A stretch of 64,000 bases of DNA from positions 1,054,001 to 1,118,000 of the forward strand of contig JAHHDT010000001.1 in assembly GCA_019739225.1 (NCBI GenBank). The letters are read 5' to 3'. Under the pieces are notes generated by a model that had not been told where the DNA came from, ran no database searches, and saw nothing but the letters and a program-made list of their open reading frames with translations. Shown in pieces: positions 1-64,000 of the stretch (the first letter of the stretch is position 1; the number at the start of each line of letters is the position of its first letter). Origin of the DNA: Aquamicrobium sp. Its GTDB lineage: Bacteria > Pseudomonadota > Alphaproteobacteria > Rhizobiales > Rhizobiaceae. Position numbers and translations under genes: made by a program.

Positions 1-24
1 AAACGCTTGAGCTTGCTTCCAGAC

Positions 25-2049
<2,025 letters not shown>

Positions 2050-2500
2050 ATTGTTTTTTCTCCAAGCGGCAGAAGCTTCGTCGAGGCGTCAAAGCCCCTG
2101 CGTGCGCGGCAAGATCGGTTTCTACTTGCGCCTAGACCGCGATAGCTGCGTTTGCCTTAATTCCCGATTAACCCTGCTATACGGCATATAAGGCGCATAT
2201 CCCGGCCGTCCAACGGCAGCCGCATCCTTTTTACCCCAGCGAGGCCCAGACCTCGTCCGTCACGATTGCGATCGTCCTGATTCCGTCATTCACGCGGAAG
2301 GTCAAGCGGCTAGAGCTGATTCGGCGCAAAAAAGCGAATCAAATGCTCCTTAGCCTGCCCCAACCGTCAAGCGGTCAAGGGTATCCTGCGAAGCCATCCG
2401 CCTCGCTGCGCCTATGTAGAGAGCCGTCGAAGTTTCGACAAGGGGCGCCGGCGCGAAAGAGCAGAGCTCCGAACCCGACTTAACGGACAGAGCCTTCATA

Positions 2501-2532
2501 CCGTCATTCTCGGGCTTGTCCCGAGAATCTGC
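2501..2532. repeat. Dispersed palindromic repeat, copy A
   Basis: Core palindrome 2506-2528 has 9-bp arms ATTCTCGGG and CCCGAGAAT around a 5-base loop CTTGT. The whole 32-base unit is repeated in perfect inverted orientation at 2596-2627. Related units occur downstream of carA and near 36.3 kb, so this belongs to a dispersed rhizobial intergenic repeat family. When transcribed it would form a stable hairpin. Confidence 0.85.
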
Positions 2533-2595
2533 CGTTATGGCGGGTTTGCTGCACTGGTGCGGCCACCGTCTAAAGGCTTTGGATCTCCGATTTGC

Positions 2596-2627
2596 GCAGA
2601 TTCTCGGGACAAGCCCGAGAATGACGG
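2596..2627. repeat. Dispersed palindromic repeat, copy B (inverted relative to copy A)
   Basis: Exact reverse complement of 2501-2532. Its core palindrome is 2600-2622. The pair is separated by 63 bases, so the two copies could also pair with each other to make one long hairpin in the dnaG-rpoD transcript. Confidence 0.85.
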
Positions 2628-2735
2628 GTGTGAACGGCGCGGCAAGTGGTGAGGCACGCTCAAATTGTCAGCCCGTTAACTCGAGTACGGAGCCGTGGGC
2701 GCAACAGATGTCCCACCCGGATGCCGGAAGACGCA

Positions 2736-4673
2736 TCACGCCCTGCCCGACGAGACCCCGAACCCTTCGATCAGCGCTTCCAGCCGCTCCAGATTGGCGA
2801 TGTCGACACTGATGGCGTTCAGCACGTGCAGCAGATGCTGGCATGACTGCTCCTCGCCGCCCTCCACCGCTTCCGCGAGTGCCGCCTCGACGCTCGAACG
2901 CTGCTCGCGCAATTCGCGGGTGCGCGAATGAAGTGCGGCAAGCTGGCCGAAGGCTTCCCGCACGTCGTCGAGGGCCGCATCTTCCAGCGCCGGCCACAGG
3001 CGCGCCCGGCGTACCAGCGCGACGGCGTTATCCCACGTGCCGCTCAGCCCGGCCTGTTCCAGCGCGGCGACAAGCGTCGACCGCTCGTGCGCCGCGCCGT
3101 GGGCCAGCGCGTCGAGCAGTGCGGCATGCAGCCGCTTGAGGTCGGGGTGCGACAGGTTCATGTGCTCGAACGCGTCGAAATAATCGTCGAGCAATGTCGG
3201 GTGGTTCACCATCGCCACCAGCATCGCCGTGTCGCGCATCGGTAGCGGCCCACCGCTGCTGCGAACGAGTGCCGACCGCGCGAGGCTGTCGCTCACTGCA
3301 AGCCTGCCCGAAGCCTGCCCCGGTCGCCCGCGCCCTGCGCCGTAGCCGCCGCGCTCCTGCCCGCCGAAGCGGCTGTCGCGCCCGCGATTGCTTCCGAAGA
3401 AGGCCTGCACACGCTCGCGCATGTCCTGCTGGTAATGCCGCCGCACGCTTTCGTCGCGAATGCGCCCGGTGAGTTCGCGCAACGTCTTTTCGAGCTCGGC
3501 GCGGCGTTCGGGTGTGTCGAACACGCCGCCGGACGTCTCGCGCAGCCACAGCATCTCCGCGAGCGGCCGGGCCTGCGCCAGCACCTCGCGAAACGCTTCC
3601 GGCCCGCCGGCCTTCACCAGGTCGTCGGGGTCCTGCCCCTCCGGCAGAAGCGCGAAGCGCAACGTGCGCCCCGCCTGCACCAGCGGCAGCGCCAGTTCGG
3701 CCGCCCTGTGCGCCGCCTTCAGCCCTGCCTGATCGCCGTCGAAGCACAAAACTGGCTCGCCGGTCATCCGCCACAAGAGTTCGAGCTGGTTCTCCGTCAG
3801 CGCCGTGCCGAGCGGCGCGACCGCGTTCTCGATACCGGCCTGCGCCAGCGCGATCACGTCCATGTAGCCCTCGACGGCGATCACCGTGCCGGCCTTCACC
3901 TGCGCCTTGCGCGCTCGGGCGAAATTGTAGAGCACATTGCCCTTGTGGAAGAGCTCGGTGTCATTCGAGTTGAGGTACTTCGCCGGCACGTCGGCCGAAA
4001 GCGCTCGCCCGCCGAACGCGATCACCTTGCCGCGGCTGTCTTCGATCGGAAACATCACCCGGTCGCGAAACCGGTCGTATGAAAGGGGTATGTCGGGTCC
4101 GTGCACCACCAGCCCGCACGCCTCGATCTGCTCTCTGGTCGCGCCTTTGCCGGCCAGAAACTCCTTGAGCGCGTTACGGCTGTCGGGAGCGTAGCCCATC
4201 CGGAAGGCCTGCTGCGTCACCGACGAAAGGCCGCGCTCGCGCAGATAGGCGCGCGCCTTCGCGCCGCTGGCCGACTGGAGCTGCTCCTGGAAGAACTTCG
4301 TCGCCAGCTCCATCACGTCCGTCAGGGTGGTGCGCTCGCGCTCGCGGCGTTCGGCCTGTTCGTCGCGCGCCGGCATCGGCACGCCTGCCATCTCCGCCAC
4401 CCGCTCGACCGCCTCGGGAAAGCTCATGCCGTCCAGCTCGGTCAGGAAGCGGAAATGGTCGCCCGATACCCCGCAACCGAAGCAGTGGTAGCGGCCTTTT
4501 TTGTCCTCGCAGTGAAACGATGGCGACTTCTCGCCATGAAACGGACAGCAGGCCCAGTAGTCGCCGCGCTGGGCATTCGTCTTGCGCCGGTCCCACGTGA
4601 CGCGCGCGCCGATGACCGATGAAATCGGCACACGGTCGCGTATCTCGTCGAGAAATGAGGGCGAAAAGCGCAT
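2736..4673 (-). CDS. dnaG: DNA primase DnaG
   Basis: Synthesises RNA primers at the replication fork. The 645-aa product shows the N-terminal CHC2 zinc-binding domain (CPFHGEKSPSF followed by YHCFGCG, roughly residues 42-66). The TOPRIM catalytic core has EGYMDVIALAQAG with its conserved Glu, then CFDGDQAG with the DxD acidic pair. A C-terminal helicase-interaction region follows a low-complexity Gly/Arg linker. The open frame extends further upstream, but MRFSPSFLDEIRDR is the conserved DnaG N-terminus, so the ATG at 4673 was chosen. It is the upstream partner of rpoD. Confidence 0.97.
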   Translation of the reverse strand: MRFSPSFLDEIRDRVPISSVIGARVTWDRRKTNAQRGDYWACCPFHGEKSPSFHCEDKKGRYHCFGCGVSGDHFRFLTELDGMSFPEAVERVAEMAGVPMPARDEQAERRERERTTLTDVMELATKFFQEQLQSASGAKARAYLRERGLSSVTQQAFRMGYAPDSRNALKEFLAGKGATREQIEACGLVVHGPDIPLSYDRFRDRVMFPIEDSRGKVIAFGGRALSADVPAKYLNSNDTELFHKGNVLYNFARARKAQVKAGTVIAVEGYMDVIALAQAGIENAVAPLGTALTENQLELLWRMTGEPVLCFDGDQAGLKAAHRAAELALPLVQAGRTLRFALLPEGQDPDDLVKAGGPEAFREVLAQARPLAEMLWLRETSGGVFDTPERRAELEKTLRELTGRIRDESVRRHYQQDMRERVQAFFGSNRGRDSRFGGQERGGYGAGRGRPGQASGRLAVSDSLARSALVRSSGGPLPMRDTAMLVAMVNHPTLLDDYFDAFEHMNLSHPDLKRLHAALLDALAHGAAHERSTLVAALEQAGLSGTWDNAVALVRRARLWPALEDAALDDVREAFGQLAALHSRTRELREQRSSVEAALAEAVEGGEEQSCQHLLHVLNAISVDIANLERLEALIEGFGVSSGRA

Positions 4674-4836
4674 CGGCGGAACTCTTTTATCACCCCATAT
4701 AGGCGAGCCCGCCCCGCAAAGCGACACGCCGCGCGCCGCCTTGCCCGGTATTCACAGCCGACCGGCAACCGTCTTCTGCTCTCGCCGCGTCGCTGCGACC
4801 ATTGCGCGTACCTCGAAATAGTTTCGCGCGCGTACC

Positions 4837-4864
4837 TTGACTCACCTACCCTCGGGTCAATACT
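4837..4864 (+). promoter_or_regulatory. Possible promoter of the autotransporter gene
   Basis: TTGACT at 4837-4842 and AATACT at 4859-4864 are spaced by 16 bp in the divergent gap between dnaG and the autotransporter. The match to sigma-70 is moderate and unsupported by other evidence. Confidence 0.3.
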
Positions 4865-4933
4865 GCTTCTGCTGCTCAAATAATCGGCATTTTGTGCGCC
4901 GGGCACAAGAATACCGAACGCGGGGGGCAGTTA

Positions 4934-7900
4934 ATGCTACGTCTGGTACGCGGCGCGTTTAGACGCGCCTTGTCAGTTTTCTTTCAGAGTATTTCGACCC
5001 TGGCGAACTTGCCGGTCCGCGCGATTCGTGCCGGCCTGCCGGTTGTGCTTGCCCTGGTCGGCTTCGCCTTCGCCGCGCCCGCAGCTTACGCCCAGGTCAT
5101 CACGATCAGCGCCAACCCCTCGAGCTACAACAGCCAAGGTCAGATCATCACCTTCACCTACGAGCTGTCGAACCCGACAGCCTTCACGATCACGAGCATC
5201 GACACGATCACCCCGAGCAATCCTGATCCCGCCAATGGCCCCGGAGTATCGGCAAGCTGTCCCGCAATTCCCGGTGGCACGCTCGAGCCGAACGAGACCA
5301 TGACATGCAGCGGCACCTACGCGATCACGTCCGCGAATATGTCGAGCGGGAATCTGACACACACCATCACCATGAGCGGCCAGCGCGTCGGCGGCGGGTG
5401 GAACGCAAACAGCAACTTCTTCTCCATGTCGCAGCAGGGCGGCGGGCCGACCATCACCACCGTTCAGTCGCAGGTCAATCCGACGACCGCGGGGGCCAAT
5501 GCCACCTTCAACGCGTCCGTCAGCTCGATGGGCTGTAATTCCGGCCTGGCGCCTTCCGGTACGATGACATTCACGATCGGGTCGGTGACTTCGGGGGCAA
5601 TCACGGTCGTGCCGCCGAGCGGCATTTCGCCAAGCGCAAATGCCTCGTTCAGCACCACCGCGCTCCCGGTCGGCTCCCATCCAGTCAGCGCGCAGTTCAC
5701 CCCGTCTGGCTCCGACAATTGCGCGGGCAGCAGTGGCACCGGTGCCAATCATGTTGTGAAGAGCGACACGACCACGCAGATTGCCTCAAGTCTCAACCCG
5801 TCCACGGGCGGAACCAGCGTCACCTTTACCGCCACGGTCACGGCCACTTCCGGCGGCGGCACCCCGACCGGCAATGTCACCTTCACAATAGACGGCGCGC
5901 CGCAGACCCCGGTCGCGGTCAACGGCAGCGGACAGGCCACGCTCACCACCAGTTCGCTTGCGGTCGGCACACGGTCGATCGGTGCAACCTACAACGGCGA
6001 CACCGTCCACAATTCGTCGAGCGCCGCGCCTCTCAGCCAGACCGTCAACCAGGTCGCCACGACCACGGTTCTCGCCTCAAGCGCCAATCCCTCGAACGTC
6101 GGAGCCGCGGTCACCTTCACGGCCACCGTTGCGCCGGTTTCCGGCAGCGGCACACCGACCGGCACCGTGACCTTCACCATCGACGGCGCGCCGCAGACGC
6201 CGATCCCGGTCAACGGCAGCGGGCAGGCCGCACTCACCACCAGTTCGCTTGCGGTGGGTCCACATACGATCGGTGCAAGCTACAGCGGCGACGCCAACAA
6301 CATCTCGTCGACGGCCACCGCCCTCACCCAGACCGTCAACCAGATCGCCACGACCACGGTCATCGCTTCAAGCGCCAACCCGTCCAGCGTAGGCGCCTCG
6401 GTCACCTTCACGGCCACCGTCACACCGAATTCCGGCGGCGGCACGCCAACCGGCACCGTGACCTTCACTATCGACGGCACACCGCAGACGCCGATCCCGG
6501 TCAACGGCAGCGGACAGGCGACGATCTCCACCAGTGCGCTTGCGGTCGGCCCCCATACGATCGGTGCAAGCTACAGCGGCGACACCAACAACGTTTCATC
6601 GACGGCGACCGCCCTCATCCAGACCGTCAACCAGATCGCCACAACCACTGCGCTCGTTTCGAGCATTAATCCCTCAAATGTCGGAACATCGGTCACCTTC
6701 ACGGCCACGGTCACGGCCAATTCCGGTGGCGGCACGCCGACCGGCACCGTCACCTTCACCATAGACGGCGCGCCGCAGGCTCCGGTGGCGCTCAACGGCA
6801 GTGGACAGGCGACATTTTCGACCGCGGCGCTCGTACCGGGCGGCCGCACGATCGGCGCGTCATATTCCGGCGACGTCAACTATTTAGCCTCCAGCAACTC
6901 CCTGGCGCAGACCGTCGACCAGATCGCAACCACCACCGCCCTCGCATCGAGCGCCAACCCGTCGAATGTCGGGGACTCGGTCACCTTCACGGCCACGGTG
7001 GCGGCCGTTTCCGGCGGTGGCACACCAACGGGTACCGTCACCTTCACGGTCGATGGCGCGCCGCAGGCTCCAGTCGCCATCGACGGCAGCGGACAGGCGA
7101 CATTTTCGACCGCAGCGCTCGTACCGGGCGGCCGCACGATCGGCGCGTCATATTCCGGCGACGTCAACTACGTCGCTTCGAACGATTCCCTGACGCAGAC
7201 CGTCAACCAGATCGCCACAACCACTGCGCTCGCATCCAGTGCGAATCCCTCCTCCGTCGGCGATTCAGTGACATTTACGGCCACGGTAACGGCCAATTCC
7301 GGCGGCGGCACACCCACCGGCACCGTCACGTTTACCGTTGATGGCGCACCCCAGGCGCCGGTGGCGCTGAACGGCAGTGGCCAGGCCAGCTTCTCCACCG
7401 CCGGTCTTGCAATCGGCCCAAGGTCGATCGGCGCTTCATATTCCGGCGATACCAACTATGTCGCCTCCAACGACGCGCTGACGCAAACGGTCAACCAGAT
7501 CGGCACGACGGTCTCGCTGGCCTCCAGCCAGAACCCGTCCAGTTTGGGCGACAGCGTTACCTTCACCGCGACGGTCGCAGCCACGACCGGCGGCAGCACA
7601 CCAACCGGCACGGTCACGTTCTCGGTCGACGGCACACCGCAGGCACCGGTGGCGCTCAACGGCAGCGGCCAGGCGAGCTTCTCCACCGCCGCTCTTGCGC
7701 CTGGGGCCCACGCCATCGCTGCTGACTATTCGGGCGATACCAATTACGTCGCCTCGAACACTTCGCTGACGCAGACAGTCGACCAACTCGGCACCACGAC
7801 CACTCTTGCGTCCAGCCTCGACCCGTCCGCTCCCGGTGACAGTGTGACCTTCACCGCAACCGTGGTTGCTGCATCCGGCGGCGGCACGCCCACCGGCACG

Positions 7901-10507
7901 ATCACCTTCACCGTCGACGGCACCCCGCAGGCCCCGGTGACGCTCGATGGCAGCGGCCAGGCAAGCTTGACGACCGCTGCGCTGGCTTCCGGCGCCCATA
8001 CGATCGCCGCCGACTATTCTGGCGACACCGACTACGTTGCATCCAGCGCCTCGCTGATACAGACGGTCAACCAGATCGGCACCACGACCGCACTCGCCTC
8101 GAGTCTCAATCCCTCCAACTCGGGCGACAGCGTCACCTTCACCGCAACGGTCGCAGCGGCATCCGGCGGCGGCACACCCACGGGCACCGTCACCTTCACA
8201 GTCGACGGAACCGCACAAGCCCCGGTCACGCTCGACGGTAGCGGCCAGGCCACCTTCACCACCGCGTCTCTCGCTCCCGGCAGCCAGACCATCGAGGCAA
8301 CCTATTCCGGCGACACCACCTACACGGGCTCGACCGACACGCTGACGCAGACCGTCGAGCAGATCACGACCACAACCGCGCTGACATCCAGCCAGAATCC
8401 GTCCAATGCCGGCGACAGCGTCACCTTCACCGCAACGGTCGCAGCCGCGTCCGGCGGCGGCACGCCCACGGGCACCGTCACCTTCACCGTCGACGGCACC
8501 GCGCAGGCTCCGGTAGCCCTCGACGGCAACGGCCAGGCAAGCTTCGCCACCGACGCGCTCGCGCCGGGCAACCGCACCATCGAGGCAGCCTATTCGGGCG
8601 ACGCCGCCTACACGGTCTCCAGCGATACCCTCACGCAGACCGTCGACCAGATCGGCACCACTGCAGCGCTCGTTTCGAGTGCCAATCCGTCCACTGTCGG
8701 CGAGACCGTAACCTTCACGGCAACGATCGCTGCGGCATCGGGCGGCGGCACGCCGACTGGCACCGTCACCTTCTCCATCGACGGAACGGCACAAGCCCCG
8801 GTCGCACTCGACGCGAGCGGACAGGCGAGCGTATCGACGACGACGCTCTCGCCGGGCGCGCGGCAGGTCGAGGCTGCCTATGGTGGCGATACGACCTATC
8901 TCGCCTCGTCGGACACCCTGTCGCAGACCGTCAATCAGGTGGCGACGACCACTGTCGTCACTTCCAGCAGCAACCCGTCAAATCTCGGCGAAAGCGTCAG
9001 CTTCACCGCAACGGTTTCGCCCGTGACGGGCACCGCCACCCCCACCGGCAACGTCACGTTCACCATCGATGGCGCGGCTCAGCCGGCCATCGCGCTGTCG
9101 GGGGGCACGGCGGTGCTGACAATCGACGCGCTGTCGGGCGGCGATCATACGATCGTCGCGACCTACAACGGCGACGGCGGTCATTCCGGCAGCATCTCGC
9201 CGTCGCTTCTCCAGCGGGTGCGCGCGCTCGGAACGGTCATCATCCGCCAGACCGTCAGCGGGGCCGACGGCACCTTCGACTTCTCCTCCGCCGCGCCGGA
9301 GCTCAACCTGTCGATCACGACCACAAACGGGTCCGGTCAAAGCGGCCCGATCGGCCTTATCGCCGGCACATATGTCGTCACCGCCGGCGACCGGCGCGCC
9401 GACGGCTATGCGCTCGTGGGCATCGCCTGCGACGACGGAGACAGCGCTGGCAACATCGAAGCACGCGCGGCCACCATCAACCTGGCGGCGGGCGAAACCG
9501 TCACCTGCACCTTCGACACGCTGAACTCGGCCGACAGGGCCACCCAGATGATCGGTGAGTTCCTCGAGGCACGCGGCAGCCTCATACTCGCGCACCAGAC
9601 CGACATGCAGCGCCGCATAGACCGTCTCAACGGCAACGCCCCGTCGATGGGAAATCCCGTCTCGATGCTGTCCGCCTATCTGCCGGGCATTGTCGACGGC
9701 GGTGTGCTGTCGATGTCCACCAGCCTCGCCCAGGTCGAGCGGCTGGCCGGCAAGGAAAAACAGTCGCGCTTCGACATATGGTTCGAGGGCACCTATGGCC
9801 GTTTCGACAGCAGCAACAATGACGGGAAGTTCGCGATCGCCTCGTTGGGCGCCGACTATCTGGTCAACCGCAACCTGCTCGTCGGCGCATTCTTCCAGGT
9901 CGACCATCTCAGCCAGTCGTCACTGGCAGACGCGAGCTTCGTGCGCGGAACCGGCTGGCTGGCCGGGCCGTATGCCACCGCGAGACTGTCCGAACATCTC
10001 TTCCTCGACGTTCTCGCCGCAGCCGGCACTTCGCAGAACAGCATCAACCCGCTCGGCACCTTCACCGACGATTTCGATGCCCGCCGCTGGCTTGCAAGCG
10101 CGCAGGTGAGCGGACAGTGGACCTACGGCGCATGGACCTTTGCACCTCGCGCGGGCGTCGCCTGGTTCGGCGAGCGCACCAAGGCCTATGTCGACAGCCT
10201 TGGTGTGACCGTGCCCTCCGTGGACTACAGCGTCGGTCAGTTCGCGTTCGGACCGGGTGTCTCCTACCGTCACCTGACGGAGGGCGGATACGTGATCGAA
10301 CCGAAGCTGCGCCTTGAAGGCGTAGCGGAGTTCCGCCGCGAAGCGTCGGGCACACGCGCCAACGATTTCCATGCACGCATTCAGGCGGGTACGGACATCC
10401 ATACGCCGGGCGGCGCCTCGGTCGGTCTGAGCTTCACCTATTCCGGCATCGGCGGTGACACCCGCAGCTACGGCGGCAAGATCGGCGTGTCCGTCCCGCT
10501 GAACTAG
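4934..10507 (+). CDS. Giant autotransporter adhesin with tandem Ig-like repeats
   Basis: Predicted type V secreted surface protein of 1857 aa. A long basic N-terminus leads into a hydrophobic signal segment ending AAPAAYA-Q. Residues to about 175 form an initial domain. A divergent Ig-like unit and 12 near-identical 96-97-aa Ig-like (Big_3_5-type) repeats follow, each with the pattern TTT..SS.NPS..G.SVTFTATV and ending QTVNQ. Next come a transthyretin/prealbumin-like domain and a C-terminal beta-barrel beginning near SRFDIWFEGTYGRF. The ATG at 4934 is preferred over 4892 because it opens directly into the signal region behind a G-rich ribosome binding site. The last residues (SVPLN) lack the usual terminal aromatic. 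Function is probably adhesion, inferred only from architecture. Confidence 0.88.
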   Translation: MLRLVRGAFRRALSVFFQSISTLANLPVRAIRAGLPVVLALVGFAFAAPAAYAQVITISANPSSYNSQGQIITFTYELSNPTAFTITSIDTITPSNPDPANGPGVSASCPAIPGGTLEPNETMTCSGTYAITSANMSSGNLTHTITMSGQRVGGGWNANSNFFSMSQQGGGPTITTVQSQVNPTTAGANATFNASVSSMGCNSGLAPSGTMTFTIGSVTSGAITVVPPSGISPSANASFSTTALPVGSHPVSAQFTPSGSDNCAGSSGTGANHVVKSDTTTQIASSLNPSTGGTSVTFTATVTATSGGGTPTGNVTFTIDGAPQTPVAVNGSGQATLTTSSLAVGTRSIGATYNGDTVHNSSSAAPLSQTVNQVATTTVLASSANPSNVGAAVTFTATVAPVSGSGTPTGTVTFTIDGAPQTPIPVNGSGQAALTTSSLAVGPHTIGASYSGDANNISSTATALTQTVNQIATTTVIASSANPSSVGASVTFTATVTPNSGGGTPTGTVTFTIDGTPQTPIPVNGSGQATISTSALAVGPHTIGASYSGDTNNVSSTATALIQTVNQIATTTALVSSINPSNVGTSVTFTATVTANSGGGTPTGTVTFTIDGAPQAPVALNGSGQATFSTAALVPGGRTIGASYSGDVNYLASSNSLAQTVDQIATTTALASSANPSNVGDSVTFTATVAAVSGGGTPTGTVTFTVDGAPQAPVAIDGSGQATFSTAALVPGGRTIGASYSGDVNYVASNDSLTQTVNQIATTTALASSANPSSVGDSVTFTATVTANSGGGTPTGTVTFTVDGAPQAPVALNGSGQASFSTAGLAIGPRSIGASYSGDTNYVASNDALTQTVNQIGTTVSLASSQNPSSLGDSVTFTATVAATTGGSTPTGTVTFSVDGTPQAPVALNGSGQASFSTAALAPGAHAIAADYSGDTNYVASNTSLTQTVDQLGTTTTLASSLDPSAPGDSVTFTATVVAASGGGTPTGTITFTVDGTPQAPVTLDGSGQASLTTAALASGAHTIAADYSGDTDYVASSASLIQTVNQIGTTTALASSLNPSNSGDSVTFTATVAAASGGGTPTGTVTFTVDGTAQAPVTLDGSGQATFTTASLAPGSQTIEATYSGDTTYTGSTDTLTQTVEQITTTTALTSSQNPSNAGDSVTFTATVAAASGGGTPTGTVTFTVDGTAQAPVALDGNGQASFATDALAPGNRTIEAAYSGDAAYTVSSDTLTQTVDQIGTTAALVSSANPSTVGETVTFTATIAAASGGGTPTGTVTFSIDGTAQAPVALDASGQASVSTTTLSPGARQVEAAYGGDTTYLASSDTLSQTVNQVATTTVVTSSSNPSNLGESVSFTATVSPVTGTATPTGNVTFTIDGAAQPAIALSGGTAVLTIDALSGGDHTIVATYNGDGGHSGSISPSLLQRVRALGTVIIRQTVSGADGTFDFSSAAPELNLSITTTNGSGQSGPIGLIAGTYVVTAGDRRADGYALVGIACDDGDSAGNIEARAATINLAAGETVTCTFDTLNSADRATQMIGEFLEARGSLILAHQTDMQRRIDRLNGNAPSMGNPVSMLSAYLPGIVDGGVLSMSTSLAQVERLAGKEKQSRFDIWFEGTYGRFDSSNNDGKFAIASLGADYLVNRNLLVGAFFQVDHLSQSSLADASFVRGTGWLAGPYATARLSEHLFLDVLAAAGTSQNSINPLGTFTDDFDARRWLASAQVSGQWTYGAWTFAPRAGVAWFGERTKAYVDSLGVTVPSVDYSVGQFAFGPGVSYRHLTEGGYVIEPKLRLEGVAEFRREASGTRANDFHARIQAGTDIHTPGGASVGLSFTYSGIGGDTRSYGGKIGVSVPLN
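5765..9229 (+). repeat. Tandem 288/291-bp repeat array encoding Ig-like domains
   Basis: Twelve consecutive in-frame units start at about 5765, 6056, 6347, 6638, 6926, 7214, 7502, 7790, 8078, 8366, 8654 and 8942. The first three are 291 bp and the others 288 bp, so there are one-codon length differences. Neighbouring units are highly similar at the nucleotide level, consistent with expansion by recombination. A more divergent unit precedes the array at about 5453-5764. Confidence 0.93.
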
Positions 10508-10524
10508 CCGAAGGAAGCCCGCAA

Positions 10525-10557
10525 AAATGCGGCCCGCTGCTCCAGCGGGCCGCATTT
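10525..10557 (+). terminator. Strong hairpin terminator after the autotransporter
   Basis: Perfect 15-bp stem (AAATGCGGCCCGCTG with CAGCGGGCCGCATTT) closing a 3-base loop CTC, starting 18 bases after the stop codon. The A-tract on one side and TTT on the other would allow action in either direction. Confidence 0.88.
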
Positions 10558-10668
10558 GCGACCGTTGGATCAAAAAACCGTCCGCCACTTAAGCGTTTCT
10601 CAACAGGCTTTAGCTAATCCAGCCAAGTACTTCTTGGGACTCATCTTCTTGAGTTGGGGCTTGCCTGC

Positions 10669-13023
10669 ATGCTGACCGTCTACAACTGCATCGTGGAAGA
10701 TCACGATGTCCGCCTCGTCTTGCTCGCCGCGACCATCTGCGCCATTTCCGCACTGACTGCGGTTTCGCTTCTCGATCATGTGAAGCGGGCGACAGGCCGG
10801 GTGCACCTGGCATGGACAGCCCTTACCGCCTGCTCGATCGGTTTCGGCATCTGGGCCACGCATTTCGTGGCCATGCTTGCCTTCGCCCCATCCCTGCCGG
10901 CCGCCTACGATCTGCCGGTGACGCTTGTCTCGCTCGCCGCGGCGATCGCGATCACCGGTCTCGGCGTCTATCTCGCCACGATCGGCGAGACGATCGACCA
11001 CCACCTCGTCGGCGGATCGGTCATCGGCGGCGGCATCGCCGCCATGCATTTCATCGGCATGGCAGCCTTCGAGGTCGAAGGCGTGCTCATGTGGGACCAG
11101 CGCTACGTTGCCGTCTCGCTCGTCGCCGCCGTCATCTTCGGCGCATGCGCGATCCGCGCGGCGCTCGCGATGACCGGGCGCTGGAGCAAGTCGATCGCCG
11201 CACTCGTTCTCACGCTGGCGATCTGCAGCCTCCATTTCATCGCGATGGCGGCCGTGTCCATCAGGCCCGACGCCTCAGTGACGATCGCACCGTCTGCGGT
11301 CCCCGCAGCATGGCTTGCCATTGCCGTGGCCGTGGCGGCGCTCATCATCCTCCTGCTTTCGGCGGTCGCGCTCTGGATCGACCTGCGCGACCTGCGCCGC
11401 TCGGATGCCGAGAGAAAGCATCTTCTCGAACTCGCCAACGCCGCAATCGAGGGTCTTGTGGTCTGCCGCGCCGGCACCATCGCCACCGCCAATGCCAGCT
11501 TCCTGAGTCTGTCCGGCCTCGCCCTGCCGAATCTGATCGGGGCCGACTTCGATCGCTTGATCGTGCGTCAGGCGACGAAAACGTCGGACGAGGAAACGCT
11601 GCTGCTGCGGGCGGACGGCACGCGGATGCCGGTCGAGATTCTGGCTCGCACCATGAGCTACAACGACGTTCCGCATACGGTCTACGCGGTGCGCGATCTG
11701 CGTGAACGCAAGAAGGCCGAGGCCGACATCCGCCATCTGGCCTTGCATGACGCGTTGACCGGCCTTCCCAACCGCCGTGCCTTCAACGAACGCCTGGAGC
11801 AGGAAATCGCCGCCCACGGCACGGACCAGGGCCGCCAGCTCGCACTGCTGTGCCTCGATCTCGATCGTTTCAAGGAGATCAACGACCTGTTCGGGCATGC
11901 GGCCGGCGACGCCATGCTGCGGCGCGTTGCACAGTCCGTGGCGGGTGTGCTGGGAAGCAACCAGATGTTCGCGCGTATGGGTGGCGACGAATTTGCCATC
12001 ATCGCACCCCACGTCGATGGCTGGCATGAGGCAAGGCGTCTTGCCGAGGCGGTTATCGAAGCCTTCCGCATCGAGAACCGGGACGCGGCCCGCGACGGTG
12101 TGATCTCCACCAGCATCGGCATCGCAATGTGCCCCCTGGACGGCACGGACGCCGAGACGCTGGTCGGCCAGGCCGACACGGCGCTCTACCGCGCCAAGGC
12201 CGACGGCCGCGACACGTTCCGCTTCTATGAAGCGCAAATGGGTCAGGAAGTGCGCATGCGCAGGCTGATGGAACACGAGCTGCGCCATGCCGTCTCGCGT
12301 AAGGAGTTCAGCCTCGTCTACCAGCCGCAGAAGAAGCTCGACACCGGCGAGACGATCGGCTTCGAGGCACTGCTTCGCTGGCACCATCCCGAACGCGGCA
12401 GCATCTCGCCCGCCGTCTTCGTGCCGGTGGCCGAGGAAAGCGGCACGATCGTCCCGATCGGCGAATGGGTTCTGGAGACGGCCTGCAAGGATGCGGCCGG
12501 CTGGGACAACGATGTCACCGTCGCCGTGAACGTCTCCGCCGTGCAGCTTCACAGCCCGGAATTTGCGCAGAAGGTGCACGAGGTCCTGCTCAAGACCGGC
12601 CTTGCGCCGCGCCGGCTGGAAATCGAGATCACCGAGACGGCTCTGGTGCGCGACATGAACCGCGCGCTGGCCACGCTCCGCCAGCTCAAGGCGCTGGGCG
12701 TGATGGTCGCGATGGACGATTTCGGAACCGGCTATTCCTCCCTGTCGAACCTGCGTGCCTTCCCGTTCGACAAGATCAAGATCGACGGCTCCTTCGTGCG
12801 CTCGGTCGACACCAACGAACAGGCGGCCACCATCGTCAAGGCGGTGCTGGGCATCGGCCGCGGCCTTGGCCTGCCTGTGCTGGCCGAAGGCGTGGAGACG
12901 GCGGAGGAGCTGAAATTCCTCGCCGACGAGTTCTGCCAGATCGGCCAGGGCTACCTTCTCGGCCGTCCGGCGCCGATCTCCACTTTCAGGGACATTGAGA
13001 CACCGGCCTCGTCCGCAGCCTAG
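10669..13023 (+). CDS. MHYT-PAS-GGDEF-EAL cyclic-di-GMP signalling protein
   Basis: Membrane-bound bifunctional candidate for making and degrading c-di-GMP, 784 aa. The N-terminal seven-helix MHYT sensor has three signatures (ATHFVAM, AAMHFIGM, SLHFIAM). A PAS domain follows, then a GGDEF domain with an intact MGGDEFAI site but no RxxD inhibitory site. The EAL domain is well conserved: GFEALLRW, EITETAL, DDFGTGYSSL, AEGVET. The ATG at 10669 gives the typical MLTVYNCI.EDHD start; an upstream TTG at 10654 is less likely. Both catalytic sites look intact, so the balance of activities cannot be read from sequence. Confidence 0.93.
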   Translation: MLTVYNCIVEDHDVRLVLLAATICAISALTAVSLLDHVKRATGRVHLAWTALTACSIGFGIWATHFVAMLAFAPSLPAAYDLPVTLVSLAAAIAITGLGVYLATIGETIDHHLVGGSVIGGGIAAMHFIGMAAFEVEGVLMWDQRYVAVSLVAAVIFGACAIRAALAMTGRWSKSIAALVLTLAICSLHFIAMAAVSIRPDASVTIAPSAVPAAWLAIAVAVAALIILLLSAVALWIDLRDLRRSDAERKHLLELANAAIEGLVVCRAGTIATANASFLSLSGLALPNLIGADFDRLIVRQATKTSDEETLLLRADGTRMPVEILARTMSYNDVPHTVYAVRDLRERKKAEADIRHLALHDALTGLPNRRAFNERLEQEIAAHGTDQGRQLALLCLDLDRFKEINDLFGHAAGDAMLRRVAQSVAGVLGSNQMFARMGGDEFAIIAPHVDGWHEARRLAEAVIEAFRIENRDAARDGVISTSIGIAMCPLDGTDAETLVGQADTALYRAKADGRDTFRFYEAQMGQEVRMRRLMEHELRHAVSRKEFSLVYQPQKKLDTGETIGFEALLRWHHPERGSISPAVFVPVAEESGTIVPIGEWVLETACKDAAGWDNDVTVAVNVSAVQLHSPEFAQKVHEVLLKTGLAPRRLEIEITETALVRDMNRALATLRQLKALGVMVAMDDFGTGYSSLSNLRAFPFDKIKIDGSFVRSVDTNEQAATIVKAVLGIGRGLGLPVLAEGVETAEELKFLADEFCQIGQGYLLGRPAPISTFRDIETPASSAA

Positions 13024-13056
13024 CCGACGACCGCTGTGCAACTTTGGAAATAGGCC

Positions 13057-13085
13057 ATTTAAAGTTTATTCGGCTAAGCTATAAT
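13057..13085 (+). promoter_or_regulatory. Possible promoter with perfect -10 upstream of the Na/Pi cotransporter gene
   Basis: TATAAT at 13080-13085 lies in an AT-rich stretch of the gap before the start at 13176. The corresponding -35 position (near 13057-13062) is poor, so only the -10 is convincing. Confidence 0.35.
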
Positions 13086-13175
13086 TGTCGGAACCAAAAC
13101 GCTTTCCGGTGATTTGCTGGCCATGGCCTCACATGTGAACCAAGCCGGCCGCGCCCGCCGCGCGGCCAACTCGCG

Positions 13176-14840
13176 ATGACGGGCTCCGTCGTCCTCATCC
13201 ATCTCGCAGGCGCCGTTGCGCTGCTGTTATGGGCCACACGCATGGTCCGCACCGGCGTCGAACGCGCCTATGGTGACGTCCTGCGCCGCAAGCTGCGCGG
13301 CACGTTGCGCAATCCGCTGCTCGCGGTCGCGGCCGGCGGTGCGCTGGCGATTGCATTCCAGAGCGCAACCGCCGTCTCCCTGCTGGTCGGCTCCTTCGCC
13401 GGGTCCGGTATCGTTACGGGTGCGGCAGGCTTGGTCGCCGTGCTCGGCGCGGATCTGGGCTCCGCCTTTGTCGTCAAGCTCCTGTCTTTCGATCTCTCCC
13501 TGCTCGTGCCGATCGCGCTCTTCGTCGGCACGACGATCTTCCTGGCCACCGAGCGGCGCGCGTGGCGGCAGTTCGGCCGCATCCTCGTCGGCGTCGGCCT
13601 TCTCATCCTGTCGCTGCGGCTCATCGGCGAGGCGTCGGAGCCCCTGCGCGAGAGCAGCATCCTGCCGGTCGTCGTCAACTACCTCGCCGCCGATCCCGTC
13701 ACCGCGTTCCTGATCGCGGCGGTCGCAACGTGGCTGTTCCATTCCAGCGTCGCGTTCATCCTGCTCATCGTCGCGCTGGCCGCGCGCGGCCTCGTGCCGG
13801 CCGAGCTTGGCATCGTCATGGTGCTGGGCGCCAACCTCGGCGGCGGGCTGATCGCGGCGATGCTGTCGCGCACCATGTCGCCGGCCAGCCGCATCGTGCC
13901 CCTCGGCAACCTCGCGATCCGGGCCATCGGCGCATTGCTGGCGCTGGCCGGCATCGTCTGGTTCCATCCGCCGGTCGACTTGCTGGGCACGACCGTTCCC
14001 CTGCAGATCGTCCACGCGCATATCGCCTTCAACGGCGCGCTCGTGCTTGCGGGCATCCCGTTTGCGGGCCTCGTCGCCCGCTCCATCGAGCGCCTTCTCG
14101 CTTATGCCGCGCCGCCCGTTCCGGTGGCGCTGGAGGACAAGGATACGAACGCGCTCGATCCCGAAGCGCTCGGCACCCCCTCGCGCGCGCTCGCCAATGT
14201 CACCCGCGCCGTGGTCGGCGTGTGCGAGACCATCGAAGTGATGCTGAAGAACATCATGGAGCTCTACGAGGAGCCCGACCGCGCGCGCATGACGGCCCTC
14301 GCCGCCCTCGACGACCGGGTGGATCGGCGGCATGCCGCCATCAAGCTTTATCTGGCGCGGATCACCACCGGCCAGATGAGCGAGGACGAAGCCCGGCGCA
14401 CGCAGGAACTGCTCGGCGCCTGCGTCAAGCTGGAGCAGGTCGGCGACATCATCGTGCGCAACATGCTCGTCCATGTCGGCAAGAAGCTCGATCGCGGCCT
14501 GAACTTCACGCCCGAGGGCTGGCGCGAACTGTCGAACCTCCACGCATCGGTGCTCGCCAATGCCCGCCTCGCCTTCAACGTGCTGATCTCGCGCGATACC
14601 GAGACCGCGCTGCAGCTCGTTCGCGAGAAGGACCGGCTGCGCGATGTCGAGCGCGCCACCAGCCGCAGCCATTTCGAGCGCCTGCGCGAGGGGACGCCGC
14701 GCAGCGTGGAGACGAGCTCGCTACACCTCGACACGATCCGCGACCTCAAGCAGATCAACTCCCTGCTCGCCTCCATCGCCTACCCGGTCCTGGAAGAGCG
14801 CGGCATGTTGGGGGGCACGCGGTTGAAGGCGGCAGAGTAA
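13176..14840 (+). CDS. Na/Pi cotransporter family protein with PhoU-like C-terminal domain
   Basis: Inner-membrane protein of 554 aa of the Na+/phosphate cotransporter (NptA/YjbB-like) family. Two inverted membrane repeats each carry the QSS-like signature: FQSATAVSLL near residue 62 and FHSSVAFILL near residue 190. From about residue 330 a cytoplasmic helical PhoU-like domain follows (NVTRAVVGVCETIEVMLKNI). Inferred role is phosphate transport, often export. It stands alone between the c-di-GMP protein and yqeY, and no pho box was seen. Confidence 0.9.
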   Translation: MTGSVVLIHLAGAVALLLWATRMVRTGVERAYGDVLRRKLRGTLRNPLLAVAAGGALAIAFQSATAVSLLVGSFAGSGIVTGAAGLVAVLGADLGSAFVVKLLSFDLSLLVPIALFVGTTIFLATERRAWRQFGRILVGVGLLILSLRLIGEASEPLRESSILPVVVNYLAADPVTAFLIAAVATWLFHSSVAFILLIVALAARGLVPAELGIVMVLGANLGGGLIAAMLSRTMSPASRIVPLGNLAIRAIGALLALAGIVWFHPPVDLLGTTVPLQIVHAHIAFNGALVLAGIPFAGLVARSIERLLAYAAPPVPVALEDKDTNALDPEALGTPSRALANVTRAVVGVCETIEVMLKNIMELYEEPDRARMTALAALDDRVDRRHAAIKLYLARITTGQMSEDEARRTQELLGACVKLEQVGDIIVRNMLVHVGKKLDRGLNFTPEGWRELSNLHASVLANARLAFNVLISRDTETALQLVREKDRLRDVERATSRSHFERLREGTPRSVETSSLHLDTIRDLKQINSLLASIAYPVLEERGMLGGTRLKAAE

Positions 14841-14842
14841 GC

Positions 14843-15292
14843 TTACGCCAGCAATTCCTTGACGATCGAACTGGCGCGCGAAAAGTCGATCCGGCCGGGA
14901 TAACGCTCTTTCAGCACGGCCATCACCGCGCCCATGTCGCGCAGGCTGGCCGCCCCCGTCTCGGCGATCACGTCCGCGCAGATGCGCCGCAGCTCGTCCT
15001 CGCCGATCTGGCGCGGCAGGAATTCCTTGACGATCTCGATCTCGGCGCGCTCTGCGGCCGCCAGTTCGGGGCGTCCGCCATCGGCGAAGGCCTTGGCCGA
15101 TTCCTCGCGCTGCTTGACCATCTTGGTCAGGATCTGCAGGATTTCGTCGTCGCTGACCCGTTCCTTGCCGACGCCGCGATTGGCGATGTCCCTGTCCTGG
15201 ATAGCAGCCGTGATCAGCCGCAACGTTGCGACCCGGATCCTGTCCTGGCTTTTCTGCGCATCCCTCAATGCCTGGGCGATTGTGTCGCGCAT
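14843..15292 (-). CDS. GatB/YqeY domain-containing protein
   Basis: A 149-aa YqeY-family protein, related to the tRNA-binding C-terminal domain of the GatB amidotransferase subunit; its exact role is not established. Characteristic segments are RVATLRLITAAIQ, KMVKQREESA and EFLPRQIGEDELRRI. The ATG at 15292 was chosen; a GTG immediately before it could also serve. It is convergent with the preceding transporter (2 bases apart) and divergent from carA, a common rhizobial arrangement. Confidence 0.92.
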   Translation of the reverse strand: MRDTIAQALRDAQKSQDRIRVATLRLITAAIQDRDIANRGVGKERVSDDEILQILTKMVKQREESAKAFADGGRPELAAAERAEIEIVKEFLPRQIGEDELRRICADVIAETGAASLRDMGAVMAVLKERYPGRIDFSRASSIVKELLA

Positions 15293-15481
15293 CACTTTTC
15301 CTTTGTTTCGCCGGCGTGTGGTTGCCGATCATTGACCGCGCCGGGGCCTTCGCCTATGCACCGGGCCATACTATCTATAATGCGGCGAAGACCAAAAGGT
15401 CCCCGCCAGGCTGCAGTCTGCGCGATATGTCCCGCCGACGGGATGATTGCAAGCGCGGTCTCTCAGGAACGGAGAACGGCG

Positions 15482-16702
15482 ATGGTCGAGACGAACGACG
15501 CGAGCACGAGTGCGCCCTGGGCGCAGAGAAAGCCGACCGCCCTTCTGGTGCTGGCCGACGGCACGGTGATCGAAGGCTTCGGATTGGGTGCGACCGGCCA
15601 CGTCGTTGCCGAGGTCTGCTTCAACACGGCGCTGACCGGCTATCAGGAAATCCTCACCGATCCGTCCTATGCCGGCCAGATCGTCACCTTCACCTTCCCG
15701 CATATCGGCAATATCGGCGCCAATGGCGAGGACATCGAGGACCTGAACCCCGCAGCGCGGGCCGGCGCCGTCGGCGCGGTCTTCAAGGCCGACATCACCG
15801 CGCCGTCCAACTACCGCTCCGCAGAGGGCCTGAACGACTGGCTCAAGCGGCGTGGCATCATTGCCATGAGCGGCCTCGACACGCGGGCCCTCACGGCGCT
15901 GATTCGCGAAAAGGGCGCTCCCAACGCCGTCATCGCGCACGCGCCGGACGGCAATTTCGACATCGAGGCCCTGAAAAAGGAAGCGCAGGCGTGGTCCGGC
16001 CTGGTCGGCCTCGATCTTGCCAAGGACGTCACCTCCGGCCAGTCTTCGGTATGGAACGAGACGCCCTGGGAATGGAACCAGGGCTATGGCGAGACGGCGG
16101 GCGAACCCGCAATGCACATCGTTGCACTCGACTACGGCGTCAAGCGCAACATCCTGCGCCTGCTGGCGGGCCTGGGCGCCAAGGTCACCGTGGTTCCGGC
16201 CAAGACGCAGGCCGAAGACATCCTTGCGATGAAGCCGGACGGCATCTTCCTGTCCAACGGCCCCGGCGATCCGGCCGCCACCGGCGACTATGCAGTGCCC
16301 GTCATAAAGGAGCTTCTCGAAGCCGACCTGCCCATCTTCGGCATCTGCCTCGGCCATCAGATGCTGGCGCTCGCCGTAGGCGGCAAAACGGTCAAGATGC
16401 ACCAGGGCCACCACGGCGCGAACCATCCGGTGAAGGACCACACCACCGGCAAGGTCGAGATTGTGTCCATGAATCACGGCTTCGCGGTGGATTCGAAGTC
16501 CCTGCCGGAAGGCGTTGAAGAGACTCACATTTCGCTGTTCGACAATTCAAACTGCGGCATCGCGCTGGCCGGCAAGCCGGTCTTCTCCGTGCAGCATCAC
16601 CCCGAGGCCTCCCCCGGCCCGCAGGATTCCCACTACCTCTTCCGCCGCTTCGCCAACCTCATCCGGGCCCGCAAGGGCGAACCGGCGCTCGCCGAGCGCT
16701 AG
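15482..16702 (+). CDS. carA: Carbamoyl-phosphate synthase small subunit CarA
   Basis: Glutaminase subunit (406 aa) supplying ammonia to CarB for arginine and pyrimidine synthesis. The N-terminal CPSase domain runs to about residue 200, followed by a class I glutamine amidotransferase domain. The nucleophile elbow is GICLGHQMLA (Cys) and the His/Glu pair is in VQHHPEASPGP. The start is the ATG at 15482 with GGAG at 15471-15474. carB is not adjacent but lies about 12 kb downstream. Confidence 0.97.
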   Translation: MVETNDASTSAPWAQRKPTALLVLADGTVIEGFGLGATGHVVAEVCFNTALTGYQEILTDPSYAGQIVTFTFPHIGNIGANGEDIEDLNPAARAGAVGAVFKADITAPSNYRSAEGLNDWLKRRGIIAMSGLDTRALTALIREKGAPNAVIAHAPDGNFDIEALKKEAQAWSGLVGLDLAKDVTSGQSSVWNETPWEWNQGYGETAGEPAMHIVALDYGVKRNILRLLAGLGAKVTVVPAKTQAEDILAMKPDGIFLSNGPGDPAATGDYAVPVIKELLEADLPIFGICLGHQMLALAVGGKTVKMHQGHHGANHPVKDHTTGKVEIVSMNHGFAVDSKSLPEGVEETHISLFDNSNCGIALAGKPVFSVQHHPEASPGPQDSHYLFRRFANLIRARKGEPALAER

Positions 16703-16721
16703 ATCGCGACAACGGCCCGTC

Positions 16722-16744
16722 ATCCTCGGGCTTGACCCGAGGAT
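16722..16744. repeat. Dispersed palindromic repeat downstream of carA, copy 1
   Basis: Nine-base arms ATCCTCGGG and CCCGAGGAT around loop CTTGA. It lies 20 bases past the carA stop and may act as an mRNA 3' hairpin. Same family as the units at 2.5 kb and 36.3 kb. Confidence 0.85.
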
Positions 16745-16790
16745 TCATCCCGGAACGGTCGAGATGTAACAGGGGGCCCTCCGCTTCGTC

Positions 16791-16813
16791 ATCCTCGGGC
16801 CTGACCCGAGGAT
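16791..16813. repeat. Dispersed palindromic repeat downstream of carA, copy 2
   Basis: Same arms as the copy at 16722 with loop CCTGA, in direct orientation. Both copies share a downstream tail beginning TCAT. The two form a local tandem pair in a non-coding gap that reaches to 16964. Confidence 0.85.
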
Positions 16814-16964
16814 TCATGCCGCACCGTAGCCACAGCGCAACGGTCCCATGTCAGCTCCGACCAACCGTCCGCAACTCTGTGCCGCCGGCCTCAACCTCAC
16901 CGTTCAGGGTGCAGAATGATCGCCCATCGCGGCCGCCTCACCCGGCCCTTCCGCCGACTTCGCC

Positions 16965-17483
16965 TCAGCGGTATTGCTGCGTCGCGCGCCCCCGCCTGAG
17001 ACCGAAGCCCAGCAGGCGGACGAGAGCCATCGTGAGCACCCCCCCGATCCCGAACCCGGCCGCTGCCCAGGCTAGCCCGTGCGGCGTGATCGGCAGCGCC
17101 GGCTCGAAGTCGCGCCACGCGCCCCGCACAAGCCTTTCGTCGTAACCGCGCGTCAGCGCCAGCGGCCGCGCGATCGGCGGCATCGCACCCATGCGCTGCA
17201 CCTGTTCGGCAAGGCTTTCGTAGCGCGCCACCGCTTCGCGCATGCTGGTGCCGCGATCGCGGAAGAACGTTTCCGCCGACTCGGTGTAAAGCGCCAGCGC
17301 CTCCTCGCGGCTCAGCCCGCTGCGCGCCGCATCCTCGTCGAAACGCGCAACCACGGCCTGCATTTCTTCGATCGCGCCACCCAACCGCTGCCTGTATTGC
17401 TGGGCGAACTCCGGCGCCTGGCCCGCCGCCAGCGCCACGGCGATCCCGCCTGCCATGACTACGGTCCTGCGTATGATCGCCAC
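16965..17483 (-). CDS. DUF2937 family protein
   Basis: A 172-aa protein matching the DUF2937 family; function unknown. It has an N-terminal hydrophobic segment (TVVMAGGIAVALAAG) followed by the family signature PEFAQQYRQRLGG, a helical middle and a second membrane segment near residue 140 (LAWAAAGFGIGGVLTMALV), so it is probably an inner-membrane protein. The ATG at 17483 fits the family N-terminus. Confidence 0.85.
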   Translation of the reverse strand: MAIIRRTVVMAGGIAVALAAGQAPEFAQQYRQRLGGAIEEMQAVVARFDEDAARSGLSREEALALYTESAETFFRDRGTSMREAVARYESLAEQVQRMGAMPPIARPLALTRGYDERLVRGAWRDFEPALPITPHGLAWAAAGFGIGGVLTMALVRLLGFGLRRGRATQQYR

Positions 17484-17508
17484 CGGCGTTCCTCCCGCTA
17501 TCCTGAGC

Positions 17509-17883
17509 TCATCGTCCTTGGCCAGCCGCCGTACACCGCTGACGCGCCGCCTCGACCCGCTCCCTGTTCGCCACGGCCCACCGGCCCAGCGCGTCGAGTG
17601 GTTCGAGCAGGTCCAGCCCCAACTCCGTCAGTTCATAATCGACGCGAGGCGGAATGGTCGGCGTGACCTTCCGCTGCACGAAGCCGTCATATTCGAGATC
17701 GCGCAACGTCGATGTCAGCATCTTCTGGCTGATTTCGCCAATGTCCCGCTTCAGCTCGGAAAAGCGCATGGGCCCGCCGCTCAGCCGGTTGACGATCAGC
17801 ACCGTCCACTTGCCGGAAACCCGCGACAGAACCTCCCTCACCGGCCTGCAGTCGATCTTGTTGTGCTGCTGTCGTGGTTTCAT
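17509..17883 (-). CDS. HxlR family transcriptional regulator
   Basis: A 124-aa winged-helix regulator. The family core CRPVREVLSRVSGKWTVLIV is present, with the HxlR-typical Cys, followed by LTSTLRDLEYDGFVQRKV and the wing YELTELG. The open frame continues upstream, but the ATG at 17883 begins the conserved part. It is divergent from the flavin reductase gene at 17976, which it probably controls, as in many HxlR/oxidoreductase pairs. Confidence 0.92.
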   Translation of the reverse strand: MKPRQQHNKIDCRPVREVLSRVSGKWTVLIVNRLSGGPMRFSELKRDIGEISQKMLTSTLRDLEYDGFVQRKVTPTIPPRVDYELTELGLDLLEPLDALGRWAVANRERVEAARQRCTAAGQGR

Positions 17884-17947
17884 CAAGGTGACTCCGGTCG
17901 CCAAAAAGTGCCGTCTTGCGCGGTTGTCGCACCGGTCTATGTAGAGC

Positions 17948-17966
17948 TGGTTACCAACAGATACCA
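17948..17966. promoter_or_regulatory. Candidate HxlR operator
   Basis: In the 92-base divergent gap the palindrome TGGTTACCA (17948-17956) is followed one helical turn later by a second TACCA (17962-17966). This resembles HxlR-type half-sites, but it is a visual call only. Confidence 0.3.
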
Positions 17967-17975
17967 GAGTTTCCA

Positions 17976-18542
17976 ATGAAAACCATCACCGTCCTCGTCG
18001 GCAGCATCCGCAAGGAATCCGCCAATTTCAGGTTCGCCCGCGCACTGGAGAAGCTCGCCGGTTCCCGTTTCCGCTTCGACTATCCCGATCTCGGCGCACT
18101 GCCGCATTACAACGACGATTTGTGGCCGAACCCGCCCGCTGCCGTGTTCGACCTCAAGCGCCGCGCTGAAGCCGCCGACGCGCTTCTTTTCGTCACCCCG
18201 GAGTTCAACCGCTCGGTTCCGCCGATCCTCACCAATGCGCTGGCGTGGGGATCCCGTCCGTGGGGCCACAGCAGTTGGGCAGGCAAGGCCGGCGCGGTGG
18301 TCGGCACATCACCGGGTGTCATCGGAACCGCCGCCGCCCAGGCGCATCTGCGCAGCATCCTGCCCGCTCTCGACGTCGTCCTGCTCGGCCAGCCCGAAGT
18401 CTATTTCCAGAACAAGCCGGGCCTGATAGGCAACGAATTCGAAATCACGGACGAGGGGACGCGCGCCTTCCTCGAAGGCTGGGTCTCGAGGTTCGATGCT
18501 TTCATCGACCGTCTCGGTCCTGCTGCCCGCAAGGCGGCCTGA
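17976..18542 (+). CDS. NADPH-dependent FMN reductase / NAD(P)H:quinone oxidoreductase
   Basis: A 188-aa flavodoxin-like reductase. The FMN-phosphate loop is VGSIRKESANFRFARAL near the N-terminus, and the second signature is TPEFNRSVPPILTNALAW. It likely reduces quinones or azo/chromate-type substrates with NAD(P)H. The ATG at 17976 begins MKTITVLVGS. It is divergent from the HxlR regulator. Confidence 0.92.
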   Translation: MKTITVLVGSIRKESANFRFARALEKLAGSRFRFDYPDLGALPHYNDDLWPNPPAAVFDLKRRAEAADALLFVTPEFNRSVPPILTNALAWGSRPWGHSSWAGKAGAVVGTSPGVIGTAAAQAHLRSILPALDVVLLGQPEVYFQNKPGLIGNEFEITDEGTRAFLEGWVSRFDAFIDRLGPAARKAA

Positions 18543-18561
18543 GGACGACAGATCGCCAGCC

Positions 18562-19125
18562 ATGAGTTTCACCATCGATCTTCTCGACGACGCGACGCGG
18601 CCGAAGGCGCCAAGGATTGAAGGCGTCACCGAGCGCCAGCGCATGCAGGGCCGCCGGCTCGCCATGATCCACGAACTGCACCTTCGCCAGATGGCCGAGG
18701 TCCGTCAGGTCATGGAGCATGTCGCTGCCGGCGAACAGGATGCGGCCGCGCTCGAAGAGGCCTTGTCCAGTCTGCAGATGAGCCACAATTACCGCGCCTT
18801 CGGCAGCCTGTGCGGGCAGGAATGCCGCATGCTCACCTTCCACCACACCGCCGAGGATCGGATGCTGTTTCCGGCGCTTGCGGCGCAGGACAATGACGGT
18901 CTGCGCAAGGTGGTCGAGCGCCTCGCCGCCGAGCACGAGGTCATCCATCACCTGATAGAGCGCATGGAGGCCGCAGCCCGAGCCGCCATGAACGAGCCCG
19001 GCCCGGAAACCTTTGCCAGCCTGCGCGAATCGTTCGAGACGCTGGAGCGCGTCGTCGTCTCCCACTTCGGCTACGAGCAGGAAGAACTTGAGGAAGCGCT
19101 CGGCTACTACGAGATCGACATTTGA
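18562..19125 (+). CDS. Hemerythrin domain-containing protein
   Basis: A 187-aa hemerythrin/HHE-type four-helix protein expected to bind a di-iron centre. Candidate ligands are His in MIHELHLRQM, the FHHTAEDRMLFP motif, HEVIHHLIERM and SHFGYEQEELEEAL. Role is probably oxygen, NO or iron sensing or protection, inferred from the family. The start is the ATG at 18562, 19 bases after the flavin reductase stop, so the two are likely cotranscribed. Confidence 0.88.
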   Translation: MSFTIDLLDDATRPKAPRIEGVTERQRMQGRRLAMIHELHLRQMAEVRQVMEHVAAGEQDAAALEEALSSLQMSHNYRAFGSLCGQECRMLTFHHTAEDRMLFPALAAQDNDGLRKVVERLAAEHEVIHHLIERMEAAARAAMNEPGPETFASLRESFETLERVVVSHFGYEQEELEEALGYYEIDI

Positions 19126-19126
19126 A

Positions 19127-19152
19127 CTGACACGCCGGGAATTGCGCGTCAG
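19127..19152. terminator. Possible bidirectional terminator between convergent genes
   Basis: Imperfect hairpin CTGACACGC / GCGCGTCAG between the hemerythrin gene and the convergent zinc peptidase gene, touching the latter's stop codon. There is no long T-tract. Confidence 0.35.
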
Positions 19153-20057
19153 ATCGGGTTGTTGAACGTATCGCAGTCCGCAAGCCGGCCGTTGCGCAGG
19201 CCGTTGGCGAACCAGGTCGCGCGCTGTTCCGACGTGCCGTGGTTGAAGCTCTCGGGCACGACATAGCCCTGCGTGCGCCGCTGCAGCGTGTCGTCGCCGA
19301 TCTGGTGCGCCGCGTTCATGGCTTCCTCGATGTCGCCTTCCTCGAGCAGGCCTTTCTGATCGGTATAATGCGCCCAGATGCCGGCGAAGCAGTCCGCCTG
19401 CAACTCCACGCGCATCGACATGCGGTTGGCTTCGGCCTCCCCCATAGTCTGGCGCTGCCGGTTGAACTCCGGCAGCACGCCGATCAGGTTCTGCACGTGA
19501 TGGCCGACCTCGTGCGCGATCACATAGGCCTGTGCGAAGTCCCCTGACGCACCGAAGCGCTGCGACAGTTCGCGGAAGAAGCCGAGGTCGATATAAACCC
19601 GCGAGTCCCCCGGGCAGTAGAACGGGCCGGAGGCCGACGAGGCGAAGCCGCAGGCCGAACGCACCTGATCGGTGAAAAGCACCATGCGCGGCTCGGTATA
19701 GGTCTGCCCTTCCGCCTGGAAGATGCCGTTCCACACATCCTCTGTCTCGGCCAGCACCACGGAGACGAACTGCGCCTCCGCATCGGTCGGCTGGCTGCCG
19801 GGCGCCTCATCCTGAGTGACCTGCGGATTGGCCGGCCCGCTGCCGCCCTCCAGAATCTGCAACGGGTCGATGCCGCACGCGCGCAGCACGAAGAACAGCA
19901 CGATCAGGATCACGATGCCGGAAAGCCCGCCCCCGCCGACACCCCGACCTATGGGGATCTGCATCGGCCTGCCGCCGCGCCCGAAACCGCCGGGTGCGCC
20001 GCTCTGTCCGCGACGGTCCTCGACATTGCTGCTCTGGCGACGGCCTTTCCAACGCAT
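19149..20057 (-). CDS. ypfJ: Neutral zinc metallopeptidase, YpfJ family
   Basis: A 302-aa membrane-anchored protein of the YpfJ/zinc metallopeptidase family. A Gly/Arg-rich cytoplasmic N-terminus precedes one membrane helix (LSGIVILIVLFFVLRAC). The zinc site is AYVIAHEVGHHVQN with HExxH, and the third ligand probably lies in VELQADCFAG. Physiological substrate unknown. The ATG at 20057 has a strong GAGGAG ribosome binding site. Confidence 0.92.
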   Translation of the reverse strand: MRWKGRRQSSNVEDRRGQSGAPGGFGRGGRPMQIPIGRGVGGGGLSGIVILIVLFFVLRACGIDPLQILEGGSGPANPQVTQDEAPGSQPTDAEAQFVSVVLAETEDVWNGIFQAEGQTYTEPRMVLFTDQVRSACGFASSASGPFYCPGDSRVYIDLGFFRELSQRFGASGDFAQAYVIAHEVGHHVQNLIGVLPEFNRQRQTMGEAEANRMSMRVELQADCFAGIWAHYTDQKGLLEEGDIEEAMNAAHQIGDDTLQRRTQGYVVPESFNHGTSEQRATWFANGLRNGRLADCDTFNNPI

Positions 20058-20219
20058 AGTCTGCTCCTCGCAAGGTCACCGGCCTGTGCCACTCGGCCAA
20101 GCGCAATACAACTGCAAATTAGCGAAAGCGTTGCACCGGGTCATCCGCTTTCTCACATCGCGCGCGGCACGTGTCAGCGTTAATGAAGCGTTAAATCAGC
20201 GCAGCTAGACATTTTGCAT

Positions 20220-20237
20220 CCAGACGGAATCGTCTGG
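20220..20237. promoter_or_regulatory. Small perfect hairpin / palindrome upstream of the 89-aa gene
   Basis: Seven-base arms CCAGACG and CGTCTGG with a GAAT loop, 33 bases before the start at 20270. It could be an operator or the base of a leader structure. Confidence 0.4.
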
Positions 20238-20269
20238 CGTCGCGCAAGCATCCAGAACGCCGGCCCCGC

Positions 20270-20539
20270 ATGACCACGTCCGCCCCACTTGCTCCGCTTA
20301 TCGAACTCGCCACGCAGAAGAATCTCGATCTCTTCTTCCGGGTCGGGCGGGGCTATCTCACACGCGCCATGCGCGGCGGCATGCAGAACCAGCAGGGCTG
20401 GGGCGCAAGCCCGCTCGGCGTCCAGTCGCGTGCCGAAGCCCGCATCGTCTGCACGCTGGCCCCTCCGCTGCCGGAAGCCCGCCTTTATGCGTGGCCCGGC
20501 GGTGCGCAGCGCCGCGTCACCCGGTCCGTCATGCGCTGA
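20270..20539 (+). CDS. Small hypothetical protein
   Basis: An 89-aa product not recognised. Codon use is strongly biased to G/C in third positions, like the neighbours, which supports it as a real gene. It has no signal peptide or membrane segment. Part of it is basic and Gly/Gln-rich (MRGGMQNQQGWGASPLG). It converges on the universal stress protein gene 6 bases away. Confidence 0.5.
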   Translation: MTTSAPLAPLIELATQKNLDLFFRVGRGYLTRAMRGGMQNQQGWGASPLGVQSRAEARIVCTLAPPLPEARLYAWPGGAQRRVTRSVMR

Positions 20540-20545
20540 ACGACG

Positions 20546-21397
20546 CTACCTGAACAGCAGCACCGGGATCTTGCACGACCGGATCATCTCCGTCGTGGTA
20601 GAGCCGATGAACAGCGACCGGATGCGGGAATGGCCATAGGCGCCCATGACCAGCAGGTCGATCCCGTCGCGTTCTACCGCCTTTGAAATGACCTTGTCGG
20701 ACTGTCCGGGCACCAGCTCGGCGGCTGCCTCGTGCCCTCCGGCCTTCAGCGTCGCCTGCGCGCCCTCGAGGCCCCGCCGGCCCTCCACGCTCTCGGCGCC
20801 CGCCGTCAGGAGCCGTATGTCCAGGCCTGCGAAAAGCGGCGAGCGCGCCACATGGTCCACGGCCTTCATAGCGCTCTGCCCGCCATCATAGGCGATCAGG
20901 ACCTTGCGAACCGGCCTGAATGTACGCGCGGCAACGAAGACCGGCTTCTTGGACGCGCGCGCGATCCGCTCCATGTTGGAGCCGAGATGCAGCTTGGCGA
21001 AATCCGCCGCCTCGCCCCGCTTGCCGATCACGATGCCGCGCGCGTCGACTTCGGCCTCCGCAACGGCCTCCAGCAGATCGCCGTTGCGCAATCGCGCGCT
21101 CACCGTCTCGACGCCGGCTTCCTTCAGCACGGCCTCGGCATCCTCGAGGACCGCCCGGCCGCGCTTCTGCGCCAGGCGCGCCCGCTGTTCGTCCAGCGTC
21201 GAAAGTTCCTCCAGCAGGGCGGTCCGGGCGCCAAGCGCGATCGAGCCCGACAGGTCGGAGCTTGCGGTTTCGCGACGTCCGAGCACATGCAGCAGTTCCA
21301 CCGGCGCCCCGGTGCGGCCCGCGATCCAGCCCGCATATTCACAAACGCTTTTGGAATAGGTCGAACCGTCCACCAGCGCGATCAGTTTGTCGGTCAT
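20546..21397 (-). CDS. Universal stress protein, two tandem UspA domains
   Basis: A 283-aa cytoplasmic protein with two Usp folds. The first begins KLIALVDGSTYSKSV; the second begins about residue 164 (RKVLIAYDGGQSAMKA) and carries the ATP-binding motif VMGAYGHSRIRSLFIGSTT. It lies 70 bases downstream of the STAS fragment on the same strand, probably in one operon with the SulP gene, as in other SulP-Usp pairs. Confidence 0.93.
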   Translation of the reverse strand: MTDKLIALVDGSTYSKSVCEYAGWIAGRTGAPVELLHVLGRRETASSDLSGSIALGARTALLEELSTLDEQRARLAQKRGRAVLEDAEAVLKEAGVETVSARLRNGDLLEAVAEAEVDARGIVIGKRGEAADFAKLHLGSNMERIARASKKPVFVAARTFRPVRKVLIAYDGGQSAMKAVDHVARSPLFAGLDIRLLTAGAESVEGRRGLEGAQATLKAGGHEAAAELVPGQSDKVISKAVERDGIDLLVMGAYGHSRIRSLFIGSTTTEMIRSCKIPVLLFR

Positions 21398-21467
21398 TGT
21401 GTCCTCCCTGCCGTGCAGGTTAAGCCGCGAAGTCGAAACGTCGCAAACGGTGCAAGATAAGCCATCG

Positions 21468-21698
21468 TCAATGCGCCATCAGCTTGTCGAGCGCGCCCGG
21501 CCTGTCGTGAATGGCGAGACGGTCGACGATCGTTTCGCTCGCCAGGTTCATGCCGACGATCTCCACCTCCGCGCCGTCGCGGCGGAACTTCAGCACCGCC
21601 ATGTCGAGAGCGGCCACGCTCGATATGTCCCAGATATGGGCTCTCGACACGTCGATCGTGACCGTCTCCAGCGTCTCCCTGAAATCGAACGCCGCCAT
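21468..21698 (-). pseudogene. Detached STAS domain of the SulP transporter
   Basis: A 76-aa frame (MAAFDFRETLETVTIDVSRA onward) that matches the C-terminal STAS domain of SulP transporters. It is in the same frame as the upstream membrane part and separated only by the TAG at 21711-21713 plus four sense codons (GCG GAG GAT TTC). The ATG at 21698 is an ordinary internal Met in homologues and has no clear ribosome binding site, so this is better read as the severed tail than as an independent gene. Confidence 0.75.
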
Positions 21699-21710
21699 GA
21701 AATCCTCCGC

Positions 21711-22952
21711 CTAGGCAAAGAAGAGCTGGCCCTCGACCGTGTAGATGCGGTGCCGGCCGTCGGCGCTGAGCGTCGAGGAAACGGCGAAGAGCTGCGCGAT
21801 CTTCCAGGCAAAGAAGATGCCCGACAGAAGCACGCCGATCAGCACGCCGATGGCGAGATTATGCGTGAAGATGACGCCGACCACCGTCGCCAGCATGACG
21901 ATGGATGACGAGCGCGGATGATCCCGCAGATTCCTGATCGACGACCACGAGAAGGTGCCGATCGACACCATGATCATGATCGCGACCAGCGCGGCCATGG
22001 GGATCTGGCTGACGAGGTCGCCAAGCACGAGGATCATGAACAGCAGCAGCATGCCGGCGGCAAAAGTCGACAGCCGTCCGCGCCCGCCGGACTTCACGTT
22101 GATGATCGACTGGCCGATCATGGCGCAGCCTGCCATGCCGCCTATGAAGGCCGTCGCCGTATTGGCGATGCCCTGTCCGATGCACTCCTGGTTGCGGTCG
22201 GACGGCGTATCCGTCAGGTCGTCGACGATCTGCGCCGTCATCAGCGATTCCAGCAGGCCCACCACCGCCACCGCCGCCGAATAGGGCAGGATGATCAGCA
22301 GCGTTTCCAGCGTCAGCGGAATATCTGGGATCAGGAATACCGGCAGCGTCGAAGGCAGTTCGCCCATGTCGCCCACGGTCCGCACGTCGAAGCCGAAGGC
22401 AATGGCAATCGTCGTCAGCACCACGATGCACACCAGCGGCGACGGAACGGCCTTGGTGAGGCGTGGAAAGAGATAGATGATCGCCAGTCCCGCCGCGACC
22501 ATGACATAGGTCAGCCACGGCACGCCGATCAGCTCGGGAAGCTGCGCCATGAAGATCAGGATTGCCAGCGCGTTGACGAAGCCGGTCATCACCGAGCGCG
22601 ACACGAAGCGCATCACGTAGCCGAGCTTCAGGAAGCCCGCGCCGATCTGCAGCAGGCCCGCAAGCACCGTGGCGGCAAGCAGGTATTGCAACCCGTGGTC
22701 GCGCACCAGCGTCACCATCAGCACGGCGGTCGCCGCCGTCGCGGCCGAGATCATGCCCGGCCTGCCGCCCACGAAGGCGATCAGCACGGCGATCGAGAAC
22801 GAGGCGTAGAGCCCGACCTTCGGGTCGACCCCGGCGATGATCGAGAAGGCGATGGCCTCGGGGATAAGCGCAAGCGCGACGACGAGGCCGGCGAGAAGAT
22901 CGCCGCGCACGTTGCCGAACCACTGCGCGCGGTAGGCGGACAAGGATTTCAT
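21711..22952 (-). CDS. SulP family anion transporter, truncated before STAS by an amber codon
   Basis: A 413-aa membrane part of a SulP sulfate/bicarbonate-type transporter: [20 protein letters not shown] (helices 1-2), [29 protein letters not shown] and [15 protein letters not shown] are family signatures. The frame ends at GQLFFA-TAG and the next in-frame codons continue straight into the STAS domain. TAG is one base from TCG (Ser), which is what the family usually has here. The ATG at 22952 was chosen because [14 protein letters not shown] is the typical start. It could be a pseudogene, a readthrough case or a sequencing error. Confidence 0.85.
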
Positions 22953-23321
22953 GAATTTCCAGCAGTATCGAAAGCCTGACGGTCGGCCCGGGCGGGTCGC
23001 ATGGCGTTTCAGGCATGTTCGTTGTCCGGCGGATTGGCGGCCGGAAGAGCCACCCGGACTTTCACCGGGTCCTGACGGGATGGGGGTGGTCTTAGGCAAT
23101 TCGTTGCTGCGCCGCAACATCAAATCCCGATCGCCACCACGTTCGCCGAGGCGTCTTCACGTCGGGCAACCCTCATGCTACCCAGAACTCGCTATGAAGT
23201 TCACATTCAAATCCTCCTCGACCTTCTTCCTGGGCTGAACCACGCGTTCAGGCCGGCGCATTGCGATGCGCCAGAAAGATAACGGCCCGGTTTCGCCAGC
23301 GGCCGAGCAGAGGATTTCGAC
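22953..23321. other. Divergent gap between sulP and the phytanoyl-CoA dioxygenase-like gene
   Basis: About 370 bases without a gene. The sulP-proximal half contains two GC-rich hairpins reading on the minus strand (separate entry). The dioxygenase-proximal half shows no clear signal beyond scattered AT-rich positions near 23190-23230. Confidence 0.6.
23025..23070 (-). promoter_or_regulatory. Structured mRNA leader upstream of sulP (riboswitch-like candidate)
   Basis: Reading on the sulP strand, two perfect 6-bp hairpins follow each other: ACCCGG/CCGGGT (23070-23065 with 23057-23052, loop TGAAAGT) and TCCGGC/GCCGGA (23045-23040 with 23030-23025). They lie about 75-120 bases before the sulP start. 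Alphaproteobacterial sulfate-transporter genes are known to carry an RNA motif called sul1; whether this is that motif was not tested. Confidence 0.4.
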
Positions 23322-24113
23322 ATGCAGAACGACAGCGCGCACGGGCTGAGCCCGGCGCAAATCTCAACCTTCATTTCGGACGGCTTCATCAGGATCGACG
23401 ATGCGTTTGCGTCCAAGCTGGCGCAAGACGCCCGCGCCATCCTGTGGCGGGCGATGGGCCTGTCGCCCGAGGAGCCGGCCGGCTGGACCCAACCCGTCAT
23501 ACGGCTGGGCATGTTCACCGAGCAGCCGTTCATTGCCGCTGCCAACACCCCGCGCCTGCAGGCGGCCTACGACGCACTCGTCGGTCCCGGCCGCTGGCAG
23601 GCGCCGGCGGCCATGGGCACCTTTCCGGTGCGGTTTCCGAGCGCGGATGATCCCGGCGACGCCGGCTGGCACATCGACGCCAGCTTCGGCACCGACGCGG
23701 CGGACTTCATGCAATGGCGCGCCAATGTGGTCAGCCGTGGTCGCGCCCTGCTGATGCTGTTTCTGTTCTCCGACATCGGCCAGGACGACGCGCCGACACG
23801 CATCCGCATCGGCTCGCACCGGCAGATCGCCCGGCAATTGCTACCCCATGGCGAAGCGGGGCTGACACTGGGCGAACTGGCAGCAAACGGTTTCGCCGAA
23901 AGCGCGGATTGCGCCGAAACGCTGGCGACCGGCCCTGCCGGCACGGTCTATCTGTGCCATCCGTTTCTGGTCCACAGCGCCCAGCCGCATCGCGGAACGA
24001 CACCGCGTTTCCTGGCCCAGCCGCCGCTGCTGCCGACCGGACCGTTCAGGCAAGACCTGCCGCCGTCACCTGTCCAAGTCGCCATCCGCGAAGCCTGCAA
24101 GCTGACCTTCTAG
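23322..24113 (+). CDS. Phytanoyl-CoA dioxygenase (PhyH) family protein
   Basis: A 263-aa Fe(II)/2-oxoglutarate dioxygenase-like protein. The HxD iron-binding pair is in GWHIDASFG near residue 117 and the distal His in HPFLVHSAQPHRG near residue 215; the following Arg would hold 2-oxoglutarate. Substrate unknown. The ATG at 23322 begins MQNDSAHGLS. No partner gene is evident. Confidence 0.85.
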   Translation: MQNDSAHGLSPAQISTFISDGFIRIDDAFASKLAQDARAILWRAMGLSPEEPAGWTQPVIRLGMFTEQPFIAAANTPRLQAAYDALVGPGRWQAPAAMGTFPVRFPSADDPGDAGWHIDASFGTDAADFMQWRANVVSRGRALLMLFLFSDIGQDDAPTRIRIGSHRQIARQLLPHGEAGLTLGELAANGFAESADCAETLATGPAGTVYLCHPFLVHSAQPHRGTTPRFLAQPPLLPTGPFRQDLPPSPVQVAIREACKLTF

Positions 24114-24268
24114 TGGCAAGGTGCCGCTTTTGGCCTGCGTTGAATATGCGTCGAAAACCCTCTCGCCGCAGACGTTAGGGCAATTGCATGCGGGGACGGC
24201 CGGCGTCGCGGCAGCGTCGTTGCGCCCGTCCGAAAGGCCTTGAGCAAGAGTGCAGCCACCTCAGAATC

Positions 24269-24291
24269 CCCCTCCCCCTTGTGGGGAGGGG
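24269..24291. repeat. GC-rich palindromic intergenic repeat (cccctcccc type)
   Basis: Nine-base arms CCCCTCCCC and GGGGAGGGG with loop CTTGT, followed by TAAGGGGTGGGGGTG. This motif recurs between genes in many rhizobial genomes. It lies between convergent genes in a 262-base gap that otherwise looks empty. Confidence 0.7.
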
Positions 24292-24375
24292 TAAGGGGTG
24301 GGGGTGACGCCTTGTGCGATTGCTTGCCGCACACGGTGAGAGGCGTCAGATTAATCACCCCGATGCCGGACAAGC

Positions 24376-25170
24376 CTACTCCGCAATCGCGCCGCAGGTG
24401 AGGTTGGCGACTGCGCCCGTCATCGCACCGGCCCGGTCCGAGGCCAGGAACGCGGCCGTCTCGGCTACATGCTCGATGCGCGGCAGCCGCTTCAGCATGG
24501 TCGATTGCGCCGCACCGCCAAGCCATTGGTCGAGGGTCAGTCCCATGGCTTCGGCCTTGGGCCGGAACAGCTCGCCCGTATAGGAGCCGGCCGCCGGCGC
24601 ATCGCCCAGCGCATGCGGCCTGATGCAGACGACCCGGATGTTGCGTGGCCCCAATTCATCCGCCAGCGTGCGGGAGAACGCCTCGACCCCCGCTTGCGAT
24701 GCGGCGTGGCCGAGATGCCCGCCCACCGCCATGGTCGCGCCCGGCGCCGACAGCGTCAGGATCACGCCGGTCCGCGACCGCCCCATATGCGGGGCGACCG
24801 CCTTCGACGTGATGAAAAGCGCCCGCAGGAACCGATCCACCGGCAGCATGAATGCGTCCAGCGTCAGCTCTGCGATCGTCGTTCCCTGATCGTGCGGGAA
24901 GCTCACCGCGTTGAGCGCGATGTCGATGCTTCCGGCGCGCTCGGCGATTCCCGCCGCGTGGCGGTCCACCGCCTGTTCGTCGAGCACGTCGAGTTCGGCC
25001 GTCTCCACCTGCCCGCCGGCCGAGGCGATTGCATCGGCCACCCGATCGAGCTTTGCCCGGTTGCGCCCTGCAACGAAGACGCGCGCGCCTTCCCGGGCAA
25101 ACACCTCGGCCACCGCAGCGCCGATGGCGCCGGCGCCGTAGATCACGGCATTCCTGTCATTCAGTAACAT
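24376..25170 (-). CDS. SDR-fold oxidoreductase with altered active site
   Basis: A 264-aa short-chain dehydrogenase/reductase-fold protein. The N-terminal cofactor motif is YGAGAIGAAVAEVFAREGARV, followed by NAVSFPHDQG in place of the usual NNAG. The catalytic YxxxK is replaced: the aligned segment reads GHLGHAASQAGVEAF, with His for Tyr and Gln for Lys. It may therefore lack classical dehydrogenase activity. It is downstream of the ArsR-SRPBCC pair on the same strand. Confidence 0.85.
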   Translation of the reverse strand: MLLNDRNAVIYGAGAIGAAVAEVFAREGARVFVAGRNRAKLDRVADAIASAGGQVETAELDVLDEQAVDRHAAGIAERAGSIDIALNAVSFPHDQGTTIAELTLDAFMLPVDRFLRALFITSKAVAPHMGRSRTGVILTLSAPGATMAVGGHLGHAASQAGVEAFSRTLADELGPRNIRVVCIRPHALGDAPAAGSYTGELFRPKAEAMGLTLDQWLGGAAQSTMLKRLPRIEHVAETAAFLASDRAGAMTGAVANLTCGAIAE

Positions 25171-25196
25171 GATGTTCTCGCGTGCTCCGGCTGCCG

Positions 25197-25622
25197 TCAG
25201 GCAAGGGACTTTTCAAGCGCCTCAAGGATCGTGGTCCAGCCCTTGATGTGGCCGTCACGCGAGTCCTCGCTCCTGAACTTGACCTGCCGCAGCGTGATCT
25301 CGGTGGCGCCCGCTTCCGCCTCGGCGAAGTCGACCGTCACCACGCTGTCGTCGAGCGAATGCGGCGATTCCCAGGTGAACGACAGGTGCGAATGTGGGTC
25401 GATCGCAAGATAAGTGCCCGCATGCGGGATTTCCTTTTCGGGCGTCACCATGACGATCGAGAACCGCCCGCCCTTTACGGGATCGTTCGTCACCCGCGCA
25501 TTGCCCGTCGTGGACGGCGGCCGCATGAATTTCGACAGCATCTGCGGCGACAGCCACGCCTCGAAAACCTTCTCACGCGGGGCCGCGATCCTGTGGTTTA
25601 TCGTCAGTTCCAGTTCGCTCAT
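25197..25622 (-). CDS. SRPBCC (AHSA1-like) domain protein
   Basis: A 141-aa START-superfamily protein of the Aha1/CalC-like group. Signatures are RIAAPREKVFEAWLSPQMLSKF at the N-terminus and GHIKGWTTILEALEKSL at the C-terminus. Members bind small hydrophobic ligands, but the ligand is unknown. It overlaps the end of the ArsR gene by 50 bases, a very common ArsR-SRPBCC operon. Confidence 0.9.
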   Translation of the reverse strand: MSELELTINHRIAAPREKVFEAWLSPQMLSKFMRPPSTTGNARVTNDPVKGGRFSIVMVTPEKEIPHAGTYLAIDPHSHLSFTWESPHSLDDSVVTVDFAEAEAGATEITLRQVKFRSEDSRDGHIKGWTTILEALEKSLA

Positions 25623-25950
25623 CGTCTTGGTCTCCTGTAACCAGCAACTCTTCCAGCGCCGAGAGGCGCAGTTCCCAGATCGATTTCAACTGACCGAACC
25701 ACTGCTCGGTGAGCCTTAGCGGCCCGAGCTCGGGTGCGATGAAATGTTCGCGCCCCACGGTCCGGCGAGTGACGAGACCCGCCTCCTCCAGCACCTTGAT
25801 GTGCTTCGAAACGGAGTTCAGCGACATCTCGAAATGGGCTGCGAGTGCCGTCACCCTCAGCGCGCCCTCCTGTACGAGGAGCGTGAGTATCCTGCGCCGC
25901 GTGGTATCGCCTGCGGCCTTCAGAACGCGTGACAGGTCTTCTTCGTCCAT
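25573..25950 (-). CDS. ArsR family transcriptional regulator
   Basis: A 125-aa winged-helix repressor: ILTLLVQEGALRVTALAAHFEMSLNSVSKHIKVLEEAGLV is the recognition region (about residues 21-60). No metal-binding ELCVC motif is present, so it is of the non-metal ArsR class linked to SRPBCC proteins. Just upstream lies an extended inverted repeat that probably serves as its own operator. Confidence 0.93.
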   Translation of the reverse strand: MDEEDLSRVLKAAGDTTRRRILTLLVQEGALRVTALAAHFEMSLNSVSKHIKVLEEAGLVTRRTVGREHFIAPELGPLRLTEQWFGQLKSIWELRLSALEELLVTGDQDDERTGTDDKPQDRGPA

Positions 25951-25952
25951 TC

Positions 25953-26010
25953 ATTCACCCTTATGGTTGAATATACACCCTGCAAAAATTAGTCAACCAT
26001 TTGGGTGAAT
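25953..26010. promoter_or_regulatory. Inverted-repeat operator upstream of arsR
   Basis: Two 18-base arms, 25953-25970 (ATTCACCC..ATGGTTGA) and 25993-26010 (TCAACCAT..GGGTGAAT), match at 16 of 18 positions in inverted orientation, separated by 22 bases. The left arm starts 3 bases before the arsR start codon. This suits autoregulation by ArsR. The shorter words TTGAATAT and TTAGTCAA between the arms add to its symmetry. Confidence 0.7.
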
Positions 26011-26069
26011 AATTTTTCGCGACGCGCAGCCGGCCCCTTGGACTACGCTCTCCGGCTGCGAATCCCGGT

Positions 26070-26606
26070 CTATCGTGAGACGATGAGTTCCTGCTCTATC
26101 CGGTCGAACAGCGCACGCCAGGCCGTGTCGGGAAGATCGACGAGCCCCAGCCCCCGCAGCAGGAACGCCCCCTCGGCGGCGAAGAATGCAATGCGCGCCT
26201 GCTCGTCACGGCCGAACAGCTTCAGCCGGTCGCGGTAGTAGTCGCGCAGCACCTCGGCATGGCCGGGCGATTCCGCCAGCGTCGCCATCAGGCTTGCGGC
26301 GCGCGCGGCAAGCGCGTCGTTTTCGTCGCGGGTCGCTGCCAGATGCGCCTGCATGCCGGCCTCCGCGCTGTCCGCAAGCGTCTCCCGCTTTGCCTCGACC
26401 TCACCCAGAAACCGGTCGATATCGCGCCGCGTCATCGCCGCTACCAGTTCCTGCTTGCTGCCATAGCAGTAGAGCACACCACCCTTGCTGACGCCGGCAC
26501 GCCGTGCGACCGCGTCGAAGGTCAGGCTCCCTGCCCCCTCCTCGGTTACGATCGCCTCGGCCGCGTCCAGGATCGCATCCCTGTCGATCGTTCTCTTCCT
26601 GCCCAT
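26070..26606 (-). CDS. TetR/AcrR family transcriptional regulator
   Basis: A 178-aa repressor with N-terminal helix-turn-helix (LTFDAVARRAGVSKGGVLYCYGSKQELVAAM) and a C-terminal TetR_C-type ligand domain. The ATG at 26606 (MGRKRTIDRDAIL) was preferred to the longer frame because it precedes the HTH at the usual distance. It is divergent from the guanidinium exporter gene 98 bases away and probably represses it. Confidence 0.93.
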   Translation of the reverse strand: MGRKRTIDRDAILDAAEAIVTEEGAGSLTFDAVARRAGVSKGGVLYCYGSKQELVAAMTRRDIDRFLGEVEAKRETLADSAEAGMQAHLAATRDENDALAARAASLMATLAESPGHAEVLRDYYRDRLKLFGRDEQARIAFFAAEGAFLLRGLGLVDLPDTAWRALFDRIEQELIVSR

Positions 26607-26624
26607 CTGTTTTCCTCTTTTCAA

Positions 26625-26646
26625 ACCGTCTGGTCGGATATATATA
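26625..26646. promoter_or_regulatory. Candidate TetR operator overlapping a -10-like tract
   Basis: ACCGTCTGGT followed by CGG and an alternating TATATATA run in the tetR-gdx gap. The small ACC/GGT palindrome resembles TetR-family sites and would overlap the promoter of the exporter gene. Visual call only. Confidence 0.3.
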
Positions 26647-26703
26647 GCATCCAAGTTCCGGCACGTCACCCGTCGCCGGCTTTGAATCGAAAGGAGTAAA
26701 GTC

Positions 26704-27024
26704 ATGGCCTGGCTCTATCTCGGCTTTGCCGGCCTGCTGGAAATCGTCTGGGCCTCGTTCCTGAAGCAGTCCGAGGGGTTCACCCGCCTCACGCCGAGCG
26801 TCATCACGCTGGTGGCTATGGCAGGCTCCTTCTGGCTGCTGGCCCTGGCCATGCGCAGCCTGCCGCTCGGCACCGCCTATGCCATCTGGACCGGCATCGG
26901 CGCGGTCGGCGCCTTCGCGGTCGGCATCGTGGTCATGGGCGAGGCGGCGACCCTTGGCCGTATCGTCAGCGTTGCCCTTCTGATAACCGGCATGGTTGGC
27001 CTCAAGCTCTCCTCGGGCCACTGA
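26704..27024 (+). CDS. gdx: SMR family guanidinium exporter (Gdx/SugE)
   Basis: A 106-aa four-helix small multidrug resistance-type transporter of the Gdx (SugE) branch, which exports guanidinium in exchange for protons. The essential Glu is in [18 protein letters not shown], and the Gdx signature [20 protein letters not shown] is present. A strong AAAGGAG ribosome binding site precedes the ATG. Control appears to be by the divergent TetR protein; no guanidine riboswitch was seen in the short leader. Confidence 0.93.
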
Positions 27025-27029
27025 GACGT

Positions 27030-27677
27030 TCACGGCGGCTGCGCCCACCGCTCGAAACCGTCTCCTCCGGTGACGCGGGCAACGGCACGCCGCATCGCGG
27101 CGGCCACCGCGTCGCCGCCCAGTTCCTGAAGTGCGTAATATTTCATGGTCAGCACGGTGAAACCGGTGATTGCCTCACGGGCTTCACCGGTCAAAGGCAA
27201 AGGCGCAGTGGCGTGATACTCGGATTGGCCGCCGGCGAAACGACTGCCCGAGACGCGCGCCGCGGCATAGCCGGTGCCCACGGCTTCGCCTTGCTCACCA
27301 ATGAACACCACCGCGGCGGCAACCGTGTCGCCGTCGGAAAGATTGTCACCGGAAAAACTGAAGCTGACCGCCGCGCCACCCGCCTCATCGATGGTCAACG
27401 TCGCGCTGCCGCGCTCCGGACTGCGGAAATACCGCCAGCGGAAGGTCAGACCCTGCTGGTCGGTCCAGGCAGTCCCGCCAAAGACGCTGTAGGGCGGCGG
27501 CAGTGCGTCTAGCGGCACGTGATCGCCGGAAGCCCTGTCGATGAGCACGAAGTAGCGTCCGGCACGCTCTTCGTCCGGCGCAACCATGAAGGCCGCCGCC
27601 TGGTTGGGCGCTGCAAGAATGGCCGATGCCAAGGCCAGGCAGCGAATTCGTCGCATCGCCAGCACATCCTTTCGCAT
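27030..27677 (-). CDS. Secreted/periplasmic hypothetical protein
   Basis: A 215-aa protein with an N-terminal signal peptide (IRCLALASAILAAPNQAAA). The mature part has no recognised domain; it is rich in beta-type segments (GSATLTIDEAGGAAVSFSFSG). The ATG at 27677 was chosen for its GGGAG ribosome binding site; the next ATG at 27656 is also possible. It is convergent with the Gdx gene. Confidence 0.65.
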   Translation of the reverse strand: MRKDVLAMRRIRCLALASAILAAPNQAAAFMVAPDEERAGRYFVLIDRASGDHVPLDALPPPYSVFGGTAWTDQQGLTFRWRYFRSPERGSATLTIDEAGGAAVSFSFSGDNLSDGDTVAAAVVFIGEQGEAVGTGYAAARVSGSRFAGGQSEYHATAPLPLTGEAREAITGFTVLTMKYYALQELGGDAVAAAMRRAVARVTGGDGFERWAQPP

Positions 27678-27857
27678 CGAATCTCCCAAAGCGTCGCCCC
27701 CTGCGCAAGGCCGCCGTCAATTCCCGCGCACCTCGTCGCCAACACCGGACAGTCCTTCTATGCATTCCTCCGGAAAATGGAGCGCGGATGTCGGAATTGG
27801 CGGCCCATGCGCGTCCTCGGCGGGAACGGTTCAACCGAGGCAAGAGAGGAACAGGAA

Positions 27858-28544
27858 ATGCGCAAGATCATCGCGGCAGCATTCGTCAGCCTGGACGGCG
27901 TCATGCAGGCACCCGGCGGACCGGAGGAAGATCCGACCGGCGGCTTCGAATATGGCGGCTGGCTGCCCGCCTTCTGGGATGACGAGCTCAGCGCGGCTCT
28001 GGACAGGAATTTCGCCGCGCCGTTCGACCTCCTGCTGGGACGTCGCACCTACGACATTTTCGCTGCCCACTGGCCCCATATCCAGGTCGATCCTTCGGCA
28101 AGCGACTTCGATGTGCTGAATGCGGACATCGCAAACACCTTCAACCGCATCACCAAATATGTCGCGACTCACCGCCCTGAAACGCTCGACTGGCAGAACA
28201 GCGAGTCGCTGGGCAGCGACGTCGTCGCCACGCTGCGCAAGTTGAAGCAGGGTGATGGTCCGGACCTGATGACACAGGGCTCCAGCGAACTGCTCAGGAT
28301 TCTGTTCGAGAACGATCTGGTCGATGAGTTGCGCGTCTTCACCTTCCCGCTGCTGCTGGGCAAGGGCAAGCGCATGTTCGGCAATGCCAGCGCGTCCCAT
28401 ACGTTGACGCTTGCCTCGTCCAGTATCTCGCCCAACGGCGTCGTCATCGCCACCTACGAGCGTGCCGGCGCGGTGCAGACCGGCTCCTTCGCCCTCGAAA
28501 CGCCGACGGAAGCCGAAATCGAGCGTCGCAACACGCTCGCCTGA
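27858..28544 (+). CDS. Dihydrofolate reductase family protein (RibD C-terminal-like)
   Basis: A 228-aa protein of the RibD-C/DHFR-like superfamily: KIIAAAFVSLDGVMQAPGGPEED at the N-terminus, LLLGRRTYDIFAAHWP and LMTQGSSELLRILFENDLVDELRVFTFPLLLGKGKRMF. Such proteins bind NADPH; the physiological substrate is unknown. The ATG at 27858 follows GAGGAACAGGAA. Confidence 0.9.
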   Translation: MRKIIAAAFVSLDGVMQAPGGPEEDPTGGFEYGGWLPAFWDDELSAALDRNFAAPFDLLLGRRTYDIFAAHWPHIQVDPSASDFDVLNADIANTFNRITKYVATHRPETLDWQNSESLGSDVVATLRKLKQGDGPDLMTQGSSELLRILFENDLVDELRVFTFPLLLGKGKRMFGNASASHTLTLASSSISPNGVVIATYERAGAVQTGSFALETPTEAEIERRNTLA

Positions 28545-28840
28545 CACACGTCCTTTCGACGCTCCAGCATGGCCGCGCCGCCGTCGATGCGGCCATGTTG
28601 CGTCCGGCAAGGTCGAAGGCCGCAGGGGTCGGCGAATGCCCGTCACGGCAGCGGCGGTGCGACAGCGCGTCCGGCCCGGCATTTCCGGGGTTCCCTACCC
28701 CTTCTCCTTACCCTATAAGGCCCGCCTAGCCTGACAGAATCTTCACTTGCCCCGAACCGGCAGGGCCTCCGCGACGCGTCAGCGCAAAACGGAGAATCCC
28801 CGTCCGGCGCTTGGGCAAGCCCGAACCGACGGACGCTTCC

Positions 28841-32323
<3,483 letters not shown>

Positions 32324-32369
32324 GTCGTTTGCCACCTTGGCGAGGAAGCCCTGCGAGCATCTAGGGATT

Positions 32370-33845
32370 CTATCTGTAATGTATCTTCATCGCCTTATCG
32401 AAACACTGAACGGCGATCTCCGCCGCTTTGTATCTATATCGTCGCGTTTGCCTTGAAAAAATACGATCGAAATCAGAAAATGTACGACTTGCTCGCCGCG
32501 AATACTTAATAAAAGTCCAAGTTTTATATCCAATATCTTGATTAAATGTCACATCGCGCAACATTCGAAATTCGATTTCAGCATAATCATAATTGCTTCT
32601 AAGCCATACCGCTCCCTTTTCACGGTAGCGCTTAACAAAGTATCGCGCATGACCATAAGCAAATCGTTTAAGCTTGCGCCACGCGTTCGAGAGCGTTGAA
32701 TTTTTAATCTTCACTATGCGACCATTAAACTCGAATCCCAGATATTCCAATCCGTTGCGAACACCGTCTCCGAACACATGAGAGAATTGCAGCCCAGATG
32801 GCGTTACATCAAAGCGAGCGACCGTCACTTTCCGGTTCTGAATCTCGAGTTTTGAGCCATATTTTGCAATTTCATGCTGAAGCAAATTTTTCTCGCGAAG
32901 AAGGTTATCCCCCTCGGAAAATGGCATTACGATAACGATGTCATCGGAGTACCTCCGATACAGGCCGCCACCATTGCAACAATACCTGTGAAGATGGGCA
33001 TCAAAATTTAGAAGATAGAAATTAGCAATCAAATCCGATATAGGCGTACCTTGAGGTATACCATAATTTTTATTATTCTTCTGAATCAAGCTCGGATATT
33101 TGGGGTCTTTTCCGCAAATTCGATCTCTAAATTCCTTGGGACTACAAATCTGGCGATGACCCTGAGTTCGCATTGAGTCGATCTTGGCCATCCTTTTATC
33201 TTTTCGATTACCCGAGGTATTTTTTTTGTATAACTCAAGCCTCTTGAATACGGCGTCTCGATCAACAAATGTATACCTTGTTAGGGCACGAAATACAGCC
33301 TCGTGATCGGCAGGGAGAGGCTCGCCGATAAGATCCTCCCACATCACCCTTATCAGGCAATGATCCAAGCTTTCAAAATATGACTTGATATCAACTACCG
33401 TGACTACGCACCTACCTAGCTCGCGGATCTTTTCAAATACTTCTCTGGACAACTCTATATTTGACTTGTTTCCAGGTTTGTCGACATTGGCAATCCTTCG
33501 ATAGGCAATTGGAGCGTCTTGTATCCCCAGCTCCAACAACCTTCGTTCGTATTTCTTGGAAAGAAGCGCCCTGTACCTTGCAAAAATCGCCGCGTCTCTA
33601 CGAGCAGAATACCGGAGCGGTCGAACTTTTTTCTTACTGCTGGCATCTTTCCGGAATTTCACCCACTCCTCTTTAAACCGCAGGAGGGGATAGAACGAAT
33701 TTGCAGCTACCGCTTCCGGGCTATTGGCCAGTCGAACCAGCTCCGCAATCGGGATGTGTCGATCAAAATGCAGGTATCGCTTGACGTCTTTTTCTCTAGG
33801 TGTCCAGTTCTCAGCGTGAGTGGGGGTAGCAGCACCAATAGGCAT
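32370..33845 (-). CDS. drt2: DRT2-type defence reverse transcriptase
   Basis: Single-domain reverse transcriptase, 491 aa from the ATG at 33845. The catalytic core has the first Asp in VVDIKSYFESLDH (about residue 152), GIPQGTPISDLIANFYL (about 263-279) and the RYSDDIVIV box with the YxDD Asp pair (about 299-302). It has no maturase domain or retron VTG motif. The N-terminus (NWTPREKDVKRYLHFD) and stand-alone architecture fit the UG2/DRT2 anti-phage class, which uses an upstream ncRNA as template. The frame can extend to an ATG at 33896, but that start has no good ribosome binding site and lies 8 bases from the ncRNA template boundary, so 33845 was preferred. The gene is clearly AT-richer than its neighbours, a sign of transfer. 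Confidence 0.85.
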   Translation of the reverse strand: MPIGAATPTHAENWTPREKDVKRYLHFDRHIPIAELVRLANSPEAVAANSFYPLLRFKEEWVKFRKDASSKKKVRPLRYSARRDAAIFARYRALLSKKYERRLLELGIQDAPIAYRRIANVDKPGNKSNIELSREVFEKIRELGRCVVTVVDIKSYFESLDHCLIRVMWEDLIGEPLPADHEAVFRALTRYTFVDRDAVFKRLELYKKNTSGNRKDKRMAKIDSMRTQGHRQICSPKEFRDRICGKDPKYPSLIQKNNKNYGIPQGTPISDLIANFYLLNFDAHLHRYCCNGGGLYRRYSDDIVIVMPFSEGDNLLREKNLLQHEIAKYGSKLEIQNRKVTVARFDVTPSGLQFSHVFGDGVRNGLEYLGFEFNGRIVKIKNSTLSNAWRKLKRFAYGHARYFVKRYREKGAVWLRSNYDYAEIEFRMLRDVTFNQDIGYKTWTFIKYSRRASRTFSDFDRIFSRQTRRYRYKAAEIAVQCFDKAMKIHYR

Positions 33846-33864
33846 GGACAATACTACTACCCCC
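33822..33864 (-). promoter_or_regulatory. Strong hairpin at the ncRNA 3' side / start of the RT gene
   Basis: Eleven-base-pair stem (33854-33864 with 33822-33832; GGGGGTAGTAG against CTGCTACCCCC, one G-U pair) with a 21-base loop containing the ATG at 33845. It sits about 40 bases downstream of the presumed template and may be the 3' stem of the ncRNA, a translational control element for the RT, or both. Confidence 0.6.
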
Positions 33865-33916
33865 GCCAGTTCAGCACGGCATTTGCGCCGCTTCATCCTA
33901 GTTCAACGAAATGTGT

Positions 33917-33922
33917 TATACT
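33917..33922 (+). promoter_or_regulatory. Split promoter, -10 half (TATACT)
   Basis: TATACT near the beginning of the repeat unit. No suitable -35 lies upstream in the chromosome. In concatemeric cDNA joined at the AAC triplets it falls exactly 17 bp after TTGACA (34038-34043). Confidence 0.7.
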
Positions 33923-34037
33923 GTCGCTGTAGAAATCGGTCTGGCGATAGCCAGGCGGTGTCTACGGGCGCACAGCCAACTTGAAGGAGTAACCAGAATG
34001 ATCCAGCTATTCGCGTCGCTGCTGACTGTTTGTCCTA

Positions 34038-34043
34038 TTGACA
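34038..34043 (+). promoter_or_regulatory. Split promoter, -35 half (perfect TTGACA)
   Basis: Perfect consensus -35 hexamer near the end of the repeat unit, 115 bases downstream of its matching -10 in the chromosome. It becomes functional only across a repeat junction (spacer 17 bp). Confidence 0.7.
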
Positions 34044-34150
34044 GTTTAAACAACTGACTCGCTGCGTTACTAGCGATCCGATGGCCGAAGCCACGTTCGG
34101 GAACCCCCGCTAAATCGATCTAAGTATTCGATCGTGGCACTTCAAGTTCG

Positions 34151-34178
34151 AGATTAGACATTTTTCGCATGCGGACAA
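34151..34178 (-). promoter_or_regulatory. Possible promoter of the DRT2 ncRNA
   Basis: On the RT strand, TTGTCC (34178-34173) and TAATCT (34156-34151) are spaced by 16 bases. Transcription would start near 34145, just before the first stem of the ncRNA. The match is moderate. Confidence 0.4.
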
Positions 34179-34191
34179 AAACGGTGCGGTA

Positions 34192-34965
34192 TCATCCGAC
34201 GCTTTCCACCTCCTTCTTCCTCGCCCTTTCCAGCTTCCCCTGCGCCTTCCTGATCCGCGTCGCGGCTTCCTTCGCCTTGTCGCCGTCCATTGCCTCGCGT
34301 TTGATCACCTCGTGCTCGATCAGCGCGGCAAGGTTCTCAGGCGCGACCTTGAGGTCGGGAAAGAGCCGCCGCAGCTCGCGCCGCACCACGGCGACGACCG
34401 GCTCCGAGCGCAGGATCGCGGCAACGGTGAACCGATTGAACAACTGCGCCTGTTGATGGAAGGCGTCCATTGCATCCGTCGTCAGCCCTTCCTTGGCGAA
34501 GAGGAACATCTGCCTCAGATGATCCTCGTTCCTCGGCGTCATGTCGGGAAGGATGAAGCGGCAGACTTCCTCGTGGCTGATCTGGTTGGAAACGTAGATG
34601 CGGATCAGCCGCCACTCGACCGCGTTGGTCAGGATCACCCAGTGAATGCCCTGATGCGCGCCATAGTCGATCACCTGCCGCAGGTGGTTGTCGGCAAGAC
34701 TGCTTCCCGCCGACTTCACCTCGATGAGCAGGCGCAGCTTGCCCCCGATCCTGATCGCAAGGTCGCAATAGGTCGCCTTGATCTGGTGTTCCGATGTCAG
34801 CTCTTCATATTTGTCGTAGCCGAAGACGTCGGCCAGAATATCCTTGACCACGGTGACAGTATCCGCCTCCGCCACGTCGGCCTTTTGCTGCGCGATTGCC
34901 ACGCGTTGGTATTTCTTCAGGTTGGCGCCAACCCGATCGACGAACTTCTTCGGCAGCTTGCTCAT
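34192..34965 (-). CDS. Stand-alone HsdR-N (type I restriction endonuclease N-terminal-like) protein
   Basis: A 257-aa protein with a PD-(D/E)xK nuclease-like core: YCDLAIRIGGKLRLLIEVKSAG (about residues 67-88) carries the Asp and the ExK. The context NAVEWRLIRI is also typical of HsdR N-terminal domains. No helicase domain and no hsdM or hsdS are nearby. The C-terminus is a charged helix. It is GC-rich like the chromosome, unlike the adjacent RT, so the two need not share an origin. Role is unknown; defence or DNA-end processing is possible. Confidence 0.8.
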   Translation of the reverse strand: MSKLPKKFVDRVGANLKKYQRVAIAQQKADVAEADTVTVVKDILADVFGYDKYEELTSEHQIKATYCDLAIRIGGKLRLLIEVKSAGSSLADNHLRQVIDYGAHQGIHWVILTNAVEWRLIRIYVSNQISHEEVCRFILPDMTPRNEDHLRQMFLFAKEGLTTDAMDAFHQQAQLFNRFTVAAILRSEPVVAVVRRELRRLFPDLKVAPENLAALIEHEVIKREAMDGDKAKEAATRIRKAQGKLERARKKEVESVG

Positions 34966-35092
34966 GAATTCCCCCCATTCCCCACAAGCATTTTGCCCGC
35001 AAGGCGGCCCACGTTACAAGCATAAATTGAAAAGGCGGAGGGCACGCCGCAACACCCCTTGCCACCGGATTTGGCAATGCTAAATTTCGGTC

Positions 35093-35293
35093 ATGACCAA
35101 GCTTGAAAAAATCGAGCGGGAGATCGAGGCGCTCGGCCCCGAGGAGCTCTCACATTTCCGCGCGTGGTTCGCCGCCTTCGATGCCGCCAATTGGGATGCC
35201 CGTATCGACAGCGATGCTGCGTCCGGAAAACTCGATGCGCTGGCCGAACGGGCTCTCACCGCCCACCGCGACGGCCGCACGCGTCCACTGTGA
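35093..35293 (+). CDS. Putative antitoxin of a type II toxin-antitoxin pair
   Basis: A 66-aa acidic protein: a short N-terminal helix (KLEKIEREIEALGPEELSHF), a central segment AWFAAFDAANWDARI and a C-terminal ALAERALTAHRDGRTRPL. It ends in a GTGA overlap with the downstream RelE/ParE-like gene, the standard antitoxin-first arrangement. Confidence 0.82.
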   Translation: MTKLEKIEREIEALGPEELSHFRAWFAAFDAANWDARIDSDAASGKLDALAERALTAHRDGRTRPL

Positions 35294-35544
35294 ACCATTT
35301 CGCCACTGCCGATTTCTGGGATTGCTACCAGAGATTGCCAGCGGCGGTCCAAAGAATTTCGGATCGCAACTTCGAACGGCTGAAGGCCGATCCTTACCAC
35401 CCTTCACTGCATTTCAAACAGGCTGGCCGTTTCTGGTCGGCTCGTGTCGGCCTCCAGTACCGCGCGCTGGCCGTCAGGGATGGGGACGACATGATCTGGT
35501 TCTGGATTGGCACGCACGCCGATTATGACAGGCTTGTGGGCTGA
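35290..35544 (+). CDS. RelE/ParE-like toxin
   Basis: An 84-aa protein beginning at GTG 35290, overlapping the antitoxin stop (GTGA). The family pattern is ADFWDCYQRLPAAVQRISDRNFERL, then LHFKQAGRFWSARVGLQYRALAV and WIGTHADYDRLV, the last matching the RelE/YoeB-type C-terminus. Probably an mRNA interferase, although catalytic residues in this family vary. Confidence 0.85.
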   Translation: MNHFATADFWDCYQRLPAAVQRISDRNFERLKADPYHPSLHFKQAGRFWSARVGLQYRALAVRDGDDMIWFWIGTHADYDRLVG

Positions 35545-35549
35545 CTTCC

Positions 35550-36008
35550 TCACGCCACCCAGGCCTGATACTCCCCCACCAGCCCCTCATATTCCTCCAT
35601 CTCCGGAAATTTGTCGAAGCTGCGCACAGCGCCCGTCTGCGCGAAGGGCAGCCGGGTGGAGGTGTATGTCTCCATGAAGGGGCGGAACCACGAGGCGTCG
35701 TCCAGCATGGTCGGGCGCACGTTGACGAAATGGTCCATGCCCTGCGCGCGCGTGAACATCCACGTCATGCAGTGCCCGCAGCAATAATGGTGGATGTCGT
35801 CGCCATGCAGGCCGCCGATCACCGGCTCGCCCTTCGTCACCGCGAAGCCGTCGGCCGGGATGATCGCGGTCAGCGAATAGGCGCTAGCCGACATCTTCTG
35901 GCAGCCGGGGCAGTGGCAGGCGCTGGTTGCCAGCGGCGGCTTCGTCACGCGGATTTCGACGCGCCCGCAGCGGCACGATCCGGCAAGCGGCAGGGGCATT
36001 CTGGACAT
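35550..36008 (-). CDS. GFA family (glutathione-dependent formaldehyde-activating-like) protein
   Basis: A 152-aa zinc-binding GFA-fold protein. Cysteine pairs are visible as SCRCGRVEI, CHCPGCQKMS and YCCGHCMTW. The founding member accelerates addition of formaldehyde to glutathione, but most homologues are uncharacterised. The ATG at 36008 begins MSRMPLPLAG. Confidence 0.9.
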   Translation of the reverse strand: MSRMPLPLAGSCRCGRVEIRVTKPPLATSACHCPGCQKMSASAYSLTAIIPADGFAVTKGEPVIGGLHGDDIHHYCCGHCMTWMFTRAQGMDHFVNVRPTMLDDASWFRPFMETYTSTRLPFAQTGAVRSFDKFPEMEEYEGLVGEYQAWVA

Positions 36009-36096
36009 AAGGACATCTCCGGGTGTTTTCGGCGGTGAACGTGGCGCGCCGGGCCGGCGCTGCGTCGCGCCATGGAAGAAAATTCACCTCCGCCTG

Positions 36097-36115
36097 TCCA
36101 CCCCCTCCCCGCCCC
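36097..36115. repeat. 19-bp C-rich direct repeat, left copy
   Basis: TCCACCCCCTCCCCGCCCC, identical to 36375-36393. Both copies lie shortly after an AAAATTCA stretch. Confidence 0.75.
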
Positions 36116-36179
36116 GATCTGCCCTTTTCAACCGCCCGCCGGTCGCAACGGTGACGCGTTGTGCCACCGCCGCCTCGTC

Positions 36180-36225
36180 ATCCCAGGGCGGAGCCGCAGC
36201 GAAGCGAAGGCGCGGACCCTGGGAT
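36180..36225. repeat. Long dispersed palindromic element
   Basis: Nine-base arms ATCCCAGGG and CCCTGGGAT enclose a 28-base centre with GCGAAGCGAAGG-type sequence. The outer tails (CGTC before, CCATGCC after) match those of the short palindromic family, suggesting a composite relative of it. Confidence 0.75.
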
Positions 36226-36315
36226 CCATGCCTGAACGACAACGGCCGCATGAGGCGGTGGGCGAAAGACACCCCTTTCTGCGCCACGCACGCCATTCCC
36301 CCTGTTCCGGCATGG

Positions 36316-36338
36316 ATCCTCGGGTCAAGCCCGAGGAT
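36316..36338. repeat. Dispersed palindromic repeat near 36.3 kb
   Basis: Arms ATCCTCGGG and CCCGAGGAT around loop TCAAG; the reverse complement of the unit at 16722-16744, including the tails CATG and GACG. Confidence 0.85.
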
Positions 36339-36374
36339 GACGAAGCGGAGGGGGCAGCGCCTAAAAAAAATTCA

Positions 36375-36393
36375 TCCACCCCCTCCCCGCCCC
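36375..36393. repeat. 19-bp C-rich direct repeat, right copy
   Basis: Identical to 36097-36115. Confidence 0.75.
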
Positions 36394-36432
36394 ACCCGAC
36401 AATCCCGCACCCAACCGCAATGAGGAATGGCA

Positions 36433-37251
36433 ATGGATTGGCATGTGGCGATCGAGAGGAACCGGGAGGCGCTTAAACGTGTGCTTGCCATGCTCGTTGC
36501 CATGGCTGGACTGGGGAATGGGCAGCCGTCAATCGCCAGTCGGCAGTCGGGATCAGTGCAGCCTGCCGATGGCCGGATCGATCATCTGTTGCCGACTGCC
36601 GAGTGCCGCCCGACGCTTCCCCGCCATCTTCACCGCGCCGTGCTGCGGCTGCTGCGTCCAGCGGAAGCGGCGGCCCGGCGGCTGATTGTCGTCGCCGCGC
36701 GCGACCTCGTCGTCACCCTGCCGCCGGCACGCCCGCGGAAGCCCGCGCCGCAGCCGGTCGCGCCCGCTCTGCGCCGCCTCGGCATCGCCGTTTCGCCGTT
36801 GGCCACCGGGGCGGCAGCCGCGATCACCGCTCCTGCCCGTCCGCGACCGGCGCCCAGCCTGCCGCTCGTCGATCCGATCCACCTGCCGGGGCGCGGCCGT
36901 CCTGTGCCGCCGCACAAGGCCCCGCGCATTTCCTTCCCCGGCCTCTCGGCGCGGCCTCCGCTTCCACAGCCGCCCGCCCCCGACGATCCGCTGGATGCGA
37001 CGCGGCTCGGCCTCAGGCTGCGGGCCCTCGCGTCGGTGCTCGAAGACCTGCCGAAGCACGCAAGCCGTTTCGCGCGCTGGCGGGCAAGGCGCGATCGCGC
37101 GGTCGCGGCCGGACGCGTTTCTCGCCTGTCGCCGCTGCGTCCCGGCCGCCCGCCCGGCGCGCGGCGCGGGTCCAGCGGGGCTGTCCACGAAGTCCTCGCC
37201 GACCTGCAATGGTTCGCCCGCGAAGCCCTGGCGCGGCCCGACACCTCGTGA
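36433..37251 (+). CDS. Hypothetical protein with Pro/Arg-rich centre
   Basis: A 272-aa protein of unknown function. The N-terminus (MDWHVAIERNREALKRVLAML) and LPRHLHRAVLRLLRPAEAAARRLIVVAARDLVV look like a conserved domain. A long proline-rich linker and a helical C-terminus (HEVLADLQWFAREAL) follow. The ATG at 36433 was preferred to 36427 because GAGG at 36422-36425 is then correctly spaced. Codon use matches the chromosome. Confidence 0.72.
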   Translation: MDWHVAIERNREALKRVLAMLVAMAGLGNGQPSIASRQSGSVQPADGRIDHLLPTAECRPTLPRHLHRAVLRLLRPAEAAARRLIVVAARDLVVTLPPARPRKPAPQPVAPALRRLGIAVSPLATGAAAAITAPARPRPAPSLPLVDPIHLPGRGRPVPPHKAPRISFPGLSARPPLPQPPAPDDPLDATRLGLRLRALASVLEDLPKHASRFARWRARRDRAVAAGRVSRLSPLRPGRPPGARRGSSGAVHEVLADLQWFAREALARPDTS

Positions 37252-37344
37252 CGGAGCCTGCGGGAAACGATCGGCCGCGGGGAGAGCTCTGGCGACTTGG
37301 CGTTTCGCACGCTAAATAGGCATCGAACCGGAGATGACGCAGAC

Positions 37345-37686
37345 ATGACGCTGAACCGCTGGCGGCGCGCCCTCACAGCCTTTCTGGCTGTGGTCAGCCT
37401 TGCGCTCGGCGCGGTCGTCTCGTCGTCCAGCCTGTCGATGCCGGACGGCCCGCGGCTGTCCGGCGAAACCCGGCACCTTGTTGCCGCCCTTCCCCACGCC
37501 GAGGCGCTTGCCGATCGCGGCTCCTGGATCGACGGAAAGGCGTCGGGCAATCCAGCGGCATTGCCGCCGGCGCCGTTTTCGCTGGCGGAACGCCCATCGC
37601 GCGGCCTGCCGCTGCCGCGCCTGCACACATCGCCGGCCGGTGTCGTCGCCTCGTTCCACAGGGCGCGCGCGCCACCCGTTTCCTGA
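37345..37686 (+). CDS. Small secreted or membrane-anchored hypothetical protein
   Basis: A 113-aa protein with an N-terminal hydrophobic segment (ALTAFLAVVSLALGAVVSSSS) and no recognised domain after it; the C-terminus is Pro/Arg-rich. The ATG at 37345 was chosen because it places the hydrophobic segment at a signal-peptide distance. Confidence 0.55.
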   Translation: MTLNRWRRALTAFLAVVSLALGAVVSSSSLSMPDGPRLSGETRHLVAALPHAEALADRGSWIDGKASGNPAALPPAPFSLAERPSRGLPLPRLHTSPAGVVASFHRARAPPVS

Positions 37687-37790
37687 AGACCTCCTGAACC
37701 AGTTCCTCAATCCAACGGGGCCTCGCGGCGCCGCTTGCGTGCACCTTCCAGGGTGCGCGCCGGCGCGACCCGCGAGGCGACAGGTCATTT

Positions 37791-38027
37791 ATGAAACGCG
37801 TCTACACCATCCGCAGCATAACGGCTTTCGTCAGTGCCGCGGTCTTCCTCGTCACGGAAATCGTCGTGCTGGCCGCCGCCACGGTATGGGCGGTCTCCGG
37901 CTTCTTCCATCTCGGCATTGCCACCACCGTCTTCCTGGGCGTGCTCGTCGGGCTGCCGAGCCTGTATCTCGGCGTCATGGCCACGAAGCTGGCCTTCGAG
38001 GCCGAGACGGATCCGGCCAATCAGTGA
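37791..38027 (+). CDS. Small two-helix membrane protein
   Basis: A 78-aa product with two predicted membrane helices (ITAFVSAAVFLVTEIVVLAA and FLGVLVGLPSLYLGVMA). Function unknown. It lies in the gap before the convergent amidohydrolase gene. Confidence 0.65.
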   Translation: MKRVYTIRSITAFVSAAVFLVTEIVVLAAATVWAVSGFFHLGIATTVFLGVLVGLPSLYLGVMATKLAFEAETDPANQ

Positions 38028-38090
38028 CCGGCCGGCTGGGGAGGTTCCTTCTGCAGGGTCCTCCCCTCGCCGCGACGGCCGGCGCCTGCC

Positions 38091-39269
38091 TCAGTGGTCT
38101 TCCAGACAGACCGCCAGCGTCTGCGAGAAGATGCGTATGCCCATGGGGATGAGTTCGTCGCGGAAATCGTAGTGCGGCGTGTGCACGCGCGGCCAGTCGG
38201 GGCCGGCGCCCAGGAAGAGCATGGCCGCTTTCGCCCCGCTCAGGCCGAACTGTCCGAAGTCTTCGGACCCGACAGACGGGACTGGCTGTTCCTGGCGCCC
38301 GACACCGGCGCGCTCCATGCCCTGCGCGAGAACCGCCGTGGCTTCGGCATCGTTGATCGACGCGGCGAAGACGTCGTCGTAGCCGAACTCGAGCGCCAGC
38401 CCGTGACGCGCGGCCGCCTCGCCCGCCAGTCCTTCGACGCGGGCGACGAGGCCTTCCATGTCCTCGTCATAGACCGAGCGCAGCGTCGCCATGATCTTTG
38501 CTTCACCGGGCGCAACGCCGAACGACTCCGCACCCATCGATGCGTGGGTCACCGTCACCATGGTGAAGCCCGGCGCCAGCGGCCCGCCACTGCCGCACGC
38601 CTGCAACGCCGGCATGAGTTCGCTGAGCGCGGCCATCGGCGAGCGCCCGTCCGCCGGCCGCGAGGCATGGGCGGTGCTTCCAACGAGGCGGATGCGAATG
38701 CCGCGCGAAGCGCAGTTCGCCGGCCCAGCGCCAAGCTTGGCGAACCCGAACTCGACCTCCGGTGCGTTGTGCAGCGAAAAGGCCCAATCCGGCTTGATCA
38801 GCGGATAGCGCGGATCGGCAACCACGGCGACCGCGCCGGCCCCGTTCTCCTCCGCAGGCTGGAACATCAGGACGACGCGCCCGCGCGCAGGCCGCGCCCT
38901 GGACAGGATGCGTGCGAGGCCGAGAAGGATCGTGGAGTGCCCGTCATGGCCGCACAGATGCGCCTTGCCCGTCACCGTCGAGCGGTGGTCAACCTCTCCC
39001 AGCTCCTCGATCGGCAGTGCATCCAGTTCCGATCGGAACAGTACCGTCGGCCCGGGAACACCACTGTCGAATATTGCAGCGACCCCGTGCCCGCCCACAT
39101 CCGTCAGGATCGTGTCGGGGCCCGTCGGGGCGAGCATATCGCAGACCCGCCTTGCGGTTTCCCGTTCCTCGCCCGACAATTCCGGGTGCCGGTGAAGTTC
39201 ACGCCGGAAGGCGGTCAGCTCGCGCAGGTCCTCGTCCGTTGGCGGAGGAAAGTTCAATCTGTTGGTCAT
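38091..39269 (-). CDS. M20 family amidohydrolase (hippurate hydrolase-like)
   Basis: A 392-aa zinc-dependent amidohydrolase/carboxypeptidase of the M20D (HipO/ILR1-like) group. Signatures are FRRELHRHPELSGEE, SELDALPIEE, AHLCGHDGHSTILLG and FQPAEENGAGA. Members cleave N-acyl amino acids. It is the distal gene of the GntR/TRAP catabolic cluster on the same strand, 184 bases beyond the aldolase gene, so its substrate may be what the TRAP system imports. Confidence 0.93.
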   Translation of the reverse strand: MTNRLNFPPPTDEDLRELTAFRRELHRHPELSGEERETARRVCDMLAPTGPDTILTDVGGHGVAAIFDSGVPGPTVLFRSELDALPIEELGEVDHRSTVTGKAHLCGHDGHSTILLGLARILSRARPARGRVVLMFQPAEENGAGAVAVVADPRYPLIKPDWAFSLHNAPEVEFGFAKLGAGPANCASRGIRIRLVGSTAHASRPADGRSPMAALSELMPALQACGSGGPLAPGFTMVTVTHASMGAESFGVAPGEAKIMATLRSVYDEDMEGLVARVEGLAGEAAARHGLALEFGYDDVFAASINDAEATAVLAQGMERAGVGRQEQPVPSVGSEDFGQFGLSGAKAAMLFLGAGPDWPRVHTPHYDFRDELIPMGIRIFSQTLAVCLEDH

Positions 39270-39453
39270 CCGGCAGTCGCTCGCTTCAACGTTCCAAGGG
39301 GTTGCGGCGTGCGCTCATATTGCCTGGCCACTCGACCTGAGTTCCACCCGTCACCCCGCAGCACCATAAGCCGCCCCGCGCGTGGTTAGCAAACCGAATG
39401 CCGGCGTCAGCGATAGAGCCGTTGAACCTCGTCTCAAGACGATCCGCCGCGCG

Positions 39454-40281
39454 TCAGTATGCGGAGCTGTGGACGGGGATGGCATCAGTCTCCTGCGCCG
39501 GCCGCACGGACGCCAGCTGGCGGTCCCGGTCGGCGGCGGCCTGCCGCGCGCCGTTGACGATCAGCGACACGTCATTGGGGCCGATGATGAAGCGGTAGCC
39601 GAGCCGGGCGAGGTCGACGAAATCGCGTCCCGCGCCGACGATGGTGCCGAGCGGCTTGCCGGCTTTTGCCGCTCCCGCCTCGATGCGTTTCAGCAAAGCC
39701 TGCGGCTCCGGCTCAAGCATGCGTTCCAGCCGGTCGATCGAGGCCGCCAGGTCGTTGGGACCAACGAAAAGCACGTCGATGCCAGGCACCGCTGCAATTT
39801 CGGCAAGGTTGTCGACGGCAACGTGATGCTCGATCTGAACCATGAGCAGCAGGTCGTCATGCGCCCTCATGGCATAGTCGGCCTGCGCGCCGTAGCGCGA
39901 TGCGCGCACGATCGGGGCTGCATAGCCGCGTCGCCCGCGAACCGGATAGGTACAGTATTCCGCGATCGCGCGGGCGTAGTCGGGCGTGTTGACCTGCGGG
40001 ACGATGATCGAGCGGATGCCACGGTCAAGCACGCGCTTCAGCGTCGTTTCCGAACCGTCCGGCACCCGCATCACCGCCTGGCCGCCGGCGGCCTCGACCG
40101 CGCGCGCAATGTGAACGGCCCGCTCCAGATCACCAATTCCGTGCTCGCCATCGATGACGATGACGGGCCAGCCATTCATGGCCATCGCCTCCGCGTTGTC
40201 GGGGCTGCCCATCTCGGCCCACGCCGCCGTTACGCATTCGCCGGCGAGGACACGCTGCTTGATCGGGTTCACTGGTTTCAC
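39454..40281 (-). CDS. HpcH/HpaI family aldolase
   Basis: A 275-aa class II (metal-dependent) aldolase of the HpcH/HpaI/citrate lyase-beta superfamily. Signatures are VIVIDGEHGIGDLERAVH, VMRVPDGSETTLKRVLDRG, MVQIEHHVAVDNL and VLFVGPNDLAASI. It would cleave a 2-keto-hydroxy acid to pyruvate and an aldehyde. The GTG start at 40281 overlaps the preceding oxidase stop (GTGA), indicating translational coupling. Confidence 0.92.
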   Translation of the reverse strand: MKPVNPIKQRVLAGECVTAAWAEMGSPDNAEAMAMNGWPVIVIDGEHGIGDLERAVHIARAVEAAGGQAVMRVPDGSETTLKRVLDRGIRSIIVPQVNTPDYARAIAEYCTYPVRGRRGYAAPIVRASRYGAQADYAMRAHDDLLLMVQIEHHVAVDNLAEIAAVPGIDVLFVGPNDLAASIDRLERMLEPEPQALLKRIEAGAAKAGKPLGTIVGAGRDFVDLARLGYRFIIGPNDVSLIVNGARQAAADRDRQLASVRPAQETDAIPVHSSAY

Positions 40282-41699
40282 TCCGCTATGGGCAGGTCGA
40301 TGACCTTGCCGGGATTGAGGATGCCCTGGGGATCGAGCGCCCGCTTGAGTCGCATCATAAGCGCGAGTTCCTCAGGCGTGCGGCTAAAAGGCAGGTAGGG
40401 TTTCTTGACGGTGCCGATGCCATGCTCGGCCGAGATGGTGCCGCCGAAGCGGCGCACGGTTTCATAGACGACGCGGTTTATCTCCTTGCCGGGTTGCTCG
40501 ACCGCGCCTTCCACGAGCGCCACAATGTGCAGGTTCCCGTCTCCGATATGGCCGTAGTAGACGGAGTAGCACCCGCTGACTTCGTCATGCAGGCGCTGAC
40601 GGCAAGTCCTTGCGAAATTGTCCATCTCGGCAACCGGCAGGCCGATGTCGAATGCGCAGTGCGGTCCCAGCACCGTCTGGAACTCGCCAGCCGCGTCGCG
40701 CGTGCGCCAGAAGGCGAGCGCGTCGGCCTTGCTTTGCGCCACGGCCGCATCCGCGATCAACCCTGCCTCGAATTGCGCCTCCATCCAGTTCTGAAAGCGC
40801 TGGCCGTCCAGCGCTTCATCCAGCCCCTGCGCTTCGACCAGCACGTAGAAGGCATGCTGACCCTCAACAGGTTTGCGTATTCCAGCGACACGCTCGGTCG
40901 CTGCGTGCCAGTAATCAGGCCACATCACCTCGAAGGCCGACAGCAAGGGGCCGAGTCCGTTTCGGGCGGCACCAAGCAGGCGCACGACACTGTCGTAATC
41001 ATCGATCCCGCACAGGGCGGCCATGGTGCATCCCGGTTGCGGCTGCAAGCGCAGCACCGCGCGGGTGATGACGCCGAGAGTGCCTTCGGAACCGATGAAG
41101 AGTTGCTTCAGATCGTAGCCGGCATTGTTCTTGAGCATCTTGTTGAGGCTGGTCACCAGAGTGCCGTCCGCCAGCACCACCTCGATGCCGAGCACCATCT
41201 CACGCGCCATGCCGTAGCGGATGACGCGGTTGCCGCCCGCGTTGGTCCCGAGATTGCCGCCGATGGCGCAGCTTCCCCGCGCGCCGAGATCGAGCGGGAT
41301 GAAGAAACCCGCCTCCTCGGCTGCCTTCTGGATTGTTTCCAGCGGTGTGCCCGCACGCACCGTCATGGTTGCCGACCTCGCGTCGATTTCCTCGATCCCC
41401 TGCAGCCTTTCAAGAGAAAGCGCCACCGCGCCTTCGATCGGATGCGCCCCGCCCGCAAGGCCGGTGAGGCCGCCCTGAGGAACCACGGGCATGCCGTGTT
41501 CGCTGCAGATGCGCAACGCCGTGGCCACGCCCTGCGGCGTGTCGGGCCGTACGACCGCAAGAGGCTTCACCCGTGGCAGGAAGCACGTGTCCGCCATGTT
41601 GCGCACCGGAATGTCGTCTGCAATCAGCACCGTGTTGCGGTCGAACGCGGCGGCAAGGGCTTCCAGGCAGTCGGAAGCGCGGGGCAAGGCGGCAGTCAT
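40278..41699 (-). CDS. FAD-linked 2-hydroxy-acid oxidase/dehydrogenase (GlcD/D-lactate dehydrogenase family)
   Basis: A 473-aa FAD-binding type 4 (VAO-like) enzyme. The FAD domain has PVVPQGGLTGLAGGA and CAIGGNLGTNAGGNRVIRYGM. The C-terminal domain has YYGHIGDGNLHIV and the terminal AEHGIGTVKK. It should oxidise a D-2-hydroxy acid to the 2-keto acid, which could feed the adjacent aldolase. It is preceded by dctP and a hairpin. Confidence 0.93.
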   Translation of the reverse strand: MTAALPRASDCLEALAAAFDRNTVLIADDIPVRNMADTCFLPRVKPLAVVRPDTPQGVATALRICSEHGMPVVPQGGLTGLAGGAHPIEGAVALSLERLQGIEEIDARSATMTVRAGTPLETIQKAAEEAGFFIPLDLGARGSCAIGGNLGTNAGGNRVIRYGMAREMVLGIEVVLADGTLVTSLNKMLKNNAGYDLKQLFIGSEGTLGVITRAVLRLQPQPGCTMAALCGIDDYDSVVRLLGAARNGLGPLLSAFEVMWPDYWHAATERVAGIRKPVEGQHAFYVLVEAQGLDEALDGQRFQNWMEAQFEAGLIADAAVAQSKADALAFWRTRDAAGEFQTVLGPHCAFDIGLPVAEMDNFARTCRQRLHDEVSGCYSVYYGHIGDGNLHIVALVEGAVEQPGKEINRVVYETVRRFGGTISAEHGIGTVKKPYLPFSRTPEELALMMRLKRALDPQGILNPGKVIDLPIAE

Positions 41700-41728
41700 T
41701 TTCGGAAAGGGTCCTCGATATTGAATGA

Positions 41729-41753
41729 GCCCCGGCGGATGGTCCGCCGGGGC
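41729..41753 (-). terminator. Perfect intercistronic hairpin after dctP
   Basis: Eleven-base stem GCCCCGGCGGA/TCCGCCGGGGC with a 3-base loop, between the dctP stop and the oxidase start. It lacks a T-tract, so it is more likely an mRNA-stabilising or partial-termination element. Confidence 0.7.
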
Positions 41754-41764
41754 AACTTGGCATG

Positions 41765-42784
41765 TTACCGGGCGCGCAGCGTCTCGAGCTGCTCCATCAC
41801 CATCGCGTACGGCTCCTCACCGATTGCGGCACGGTTAGCCTCGTAGACGGGTGCGATCGCATCGCGAAGACGGGCCGTCTCCTCCTCGGAAAGGGCCTCG
41901 ACAACTTCCATGCCCTCAGACCTGAGCTTGTCGAGAGACTCGGTCGCCGCTTCACGGCTGCGTTCGATCTGGGCCGTGCGGGCTTCCGTCGCGCAGGTCT
42001 TCAGGAGTTCCTGTTCCTCGGGGGTGTAGGTGTCCCATACCTGCTTGGAGAACAGCACCGGCGTCGGCGAATAGGCGTGGCGGGTCAGCGTCAGATACTT
42101 CTGCACCTCGTAGAATTTCGACGCCTCGATCAGCGGCAGCGGGTTCTCCTGGCCGTCCACGGCACCGGTCTCCAGCGCCGTGAACACCTCGCCGAAGGCC
42201 ATCGGCACGGGATTGGCGCCAAGGCGACGGAAGGTGTCGAGGAAGATGTTGTTCTGCATCACCCGGAAATTGAGCCCCTCGAAATCCTCGATCTTCTCGA
42301 TCGGATGCTTCGAGTTGGTGGCGTTGCGGAAACCGTTCTCCCAGAAGGAGAGCAGAACGAGGCCGTGTTGCGGCATGCGCTCGGCGAGATAGTCGAAGAA
42401 CGGGCCAGTCAGCACCGCATCCGCTTCCTCGTCGGAGGCAAACAGGAAGGGCAGGCCGAACACTGCGATCGCAGGTTCGATGCCGGCCAATGCGTCGGCA
42501 CCCGCGACCACCATCTCGAGCGACCCCGAACGCACCGACTGGGTGGCGTCGAGGTCATCGCCCAGCGCGCCGGAATAGAAACCGCGCAGCGACATCTCTC
42601 CGCCCGACCCTTCTTCGAGGCAGGCAGCCATGGCGTCGACCCCGGCGGCCACCGGATGCTCCTTCGGGGCGCCGTTGGAGACCTTGATGCTACGGCTGTT
42701 GAATTCGGCCGCAGCGGTGCCCGCAAACATCGTCGCAGCGAGCAATCCCGCGGCAAGCACTTTCAGTTTCTTCGAGACATTCAT
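41765..42784 (-). CDS. TRAP transporter solute-binding protein DctP (system 1)
   Basis: Periplasmic binding protein of 339 aa for a tripartite carboxylate-type transporter. It has a signal peptide (KLKVLAAGLLAATMFAGTAAA), the core HPVAAGVDAMA, the ligand-gate motif LNFRVMQNNIFLDTFRRLGANPVPM and VDGQENPL. The start is the ATG at 42784 with GGAGG in front. It follows the DctM gene of the same system by 47 bases. Confidence 0.95.
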   Translation of the reverse strand: MNVSKKLKVLAAGLLAATMFAGTAAAEFNSRSIKVSNGAPKEHPVAAGVDAMAACLEEGSGGEMSLRGFYSGALGDDLDATQSVRSGSLEMVVAGADALAGIEPAIAVFGLPFLFASDEEADAVLTGPFFDYLAERMPQHGLVLLSFWENGFRNATNSKHPIEKIEDFEGLNFRVMQNNIFLDTFRRLGANPVPMAFGEVFTALETGAVDGQENPLPLIEASKFYEVQKYLTLTRHAYSPTPVLFSKQVWDTYTPEEQELLKTCATEARTAQIERSREAATESLDKLRSEGMEVVEALSEEETARLRDAIAPVYEANRAAIGEEPYAMVMEQLETLRAR

Positions 42785-42831
42785 GACGTTTCCTCCATTT
42801 TTGAACGTTGGCATCAGCGTGCTGCGGACGG

Positions 42832-44109
42832 TCACCGCAGGAATTCGAGCGGAGCGAGGACCAGCTGCGGGAAAAGGACCAGCAGGAACAGCACGAGGAT
42901 CTGGGTGAGCACGAAGGGCAGCGAGCCCTTGATGACGGTGTGGAGCGGCAGCTTCGCAACGCCGCTCGCAACGCTCATGACGATGCCGACGGGCGGCGTG
43001 ACGAGGCCGATGGCGCAATTGATGACGAACAGCACACCGAAATAGACCGGGTCGATGCCCGCACCCTCCACCACCGGCAGAAGGACCGGGGCGAGGATGA
43101 GGATCGTCGGCCCCATGTCGAGCGCCATGCCGATAACGAGCACCAGCGCCATGATGACGACGAGCAGCAGCGTCGGGTTGTCGGCAAGCGGTTCGACGAG
43201 ATCCATGACCACGCCGGACAGGTCGGCAATGGCGATGAACCAGGATGTTGTGAGCGCGGCGGCGGCAAGCAGCATCACCACCGCGGTGGTGACGGCGGCA
43301 TTGCGAAGAGCCTCGTAGATGGCCGGCAGCGACAGTTCGCGGTGCACGACCATGCCAACGAACATCGCGTAGACTGCCGCGATGACAGCCGCCTCCGTCG
43401 GCGTGACGATGCCAAAACGGATGCCGCCGAGGATGATCACCGGCATGCCGAGGGACCACATGGCCGCGCCCGTGGCCTTCAGGCGCGCCTGCAAGCCCTG
43501 GCGTGGCATGACCTCGACATTATCGCGACGCGAAACGATCGCCCAGGTAATCGCAAGGCCTATGCCCATCATCAGCCCGGGCACGATGCCAGCCAGGAAA
43601 AGCTGCGTGATCGACACGTTGGTGGCGACGCCGAAGATGATGTAGGCGATGGACGGCGGAATGATCGGCGCGATCGTGCCGCCGCTTGCCATCAGGCCGA
43701 CCGCGCGGCCGGTTTCGTAGCCGGCGGCGCGCATCATCGGTAGCAGCATCGCGATGAGCGCCGCCGTGTCTGCGGCAGCGGAACCGGAAAGGCTCGCCAT
43801 GATGACGGCGGCAAAAATGGCGACAAAACCCAGCCCGCCGCGACGATGGCCCAGGAACGAGCCGGCAAAGGCAATGATGCGCTTGGACATGCCGCCCGCA
43901 TTCATCAGCTCTCCGGCCAGCAGGAAGAAGGGGATGGCCAGCAGAGGGAAGCTGTTGGCACCGACCACCATACGCTGTGCCAGGATCTGCGGGTCGAACA
44001 GGTCTAGATAGAGACCCATCGTCAACGCGCAGAGAATGAGTGCGAAGGCAACGGGCACGCCGATGGCGAGCGCGCCGCCAAGTGTTCCAAGGAAGATGGC
44101 GAGGGTCAT
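42832..44109 (-). CDS. TRAP transporter large permease DctM (system 1)
   Basis: A 425-aa integral membrane protein with 12 or so helices, the ion-driven transport subunit. Signatures are PFFLLAGELMNAGGMSKRI, GSAAADTAALIAMLLPMM, IIPPSIAYIIFG and NCAIGLVTPPVGIVM. The ATG at 44109 overlaps the stop of the small permease by 4 bases (ATGA). Confidence 0.95.
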   Translation of the reverse strand: MTLAIFLGTLGGALAIGVPVAFALILCALTMGLYLDLFDPQILAQRMVVGANSFPLLAIPFFLLAGELMNAGGMSKRIIAFAGSFLGHRRGGLGFVAIFAAVIMASLSGSAAADTAALIAMLLPMMRAAGYETGRAVGLMASGGTIAPIIPPSIAYIIFGVATNVSITQLFLAGIVPGLMMGIGLAITWAIVSRRDNVEVMPRQGLQARLKATGAAMWSLGMPVIILGGIRFGIVTPTEAAVIAAVYAMFVGMVVHRELSLPAIYEALRNAAVTTAVVMLLAAAALTTSWFIAIADLSGVVMDLVEPLADNPTLLLVVIMALVLVIGMALDMGPTILILAPVLLPVVEGAGIDPVYFGVLFVINCAIGLVTPPVGIVMSVASGVAKLPLHTVIKGSLPFVLTQILVLFLLVLFPQLVLAPLEFLR

Positions 44110-44627
44110 GGCGCGAACTCCGCATGCGCTTCGACCGTCTGCCCGCTTGCGTAAGGATCGTAGGTGCCGCGCACCGCGCCGATCATGCGGTGCAGCGCGA
44201 TGATGCCGATGCCGAGCGCCGAGGGAATGACGATACCGAAGACATAGATCATCGAGATGCCCGTCACCGGCGAGCTGTCGGTTGCGGTGACGCCCGACTG
44301 GCGCCACGCGCCCTCCAGGAGCAGCCAGCATGCAAACAGCACGAGCCCGTTCGACAGGAAGAGCAGCACGCGCCGCATAGGCGGCCTTGCCGAAGACAGC
44401 AGCAGATCGAAGCCCATATGCGCGTGATGACGCATCGCCACCACGGCGCCGATGAAGATCAGCCACACGAAGAAGAACCGCGACAGCTCTTCCGACACAT
44501 CGAGGCCGGACCGGAATGCGTAGCGCAGCACGACATTGGCGAAGACCATGACCGTCATGCCCGCCAGAAGCAGCACCAGCACCATCTCGAGAAACCTGAA
44601 GAACAGGTCGATGGCCTTTTCGATCAT
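44106..44627 (-). CDS. TRAP transporter small permease DctQ (system 1)
   Basis: A 173-aa four-helix protein: VLVLLLAGMTVMVFANVVLRY, DVSEELSRFFFVWLIFIGA and the loop RHHAHMGFDLLL are DctQ hallmarks. The ATG at 44627 has a GGAGGAAGGAA ribosome binding site. It is the first transport gene after the GntR regulator. Confidence 0.94.
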   Translation of the reverse strand: MIEKAIDLFFRFLEMVLVLLLAGMTVMVFANVVLRYAFRSGLDVSEELSRFFFVWLIFIGAVVAMRHHAHMGFDLLLSSARPPMRRVLLFLSNGLVLFACWLLLEGAWRQSGVTATDSSPVTGISMIYVFGIVIPSALGIGIIALHRMIGAVRGTYDPYASGQTVEAHAEFAP

Positions 44628-44749
44628 TTCCTTCCTCCCGATATGGTGATGACCCTTCCGGTGACGCAGGCGCCCACGAGGCTGGGCGCGGCAACGCCCT
44701 CGCCTCCCCGCAGGAGGCTGCGAAGTTTGTCTCTCGGCGTCATGTGGGT

Positions 44750-45424
44750 TCAGGCTCTCCTGGCGCCCTCGGGGACGGGGAGCGACTTGCGGGCGACCCG
44801 CATCGTGCGCCACACATGCTCGTCCATCACGGCGGCGAGCGCATCCATGTCCCTGGCCGCGATCATCTCGGCCATCTGCAGATGTTCGGGATAGCTTGCG
44901 TCGCCCGGCCGGCCATACTCCTCGCTGAGCGAGGTGCGGACGGCGGCAAGCTGCCCTTCAGCGGTGTTGTAGGCGTTTTCCACGAGACGGTTGCCGCAGT
45001 GGTCGAACGCCGCGCGGTGGAAGGCGGCGTCCGCGTGGCCGTAGGCATACTGGTCACCGCTGGCAAGGGCTGCATCCATCGCCGCGATAGCCCCGCGGAT
45101 CGCCGTCACCAGCCCCGCATGATCGCGCGCCGTCGACAGGCGCAGCGCCTGCATCTCCAGCATCAGCCGGTACTCGCACAATTCCTCGACATCGGCGAGC
45201 GTCGGCGAGAACACGAAGCTGCCGCGCTTCGGCCGCACGACCACCAGGCCCGACTGCTGCAACTGCATCAGCGCATCACGCACCGGCGTGCGGCTGACGC
45301 CGAACGCCTCGGCGAGCTTGTCCTCGGAGATGTTTTCTCCCAGCGCGAACTGACCTTCGACAATCGCCTTGCGAAGGCGGTCCACCACCAGCTCGGTCAA
45401 CGAGCGCGGCTGGCGGATGCGCAT
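44750..45424 (-). CDS. GntR family (FadR/FCD-type) transcriptional regulator
   Basis: A 224-aa regulator. The N-terminal winged helix has LTELVVDRLRKAIVEGQFALGENISEDKLAEAFGVSRTPVRDALMQL. The C-terminal FCD effector domain with metal-binding His residues includes YGHADAAFHRAAFDHCGN and HLQMAEMIAARD. The ATG at 45424 has a GGGAGGG ribosome binding site. It lies between the two TRAP operons and probably controls one or both. Confidence 0.94.
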   Translation of the reverse strand: MRIRQPRSLTELVVDRLRKAIVEGQFALGENISEDKLAEAFGVSRTPVRDALMQLQQSGLVVVRPKRGSFVFSPTLADVEELCEYRLMLEMQALRLSTARDHAGLVTAIRGAIAAMDAALASGDQYAYGHADAAFHRAAFDHCGNRLVENAYNTAEGQLAAVRTSLSEEYGRPGDASYPEHLQMAEMIAARDMDALAAVMDEHVWRTMRVARKSLPVPEGARRA

Positions 45425-45772
45425 GTTCCCGGTCCCTCCCAAAGCCTCGTCTCCTCCCAGGCCTCTTGATGTTCTGTTATATGTAACATGTAACACGTAA
45501 CATGTAAAAGAAGAATCTTGGGGTCTGCCTCGGGTCCCGCCACGGGGTCTGGAGGCTTCGGCCACGATGCGTGACGACGGCGCTGCCCGCACACGCGGGC
45601 CGGCGCTCGCGCCGCGAGTGCGATCATGGTGTGAAGGCAGGGCGCTGCCGGCGCGAGCTGCAGGCTGCGACGACAATATCAAGGATAGGCCGATCGTCGG
45701 GTCCGGGCATGTGGAGGTGTGAGGACCGCCTTTACGGGCTGGCCGACGGCGGTTTCGCGACTTCGGGCGGCG
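45425..45772. other. Regulatory gap upstream of gntR
   Basis: About 350 bases without a gene between gntR and the DUF3237 gene, both on the minus strand. It contains the 7-bp tandem operator-like repeats at 45481-45508; the rest, toward the DUF3237 gene, shows nothing recognisable. Confidence 0.6.
45481..45508. promoter_or_regulatory. Tandem 7-bp repeats, probable GntR operator
   Basis: Four head-to-tail copies of ATGTAAC (45481, 45488, 45495 as ACGTAAC, 45502 as ATGTAAA), preceded by GTTAT. Adjacent copies create GTTAC-type dyads of the kind FadR-like GntR proteins bind. It starts 56 bases before the gntR start codon. Confidence 0.65.
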
Positions 45773-46234
45773 TCAAAGCACCTCGAAGAACGTGATCCTC
45801 ACGCCGTTCGCCAGCCGTGCGCCGCTGCCGATGCAGACGATGCGGTTCAACCAGGCGTAGCGGGCATCGCCGGTCTCGAATCGCGGCTGCGTGCGCATGT
45901 AATACAGCGAAGGATCCACGGCCTCGCCCCGCGCAAGCGCGTCCAGCACGTCTTTCGGCCCGTGGCGATAGCCGAAATTGCGAATATCGATGCTGGCACC
46001 GTCATGCGAGCGCATGGCGTAGCGCGTGTCGAGTTCGGCCGTGCCGTCTGAAAAGACGGTTTGCCAGTCGGCGCCCAGGTTCAGGATTTCACCGGACAGC
46101 CGCTCGCCCGTCACCGTCCCGCCGATGATCGGAATGATGCGCCGGCGGCCGCGAGGACCGTCGCCCAGCTCGATGGGCGCGGCAAGTTCCACGTCGAGAT
46201 CGGCAAGGTGGCGGAGCCCGGGAGCTTCTTGCAT
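45773..46234 (-). CDS. DUF3237 family protein
   Basis: A 153-aa protein of the DUF3237 family (beta-barrel, function unknown). Typical elements are GRRRIIPIIGGTVTGERLSG, DTRYAMRSHDGASIDIRNFG and PRFETGDARYAWLNRIV. It is 4 bases from the DctM gene of TRAP system 2 and so the last gene of that operon. It may act on the imported substrate. Confidence 0.9.
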   Translation of the reverse strand: MQEAPGLRHLADLDVELAAPIELGDGPRGRRRIIPIIGGTVTGERLSGEILNLGADWQTVFSDGTAELDTRYAMRSHDGASIDIRNFGYRHGPKDVLDALARGEAVDPSLYYMRTQPRFETGDARYAWLNRIVCIGSGARLANGVRITFFEVL

Positions 46235-46238
46235 GGCG

Positions 46239-47534
46239 TCACTTCATCGTCATCGGCAGGTAGAGCACGATAGCCGGAAACGCGACCAGCAGGATAAGCC
46301 TGACGATGTCGCTCAGCACGAAGGGGATCACCCCGCGGAAAATCGTGACGAGGCTCACGTCTCGGGCAATGGAGTTGATGACGAAGACGTTCATGCCCAC
46401 CGGCGGCGTGATGAGGCCGAGTTCCACCGTCATGACCACGATCACGCCGAACCAGATCGGGTCGAAGCCGAGCTGCATGATGACCGGATAGACGATCGGC
46501 ACGAGGAGGATAATCATCGCCATCGCGTCCAGTATGCAGCCCAGCACGAGGAACAGGCACAAAATGAGGGCCAGCGTGCCATACGCACCAAGATCGAGGC
46601 CGACGAGCAAGCCGGTGATCTTCTGCGGCGTCTGCGTGATCGTAAGGAAGTAGCCGAACAGGATGGCGCCGATCAGCACCGTGTAGATGGCGACCGATGT
46701 CCGCAGCGCCTCGATCAGACTGTCGAGGATGCGCGCCATGTCAAGCCGCCCGCGCAGAATGCCGACGAGCGCGGTGAGCAACGACCCGGCCGCCGCCGCC
46801 TCCGTGGCTGTTACGAGCCCAAGATACATGCTGCCGATGATTGCAACGAAAAGCAGCCCGACAGCCCAGATGCCCCGCAAGGATGCAAAGGCCTCCGAAG
46901 CGACGAACCGCGCGCCCTCGGGCAGCGACTTCGCATAGGCCACGCGAACGGTAACCATGTACATCAGGATCGCGAGCAGCCCGGGGATGACGCCGGCGAT
47001 GAACAGCCGGCTGACATCCTGCTCCGTGATGTAGGCGTAGACGGCAAGCACGACCGACGGCGGGATGAGGATGCCCAGGGTGCCGCCGGCGGCGATGGTC
47101 CCGGTCGCGATGCGGTCGGAGTAACCGATACGGCGCATCTCCGGCAACGCGATCTTGGTCATTGTCGCAGCGGTCGCGACCGACGAACCGCAGATGGCAG
47201 CGAAGCCACCGCACGCGGCAATGGTCGAAAGCGCCATACCACCGCGGAACTGGCCGAGCCAGGCCTGGCCGGCCCGGAAGAGTTCACGCGAGATGCCGGA
47301 ATTTGTCGCCAGCACGCCCATCAGAATGAAGAAGGGGATGAGCGTCAGGTTGAAATCGGTAATGGTGCGGATCGGCGACTGCGCCAGCAGATTGAGCGCC
47401 GGCTGCCAGCCTGCCACGGCCGCGAACCCGCCGATGCCGACAACCCCCATGGCGATGCCGATAGGCACGCGCAGAGCCATCATCGCAAAGAGCGCGATAA
47501 AGCCGGCGAGCGCGACGAAATCGCCTTCAGACAT
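46239..47534 (-). CDS. TRAP transporter large permease DctM (system 2)
   Basis: A 431-aa DctM subunit: FFILMGVLATNSGISRELF, GSSVATAATMTKIALPEMRR, GILIPPSVVLAVYAYITEQD and ELGLITPPVGMNVFVIN. The ATG at 47534 (MSEGDFVALAGF) was chosen over a longer frame; it overlaps the end of the small permease gene by 8 bases. Confidence 0.95.
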   Translation of the reverse strand: MSEGDFVALAGFIALFAMMALRVPIGIAMGVVGIGGFAAVAGWQPALNLLAQSPIRTITDFNLTLIPFFILMGVLATNSGISRELFRAGQAWLGQFRGGMALSTIAACGGFAAICGSSVATAATMTKIALPEMRRIGYSDRIATGTIAAGGTLGILIPPSVVLAVYAYITEQDVSRLFIAGVIPGLLAILMYMVTVRVAYAKSLPEGARFVASEAFASLRGIWAVGLLFVAIIGSMYLGLVTATEAAAAGSLLTALVGILRGRLDMARILDSLIEALRTSVAIYTVLIGAILFGYFLTITQTPQKITGLLVGLDLGAYGTLALILCLFLVLGCILDAMAMIILLVPIVYPVIMQLGFDPIWFGVIVVMTVELGLITPPVGMNVFVINSIARDVSLVTIFRGVIPFVLSDIVRLILLVAFPAIVLYLPMTMK

Positions 47535-48078
47535 CCTCGCGCCTCGTCGGGGTGATGGCGGCGTCCGCCGATTCGTGTGGATCGAGCCCACCGCGCCCCG
47601 CGCCAATAAGCAGGATGCGGGCACCGATCGTGATGATGCTCACCGCCACGCCCATCGCGATCAGCGCCAGAAACGGCCAGGCCGGCAGACGCAGGTCGAA
47701 TGTCGCCTCGCCGCTCGCATAGGCGCCGGCCACGCGAGACGATATCTTCCAGAAGAGCAGGATCGCGAACGCCCAGAGGATGGTCCAGGCAACGAAGTCG
47801 CAGACCTGCCGCATGCGCGACGGCATCATTTCGACGAACAGGTCAACCTTGATGTGGGACCCACGGTAGCCGACGCTGGCAAAGCCCCACATGATGGCGG
47901 CGCCGATCAGGAACCTCGAAATGTCGAACGCATCCGGCACGGGCAGAGCAAAGACATAGCGTCCGATCGACGAGACGACGATCAGCAATGTCACGATGGC
48001 GAGCAGCACGCCGGCGATCTTCTCGATGCCGAGCGTGAAGCGCCCAAGGAAATGGAAAAAGTTCATGGGTGACGCCAT
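47527..48078 (-). CDS. TRAP transporter small permease DctQ (system 2)
   Basis: A 183-aa four-helix protein: VLLAIVTLLIVVSSIGRYVF, ISRFLIGAAIMWGFASVGYRGSHIKVDL. Starts at 48078 (MASPMNFF) or 48066 (MNFF) are both possible. It follows dctP of the same system after a strong hairpin. Confidence 0.92.
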   Translation of the reverse strand: MASPMNFFHFLGRFTLGIEKIAGVLLAIVTLLIVVSSIGRYVFALPVPDAFDISRFLIGAAIMWGFASVGYRGSHIKVDLFVEMMPSRMRQVCDFVAWTILWAFAILLFWKISSRVAGAYASGEATFDLRLPAWPFLALIAMGVAVSIITIGARILLIGAGRGGLDPHESADAAITPTRREDV

Positions 48079-48089
48079 GCCACGGACAA

Positions 48090-48116
48090 GGCGGCACGAG
48101 GCGCGCTCGTGCCGCC
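48090..48116 (-). terminator. Perfect intercistronic hairpin after dctP of system 2
   Basis: Eleven-base stem GGCGGCACGAG/CTCGTGCCGCC with loop GCGCG between the dctP stop (48127) and the small-permease start (48078). No T-tract, so it probably stabilises the dctP message or gives partial termination. Confidence 0.75.
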
Positions 48117-48126
48117 CTGGTGCCGA

Positions 48127-49149
48127 TCACTCATAGAATGCGTCGTTGCGCTTCAGGGCTTCCACATAGGACTCGTAGATTGCGTCCGGGTCTGCCCCCT
48201 TCGCCTCCACGTCCGCGCGCCAGGCCTCGATGAGCGGCTTCGATGCGTCACGCCACAACTGGACCTCCTCATCAGTCGGCTTGTAGAGCGTGTGCTCCCC
48301 GGAATCGATCATCTTCTGACGCCCGGAATACTCGTTGTCGGCCCAGCCGATCGAGAACTTCTCCGACCACTCCGCAGTGCAGTGGTCGTCGATGACCTTG
48401 CGGTTCTCCTCGCTCATGCCCTCATAGGTCGCCTTGTTGAAAAGCAACATCTGGGACGACAGATAGAATGGCATGTCGAGATGATATTTCGTCGCCTGGT
48501 CGATGCCAAAGATATAGATGGAGTTCCAGGGAAACGTCATCGCATCGGCCGTGCCCTTGGTGATCGCCTCGCGAGCTTCCGGCGCCGGAACCTGCACGCT
48601 GGCACCACCGAGCTGGCTGATGAAGCGCGCCATCGTGGCGTGGGCCGGGCGAATATTCTTGCCCCTGATGTCCTCCGGCACCTTGATCGGCTCCTTGGAA
48701 TGAAGCGTGCCGGGATCGTGCGGATTGATGAGGCAGAACTTCACGTCCGCCATCTCGCTTTCAGCGAGCGGCGCGTACCATTCGTGCAGCGCCTTGGCCC
48801 CGGACTTTGCGTTGGTTGCGTGGAACGGAATCTCCGCCAGGCTGTAGATCGGGAAGCGCCCAGCCTGATAACCGGGGTTGACGTAAGAAACGTCTGCTAT
48901 GCCATCGCGCGCCATATCGTAGTGATCGGGCGCCGCCCCAAGCTGGCTCGCGGGGAAGATCGTAACGTCGATCCGCCCCTCGGAAGCCTGCTTGATCGAC
49001 TCGATCCAGGGCTCCATGCCCAGGGGCTGGACGGGATGTGTCGGCGGCAGCCAGTGGGCAAGCCGCAGCTCGACTTCCGCGGCGGCAGCCGGCACGGCTG
49101 CCGATGCAAGTAAGCTGGCGGCAAACGCCGCTGCAATCGTGAACTTCAT
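48127..49149 (-). CDS. TRAP transporter solute-binding protein DctP (system 2)
   Basis: A 340-aa periplasmic binding protein with signal peptide ending AAVPAAAA. It shows ELRLAHWLPPTHPVQ, the Arg-containing gate RGKNIRPAHATMARFISQLGGASVQ and KGTADAMTFPWNSI. It is the first gene of the operon dctP-dctQ-dctM-DUF3237. An inverted repeat upstream may regulate it. Confidence 0.95.
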   Translation of the reverse strand: MKFTIAAAFAASLLASAAVPAAAAEVELRLAHWLPPTHPVQPLGMEPWIESIKQASEGRIDVTIFPASQLGAAPDHYDMARDGIADVSYVNPGYQAGRFPIYSLAEIPFHATNAKSGAKALHEWYAPLAESEMADVKFCLINPHDPGTLHSKEPIKVPEDIRGKNIRPAHATMARFISQLGGASVQVPAPEAREAITKGTADAMTFPWNSIYIFGIDQATKYHLDMPFYLSSQMLLFNKATYEGMSEENRKVIDDHCTAEWSEKFSIGWADNEYSGRQKMIDSGEHTLYKPTDEEVQLWRDASKPLIEAWRADVEAKGADPDAIYESYVEALKRNDAFYE

Positions 49150-49464
49150 GGTCTCCTCCCATTGCTTCGCTTCGCGATCGTATGCGCGATCGTCACGGAA
49201 AGCGGAGGGAGATTGTTATTGATTAGAACTATACAATCAAGCGGAAACTCCAGCGCCTGATTTGGGAGACCACGCACGACTTGGGGCCGAACTGCACCGG
49301 CTCCCTTCGCCGGGCGCCCAGCGGCTGCCGACCCCTCCCAAGCGCTGTAACGAGGGCTGGCCGACCTGCGAAATCTCCTCGGGAGGCAGTGTGCAGGCCG
49401 CAATAGCGTGTTGGGAACGCCGTCGAGCCTGCGCGAGCGATACCAGCGCCCCATAAGCCGATCG
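49150..49464. other. Gap between dctP (system 2) and the serine hydrolase gene
   Basis: About 315 bases without a gene. Near dctP it holds a GGAGGGAG tract and an AT-rich dyad at 49219-49240; the remaining part shows nothing recognisable. Confidence 0.55.
49219..49240. promoter_or_regulatory. AT-rich dyad upstream of dctP (system 2)
   Basis: TTGATT and AATCAA separated by 10 bases in an otherwise GC-rich region, about 70 bases before the dctP start. Candidate operator/promoter for the second TRAP operon. Confidence 0.4.
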
Positions 49465-50484
49465 CTAAACTTCCAGCGCCCCGATGATGTCCGCCAGCAG
49501 GCCGTTCAGCGTATCGCGATAGCCATTCTCGGCGGAGCGGCGGTTCTCGTCGGATGTGATCGCGACGGTCAGCGACAGTGCCGGCACGATATAGGCCATC
49601 TGCCCGCCATGCCCCCAGGCGAAGCGCACCTCCTGCCCGCCGATCTCGTGCAGGAACCAGCCATAACCGTAGCGGTAGCCGTTGAAGGGCGAGCGCGTGC
49701 GCGGCTGCCAAGATTGCTCGATCCAATCGGCGGACACGATGCGGGTGCCGTCGGGCGTACGCCCGTCATTGCGGTAGAGCTCGCCGAATGCGGCGAGCGA
49801 GCGCGTCGACATCGCCATCTGGTTGCCGCCGAGATAGATACCCTGCGGATCGCGCTCCCAGCCGCCGATGGCGAACCCTTCGAGCGGGTCGAACCAGTCC
49901 CGCGCCAGCGCCAGCATGGTGCGGCCGCTGACGCGCGTCAGGATCGCCGACAGCAGGTGCGTCGAGCCGGTCGAATAAAGCATGCGCCCACCCGGCTCGT
50001 CCTCGAACGGCATGGCGAGCGCGGCGCGTACCCAGTTGGCGCTCGCAACCCAGCGCCCGTAGTTCGGACCCGATGTACGGCCAAGCCCAGCCTGCATCGA
50101 CAGAAGGTTGCCGATGGAGATCCGCTCGAGCCGCGGGTCCGAATCTGCTGGCAGCTCGGCACGCAGAAGCGGCGCGATAGGCTGGTCTGGCCCTTCCAGC
50201 AGCCCCTTGTCGATGGCGATGCCCACCATTGCCGACACCACCGACTTGGAGGCTGACTTGATGTTGGTGGGATCGCCCGGCGCATGACCCCGATAGCCGC
50301 GCTCGGCGGTTATGCGGCCGTCGCGACACACCACCACCGCCTTCAGTGGCTCCAGCGCTCCGGCCCGCTCCAGAATATCGGCGACTGCTTCGGCGCTGGC
50401 CTCGCTTTCACTGGCCCGCACGGCCGGCGGCAGGGACAACAAAAGCGGGAGGGCGAGCGCGGTGCGGCGGGAAATGCGGATCAT
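49465..50484 (-). CDS. Serine hydrolase (beta-lactamase class C-like family)
   Basis: A 339-aa exported protein. The N-terminus MIRISRRTALALPLLL has a twin-arginine-like signal. The SxxK nucleophile is in NIKSASKSVVSAM, a YST segment (LYSTGSTHLL) takes the YxN place, and WGHGGQMAY corresponds to the HxG box. More likely an esterase/peptidase than a true beta-lactamase. Confidence 0.9.
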   Translation of the reverse strand: MIRISRRTALALPLLLSLPPAVRASESEASAEAVADILERAGALEPLKAVVVCRDGRITAERGYRGHAPGDPTNIKSASKSVVSAMVGIAIDKGLLEGPDQPIAPLLRAELPADSDPRLERISIGNLLSMQAGLGRTSGPNYGRWVASANWVRAALAMPFEDEPGGRMLYSTGSTHLLSAILTRVSGRTMLALARDWFDPLEGFAIGGWERDPQGIYLGGNQMAMSTRSLAAFGELYRNDGRTPDGTRIVSADWIEQSWQPRTRSPFNGYRYGYGWFLHEIGGQEVRFAWGHGGQMAYIVPALSLTVAITSDENRRSAENGYRDTLNGLLADIIGALEV

Positions 50485-50655
50485 CCATCGCAGCTAGGCG
50501 ATACCGGCGGCGAAATCACGACCCCTTCTGCCGATTCACGGCAAGTTTATCGCCGCCGCGCGTTGGGCCGGAAGCTCTCCCCTTCTGTTTCAGTTTCGCC
50601 TAATATGACAGCGGGTCGGACGGGCGAGACCAGAAGCGAGAGAGGGAGTATCGCC

Positions 50656-51147
50656 ATGCCCAATTCCATCCAGCAGCCGCAGGCTTTCGACATCGTCGGC
50701 GACCCGGTGCTAATCGCCGGCATAGGCCAGGGTTTCGAGGCGACGCTAAACTGGCGCGTCCATGACGGCCACGACGAGCGCACCGGCTTCTTCAATGTCG
50801 GCGGCGGCACGGGCGAGCACGGCCAGTTCCAGGTGCAGGCGGCGATCGGCAGCGCCGCGTTCCAGCTCGACCGGCTGTTCGTCGAGATGTTCGAGGAAAG
50901 TGCGCAGGACGGCTCGGAAATCAACAAGGTCATCGTGCCGGTAATCTACGGGCCGCGCATCGTGCCGGGCTATGTCGGGTTCCGCCTGCATCTGGTGAAG
51001 GCAGGCGACACGCTGTCGAAAATCGCCCAGCAGCACTATGGTGATTCAGGCCAGTTCCAGCGGATCGCTCGGGCGAACCCGCAGCTCGTTACCGATCCGA
51101 ACGTGATCTTTCCCGGGCAGGAACTGAAAGTGCCGATCGGGACTTGA
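50656..51147 (+). CDS. LysM domain protein with Gmad2-like Ig fold
   Basis: A 163-aa protein. Residues 1-105 resemble the Gmad2 Ig-like domain (ATLNWRVHDGHDERTGFFNVGG). The C-terminal LysM domain has LHLVKAGDTLSKIAQQHYGD and NPQLVTDPNVIFPGQELKVP. It has no signal peptide. The ATG at 50656 follows GAGAGGGAG; longer frames upstream lack support. Confidence 0.88.
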   Translation: MPNSIQQPQAFDIVGDPVLIAGIGQGFEATLNWRVHDGHDERTGFFNVGGGTGEHGQFQVQAAIGSAAFQLDRLFVEMFEESAQDGSEINKVIVPVIYGPRIVPGYVGFRLHLVKAGDTLSKIAQQHYGDSGQFQRIARANPQLVTDPNVIFPGQELKVPIGT

Positions 51148-51156
51148 GGAGGCCGG

Positions 51157-51573
51157 CTAGTCGGCCGATGGAACCGGGCAGCTCATGTCGCCTTCCTCGC
51201 AGTCGAGATAGGTCTTGAGCTGCTGCGTCCGCGCCTCGGTCAACGTCGTCTTGCAGCCGGCGACGATCAACGGGTAGATGCTGCCGCCCTCGACGCTCTT
51301 TGCCTGGAACGCGCACTCGCCGTCGCGGAAAGCGATCCACGCGCGCTGAGCTGCCGTCAGCGACGCCTTGGTCTCGTGGTCGTCACCGATCCGGCCTACG
51401 ATCTCGCGATAGGCCGAGTTGAGCGCCTTGTCGGCGGCATCGAATTCCTTGCCCGCGCAGATGTTCATCGTCGTCTGGTCCTGCGGGTCGGCGCATTCGT
51501 CCGCGACCGCGGGCAGGCTAGTGCCGCATAGGGCGACGACCGAAAGGATCAGCAGCTTTCGCGACAACGTCAT
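51157..51573 (-). CDS. LprI-like (DUF1311) secreted protein
   Basis: A 138-aa protein with a signal peptide (LLILSVVALCGTSLPAVA) and the LprI-type core CADPQDQTTMNICAGKEFDAADKALNSAY, then AQRAWIAFRDGECAF. Conserved Cys residues should form disulfides. Mycobacterial LprI inhibits lysozyme; the role here is inferred. Convergent with the LysM gene. Confidence 0.9.
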   Translation of the reverse strand: MTLSRKLLILSVVALCGTSLPAVADECADPQDQTTMNICAGKEFDAADKALNSAYREIVGRIGDDHETKASLTAAQRAWIAFRDGECAFQAKSVEGGSIYPLIVAGCKTTLTEARTQQLKTYLDCEEGDMSCPVPSAD

Positions 51574-51596
51574 CGGCTTCTTCCTCGCTTTCGCGC

Positions 51597-52253
51597 TCAG
51601 GACGATTTGGGCATGCGCGTGCGCGCCGGCCGCAGCCCTGTCTCTTCCAGCAGGCCCTTGCGCTTGGCGTCATAATAGTAGCCGCGCGAATAGAAGCGCA
51701 CTGCGAGGTCGTGATCGCCGTCGGCAGTGAGGTAGGCGCCGCGCAGATATTTGCCCGCATACATCAGGTTCGTCTCGGCATCGAGCAGCCCTTCGGGCGT
51801 GCCGCGATAGCCCATCGTGCGCGCCGTCTGCGGCAGGATCTGCATCAGCCCAAAATAGGGTCCGTTGCGCGCGGCGGGATTGAAGGTGCTTTCGCGCTCG
51901 ACAACGCGGCGCAGCAGCGAAACCGGAATCTGGTGTTGAGCGGCGTAGCGAGTAATCAGCGCGTCAAGCTCGGGGCTGCGCGCAGCAACCGCCTGACCGG
52001 GCATGAACACCGCCGTGGCCGGATTGTCCGGCGTCGGTCCGGCGAAAGCGGTCGGAATCACGGCATCCGTCGAAGCATCGGCCGCGAAGGCCGGCAGGGT
52101 CTCGACTGTTTCGGGCAGGACGGGATCGGAACCGGCGAAGGACATTTCAGGCTCGAGGCCGAGATCCGTCGACGTGCACCCGGAGGCGAGCACGGTGCAA
52201 AACAGCGCACCGACAGCGATTGTGAAGCGGAAAGGAGGCAAGGCCGCGCCCAT
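51597..52253 (-). CDS. Lytic transglycosylase (SLT domain) lipoprotein
   Basis: A 218-aa peptidoglycan lyase. The lipobox is in LFCTVLASGC. A low-complexity linker precedes the SLT domain from about residue 112: LLRRVVERESTFNPAARNGPYFGLMQILPQTARTMGY, with catalytic Glu in ERESTFNP, and NLMYAGKYLRGAY. The ATG at 52253 places the lipobox correctly. A sequence in the same operon direction follows (LprI-like), both concerned with muramidase chemistry. Confidence 0.92.
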   Translation of the reverse strand: MGAALPPFRFTIAVGALFCTVLASGCTSTDLGLEPEMSFAGSDPVLPETVETLPAFAADASTDAVIPTAFAGPTPDNPATAVFMPGQAVAARSPELDALITRYAAQHQIPVSLLRRVVERESTFNPAARNGPYFGLMQILPQTARTMGYRGTPEGLLDAETNLMYAGKYLRGAYLTADGDHDLAVRFYSRGYYYDAKRKGLLEETGLRPARTRMPKSS

Positions 52254-52387
52254 CTTTCGTTGGTTTGTTGGTCCCACCCGCGATTGCATTAGCCGAAACC
52301 GGACTATGAGGCAACGGCGGCAAGATGCTTGCTGGTCGCGCAGACCCGGCATTACAATGCAGACCCCCCTACACAGGAGACCCCGCC

Positions 52388-53287
52388 ATGCCGGCCCGCA
52401 TCCACCATCTGGCACTTGCTTTCATGCTCTGCGCCGTTGCCATGCCCGCGCTGGCGGCCGAGGAGACCATCTCGTTCGAAGTGGAGGGCATGAAGGTCGT
52501 CGGCACGCTCAACCTGCCGGATGGCGTAAGCAACCCGCCGGCGATCCTGTTGCTGCACGGCTTCACCGGCACGCGCGACGAGCTTGTGATCCCCGCAGTC
52601 GGCGAAGGGATCTTCGCCCGCGCCGCCCGCATGTGGGCGGAAAAGGGCATCGCCAGCCTGCGCATCGACTATCGCTTCAATGGCGAGAGTGACGGCGACT
52701 TCGCCGACTCCACGTTGCACGCCCACATCGCCGACGGGCTTGCCGCGCTCGACTGGCTGGCCCGGTCCAGTCGCGTCGACGACGATCGGCTTGCACTGGT
52801 CGGCTGGAGCATGGGCGGCGCGGTGGGCGCGGCCGTGGCCGGTCGCACCGAGCACGATCTCGACGCGGTCGCGCTGTGGGCGCCGGGCGTCAACATGGCG
52901 GCCTCCATCACGATGATGTTCGGACCGGAAACCGTCAAGAAAGGGCTCGCCGGGGGCGATGCACCGGTCACCGCCACGCTTCCCTGGGGCGACAAGATCG
53001 AGCTGAAGCCCGCATTCTTCCAGAGCCTGTTCGAGGTGGATCCCGTCGCCGAGATCACCGAATACGACGATCCGCTCTTCGTGGCCGTCGGCACCAAGGA
53101 TGACGTTGTGTTTCCCCAGCCAGCCTCTGGCCAGATCCTGCTCGACTATCGCGACGACGATGATGATGACGCCACGCTGTTCGTTCGCGAGATGGACCAT
53201 GTCTTCAACGCTTTCAACGGGGTGGAGCAGGTCGACGAACTGATCGGCGCAACGGGAGACTTCATCTCCAGGCATCTGGACGACTGA
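52388..53287 (+). CDS. Secreted alpha/beta hydrolase
   Basis: A 299-aa exported serine hydrolase with a signal peptide ending MPALAA. The oxyanion region is LLLHGFTGTRDE, the nucleophile elbow LVGWSMGGAVG, and the catalytic His probably EMDHVFN. An Asp run (YRDDDDDDATLF) near residue 258 is unusual. Substrate unknown. The ATG at 52388 follows AGGAG. Confidence 0.9.
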   Translation: MPARIHHLALAFMLCAVAMPALAAEETISFEVEGMKVVGTLNLPDGVSNPPAILLLHGFTGTRDELVIPAVGEGIFARAARMWAEKGIASLRIDYRFNGESDGDFADSTLHAHIADGLAALDWLARSSRVDDDRLALVGWSMGGAVGAAVAGRTEHDLDAVALWAPGVNMAASITMMFGPETVKKGLAGGDAPVTATLPWGDKIELKPAFFQSLFEVDPVAEITEYDDPLFVAVGTKDDVVFPQPASGQILLDYRDDDDDDATLFVREMDHVFNAFNGVEQVDELIGATGDFISRHLDD

Positions 53288-53401
53288 GAAGAAACATCTA
53301 CGCAGGAAAAGTGTCAGGAGCGTGCGGCGCACGTTTCGTTCCCTCTACGTTCCAGCGCACGTTCGTGCTAGCGTATGTCTGAATCGTCTGAGGCATGTTC
53401 G

Positions 53402-53971
53402 ATGAGCGAAGCCCTTCCGCAGAATCGCCTGGTCTTCGAGACCGAGCTCGGCTTTGTGGCCATCGCCTGGAGCCAGGTGGGGCTGACCCGTCTCGCGCTG
53501 CCCGAACGAGACCGAGAGGCCGCCGAACGCCGCGCCGCGCGCTGGACTGCCGAAACCGTCGCAACGCTGGACGAAGCCCCCGCCTTCGTAAGCGAAGCGG
53601 TTGCGCTTATCCGCCGTTATGCGCAGGGCGAGGCGATCGATTTTTCGGTTCTACCGCTGGACCTGGCCGGCATCGACCCGTTCCGGCGCGCGATCTATGC
53701 GGCAGCACTCAAGCTCGGCCAGGGCGAAGTCACCACCTATGGCGAACTGGCCGACCATGCGGGCTTCCCCAGGATGGCACGCGAGACGGGAGCCGCTCTG
53801 GGGCGGAACCCCCTGCCCCTCGTCGTTCCGTGTCACCGCATTCTCGCCGCAGGCGGCAAGATCGGTGGCTTTTCGGCGCCCGGCGGCACCGTGACCAAGG
53901 AAAGACTGCTCTCTCACGAGGGCGTCCAGCTAGGTCCGCCTCCGCCAGCACAGGCTTCCTTCGCTTTCTGA
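53402..53971 (+). CDS. ogt: Methylated-DNA--[protein]-cysteine S-methyltransferase
   Basis: A 189-aa DNA repair protein removing alkyl groups from O6-alkylguanine. The active-site motif is PLVVPCHRILAAGG and the helix-turn-helix part YGELADHAGFPRMARETGAAL. It lacks an Ada N-terminal domain, so it is Ogt-like. The ATG at 53402 is favoured by GAGG at the right distance; 53375 is the alternative. Confidence 0.94.
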   Translation: MSEALPQNRLVFETELGFVAIAWSQVGLTRLALPERDREAAERRAARWTAETVATLDEAPAFVSEAVALIRRYAQGEAIDFSVLPLDLAGIDPFRRAIYAAALKLGQGEVTTYGELADHAGFPRMARETGAALGRNPLPLVVPCHRILAAGGKIGGFSAPGGTVTKERLLSHEGVQLGPPPPAQASFAF

Positions 53972-54178
53972 GACCATCCTTCCGGGCTTTCCCGAGACTT
54001 GCGGGCTCAGGCCGCCGTTCTTGTGAATATCGGGGAAACTGACATAATCGACATGTCGAATCGATTGAGATCGGCTCGACAAGTTCACTTCTCCCGGTAT
54101 TCGTCCTGTATCCCCGAGTTCTCCTGGTTTCGGGTACGCGCGCATGCGTCACAAGAACAGAACGGCAGGGATCGAAAA

Positions 54179-54394
54179 ATGCTTCTTCCATCCGATGATT
54201 GCGCCAAGCGCCGGCTGACGGAACGAGCCGAGCTTACGGTCGCCGCAGAATTTCTGATCGCCCGAGGCTTCAGCGACGACGAGATCGCCGTCCAGCTTTC
54301 ACGCTTCTATTATGTCGACATCGACGCGCTGAACGACGTCGTTTCATCGATGACCGAGCATGGCGCGAAGCCCCAGTGGAGACAGGTCGCCTGA
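54179..54394 (+). CDS. Small conserved hypothetical protein
   Basis: A 71-aa protein of unknown function: ERAELTVAAEFLIARGFSDDEIAVQLSRFYYVDIDALND, probably helical with a helix-turn-helix-like rhythm. The ATG at 54179 has AGGGA upstream. Longer starts exist but lack ribosome binding sites. It is followed by a 250-base gap to the ugpC stop with no visible feature. Confidence 0.7.
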   Translation: MLLPSDDCAKRRLTERAELTVAAEFLIARGFSDDEIAVQLSRFYYVDIDALNDVVSSMTEHGAKPQWRQVA

Positions 54395-54644
54395 CCCGAC
54401 CCTTGACGGCGATGGCGGCGATACCCACATGACGCCTGTTCCTGCTGGTCGCGCCGCGAGGCGCTTGACCGGTCTTTCCTCAAAAGATGGCGCAATGCGC
54501 CGGCAGGAACCTTCGGCAATCATGGCTGGCCGCATGCGCCATCGACCCGGGTCGGTGATGGCGCGGCAAGTCACGGATGTACTGGCGGCCCCGCCTCGCG
54601 CGCGGCCGGCCTGGTTGCCCTGAGTGATTTCCCGCTTCGAGATA

Positions 54645-55733
<1,089 letters not shown>

Positions 55734-55746
55734 GGAGGTTGGTTTC

Positions 55747-56658
55747 TCACTTCTCGGTTTCGACGAGGCCCTTCACGAACCAGCGCTGCATGAACAGAAC
55801 CACCAGGATCGGCGGCAGGATTGCGAACACCGAGGTCACCATTACGAGGTGCCATTCCGTGTCCGCATCGGCAAACGAGATCATCTTCCGCAGAGCGATG
55901 ACGATCGTGTTCATGTCGTTGCTGTTGGTGACGAGCAGCGGCCAGAGATATTGCGTCCAGCCGTAGATGAACATGATGACGAACAGGGCCGCCAGATTGG
56001 TCTTCGACAGGGGCATCAGGATGTCCTTGAAGAAGCGCCACGGCCCTGCACCGTCGACCCGGGCCGCCTCGACCAGTTCGCCCGGTATGGTCATGAAGAA
56101 CTGTCGGAACAGCAGCGTCGCGGTTGCCGACGCCATCAGCGGCAGGATGAGGCCGGTGTAGGAATCGATCAGGCCGAGATCGACCATGACCTTGTATGTC
56201 GGCAGGATGCGTACCTCGACCGGCAGCATCAGCGTGATGAAGATCACCCAGAAAAAGAACATGCGGCCGGGGAAGCGGAAGAAGACGATCGCGAAAGCCG
56301 ACAGCACCGAAATCACGATCTTGCCGATGGCGATGCCCAGCGCCATGACGGTCGTGTTGAACAGCAGCGTGCCGACGCCCACCCCGCCGATGCGGCCGAC
56401 ACCGCCGAAAAGCGCCTCGTAATAATTGTCGAAGAAGTGCTCGCCCGGCAGCAGCGGCAGCGGCGGCCGCAGAATGGTCTGCAGCGAATGAGTGGAGGCG
56501 ACGAAGGTGTAGTAGATCGGGAACGCGACGATGAACACGCCGACGATGAGGATCGCATGGGCGATGTAGCGCGATCTGCGGCTGATGCCGAGCATCGCGC
56601 CTTGCTCGCGCCGACCGAGAGCGGCCGCCGTCGACTGCTGGGTGGCGGCCTCAGCCAT
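55747..56658 (-). CDS. ugpE: sn-glycerol-3-phosphate ABC transporter permease UgpE
   Basis: A 303-aa inner-membrane permease with the EAA loop [20 protein letters not shown]. It is slightly longer than E. coli UgpE because of a hydrophilic N-terminus ([19 protein letters not shown]). It overlaps ugpA by 8 bases. Confidence 0.95.
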
Positions 56659-57535
56659 AATGCACCTTCTTTTCCACGTAGCGGAACTGGATGGCCGTCA
56701 GCGCGATCACGATCACCATGAGGATCACCGACTGCGCGGCGGAGTCGCCGAGGATCAGATTGACGAAGCCGTCATTGTAGACCTTGTAGACCAGCGTCTC
56801 GGTAGCCTTGCCCGGCCCGCCGCCGGTGACGGCATGGATGATGCCGAACGTGTCGAAGAACGCGTAGGTCGTGTTGATGACCAGCAGGAAGAAGGTCGTC
56901 GGCGCCAGCAGCGGGAAGATGATCGTCCAGAAGCGCTTCGTCTCGCCGGCGCCGTCGATCGCGGCAGCCTCAATCAGCGTCTTCGGGATCGCCTGAAGTC
57001 CGGCGACAAAGAATAGGAAATTGTAGGAAATCTGTTTCCAGGCGGCAGCGGCGATCACAAGCACCATTGCCTGATCACCGCGCAGCAACGGATCCCACTG
57101 GTAGCCGGACGAGCGCAGCATGTAGGCGAAGGTGCCCATCGCCGGATTGAACATGAACAGCCACACCATGCCCGCAATCGCCGGCGCGATCGCATAAGGC
57201 CAGATCAGCATGGTGCGGTAGATGCCCCTGCCCCGGATGATCTTGTCCGCCATCACCGCCAGCAGCAGCGCGATCGCCATCGCGACGAAGGCGACGGCTA
57301 TGGAAAACACGGCCGTGTTCTGCAGAGCGTTGATATAGTTCGGCTCAGACAGCACGCGGCGGAAATTGGCCAGTCCCACGAAGGTGCTGCGCAGCCCGAA
57401 CGGATCCTCCCGCAAGACCGACTGGTAGAGCGCCTGGCTCGCCGGCCAATAGAAGAAGATGCCCACGATCACGAGCTGCGGCGCGATCAAGAGGTAAGGC
57501 AGGATCTTGTTGGGAAAGGTGACGCGCGGGGACAA
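56651..57535 (-). CDS. ugpA: sn-glycerol-3-phosphate ABC transporter permease UgpA
   Basis: A 294-aa permease: [25 protein letters not shown] loop [18 protein letters not shown], and [17 protein letters not shown]. The start is a TTG at 57535, supported by the strong GGAGGAGG tract 4-5 bases upstream; no ATG is better placed. Confidence 0.94.
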
Positions 57536-57559
57536 GAAGCCTCCTCCACGGTGAACGGA

Positions 57560-57586
57560 CCGCCCGCGCGAATGTCGCGCGGGCGG
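57560..57586 (-). terminator. Perfect intercistronic hairpin between ugpB and ugpA
   Basis: Twelve-base stem CCGCCCGCGCGA/TCGCGCGGGCGG with a 3-base loop. No T-tract. Like the hairpins behind both dctP genes, it probably keeps the binding-protein message more abundant than the permease message. Confidence 0.78.
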
Positions 57587-57607
57587 CCGGGATTAGAGAA
57601 GAAGCTG

Positions 57608-58918
57608 CTAGTTGCCGATCGCCTGCTGGATGGCCGCGTTGCCACGTTCGACAGCGTTGTCGAGCGCCTGCTGCGCAGTCTGCTCGCCGGCAAGCATCTT
57701 CTCGAACTCCTCGTTCTCGATGTCGCGCACCTGCGGCAGGTTGACGAGGCGCACGCCGCGCGAGTTCTCGGTCGGCGCCTTGCCCATCATCTGCGTGATC
57801 GGGATCTCGCGGCCCGGGTTCTCGTCATAGAAGCCGGAGGCCTTGGTCGCCTCGTAGGCTGCCAGCGTCACCGGCAGATAGCCGGACACCTGGTGGAGAC
57901 GCTCCTGGATCTCGGTCTGTGACAGGAAGTTGAAGAATGCCGCGACGCCCTCATACTCTGCGTCCTCGTGGCCGCCGAACACCCAGAGGCTCGCGCCGCC
58001 GGGGATCGTGTTCTGCGGTGCGCCTTCTGCTTCCGGATAGTAGGGAAGCTGGCCGAGGCCGTAGTTGAGGCCGGACTTCAGCACGTCGCCGAGACCACCC
58101 GAAGACTCCGTCAGGATCGCGCACTCACCCGACAGGAAGAGCTGCTTGGCCTCGGAGGTGCGGCCGCCGTAGCGGAACGTGTCGTCCTTGGCGAGATCGG
58201 CGAGGTTCTGGAAGTGGGTGACGAAGAGGCCTTCGTTGATCTTCAGCTCGACATCGGTGCCGGCGAGGCCGTTCTCCTGCGTGCCGTACTGCAGATTGTT
58301 CCAGGCAGCGAAGTTCTCGAGCCCGATCCAGGTGAGCCAGGTCGAGGTCAGGCCGCAGGAAGCCGCACCCGATTCCTTGATCTTCTTGGCGGCTTCGAAC
58401 ACTTCCGGCCAGGTCTTGGGCGGGTTTTCGGTGTCGAGGCCGGCCTTCTCGAAAATGTCCTTGTTGTAATAGAGGATCGGCGAGGAGGAGTTGTACGGGA
58501 ACGACAGCATCGTGCCGTCGGGCTTGGAATAATAGGCGACGATGCCCGGCAGGTACTCGTCCTTGTTGAACTCTCCGCCACCCATCGACAGCACTTCGGC
58601 CACCGGCTTCACCGCGCCTTCGGCGGCCATCATCACGCCGGTGCCGACGTCGAAGACCTGGATGATGTGCGGCGACTGGTTCGCACGGAATGCGGCAATG
58701 CCGGCATTCAGCGTCTCGGGATAGGTGCCCTTGAACACCGGAACGACCTTGTAGTCGCTCTGGCTCTCGTTGAACTCCTTCGAGAGCGTTTCCACGACCT
58801 CGTTGTTGGCGCCGGTCATCGCGTGCCACCACTGGATTTCGGTGACGGCGAAGGCCGCGGATGTGGACAGAACGGTGAATGTCGCGGCGAGTCCGGCCGC
58901 AAAGCCCTGGGTCTTCAT
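57608..58918 (-). CDS. ugpB: sn-glycerol-3-phosphate-binding protein UgpB
   Basis: A 436-aa periplasmic binding protein with signal peptide (AAGLAATFTVLSTSAAFA). The mature start TEIQWWHAMTGANNEVVETL and SFPYNSSSPILYYNKDIFEKAG are typical of UgpB. The ATG at 58918 follows AAGGGAG. It is the first gene of the operon; no pho box was identified upstream. Confidence 0.95.
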   Translation of the reverse strand: MKTQGFAAGLAATFTVLSTSAAFAVTEIQWWHAMTGANNEVVETLSKEFNESQSDYKVVPVFKGTYPETLNAGIAAFRANQSPHIIQVFDVGTGVMMAAEGAVKPVAEVLSMGGGEFNKDEYLPGIVAYYSKPDGTMLSFPYNSSSPILYYNKDIFEKAGLDTENPPKTWPEVFEAAKKIKESGAASCGLTSTWLTWIGLENFAAWNNLQYGTQENGLAGTDVELKINEGLFVTHFQNLADLAKDDTFRYGGRTSEAKQLFLSGECAILTESSGGLGDVLKSGLNYGLGQLPYYPEAEGAPQNTIPGGASLWVFGGHEDAEYEGVAAFFNFLSQTEIQERLHQVSGYLPVTLAAYEATKASGFYDENPGREIPITQMMGKAPTENSRGVRLVNLPQVRDIENEEFEKMLAGEQTAQQALDNAVERGNAAIQQAIGN

Positions 58919-59121
58919 GTTACGCTCCCTTAATTCGTTGGCGAAAGATCCGGGATACCAGGCGCAACCCAAGGCTGCGCGGCCGGTAGCCGGCTCCGCA
59001 ATCGGGAGTATTGTCGCTCTATGACGGCTCGGCAACAGTTTTGTTTCACTTTCATGAAATTTCGCGGCGAACATTCCACAGCGAAACGCGAGCGAAACGA
59101 AAATCAGGCGAAAGTCCGCGC

Positions 59122-59751
59122 TTAAACCGCGCACAGATTCCAGGGCAGCCAGTCGATCGGCACGTGGCCTTCGTCCGCGCGCACCCGGTCGAGCCAGGCC
59201 ACGACGTTCGCAAAGCGCGCCATCTCGTAGCCGGCGTAGTCCGCGTCCTGCGTATAGGCGAACAGCGCGATGTCGGCGATGCTGAGCGCCTGCCCCGCGA
59301 CGAACGGCGTATGCGCGAGCTGGTCCTCCATGACGGCGAGCGCGGCGTGCCCACCCTGCAGCAACTGCTCCATGCGTTCGGGCGTCGCCTGGCTTGCCCG
59401 CTCCGGATATTTCCTCAGCGCCCGGCGAACCGCGATGAACGGTTCGTGGCTGTATTGCTCGAAGAACAGCCACTGATAGACCAGCGCGCGTTCGTATGCG
59501 TCGTCAGGCAGGAAGCGCGTCCCTTCGGCGAAGTAGAGAAGCATCGCATTGGATTCTGCCAGCAGCCGGCCATCCTCGAACTCCAGCAACGGAACCTTGC
59601 CGTTGGGGTTTTTGGCCAGATAGTCGGGACGCCGGGTCTCGCCGGTGATCGAGTTGACTTCCACGTGCACGAACGGCCGTCCAAGCTTTGCCAGCAAGAG
59701 GCGCGGCTTGTAGCAGTTGCCGCTGTCGTGCATTCCGTAAAGTGTGAGCAT
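59122..59751 (-). CDS. Glutathione S-transferase family protein
   Basis: A 209-aa GST. The thioredoxin-like N-terminal domain (LTLYGMHDSGNCYKPRLLLA, NPNGKVPLLEFEDGRLLAESNAML) carries the Ser/Cys region and the cis-Pro/ES glutathione site. The helical C-terminal domain has ALSIADIALFAY. The ATG at 59751 was chosen. Confidence 0.92.
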   Translation of the reverse strand: MLTLYGMHDSGNCYKPRLLLAKLGRPFVHVEVNSITGETRRPDYLAKNPNGKVPLLEFEDGRLLAESNAMLLYFAEGTRFLPDDAYERALVYQWLFFEQYSHEPFIAVRRALRKYPERASQATPERMEQLLQGGHAALAVMEDQLAHTPFVAGQALSIADIALFAYTQDADYAGYEMARFANVVAWLDRVRADEGHVPIDWLPWNLCAV

Positions 59752-59849
59752 GAGTGGTCCCCGTGTTCGCGATCGCGGCACTATCCGCGATCGCCATCAA
59801 AGGCGCCAATGACAAGAATTGCTTTTCCCTTCAGCGGTGTTGATGCTTC

Positions 59850-60676
59850 TCAGCGTCGTCCGCCAAAGAGCGGAATCACCTTCGCTTCGCCGGCAAACAT
59901 CTCGGCGAAATCGATCTGCGAAGCATCCGTCGCGGTGCCGGCCAGTTGCGGCGGCGACAGAAGGAAGCCCTGATAGAGATCCGCCCCGGCGTCGAGTGCC
60001 GCCGAAAGCTGCCGCCGCGTTTCGATACCTTCGATGAGAACCTGGGCGCCGTCGGCCTGGAAACCCTCGACCAATCGCGGCAGCAGGCGCGATGCTCCTT
60101 CGCTCTCGGCCACCCGGCGAAACCAGAGCCCGTCGATCCGCACGAGGTCAGGCGCCACCGAACTGATGAGTTCGAGCGGCGGCGGCTCGCCGGCAATGCC
60201 GCCGAGTGCGATCCGCAGACCGTGGAGGCGCAATGTTTGGGCTATGCCCGGCAAAGCTTCGAAATCGAAAGCGGCAAGGTTGCGGAACGTGCAGGTGATG
60301 CGCCCGCGCGTCAGCTCCGCTCGATCCAGCAGGCTGGCAAGATCCTCGGCAAAGCCCGGCGACGCACCGACGCCGATAACGCAATCCAGCCCCTGTGGAT
60401 CGACATGTCGATAGTTGCCGAGATGCAGAGCGGCCGCCAGGCGCTCGGCAACGGCGCGATCTTCGGCCGGCAACGACGCGAGATAGGGGCGCGGCGGCAT
60501 GGGCGTGGCGTTCCTGAACGGACGCAGGAACCCTTCCGCGCACACGGCCAGCAGGCCACCTGCCTTGCGCTGGTAGACCGGCTGGAACGCGCTGCGAAGG
60601 ATGAAGTCGCCGAGGCGCGCGGTCTCGATGCCTATTTCATCGGCAGAAATAGCTTCGTCTGGTATCCGCTGCGGTC

Positions 60677-60680
<4 letters not shown>
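59850..60680 (-). CDS. Degenerate EAL-domain protein
   Basis: A 276-aa protein with the EAL fold but a damaged active site: the EAL position reads AEGFLRP, the DDFGxG segment is LGGIAGEPPP, and the Lys region is VRIDGLWF. EGIETRRQL and the C-terminal DLYQGFLLSPPQ are retained. It probably lacks phosphodiesterase activity and may bind c-di-GMP or a protein partner. The ATG overlaps the stop of the upstream EAL gene (ATGA). Confidence 0.87.
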
Positions 60681-62948
<2,268 letters not shown>

Positions 62949-62993
62949 CACGACGCGAGGCAGCTTCGCCTCGGTTATTTGATGCACTCCCTG

Positions 62994-63019
62994 AGCCCGG
63001 CCCGTCGGCCGGGCTCTTT
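62994..63019 (+). terminator. Rho-independent terminator after the aminotransferase gene
   Basis: Nine-base stem AGCCCGGCC/GGCCGGGCT with loop CGTC, followed by CTTT. Confidence 0.85.
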
Positions 63020-63117
63020 CGTTGAACAAGCCTCCACTGCACTTTGTGTTGTGCGATTGTCGTCTGCGTGTGCAAACTGCCGACGACGTCCGGCGAAAAC
63101 GCGAGGGAGGAAGACCC

Positions 63118-64000
63118 ATGCTGAAACAGGTTACGATCGTGGCAACGGCAGCAGCAATGTGGAGCGGGATCGCCGCGGCACAGGAAAACCGGATCGACAT
63201 GGTTCGCCCGGATGCGCCGGAGCTCGCCGCGCACGGCCAGCAGGCGATCGGCGTGCGAACGATCGAACTGGTCAACCCGGACCAGATCGACATCGTCAAT
63301 GTCGAAGCCGGCAAGGATCATCCTCGCTACGACCGTCCTCTGACCGTCGAAGTCTGGTATCCGGCCGATACGACGGAACAGGGCGGGACCTATGAAGGTG
63401 TCTATCTGCGCGACGGCGAAACGCAGGTCACACTGACCGGCAGGGCGGTGCGCGATGCCGAGCCGCTGGCAGGCGACAACGCCCCCTACCCGCTCGTCAT
63501 TATCTCGCACGGCTATCCCGGCAATCGCTTCCTTCTGAGCCATCTCGCCGAGAACCTGGCGACCAAGGGCTACGTGGTTGCTTCCATCGACCACACGGAC
63601 TCGACTTACAACGACCAGAACAAGTTCGGCTCAACGCTGGTCAATCGCCCGCTCGACCAGAAGTTCGTCCTCAACGAGATGGAGCGGCTTTCCGCCGAGG
63701 CGGACGGCTTCCTCTCCGGCATGGTTGAACCCGACAACGCGGCGATCGTGGGCTATTCGATGGGCGGATACGGCGCAATGATCAGTGCCGGAGCCGGCGT
63801 AACCCAGGCAAGCACGGAATATGACTGGGGCGCACCCGACGGCACATTGGGTATCCATCTGTCGGGGTCCGACACCTATGCCACGCTGCCGGACGAGAGG
63901 GTCAAGGCCGTGGTTGCTTTCGCGCCATGGGGCATGAATACAGGTTTCTGGGATGCGGAAGGGCTGAAGGGCGTGTCCAAGCCCGTCTTCATCGTTGCGG
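63118..64000 (+). CDS. Secreted dienelactone-hydrolase-like alpha/beta hydrolase (partial)
   Basis: At least 294 aa, running off the window. It has a signal peptide (TIVATAAAMWSGIAAA), a substrate domain start VEVWYPADT, the oxyanion region VIISHGYPGNRF and the nucleophile elbow AIVGYSMGGYGA. It resembles PAF-acetylhydrolase/dienelactone hydrolase-type secreted esterases. The ATG at 63118 follows GAGGGAGGAAG. Confidence 0.88.
   Translation, partial: MLKQVTIVATAAAMWSGIAAAQENRIDMVRPDAPELAAHGQQAIGVRTIELVNPDQIDIVNVEAGKDHPRYDRPLTVEVWYPADTTEQGGTYEGVYLRDGETQVTLTGRAVRDAEPLAGDNAPYPLVIISHGYPGNRFLLSHLAENLATKGYVVASIDHTDSTYNDQNKFGSTLVNRPLDQKFVLNEMERLSAEADGFLSGMVEPDNAAIVGYSMGGYGAMISAGAGVTQASTEYDWGAPDGTLGIHLSGSDTYATLPDERVKAVVAFAPWGMNTGFWDAEGLKGVSKPVFIVA

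Follow-up and report, generated by a model that had tools for sequence, protein, structure and literature searches.

The 64,000-nucleotide stretch of Aquamicrobium sp. DNA analysed here, referred to as the window, very probably carries a divergent DRT2-like antiphage system, predicted from sequence comparisons to assemble a promoter and an endless neo gene through the concatemerization of a template. In the proposed mechanism, the reverse transcriptase (RT) would bind an RNA, presumably transcribed just upstream of its own gene and from the same strand, and would copy a 144-nt template lying between two GUU motifs. The nascent cDNA, ending in AC, would anneal to the second motif, where the template begins, and synthesis would start anew, giving a head-to-tail concatemer; re-priming of this kind is suggested by the conservation of a dinucleotide at the join. 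Once the concatemer is double-stranded, each junction would set TTGACA 17 bp before TATACT, forming a promoter absent from the chromosome, and a reading frame provided with a ribosome-binding site and an ATG would run through every junction without meeting a stop. By analogy with Neo in the Klebsiella pneumoniae system KpnDRT2, the frame would encode a hydrophobic protein of helical repeats, halting the growth of infected cells. Reverse transcription, transcription and toxicity are steps that we infer for this locus. The rolling-circle interpretation, first advanced in a sequence-only reading of the region, is supported by the assignment of the RT to the Drt2 family and by the layout of homologous loci, among which the outcome named there as contradicting it did not occur.

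Features of the locus are listed in Table 1. All the motifs named in the sequence-only reading are present where it had placed them. On the plus strand of the chromosome, opposite to the RT, TATACT lies upstream of TTGACA, the frame is closed by stops on both sides (TAG at 33899, TGA at 34055), the open stretch extends from 33902 to 34054, and a further AAC is found at 34052. When position 34051 is joined to 33908, the claimed unit of 144 bases is obtained, with 48 sense codons and a 17 bp spacer.

Table 1. Features of the DRT2-like locus, in window coordinates.
Feature	Coordinates	Strand	Basis or remarks
Whole DRT2-like cassette (RT and ncRNA)	32328-34205		blastn against L117
RT ORF, Drt2/UG2 family, YSDD active site	32370-33896	-	PADLOC, NCBIfam, alignment A1, PDB match
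Predicted ncRNA (5' handle, template and 3' scaffold)	33792-34096	-	approximate extent; conserved alignment A2; model R1
Long scaffold hairpin, perhaps equivalent to the "tower"	33822-33864	-	covariation
Small scaffold hairpin, perhaps equivalent to the "buttress"	33876-33891	-	80% of cells paired, six sequences
Stem perhaps closing the template, 3' arm	33920-33925	-	pairs with 34040-34045; RNAalifold on A2
5' handle hairpin	34059-34076	-	5 pairs in six sequences
Junction motif copy 2, AAC, flanking the template start	33905-33907	+	
Template region / putative neo repeat unit (cDNA strand)	33908-34051	+	144 bases, 48 codons, stop-free
-10 half, TATACT	33917-33922	+	
Ribosome-binding site, AAGGAG	33984-33989	+	
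Putative neo start codon, ATG	33998-34000	+	54 nt before the junction, 8 bases after AAGGAG
-35 half, TTGACA, of the junction-assembled promoter	34038-34043	+	
Junction motif copy 1, AAC (GUU in the ncRNA), ending each repeat	34049-34051	+	

The RT ORF matches the Drt2 model PDLC03757 of PADLOC with 398.1 bits (E=1.7e-119), and scores 275.2 with PDLC02173; the next family, RT_UG17, follows at 58.4 (E=1.4e-16). The solved structure of the KpnDRT2 RT (PDB 9c0i) also matches the window RT (E=2.7e-51). With the NCBIfam equivalog model of Drt2, NF041746, the score is 318.7, below the cut-off of 390 bits, as it is for five relatives from the long clade to which the window belongs (320-367); the short alphaproteobacterial relatives L027 and L015 reach 403.8 and 384.6, and three canonical Drt2s 575-598. 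The assignment to DRT2 made in the sequence-only reading therefore holds for the family but not for the KpnDRT2 type, as neither the NCBI cut-off is reached nor is the ACA motif of that type present. By these comparisons the window RT is a divergent Drt2/UG2 enzyme. In a tree of 90 RT rows, 87 of them different, computed with IQ-TREE and drawn with a midpoint root, a clade of 76 rows, including the window, is split from canonical Drt2s by a branch with 100/100 support. The rows nearest to the window come from Brucella tritici, Rhizobium oryziradicis and Agrobacterium leguminum, followed by an alphaproteobacterial genome (L010) and by Aureimonas (L029); the long clade is largely alphaproteobacterial, to judge from record titles.

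The aligned part of the window RT begins near the W encoded at 33806 (alignment A1). The long scaffold hairpin falls inside the ORF as drawn from the ATG at 33896, so that the start of the RT is likely to lie further downstream: the ATG at 33896 is an improbable start, and the RT probably begins later. In two other loci the RT gene is interrupted, by a TGA in L014 (with its second piece L017) and by a TAG in L004; in both, the template unit is still in frame and stop-free.

The regions upstream of 101 loci were scanned for comparable units; 80 of these loci are the best 80 of 162 confirmed relatives. A search of viral contigs gave one locus. Weak hits (L006, L007, L009), second pieces (L008, L017), L013, whose upstream region reads N, L024, cut at the record end, and L109-L112, among which L111 is a short-type RT, were left out. 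A first scan, requiring the promoter geometry and a shared dinucleotide at a fixed place and ignoring the frame, found a candidate in 84 out of 101 loci. In 71 of these 84 the top-ranked candidate kept the frame and contained no stop; at least one of the 71, in the canonical-side locus L105, is surely a wrong pick. A position-weight scan, trained on 70 loci selected as open and sharing the junction dinucleotide, located units in 88 of the 101, 83 of them endless. Removal of two units scoring below 20 (L025, L094) and of nine duplicates left 77 distinct units, 96 to 152 nt long; L014 and L004 were retained despite their interrupted RTs because their templates are whole.

Such a comparison of homologs had been suggested in the sequence-only reading, and its outcome agrees with what was expected there. 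In 72 of the 77 units, the length is a multiple of three and no stop interrupts the frame defined by the junction codon, the shuffled expectation for a stop-free frame being 0.126. Of the two remaining forward frames, one is open in 2 units and the other in 1, although the TGA within TTGACA is enough to close one of these frames. As 62 of the 77 units belonged to the training set, the 15 others were counted separately: 10 are endless. One unit, L036, is ambiguous: it is counted as endless at 129 nt, and would be 130 nt long and out of frame if joined at its own AAC. The -35 element lies 8 nt before the junction in all the 77 units (exact in 67, with one mismatch in 10), a place favored by the scan that located them; the best -10 match lies 9 nt after the junction in 71, so that the spacer is 17 bp in 71 of 77. 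The loci are related, and the counts are accordingly not independent.

The position-weight matrix found no unit in 13 loci (L020, L021, L026, L043, L055, L069, L078, L100-L105), of which L069 has just 69 nt of upstream sequence. Reading by eye revealed endless units in L043 (123 nt), L078 (141 nt) and L021 (120 nt), and no convincing unit in L055 and L020.

A selection-free check was provided by picking, in 95 distinct upstream regions, the best split promoter with no regard to homology or frame. A unique best pick was obtained in 57 regions, ties in 30 and none in 8. Among the 57, 45 units are divisible by three, where a third is expected by chance, and 38 are endless in frame 0, where about a twenty-fourth is expected from the shuffle rate; 19 are not endless, some of them representing wrong picks.

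A structured upstream ncRNA with scaffold hairpins is a feature of the KpnDRT2 type, and covarying hairpins are found in the RNA predicted for the window. In six close loci, the handle, the template-closing stem and the two scaffold hairpins are largely kept. For the handle hairpin, every cell with letters is paired, three pairs are changed on both sides and one pair is gapped in four of the six sequences. The long hairpin was also followed in 40 loci taken from the 77: all of its 11 pairs show changes on both sides somewhere, 91.9% of cells are paired, and its covariation score is 0.571, compared to 0.267 in shuffles. Inspection by eye suggested that GAGT, in the 5' handle, might pair with ACTC, beyond the long hairpin; this pairing was rejected, being incompatible with the handle stem.

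The scaffold model R1, which includes the window row itself, scores 65.8 bits at 33792-33907 and was run on 39 sources. For 24 held-out long-clade loci (L012, L019, L031, L035-L038, L043-L045, L055, L060, L064, L067, L068, L070, L077, L078, L085, L089, L092, L095, L106, L108), two of which, L108 and L077, have close kin within R1, 15 plus-strand matches were found at the expected place with E below 1e-3, and 2 more below 0.05. In the remaining 7 of the 24 no match was significant: L095, L078 and L092 gave weak ones, L012, L019, L089 and L106 none. With E up to 5, R1 had no match in seven canonical-side loci (L026, L100-L105), nor in L005, L015, L016, L020, L021, L025 and L027. At the same limit, Rfam had no match in region 33700-34250. 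At gathering threshold, its sole match in the whole window is a sul1 RNA, a riboswitch-type element (RF03058) at 23020-23075 on the minus strand.

Several properties of the frame bear on whether it is coding. The frame 0 peptide is more hydrophobic than stop-free shuffles in all of the 72 endless units (mean GRAVY 0.67 vs -0.21), and in 71 of them it surpasses the other two forward frames in hydrophobicity; one minus-strand frame averages 0.37, and the other four frames are below zero. T occupies 38.5% of second codon positions, against 16.7% and 20.6% of first and third ones. A start codon preceded by a Shine-Dalgarno-like word of at least four letters occurs 30-80 nt before the junction in 64 of the 77 units, as counted with lenient words and without a control. 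Substitutions show no excess at third positions (248, 361 and 311 at positions 1, 2 and 3, in 57 non-independent pairs), giving no sign that one amino-acid sequence is being held. In our reading, at the level of sequence comparison, selection keeps the repeat open, hydrophobic and helical without fixing its sequence, a view which agrees with the account of Neo in the consulted portion of Wilkinson et al. (PMC12039810). A single 48-residue repeat, modelled by AlphaFold2, is predicted to form two main helices arranged as a helical hairpin, with modest scores (mean pLDDT 73 for the best of five models, pTM 0.36).

The same data bear on the main rival explanation, in which the repetitive cDNA would act as DNA, as in DRT9 and DRT10, with no gene involved and with the motifs being structural elements of RNA or DNA. 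ACTGTC and GACAGT, beside the promoter halves, can pair to form the template-closing stem, with at least 4 of 6 pairs kept in 65 of 77 units, and part of the motif conservation could thus reflect an RNA stem; the lack of codon-position bias in the substitutions would also fit. Yet the TT of TTGACA and the TAT of TATACT are conserved though they lie outside the stem, the enrichment of T at second codon positions would not be expected, and the 17 bp spacing, the ribosome-binding site with its ATG, the divisibility by three and the lack of stops would all be left unexplained. We regard this explanation as unlikely, and assembly of a promoter and a neo gene at the junction as the preferred one.

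The two copies of the motif at which the RT would jump read GAC/AAC in 39 of the 77 units, AAC/AAC in 23, GAG/AAG in 6 and TAC/AAC in 5, while the four remaining units each show a pair of their own. Both copies agree at the next-to-last letter in 77 out of 77 and at the last in 74, an agreement partly due to the construction of the scan. With the promoter-only pick, the identity between the two ends of the unit peaks at these same positions (42 and 44 of 57, against 28 for the runner-up), and the whole dinucleotide is common to both ends in 38 of 57 (AC in 34, AG in 4). Ten of the 11 AAG rows form one clade in the tree, where both copies have changed together; the eleventh, L063, reads GAC/AAG. 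The location of the join proposed in the sequence-only reading is supported; the homology conserved at it is of two bases, AC or AG, not of the three named there.

The same comparison favors, as had been argued from the spacer, a unit of 144 bases over one of 147. A jump at the second AAC, or some other join, would leave the mechanism unchanged, and the 147-base unit, besides resting on a 4-nt homology (CAAC), would also be open and in frame. It would however stretch the spacer to 20 bp, whereas homologs hold 8 and 9 nt around the junction, and near relatives L034 and L066 are without the second AAC: a different unit is accordingly very unlikely.

The probability of the arrangement arising by chance was estimated on 4,000 dinucleotide-preserving shuffles of the surrounding 600 bases, on both strands, defining a split promoter as an exact TTGACA and a TATAAT with at most one mismatch, with spacer 17, unit length 90-200 and 3 nt of homology. 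The shuffles gave 41 matches, of which 4 kept the frame and had no stop either, or about 0.001 per region; under the same definition, the 64-kb window holds this single case, both strands considered. A coincidence beside an RT, already judged improbable in the sequence-only reading, can be dismissed almost entirely: a frequency of about 1 in 1,000 per 600-bp region has to be set against the many places inspected, but tens of diverged homologs show the same layout, and they do so under the promoter-only pick as well.

Five of the 77 units are not divisible by three: L029 (152 nt), L083 and L097 (130 each), L099 (122) and L106 (125). In all five loci the RT frame is open. The frame crossing the junction stops 66-90 nt later, near the next ATG, defining ORFs of 38-48 codons: the stop lies between 13 bases ahead of the next start codon and 7 bases beyond it, with stop-to-ATG gaps of 5, 1, 13 and -4, the last corresponding to an ATGA overlap in L106, and -7 for L099. 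The stop lies within -5 to +20 nt of the next ATG in 4 of these 5 units, compared to 28.6% of 2,196 simulated deletions of one or two bases in endless units; at such a background frequency, the reading of these units as finite genes is weakly supported. On the tree, the exceptions need five changes, at least four of which are forced by well-supported branches. Four of the five come from metagenome-assembled genomes, and the endless frame would be restored in L083 and L099 if the 5' join were moved by one base. Finite neo genes are one possible explanation of these units; decay of the template, misassembly or a join displaced by a base are others.

Tentatively, and with more doubt than confidence, the window may be seen as belonging to a second, old DRT2 lineage, with a distinct jump code of two letters (AC or AG) and a scaffold peculiar to it, in which the join was recoded while the assembled promoter and gene were kept, and in which, in several lineages, the endless gene turned into a finite, stop-terminated ORF of 38-48 codons across the junction. 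Were this so, concatemers of finite units would be tandem arrays of small genes rather than one endless gene, raising the question of whether endlessness is needed at all.

The mechanism published for KpnDRT2 follows the same strand logic (Tang et al. 2024 preprint, PMC11100668; Wilkinson et al. 2024, PMC12039810). As far as described in the portions of these sources that were used, the window locus shares with it an RT gene without further domains, a template lying upstream on the same strand, with neo on the opposite one, and a promoter running antisense to the ncRNA, whose -35 and -10 halves are separated in the chromosome and come to lie 17 bp apart where repeats join. Also common to both, on the same basis, are a unit that is a multiple of three, with a stop-free frame across junctions and a ribosome-binding site before the ATG, and a hydrophobic repeat predicted to be helical. 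The jump motif is different: the ACA-1 and ACA-2 motifs that flank the KpnDRT2 template are absent here, where AAC or AAG (GUU or CUU in the ncRNA) is found on the cDNA strand in place of TGT (ACA in the ncRNA). The bases around the junction are divided as 8+9 nt, against about 5-6 and 11-12 in KpnDRT2, by arithmetic from the paper and from L101 and L102; these two canonical relatives carry TGT close to the corresponding position, spaced differently. The unit is 144 nt long, against 120, and the RT has 478 aa, counted from W31, against 425. The scaffold may also differ from that of the canonical side, none of whose seven loci is matched by R1.

The short alphaproteobacterial Drt2s (Rhizobium L027 and its kin L005, L015, L016 and L021) have the AAC junction and the 8+9 spacing in common with the window, with endless units of 120-129 nt (L021 as read by eye), but their RT is shorter, they fall on the canonical side of the tree and they are not matched by R1. 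DRT9 and DRT10 resemble the window system in combining an RT with an ncRNA to make repetitive cDNA for defence; DRT9 makes a homopolymer and DRT10 tandem-repeat DNA, and the relevant portion of the source (PMC12632851) does not describe that cDNA as a gene.

According to the parts of Tang et al. (PMC11100668) considered, ncRNAs are predictable in divergent DRT2 clades, Neo annotation is "more challenging" there, and alternative mechanisms are suggested. A different jump motif could be the reason for this difficulty: the gene-assembly logic would be the same in a divergent clade once the motif is read as AC or AG, making Neo annotatable there. Natural motif swaps would also become available for testing how the RT jumps. 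The AC/AG motif is absent from the consulted passages of PMC11100668, PMC12039810, PMC12596737 and PMC12632851; figures, supplements and the final Science version may record it.

The surroundings of the locus were compared by blastn with a genome of the same genus, G1239 (L117). The two sequences align as far as 32327, after carB, and again from 34206 onwards. Between the two breakpoints G1239 carries 2.0 kb with an OLD-type AAA-TOPRIM gene, a nuclease (L117:164-2095; Pfam OLD-like_TOPRIM 2e-17, PADLOC Old 1e-55), located between carB and an HSDR_N-like gene, at the site occupied in the window by the RT cassette. Replacement of the whole cassette suggests that RT and template move together, and that the site also takes another defence gene. 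Among eight genomes of the genus searched, the window's genome alone has a match to its RT clade at E 1e-30. The gene next to the cassette, at 34192-34965 on the minus strand, lies nearly all within the stretch kept in the same-genus genome, with 96% DNA identity, and has a weak match to HSDR_N_2 (23.3 bits, with a Pfam cut-off of 25). Further on, at 35164-35544 on the plus strand, a ParE-like toxin domain is found, scoring 25.9 bits against a cut-off of 24.4.
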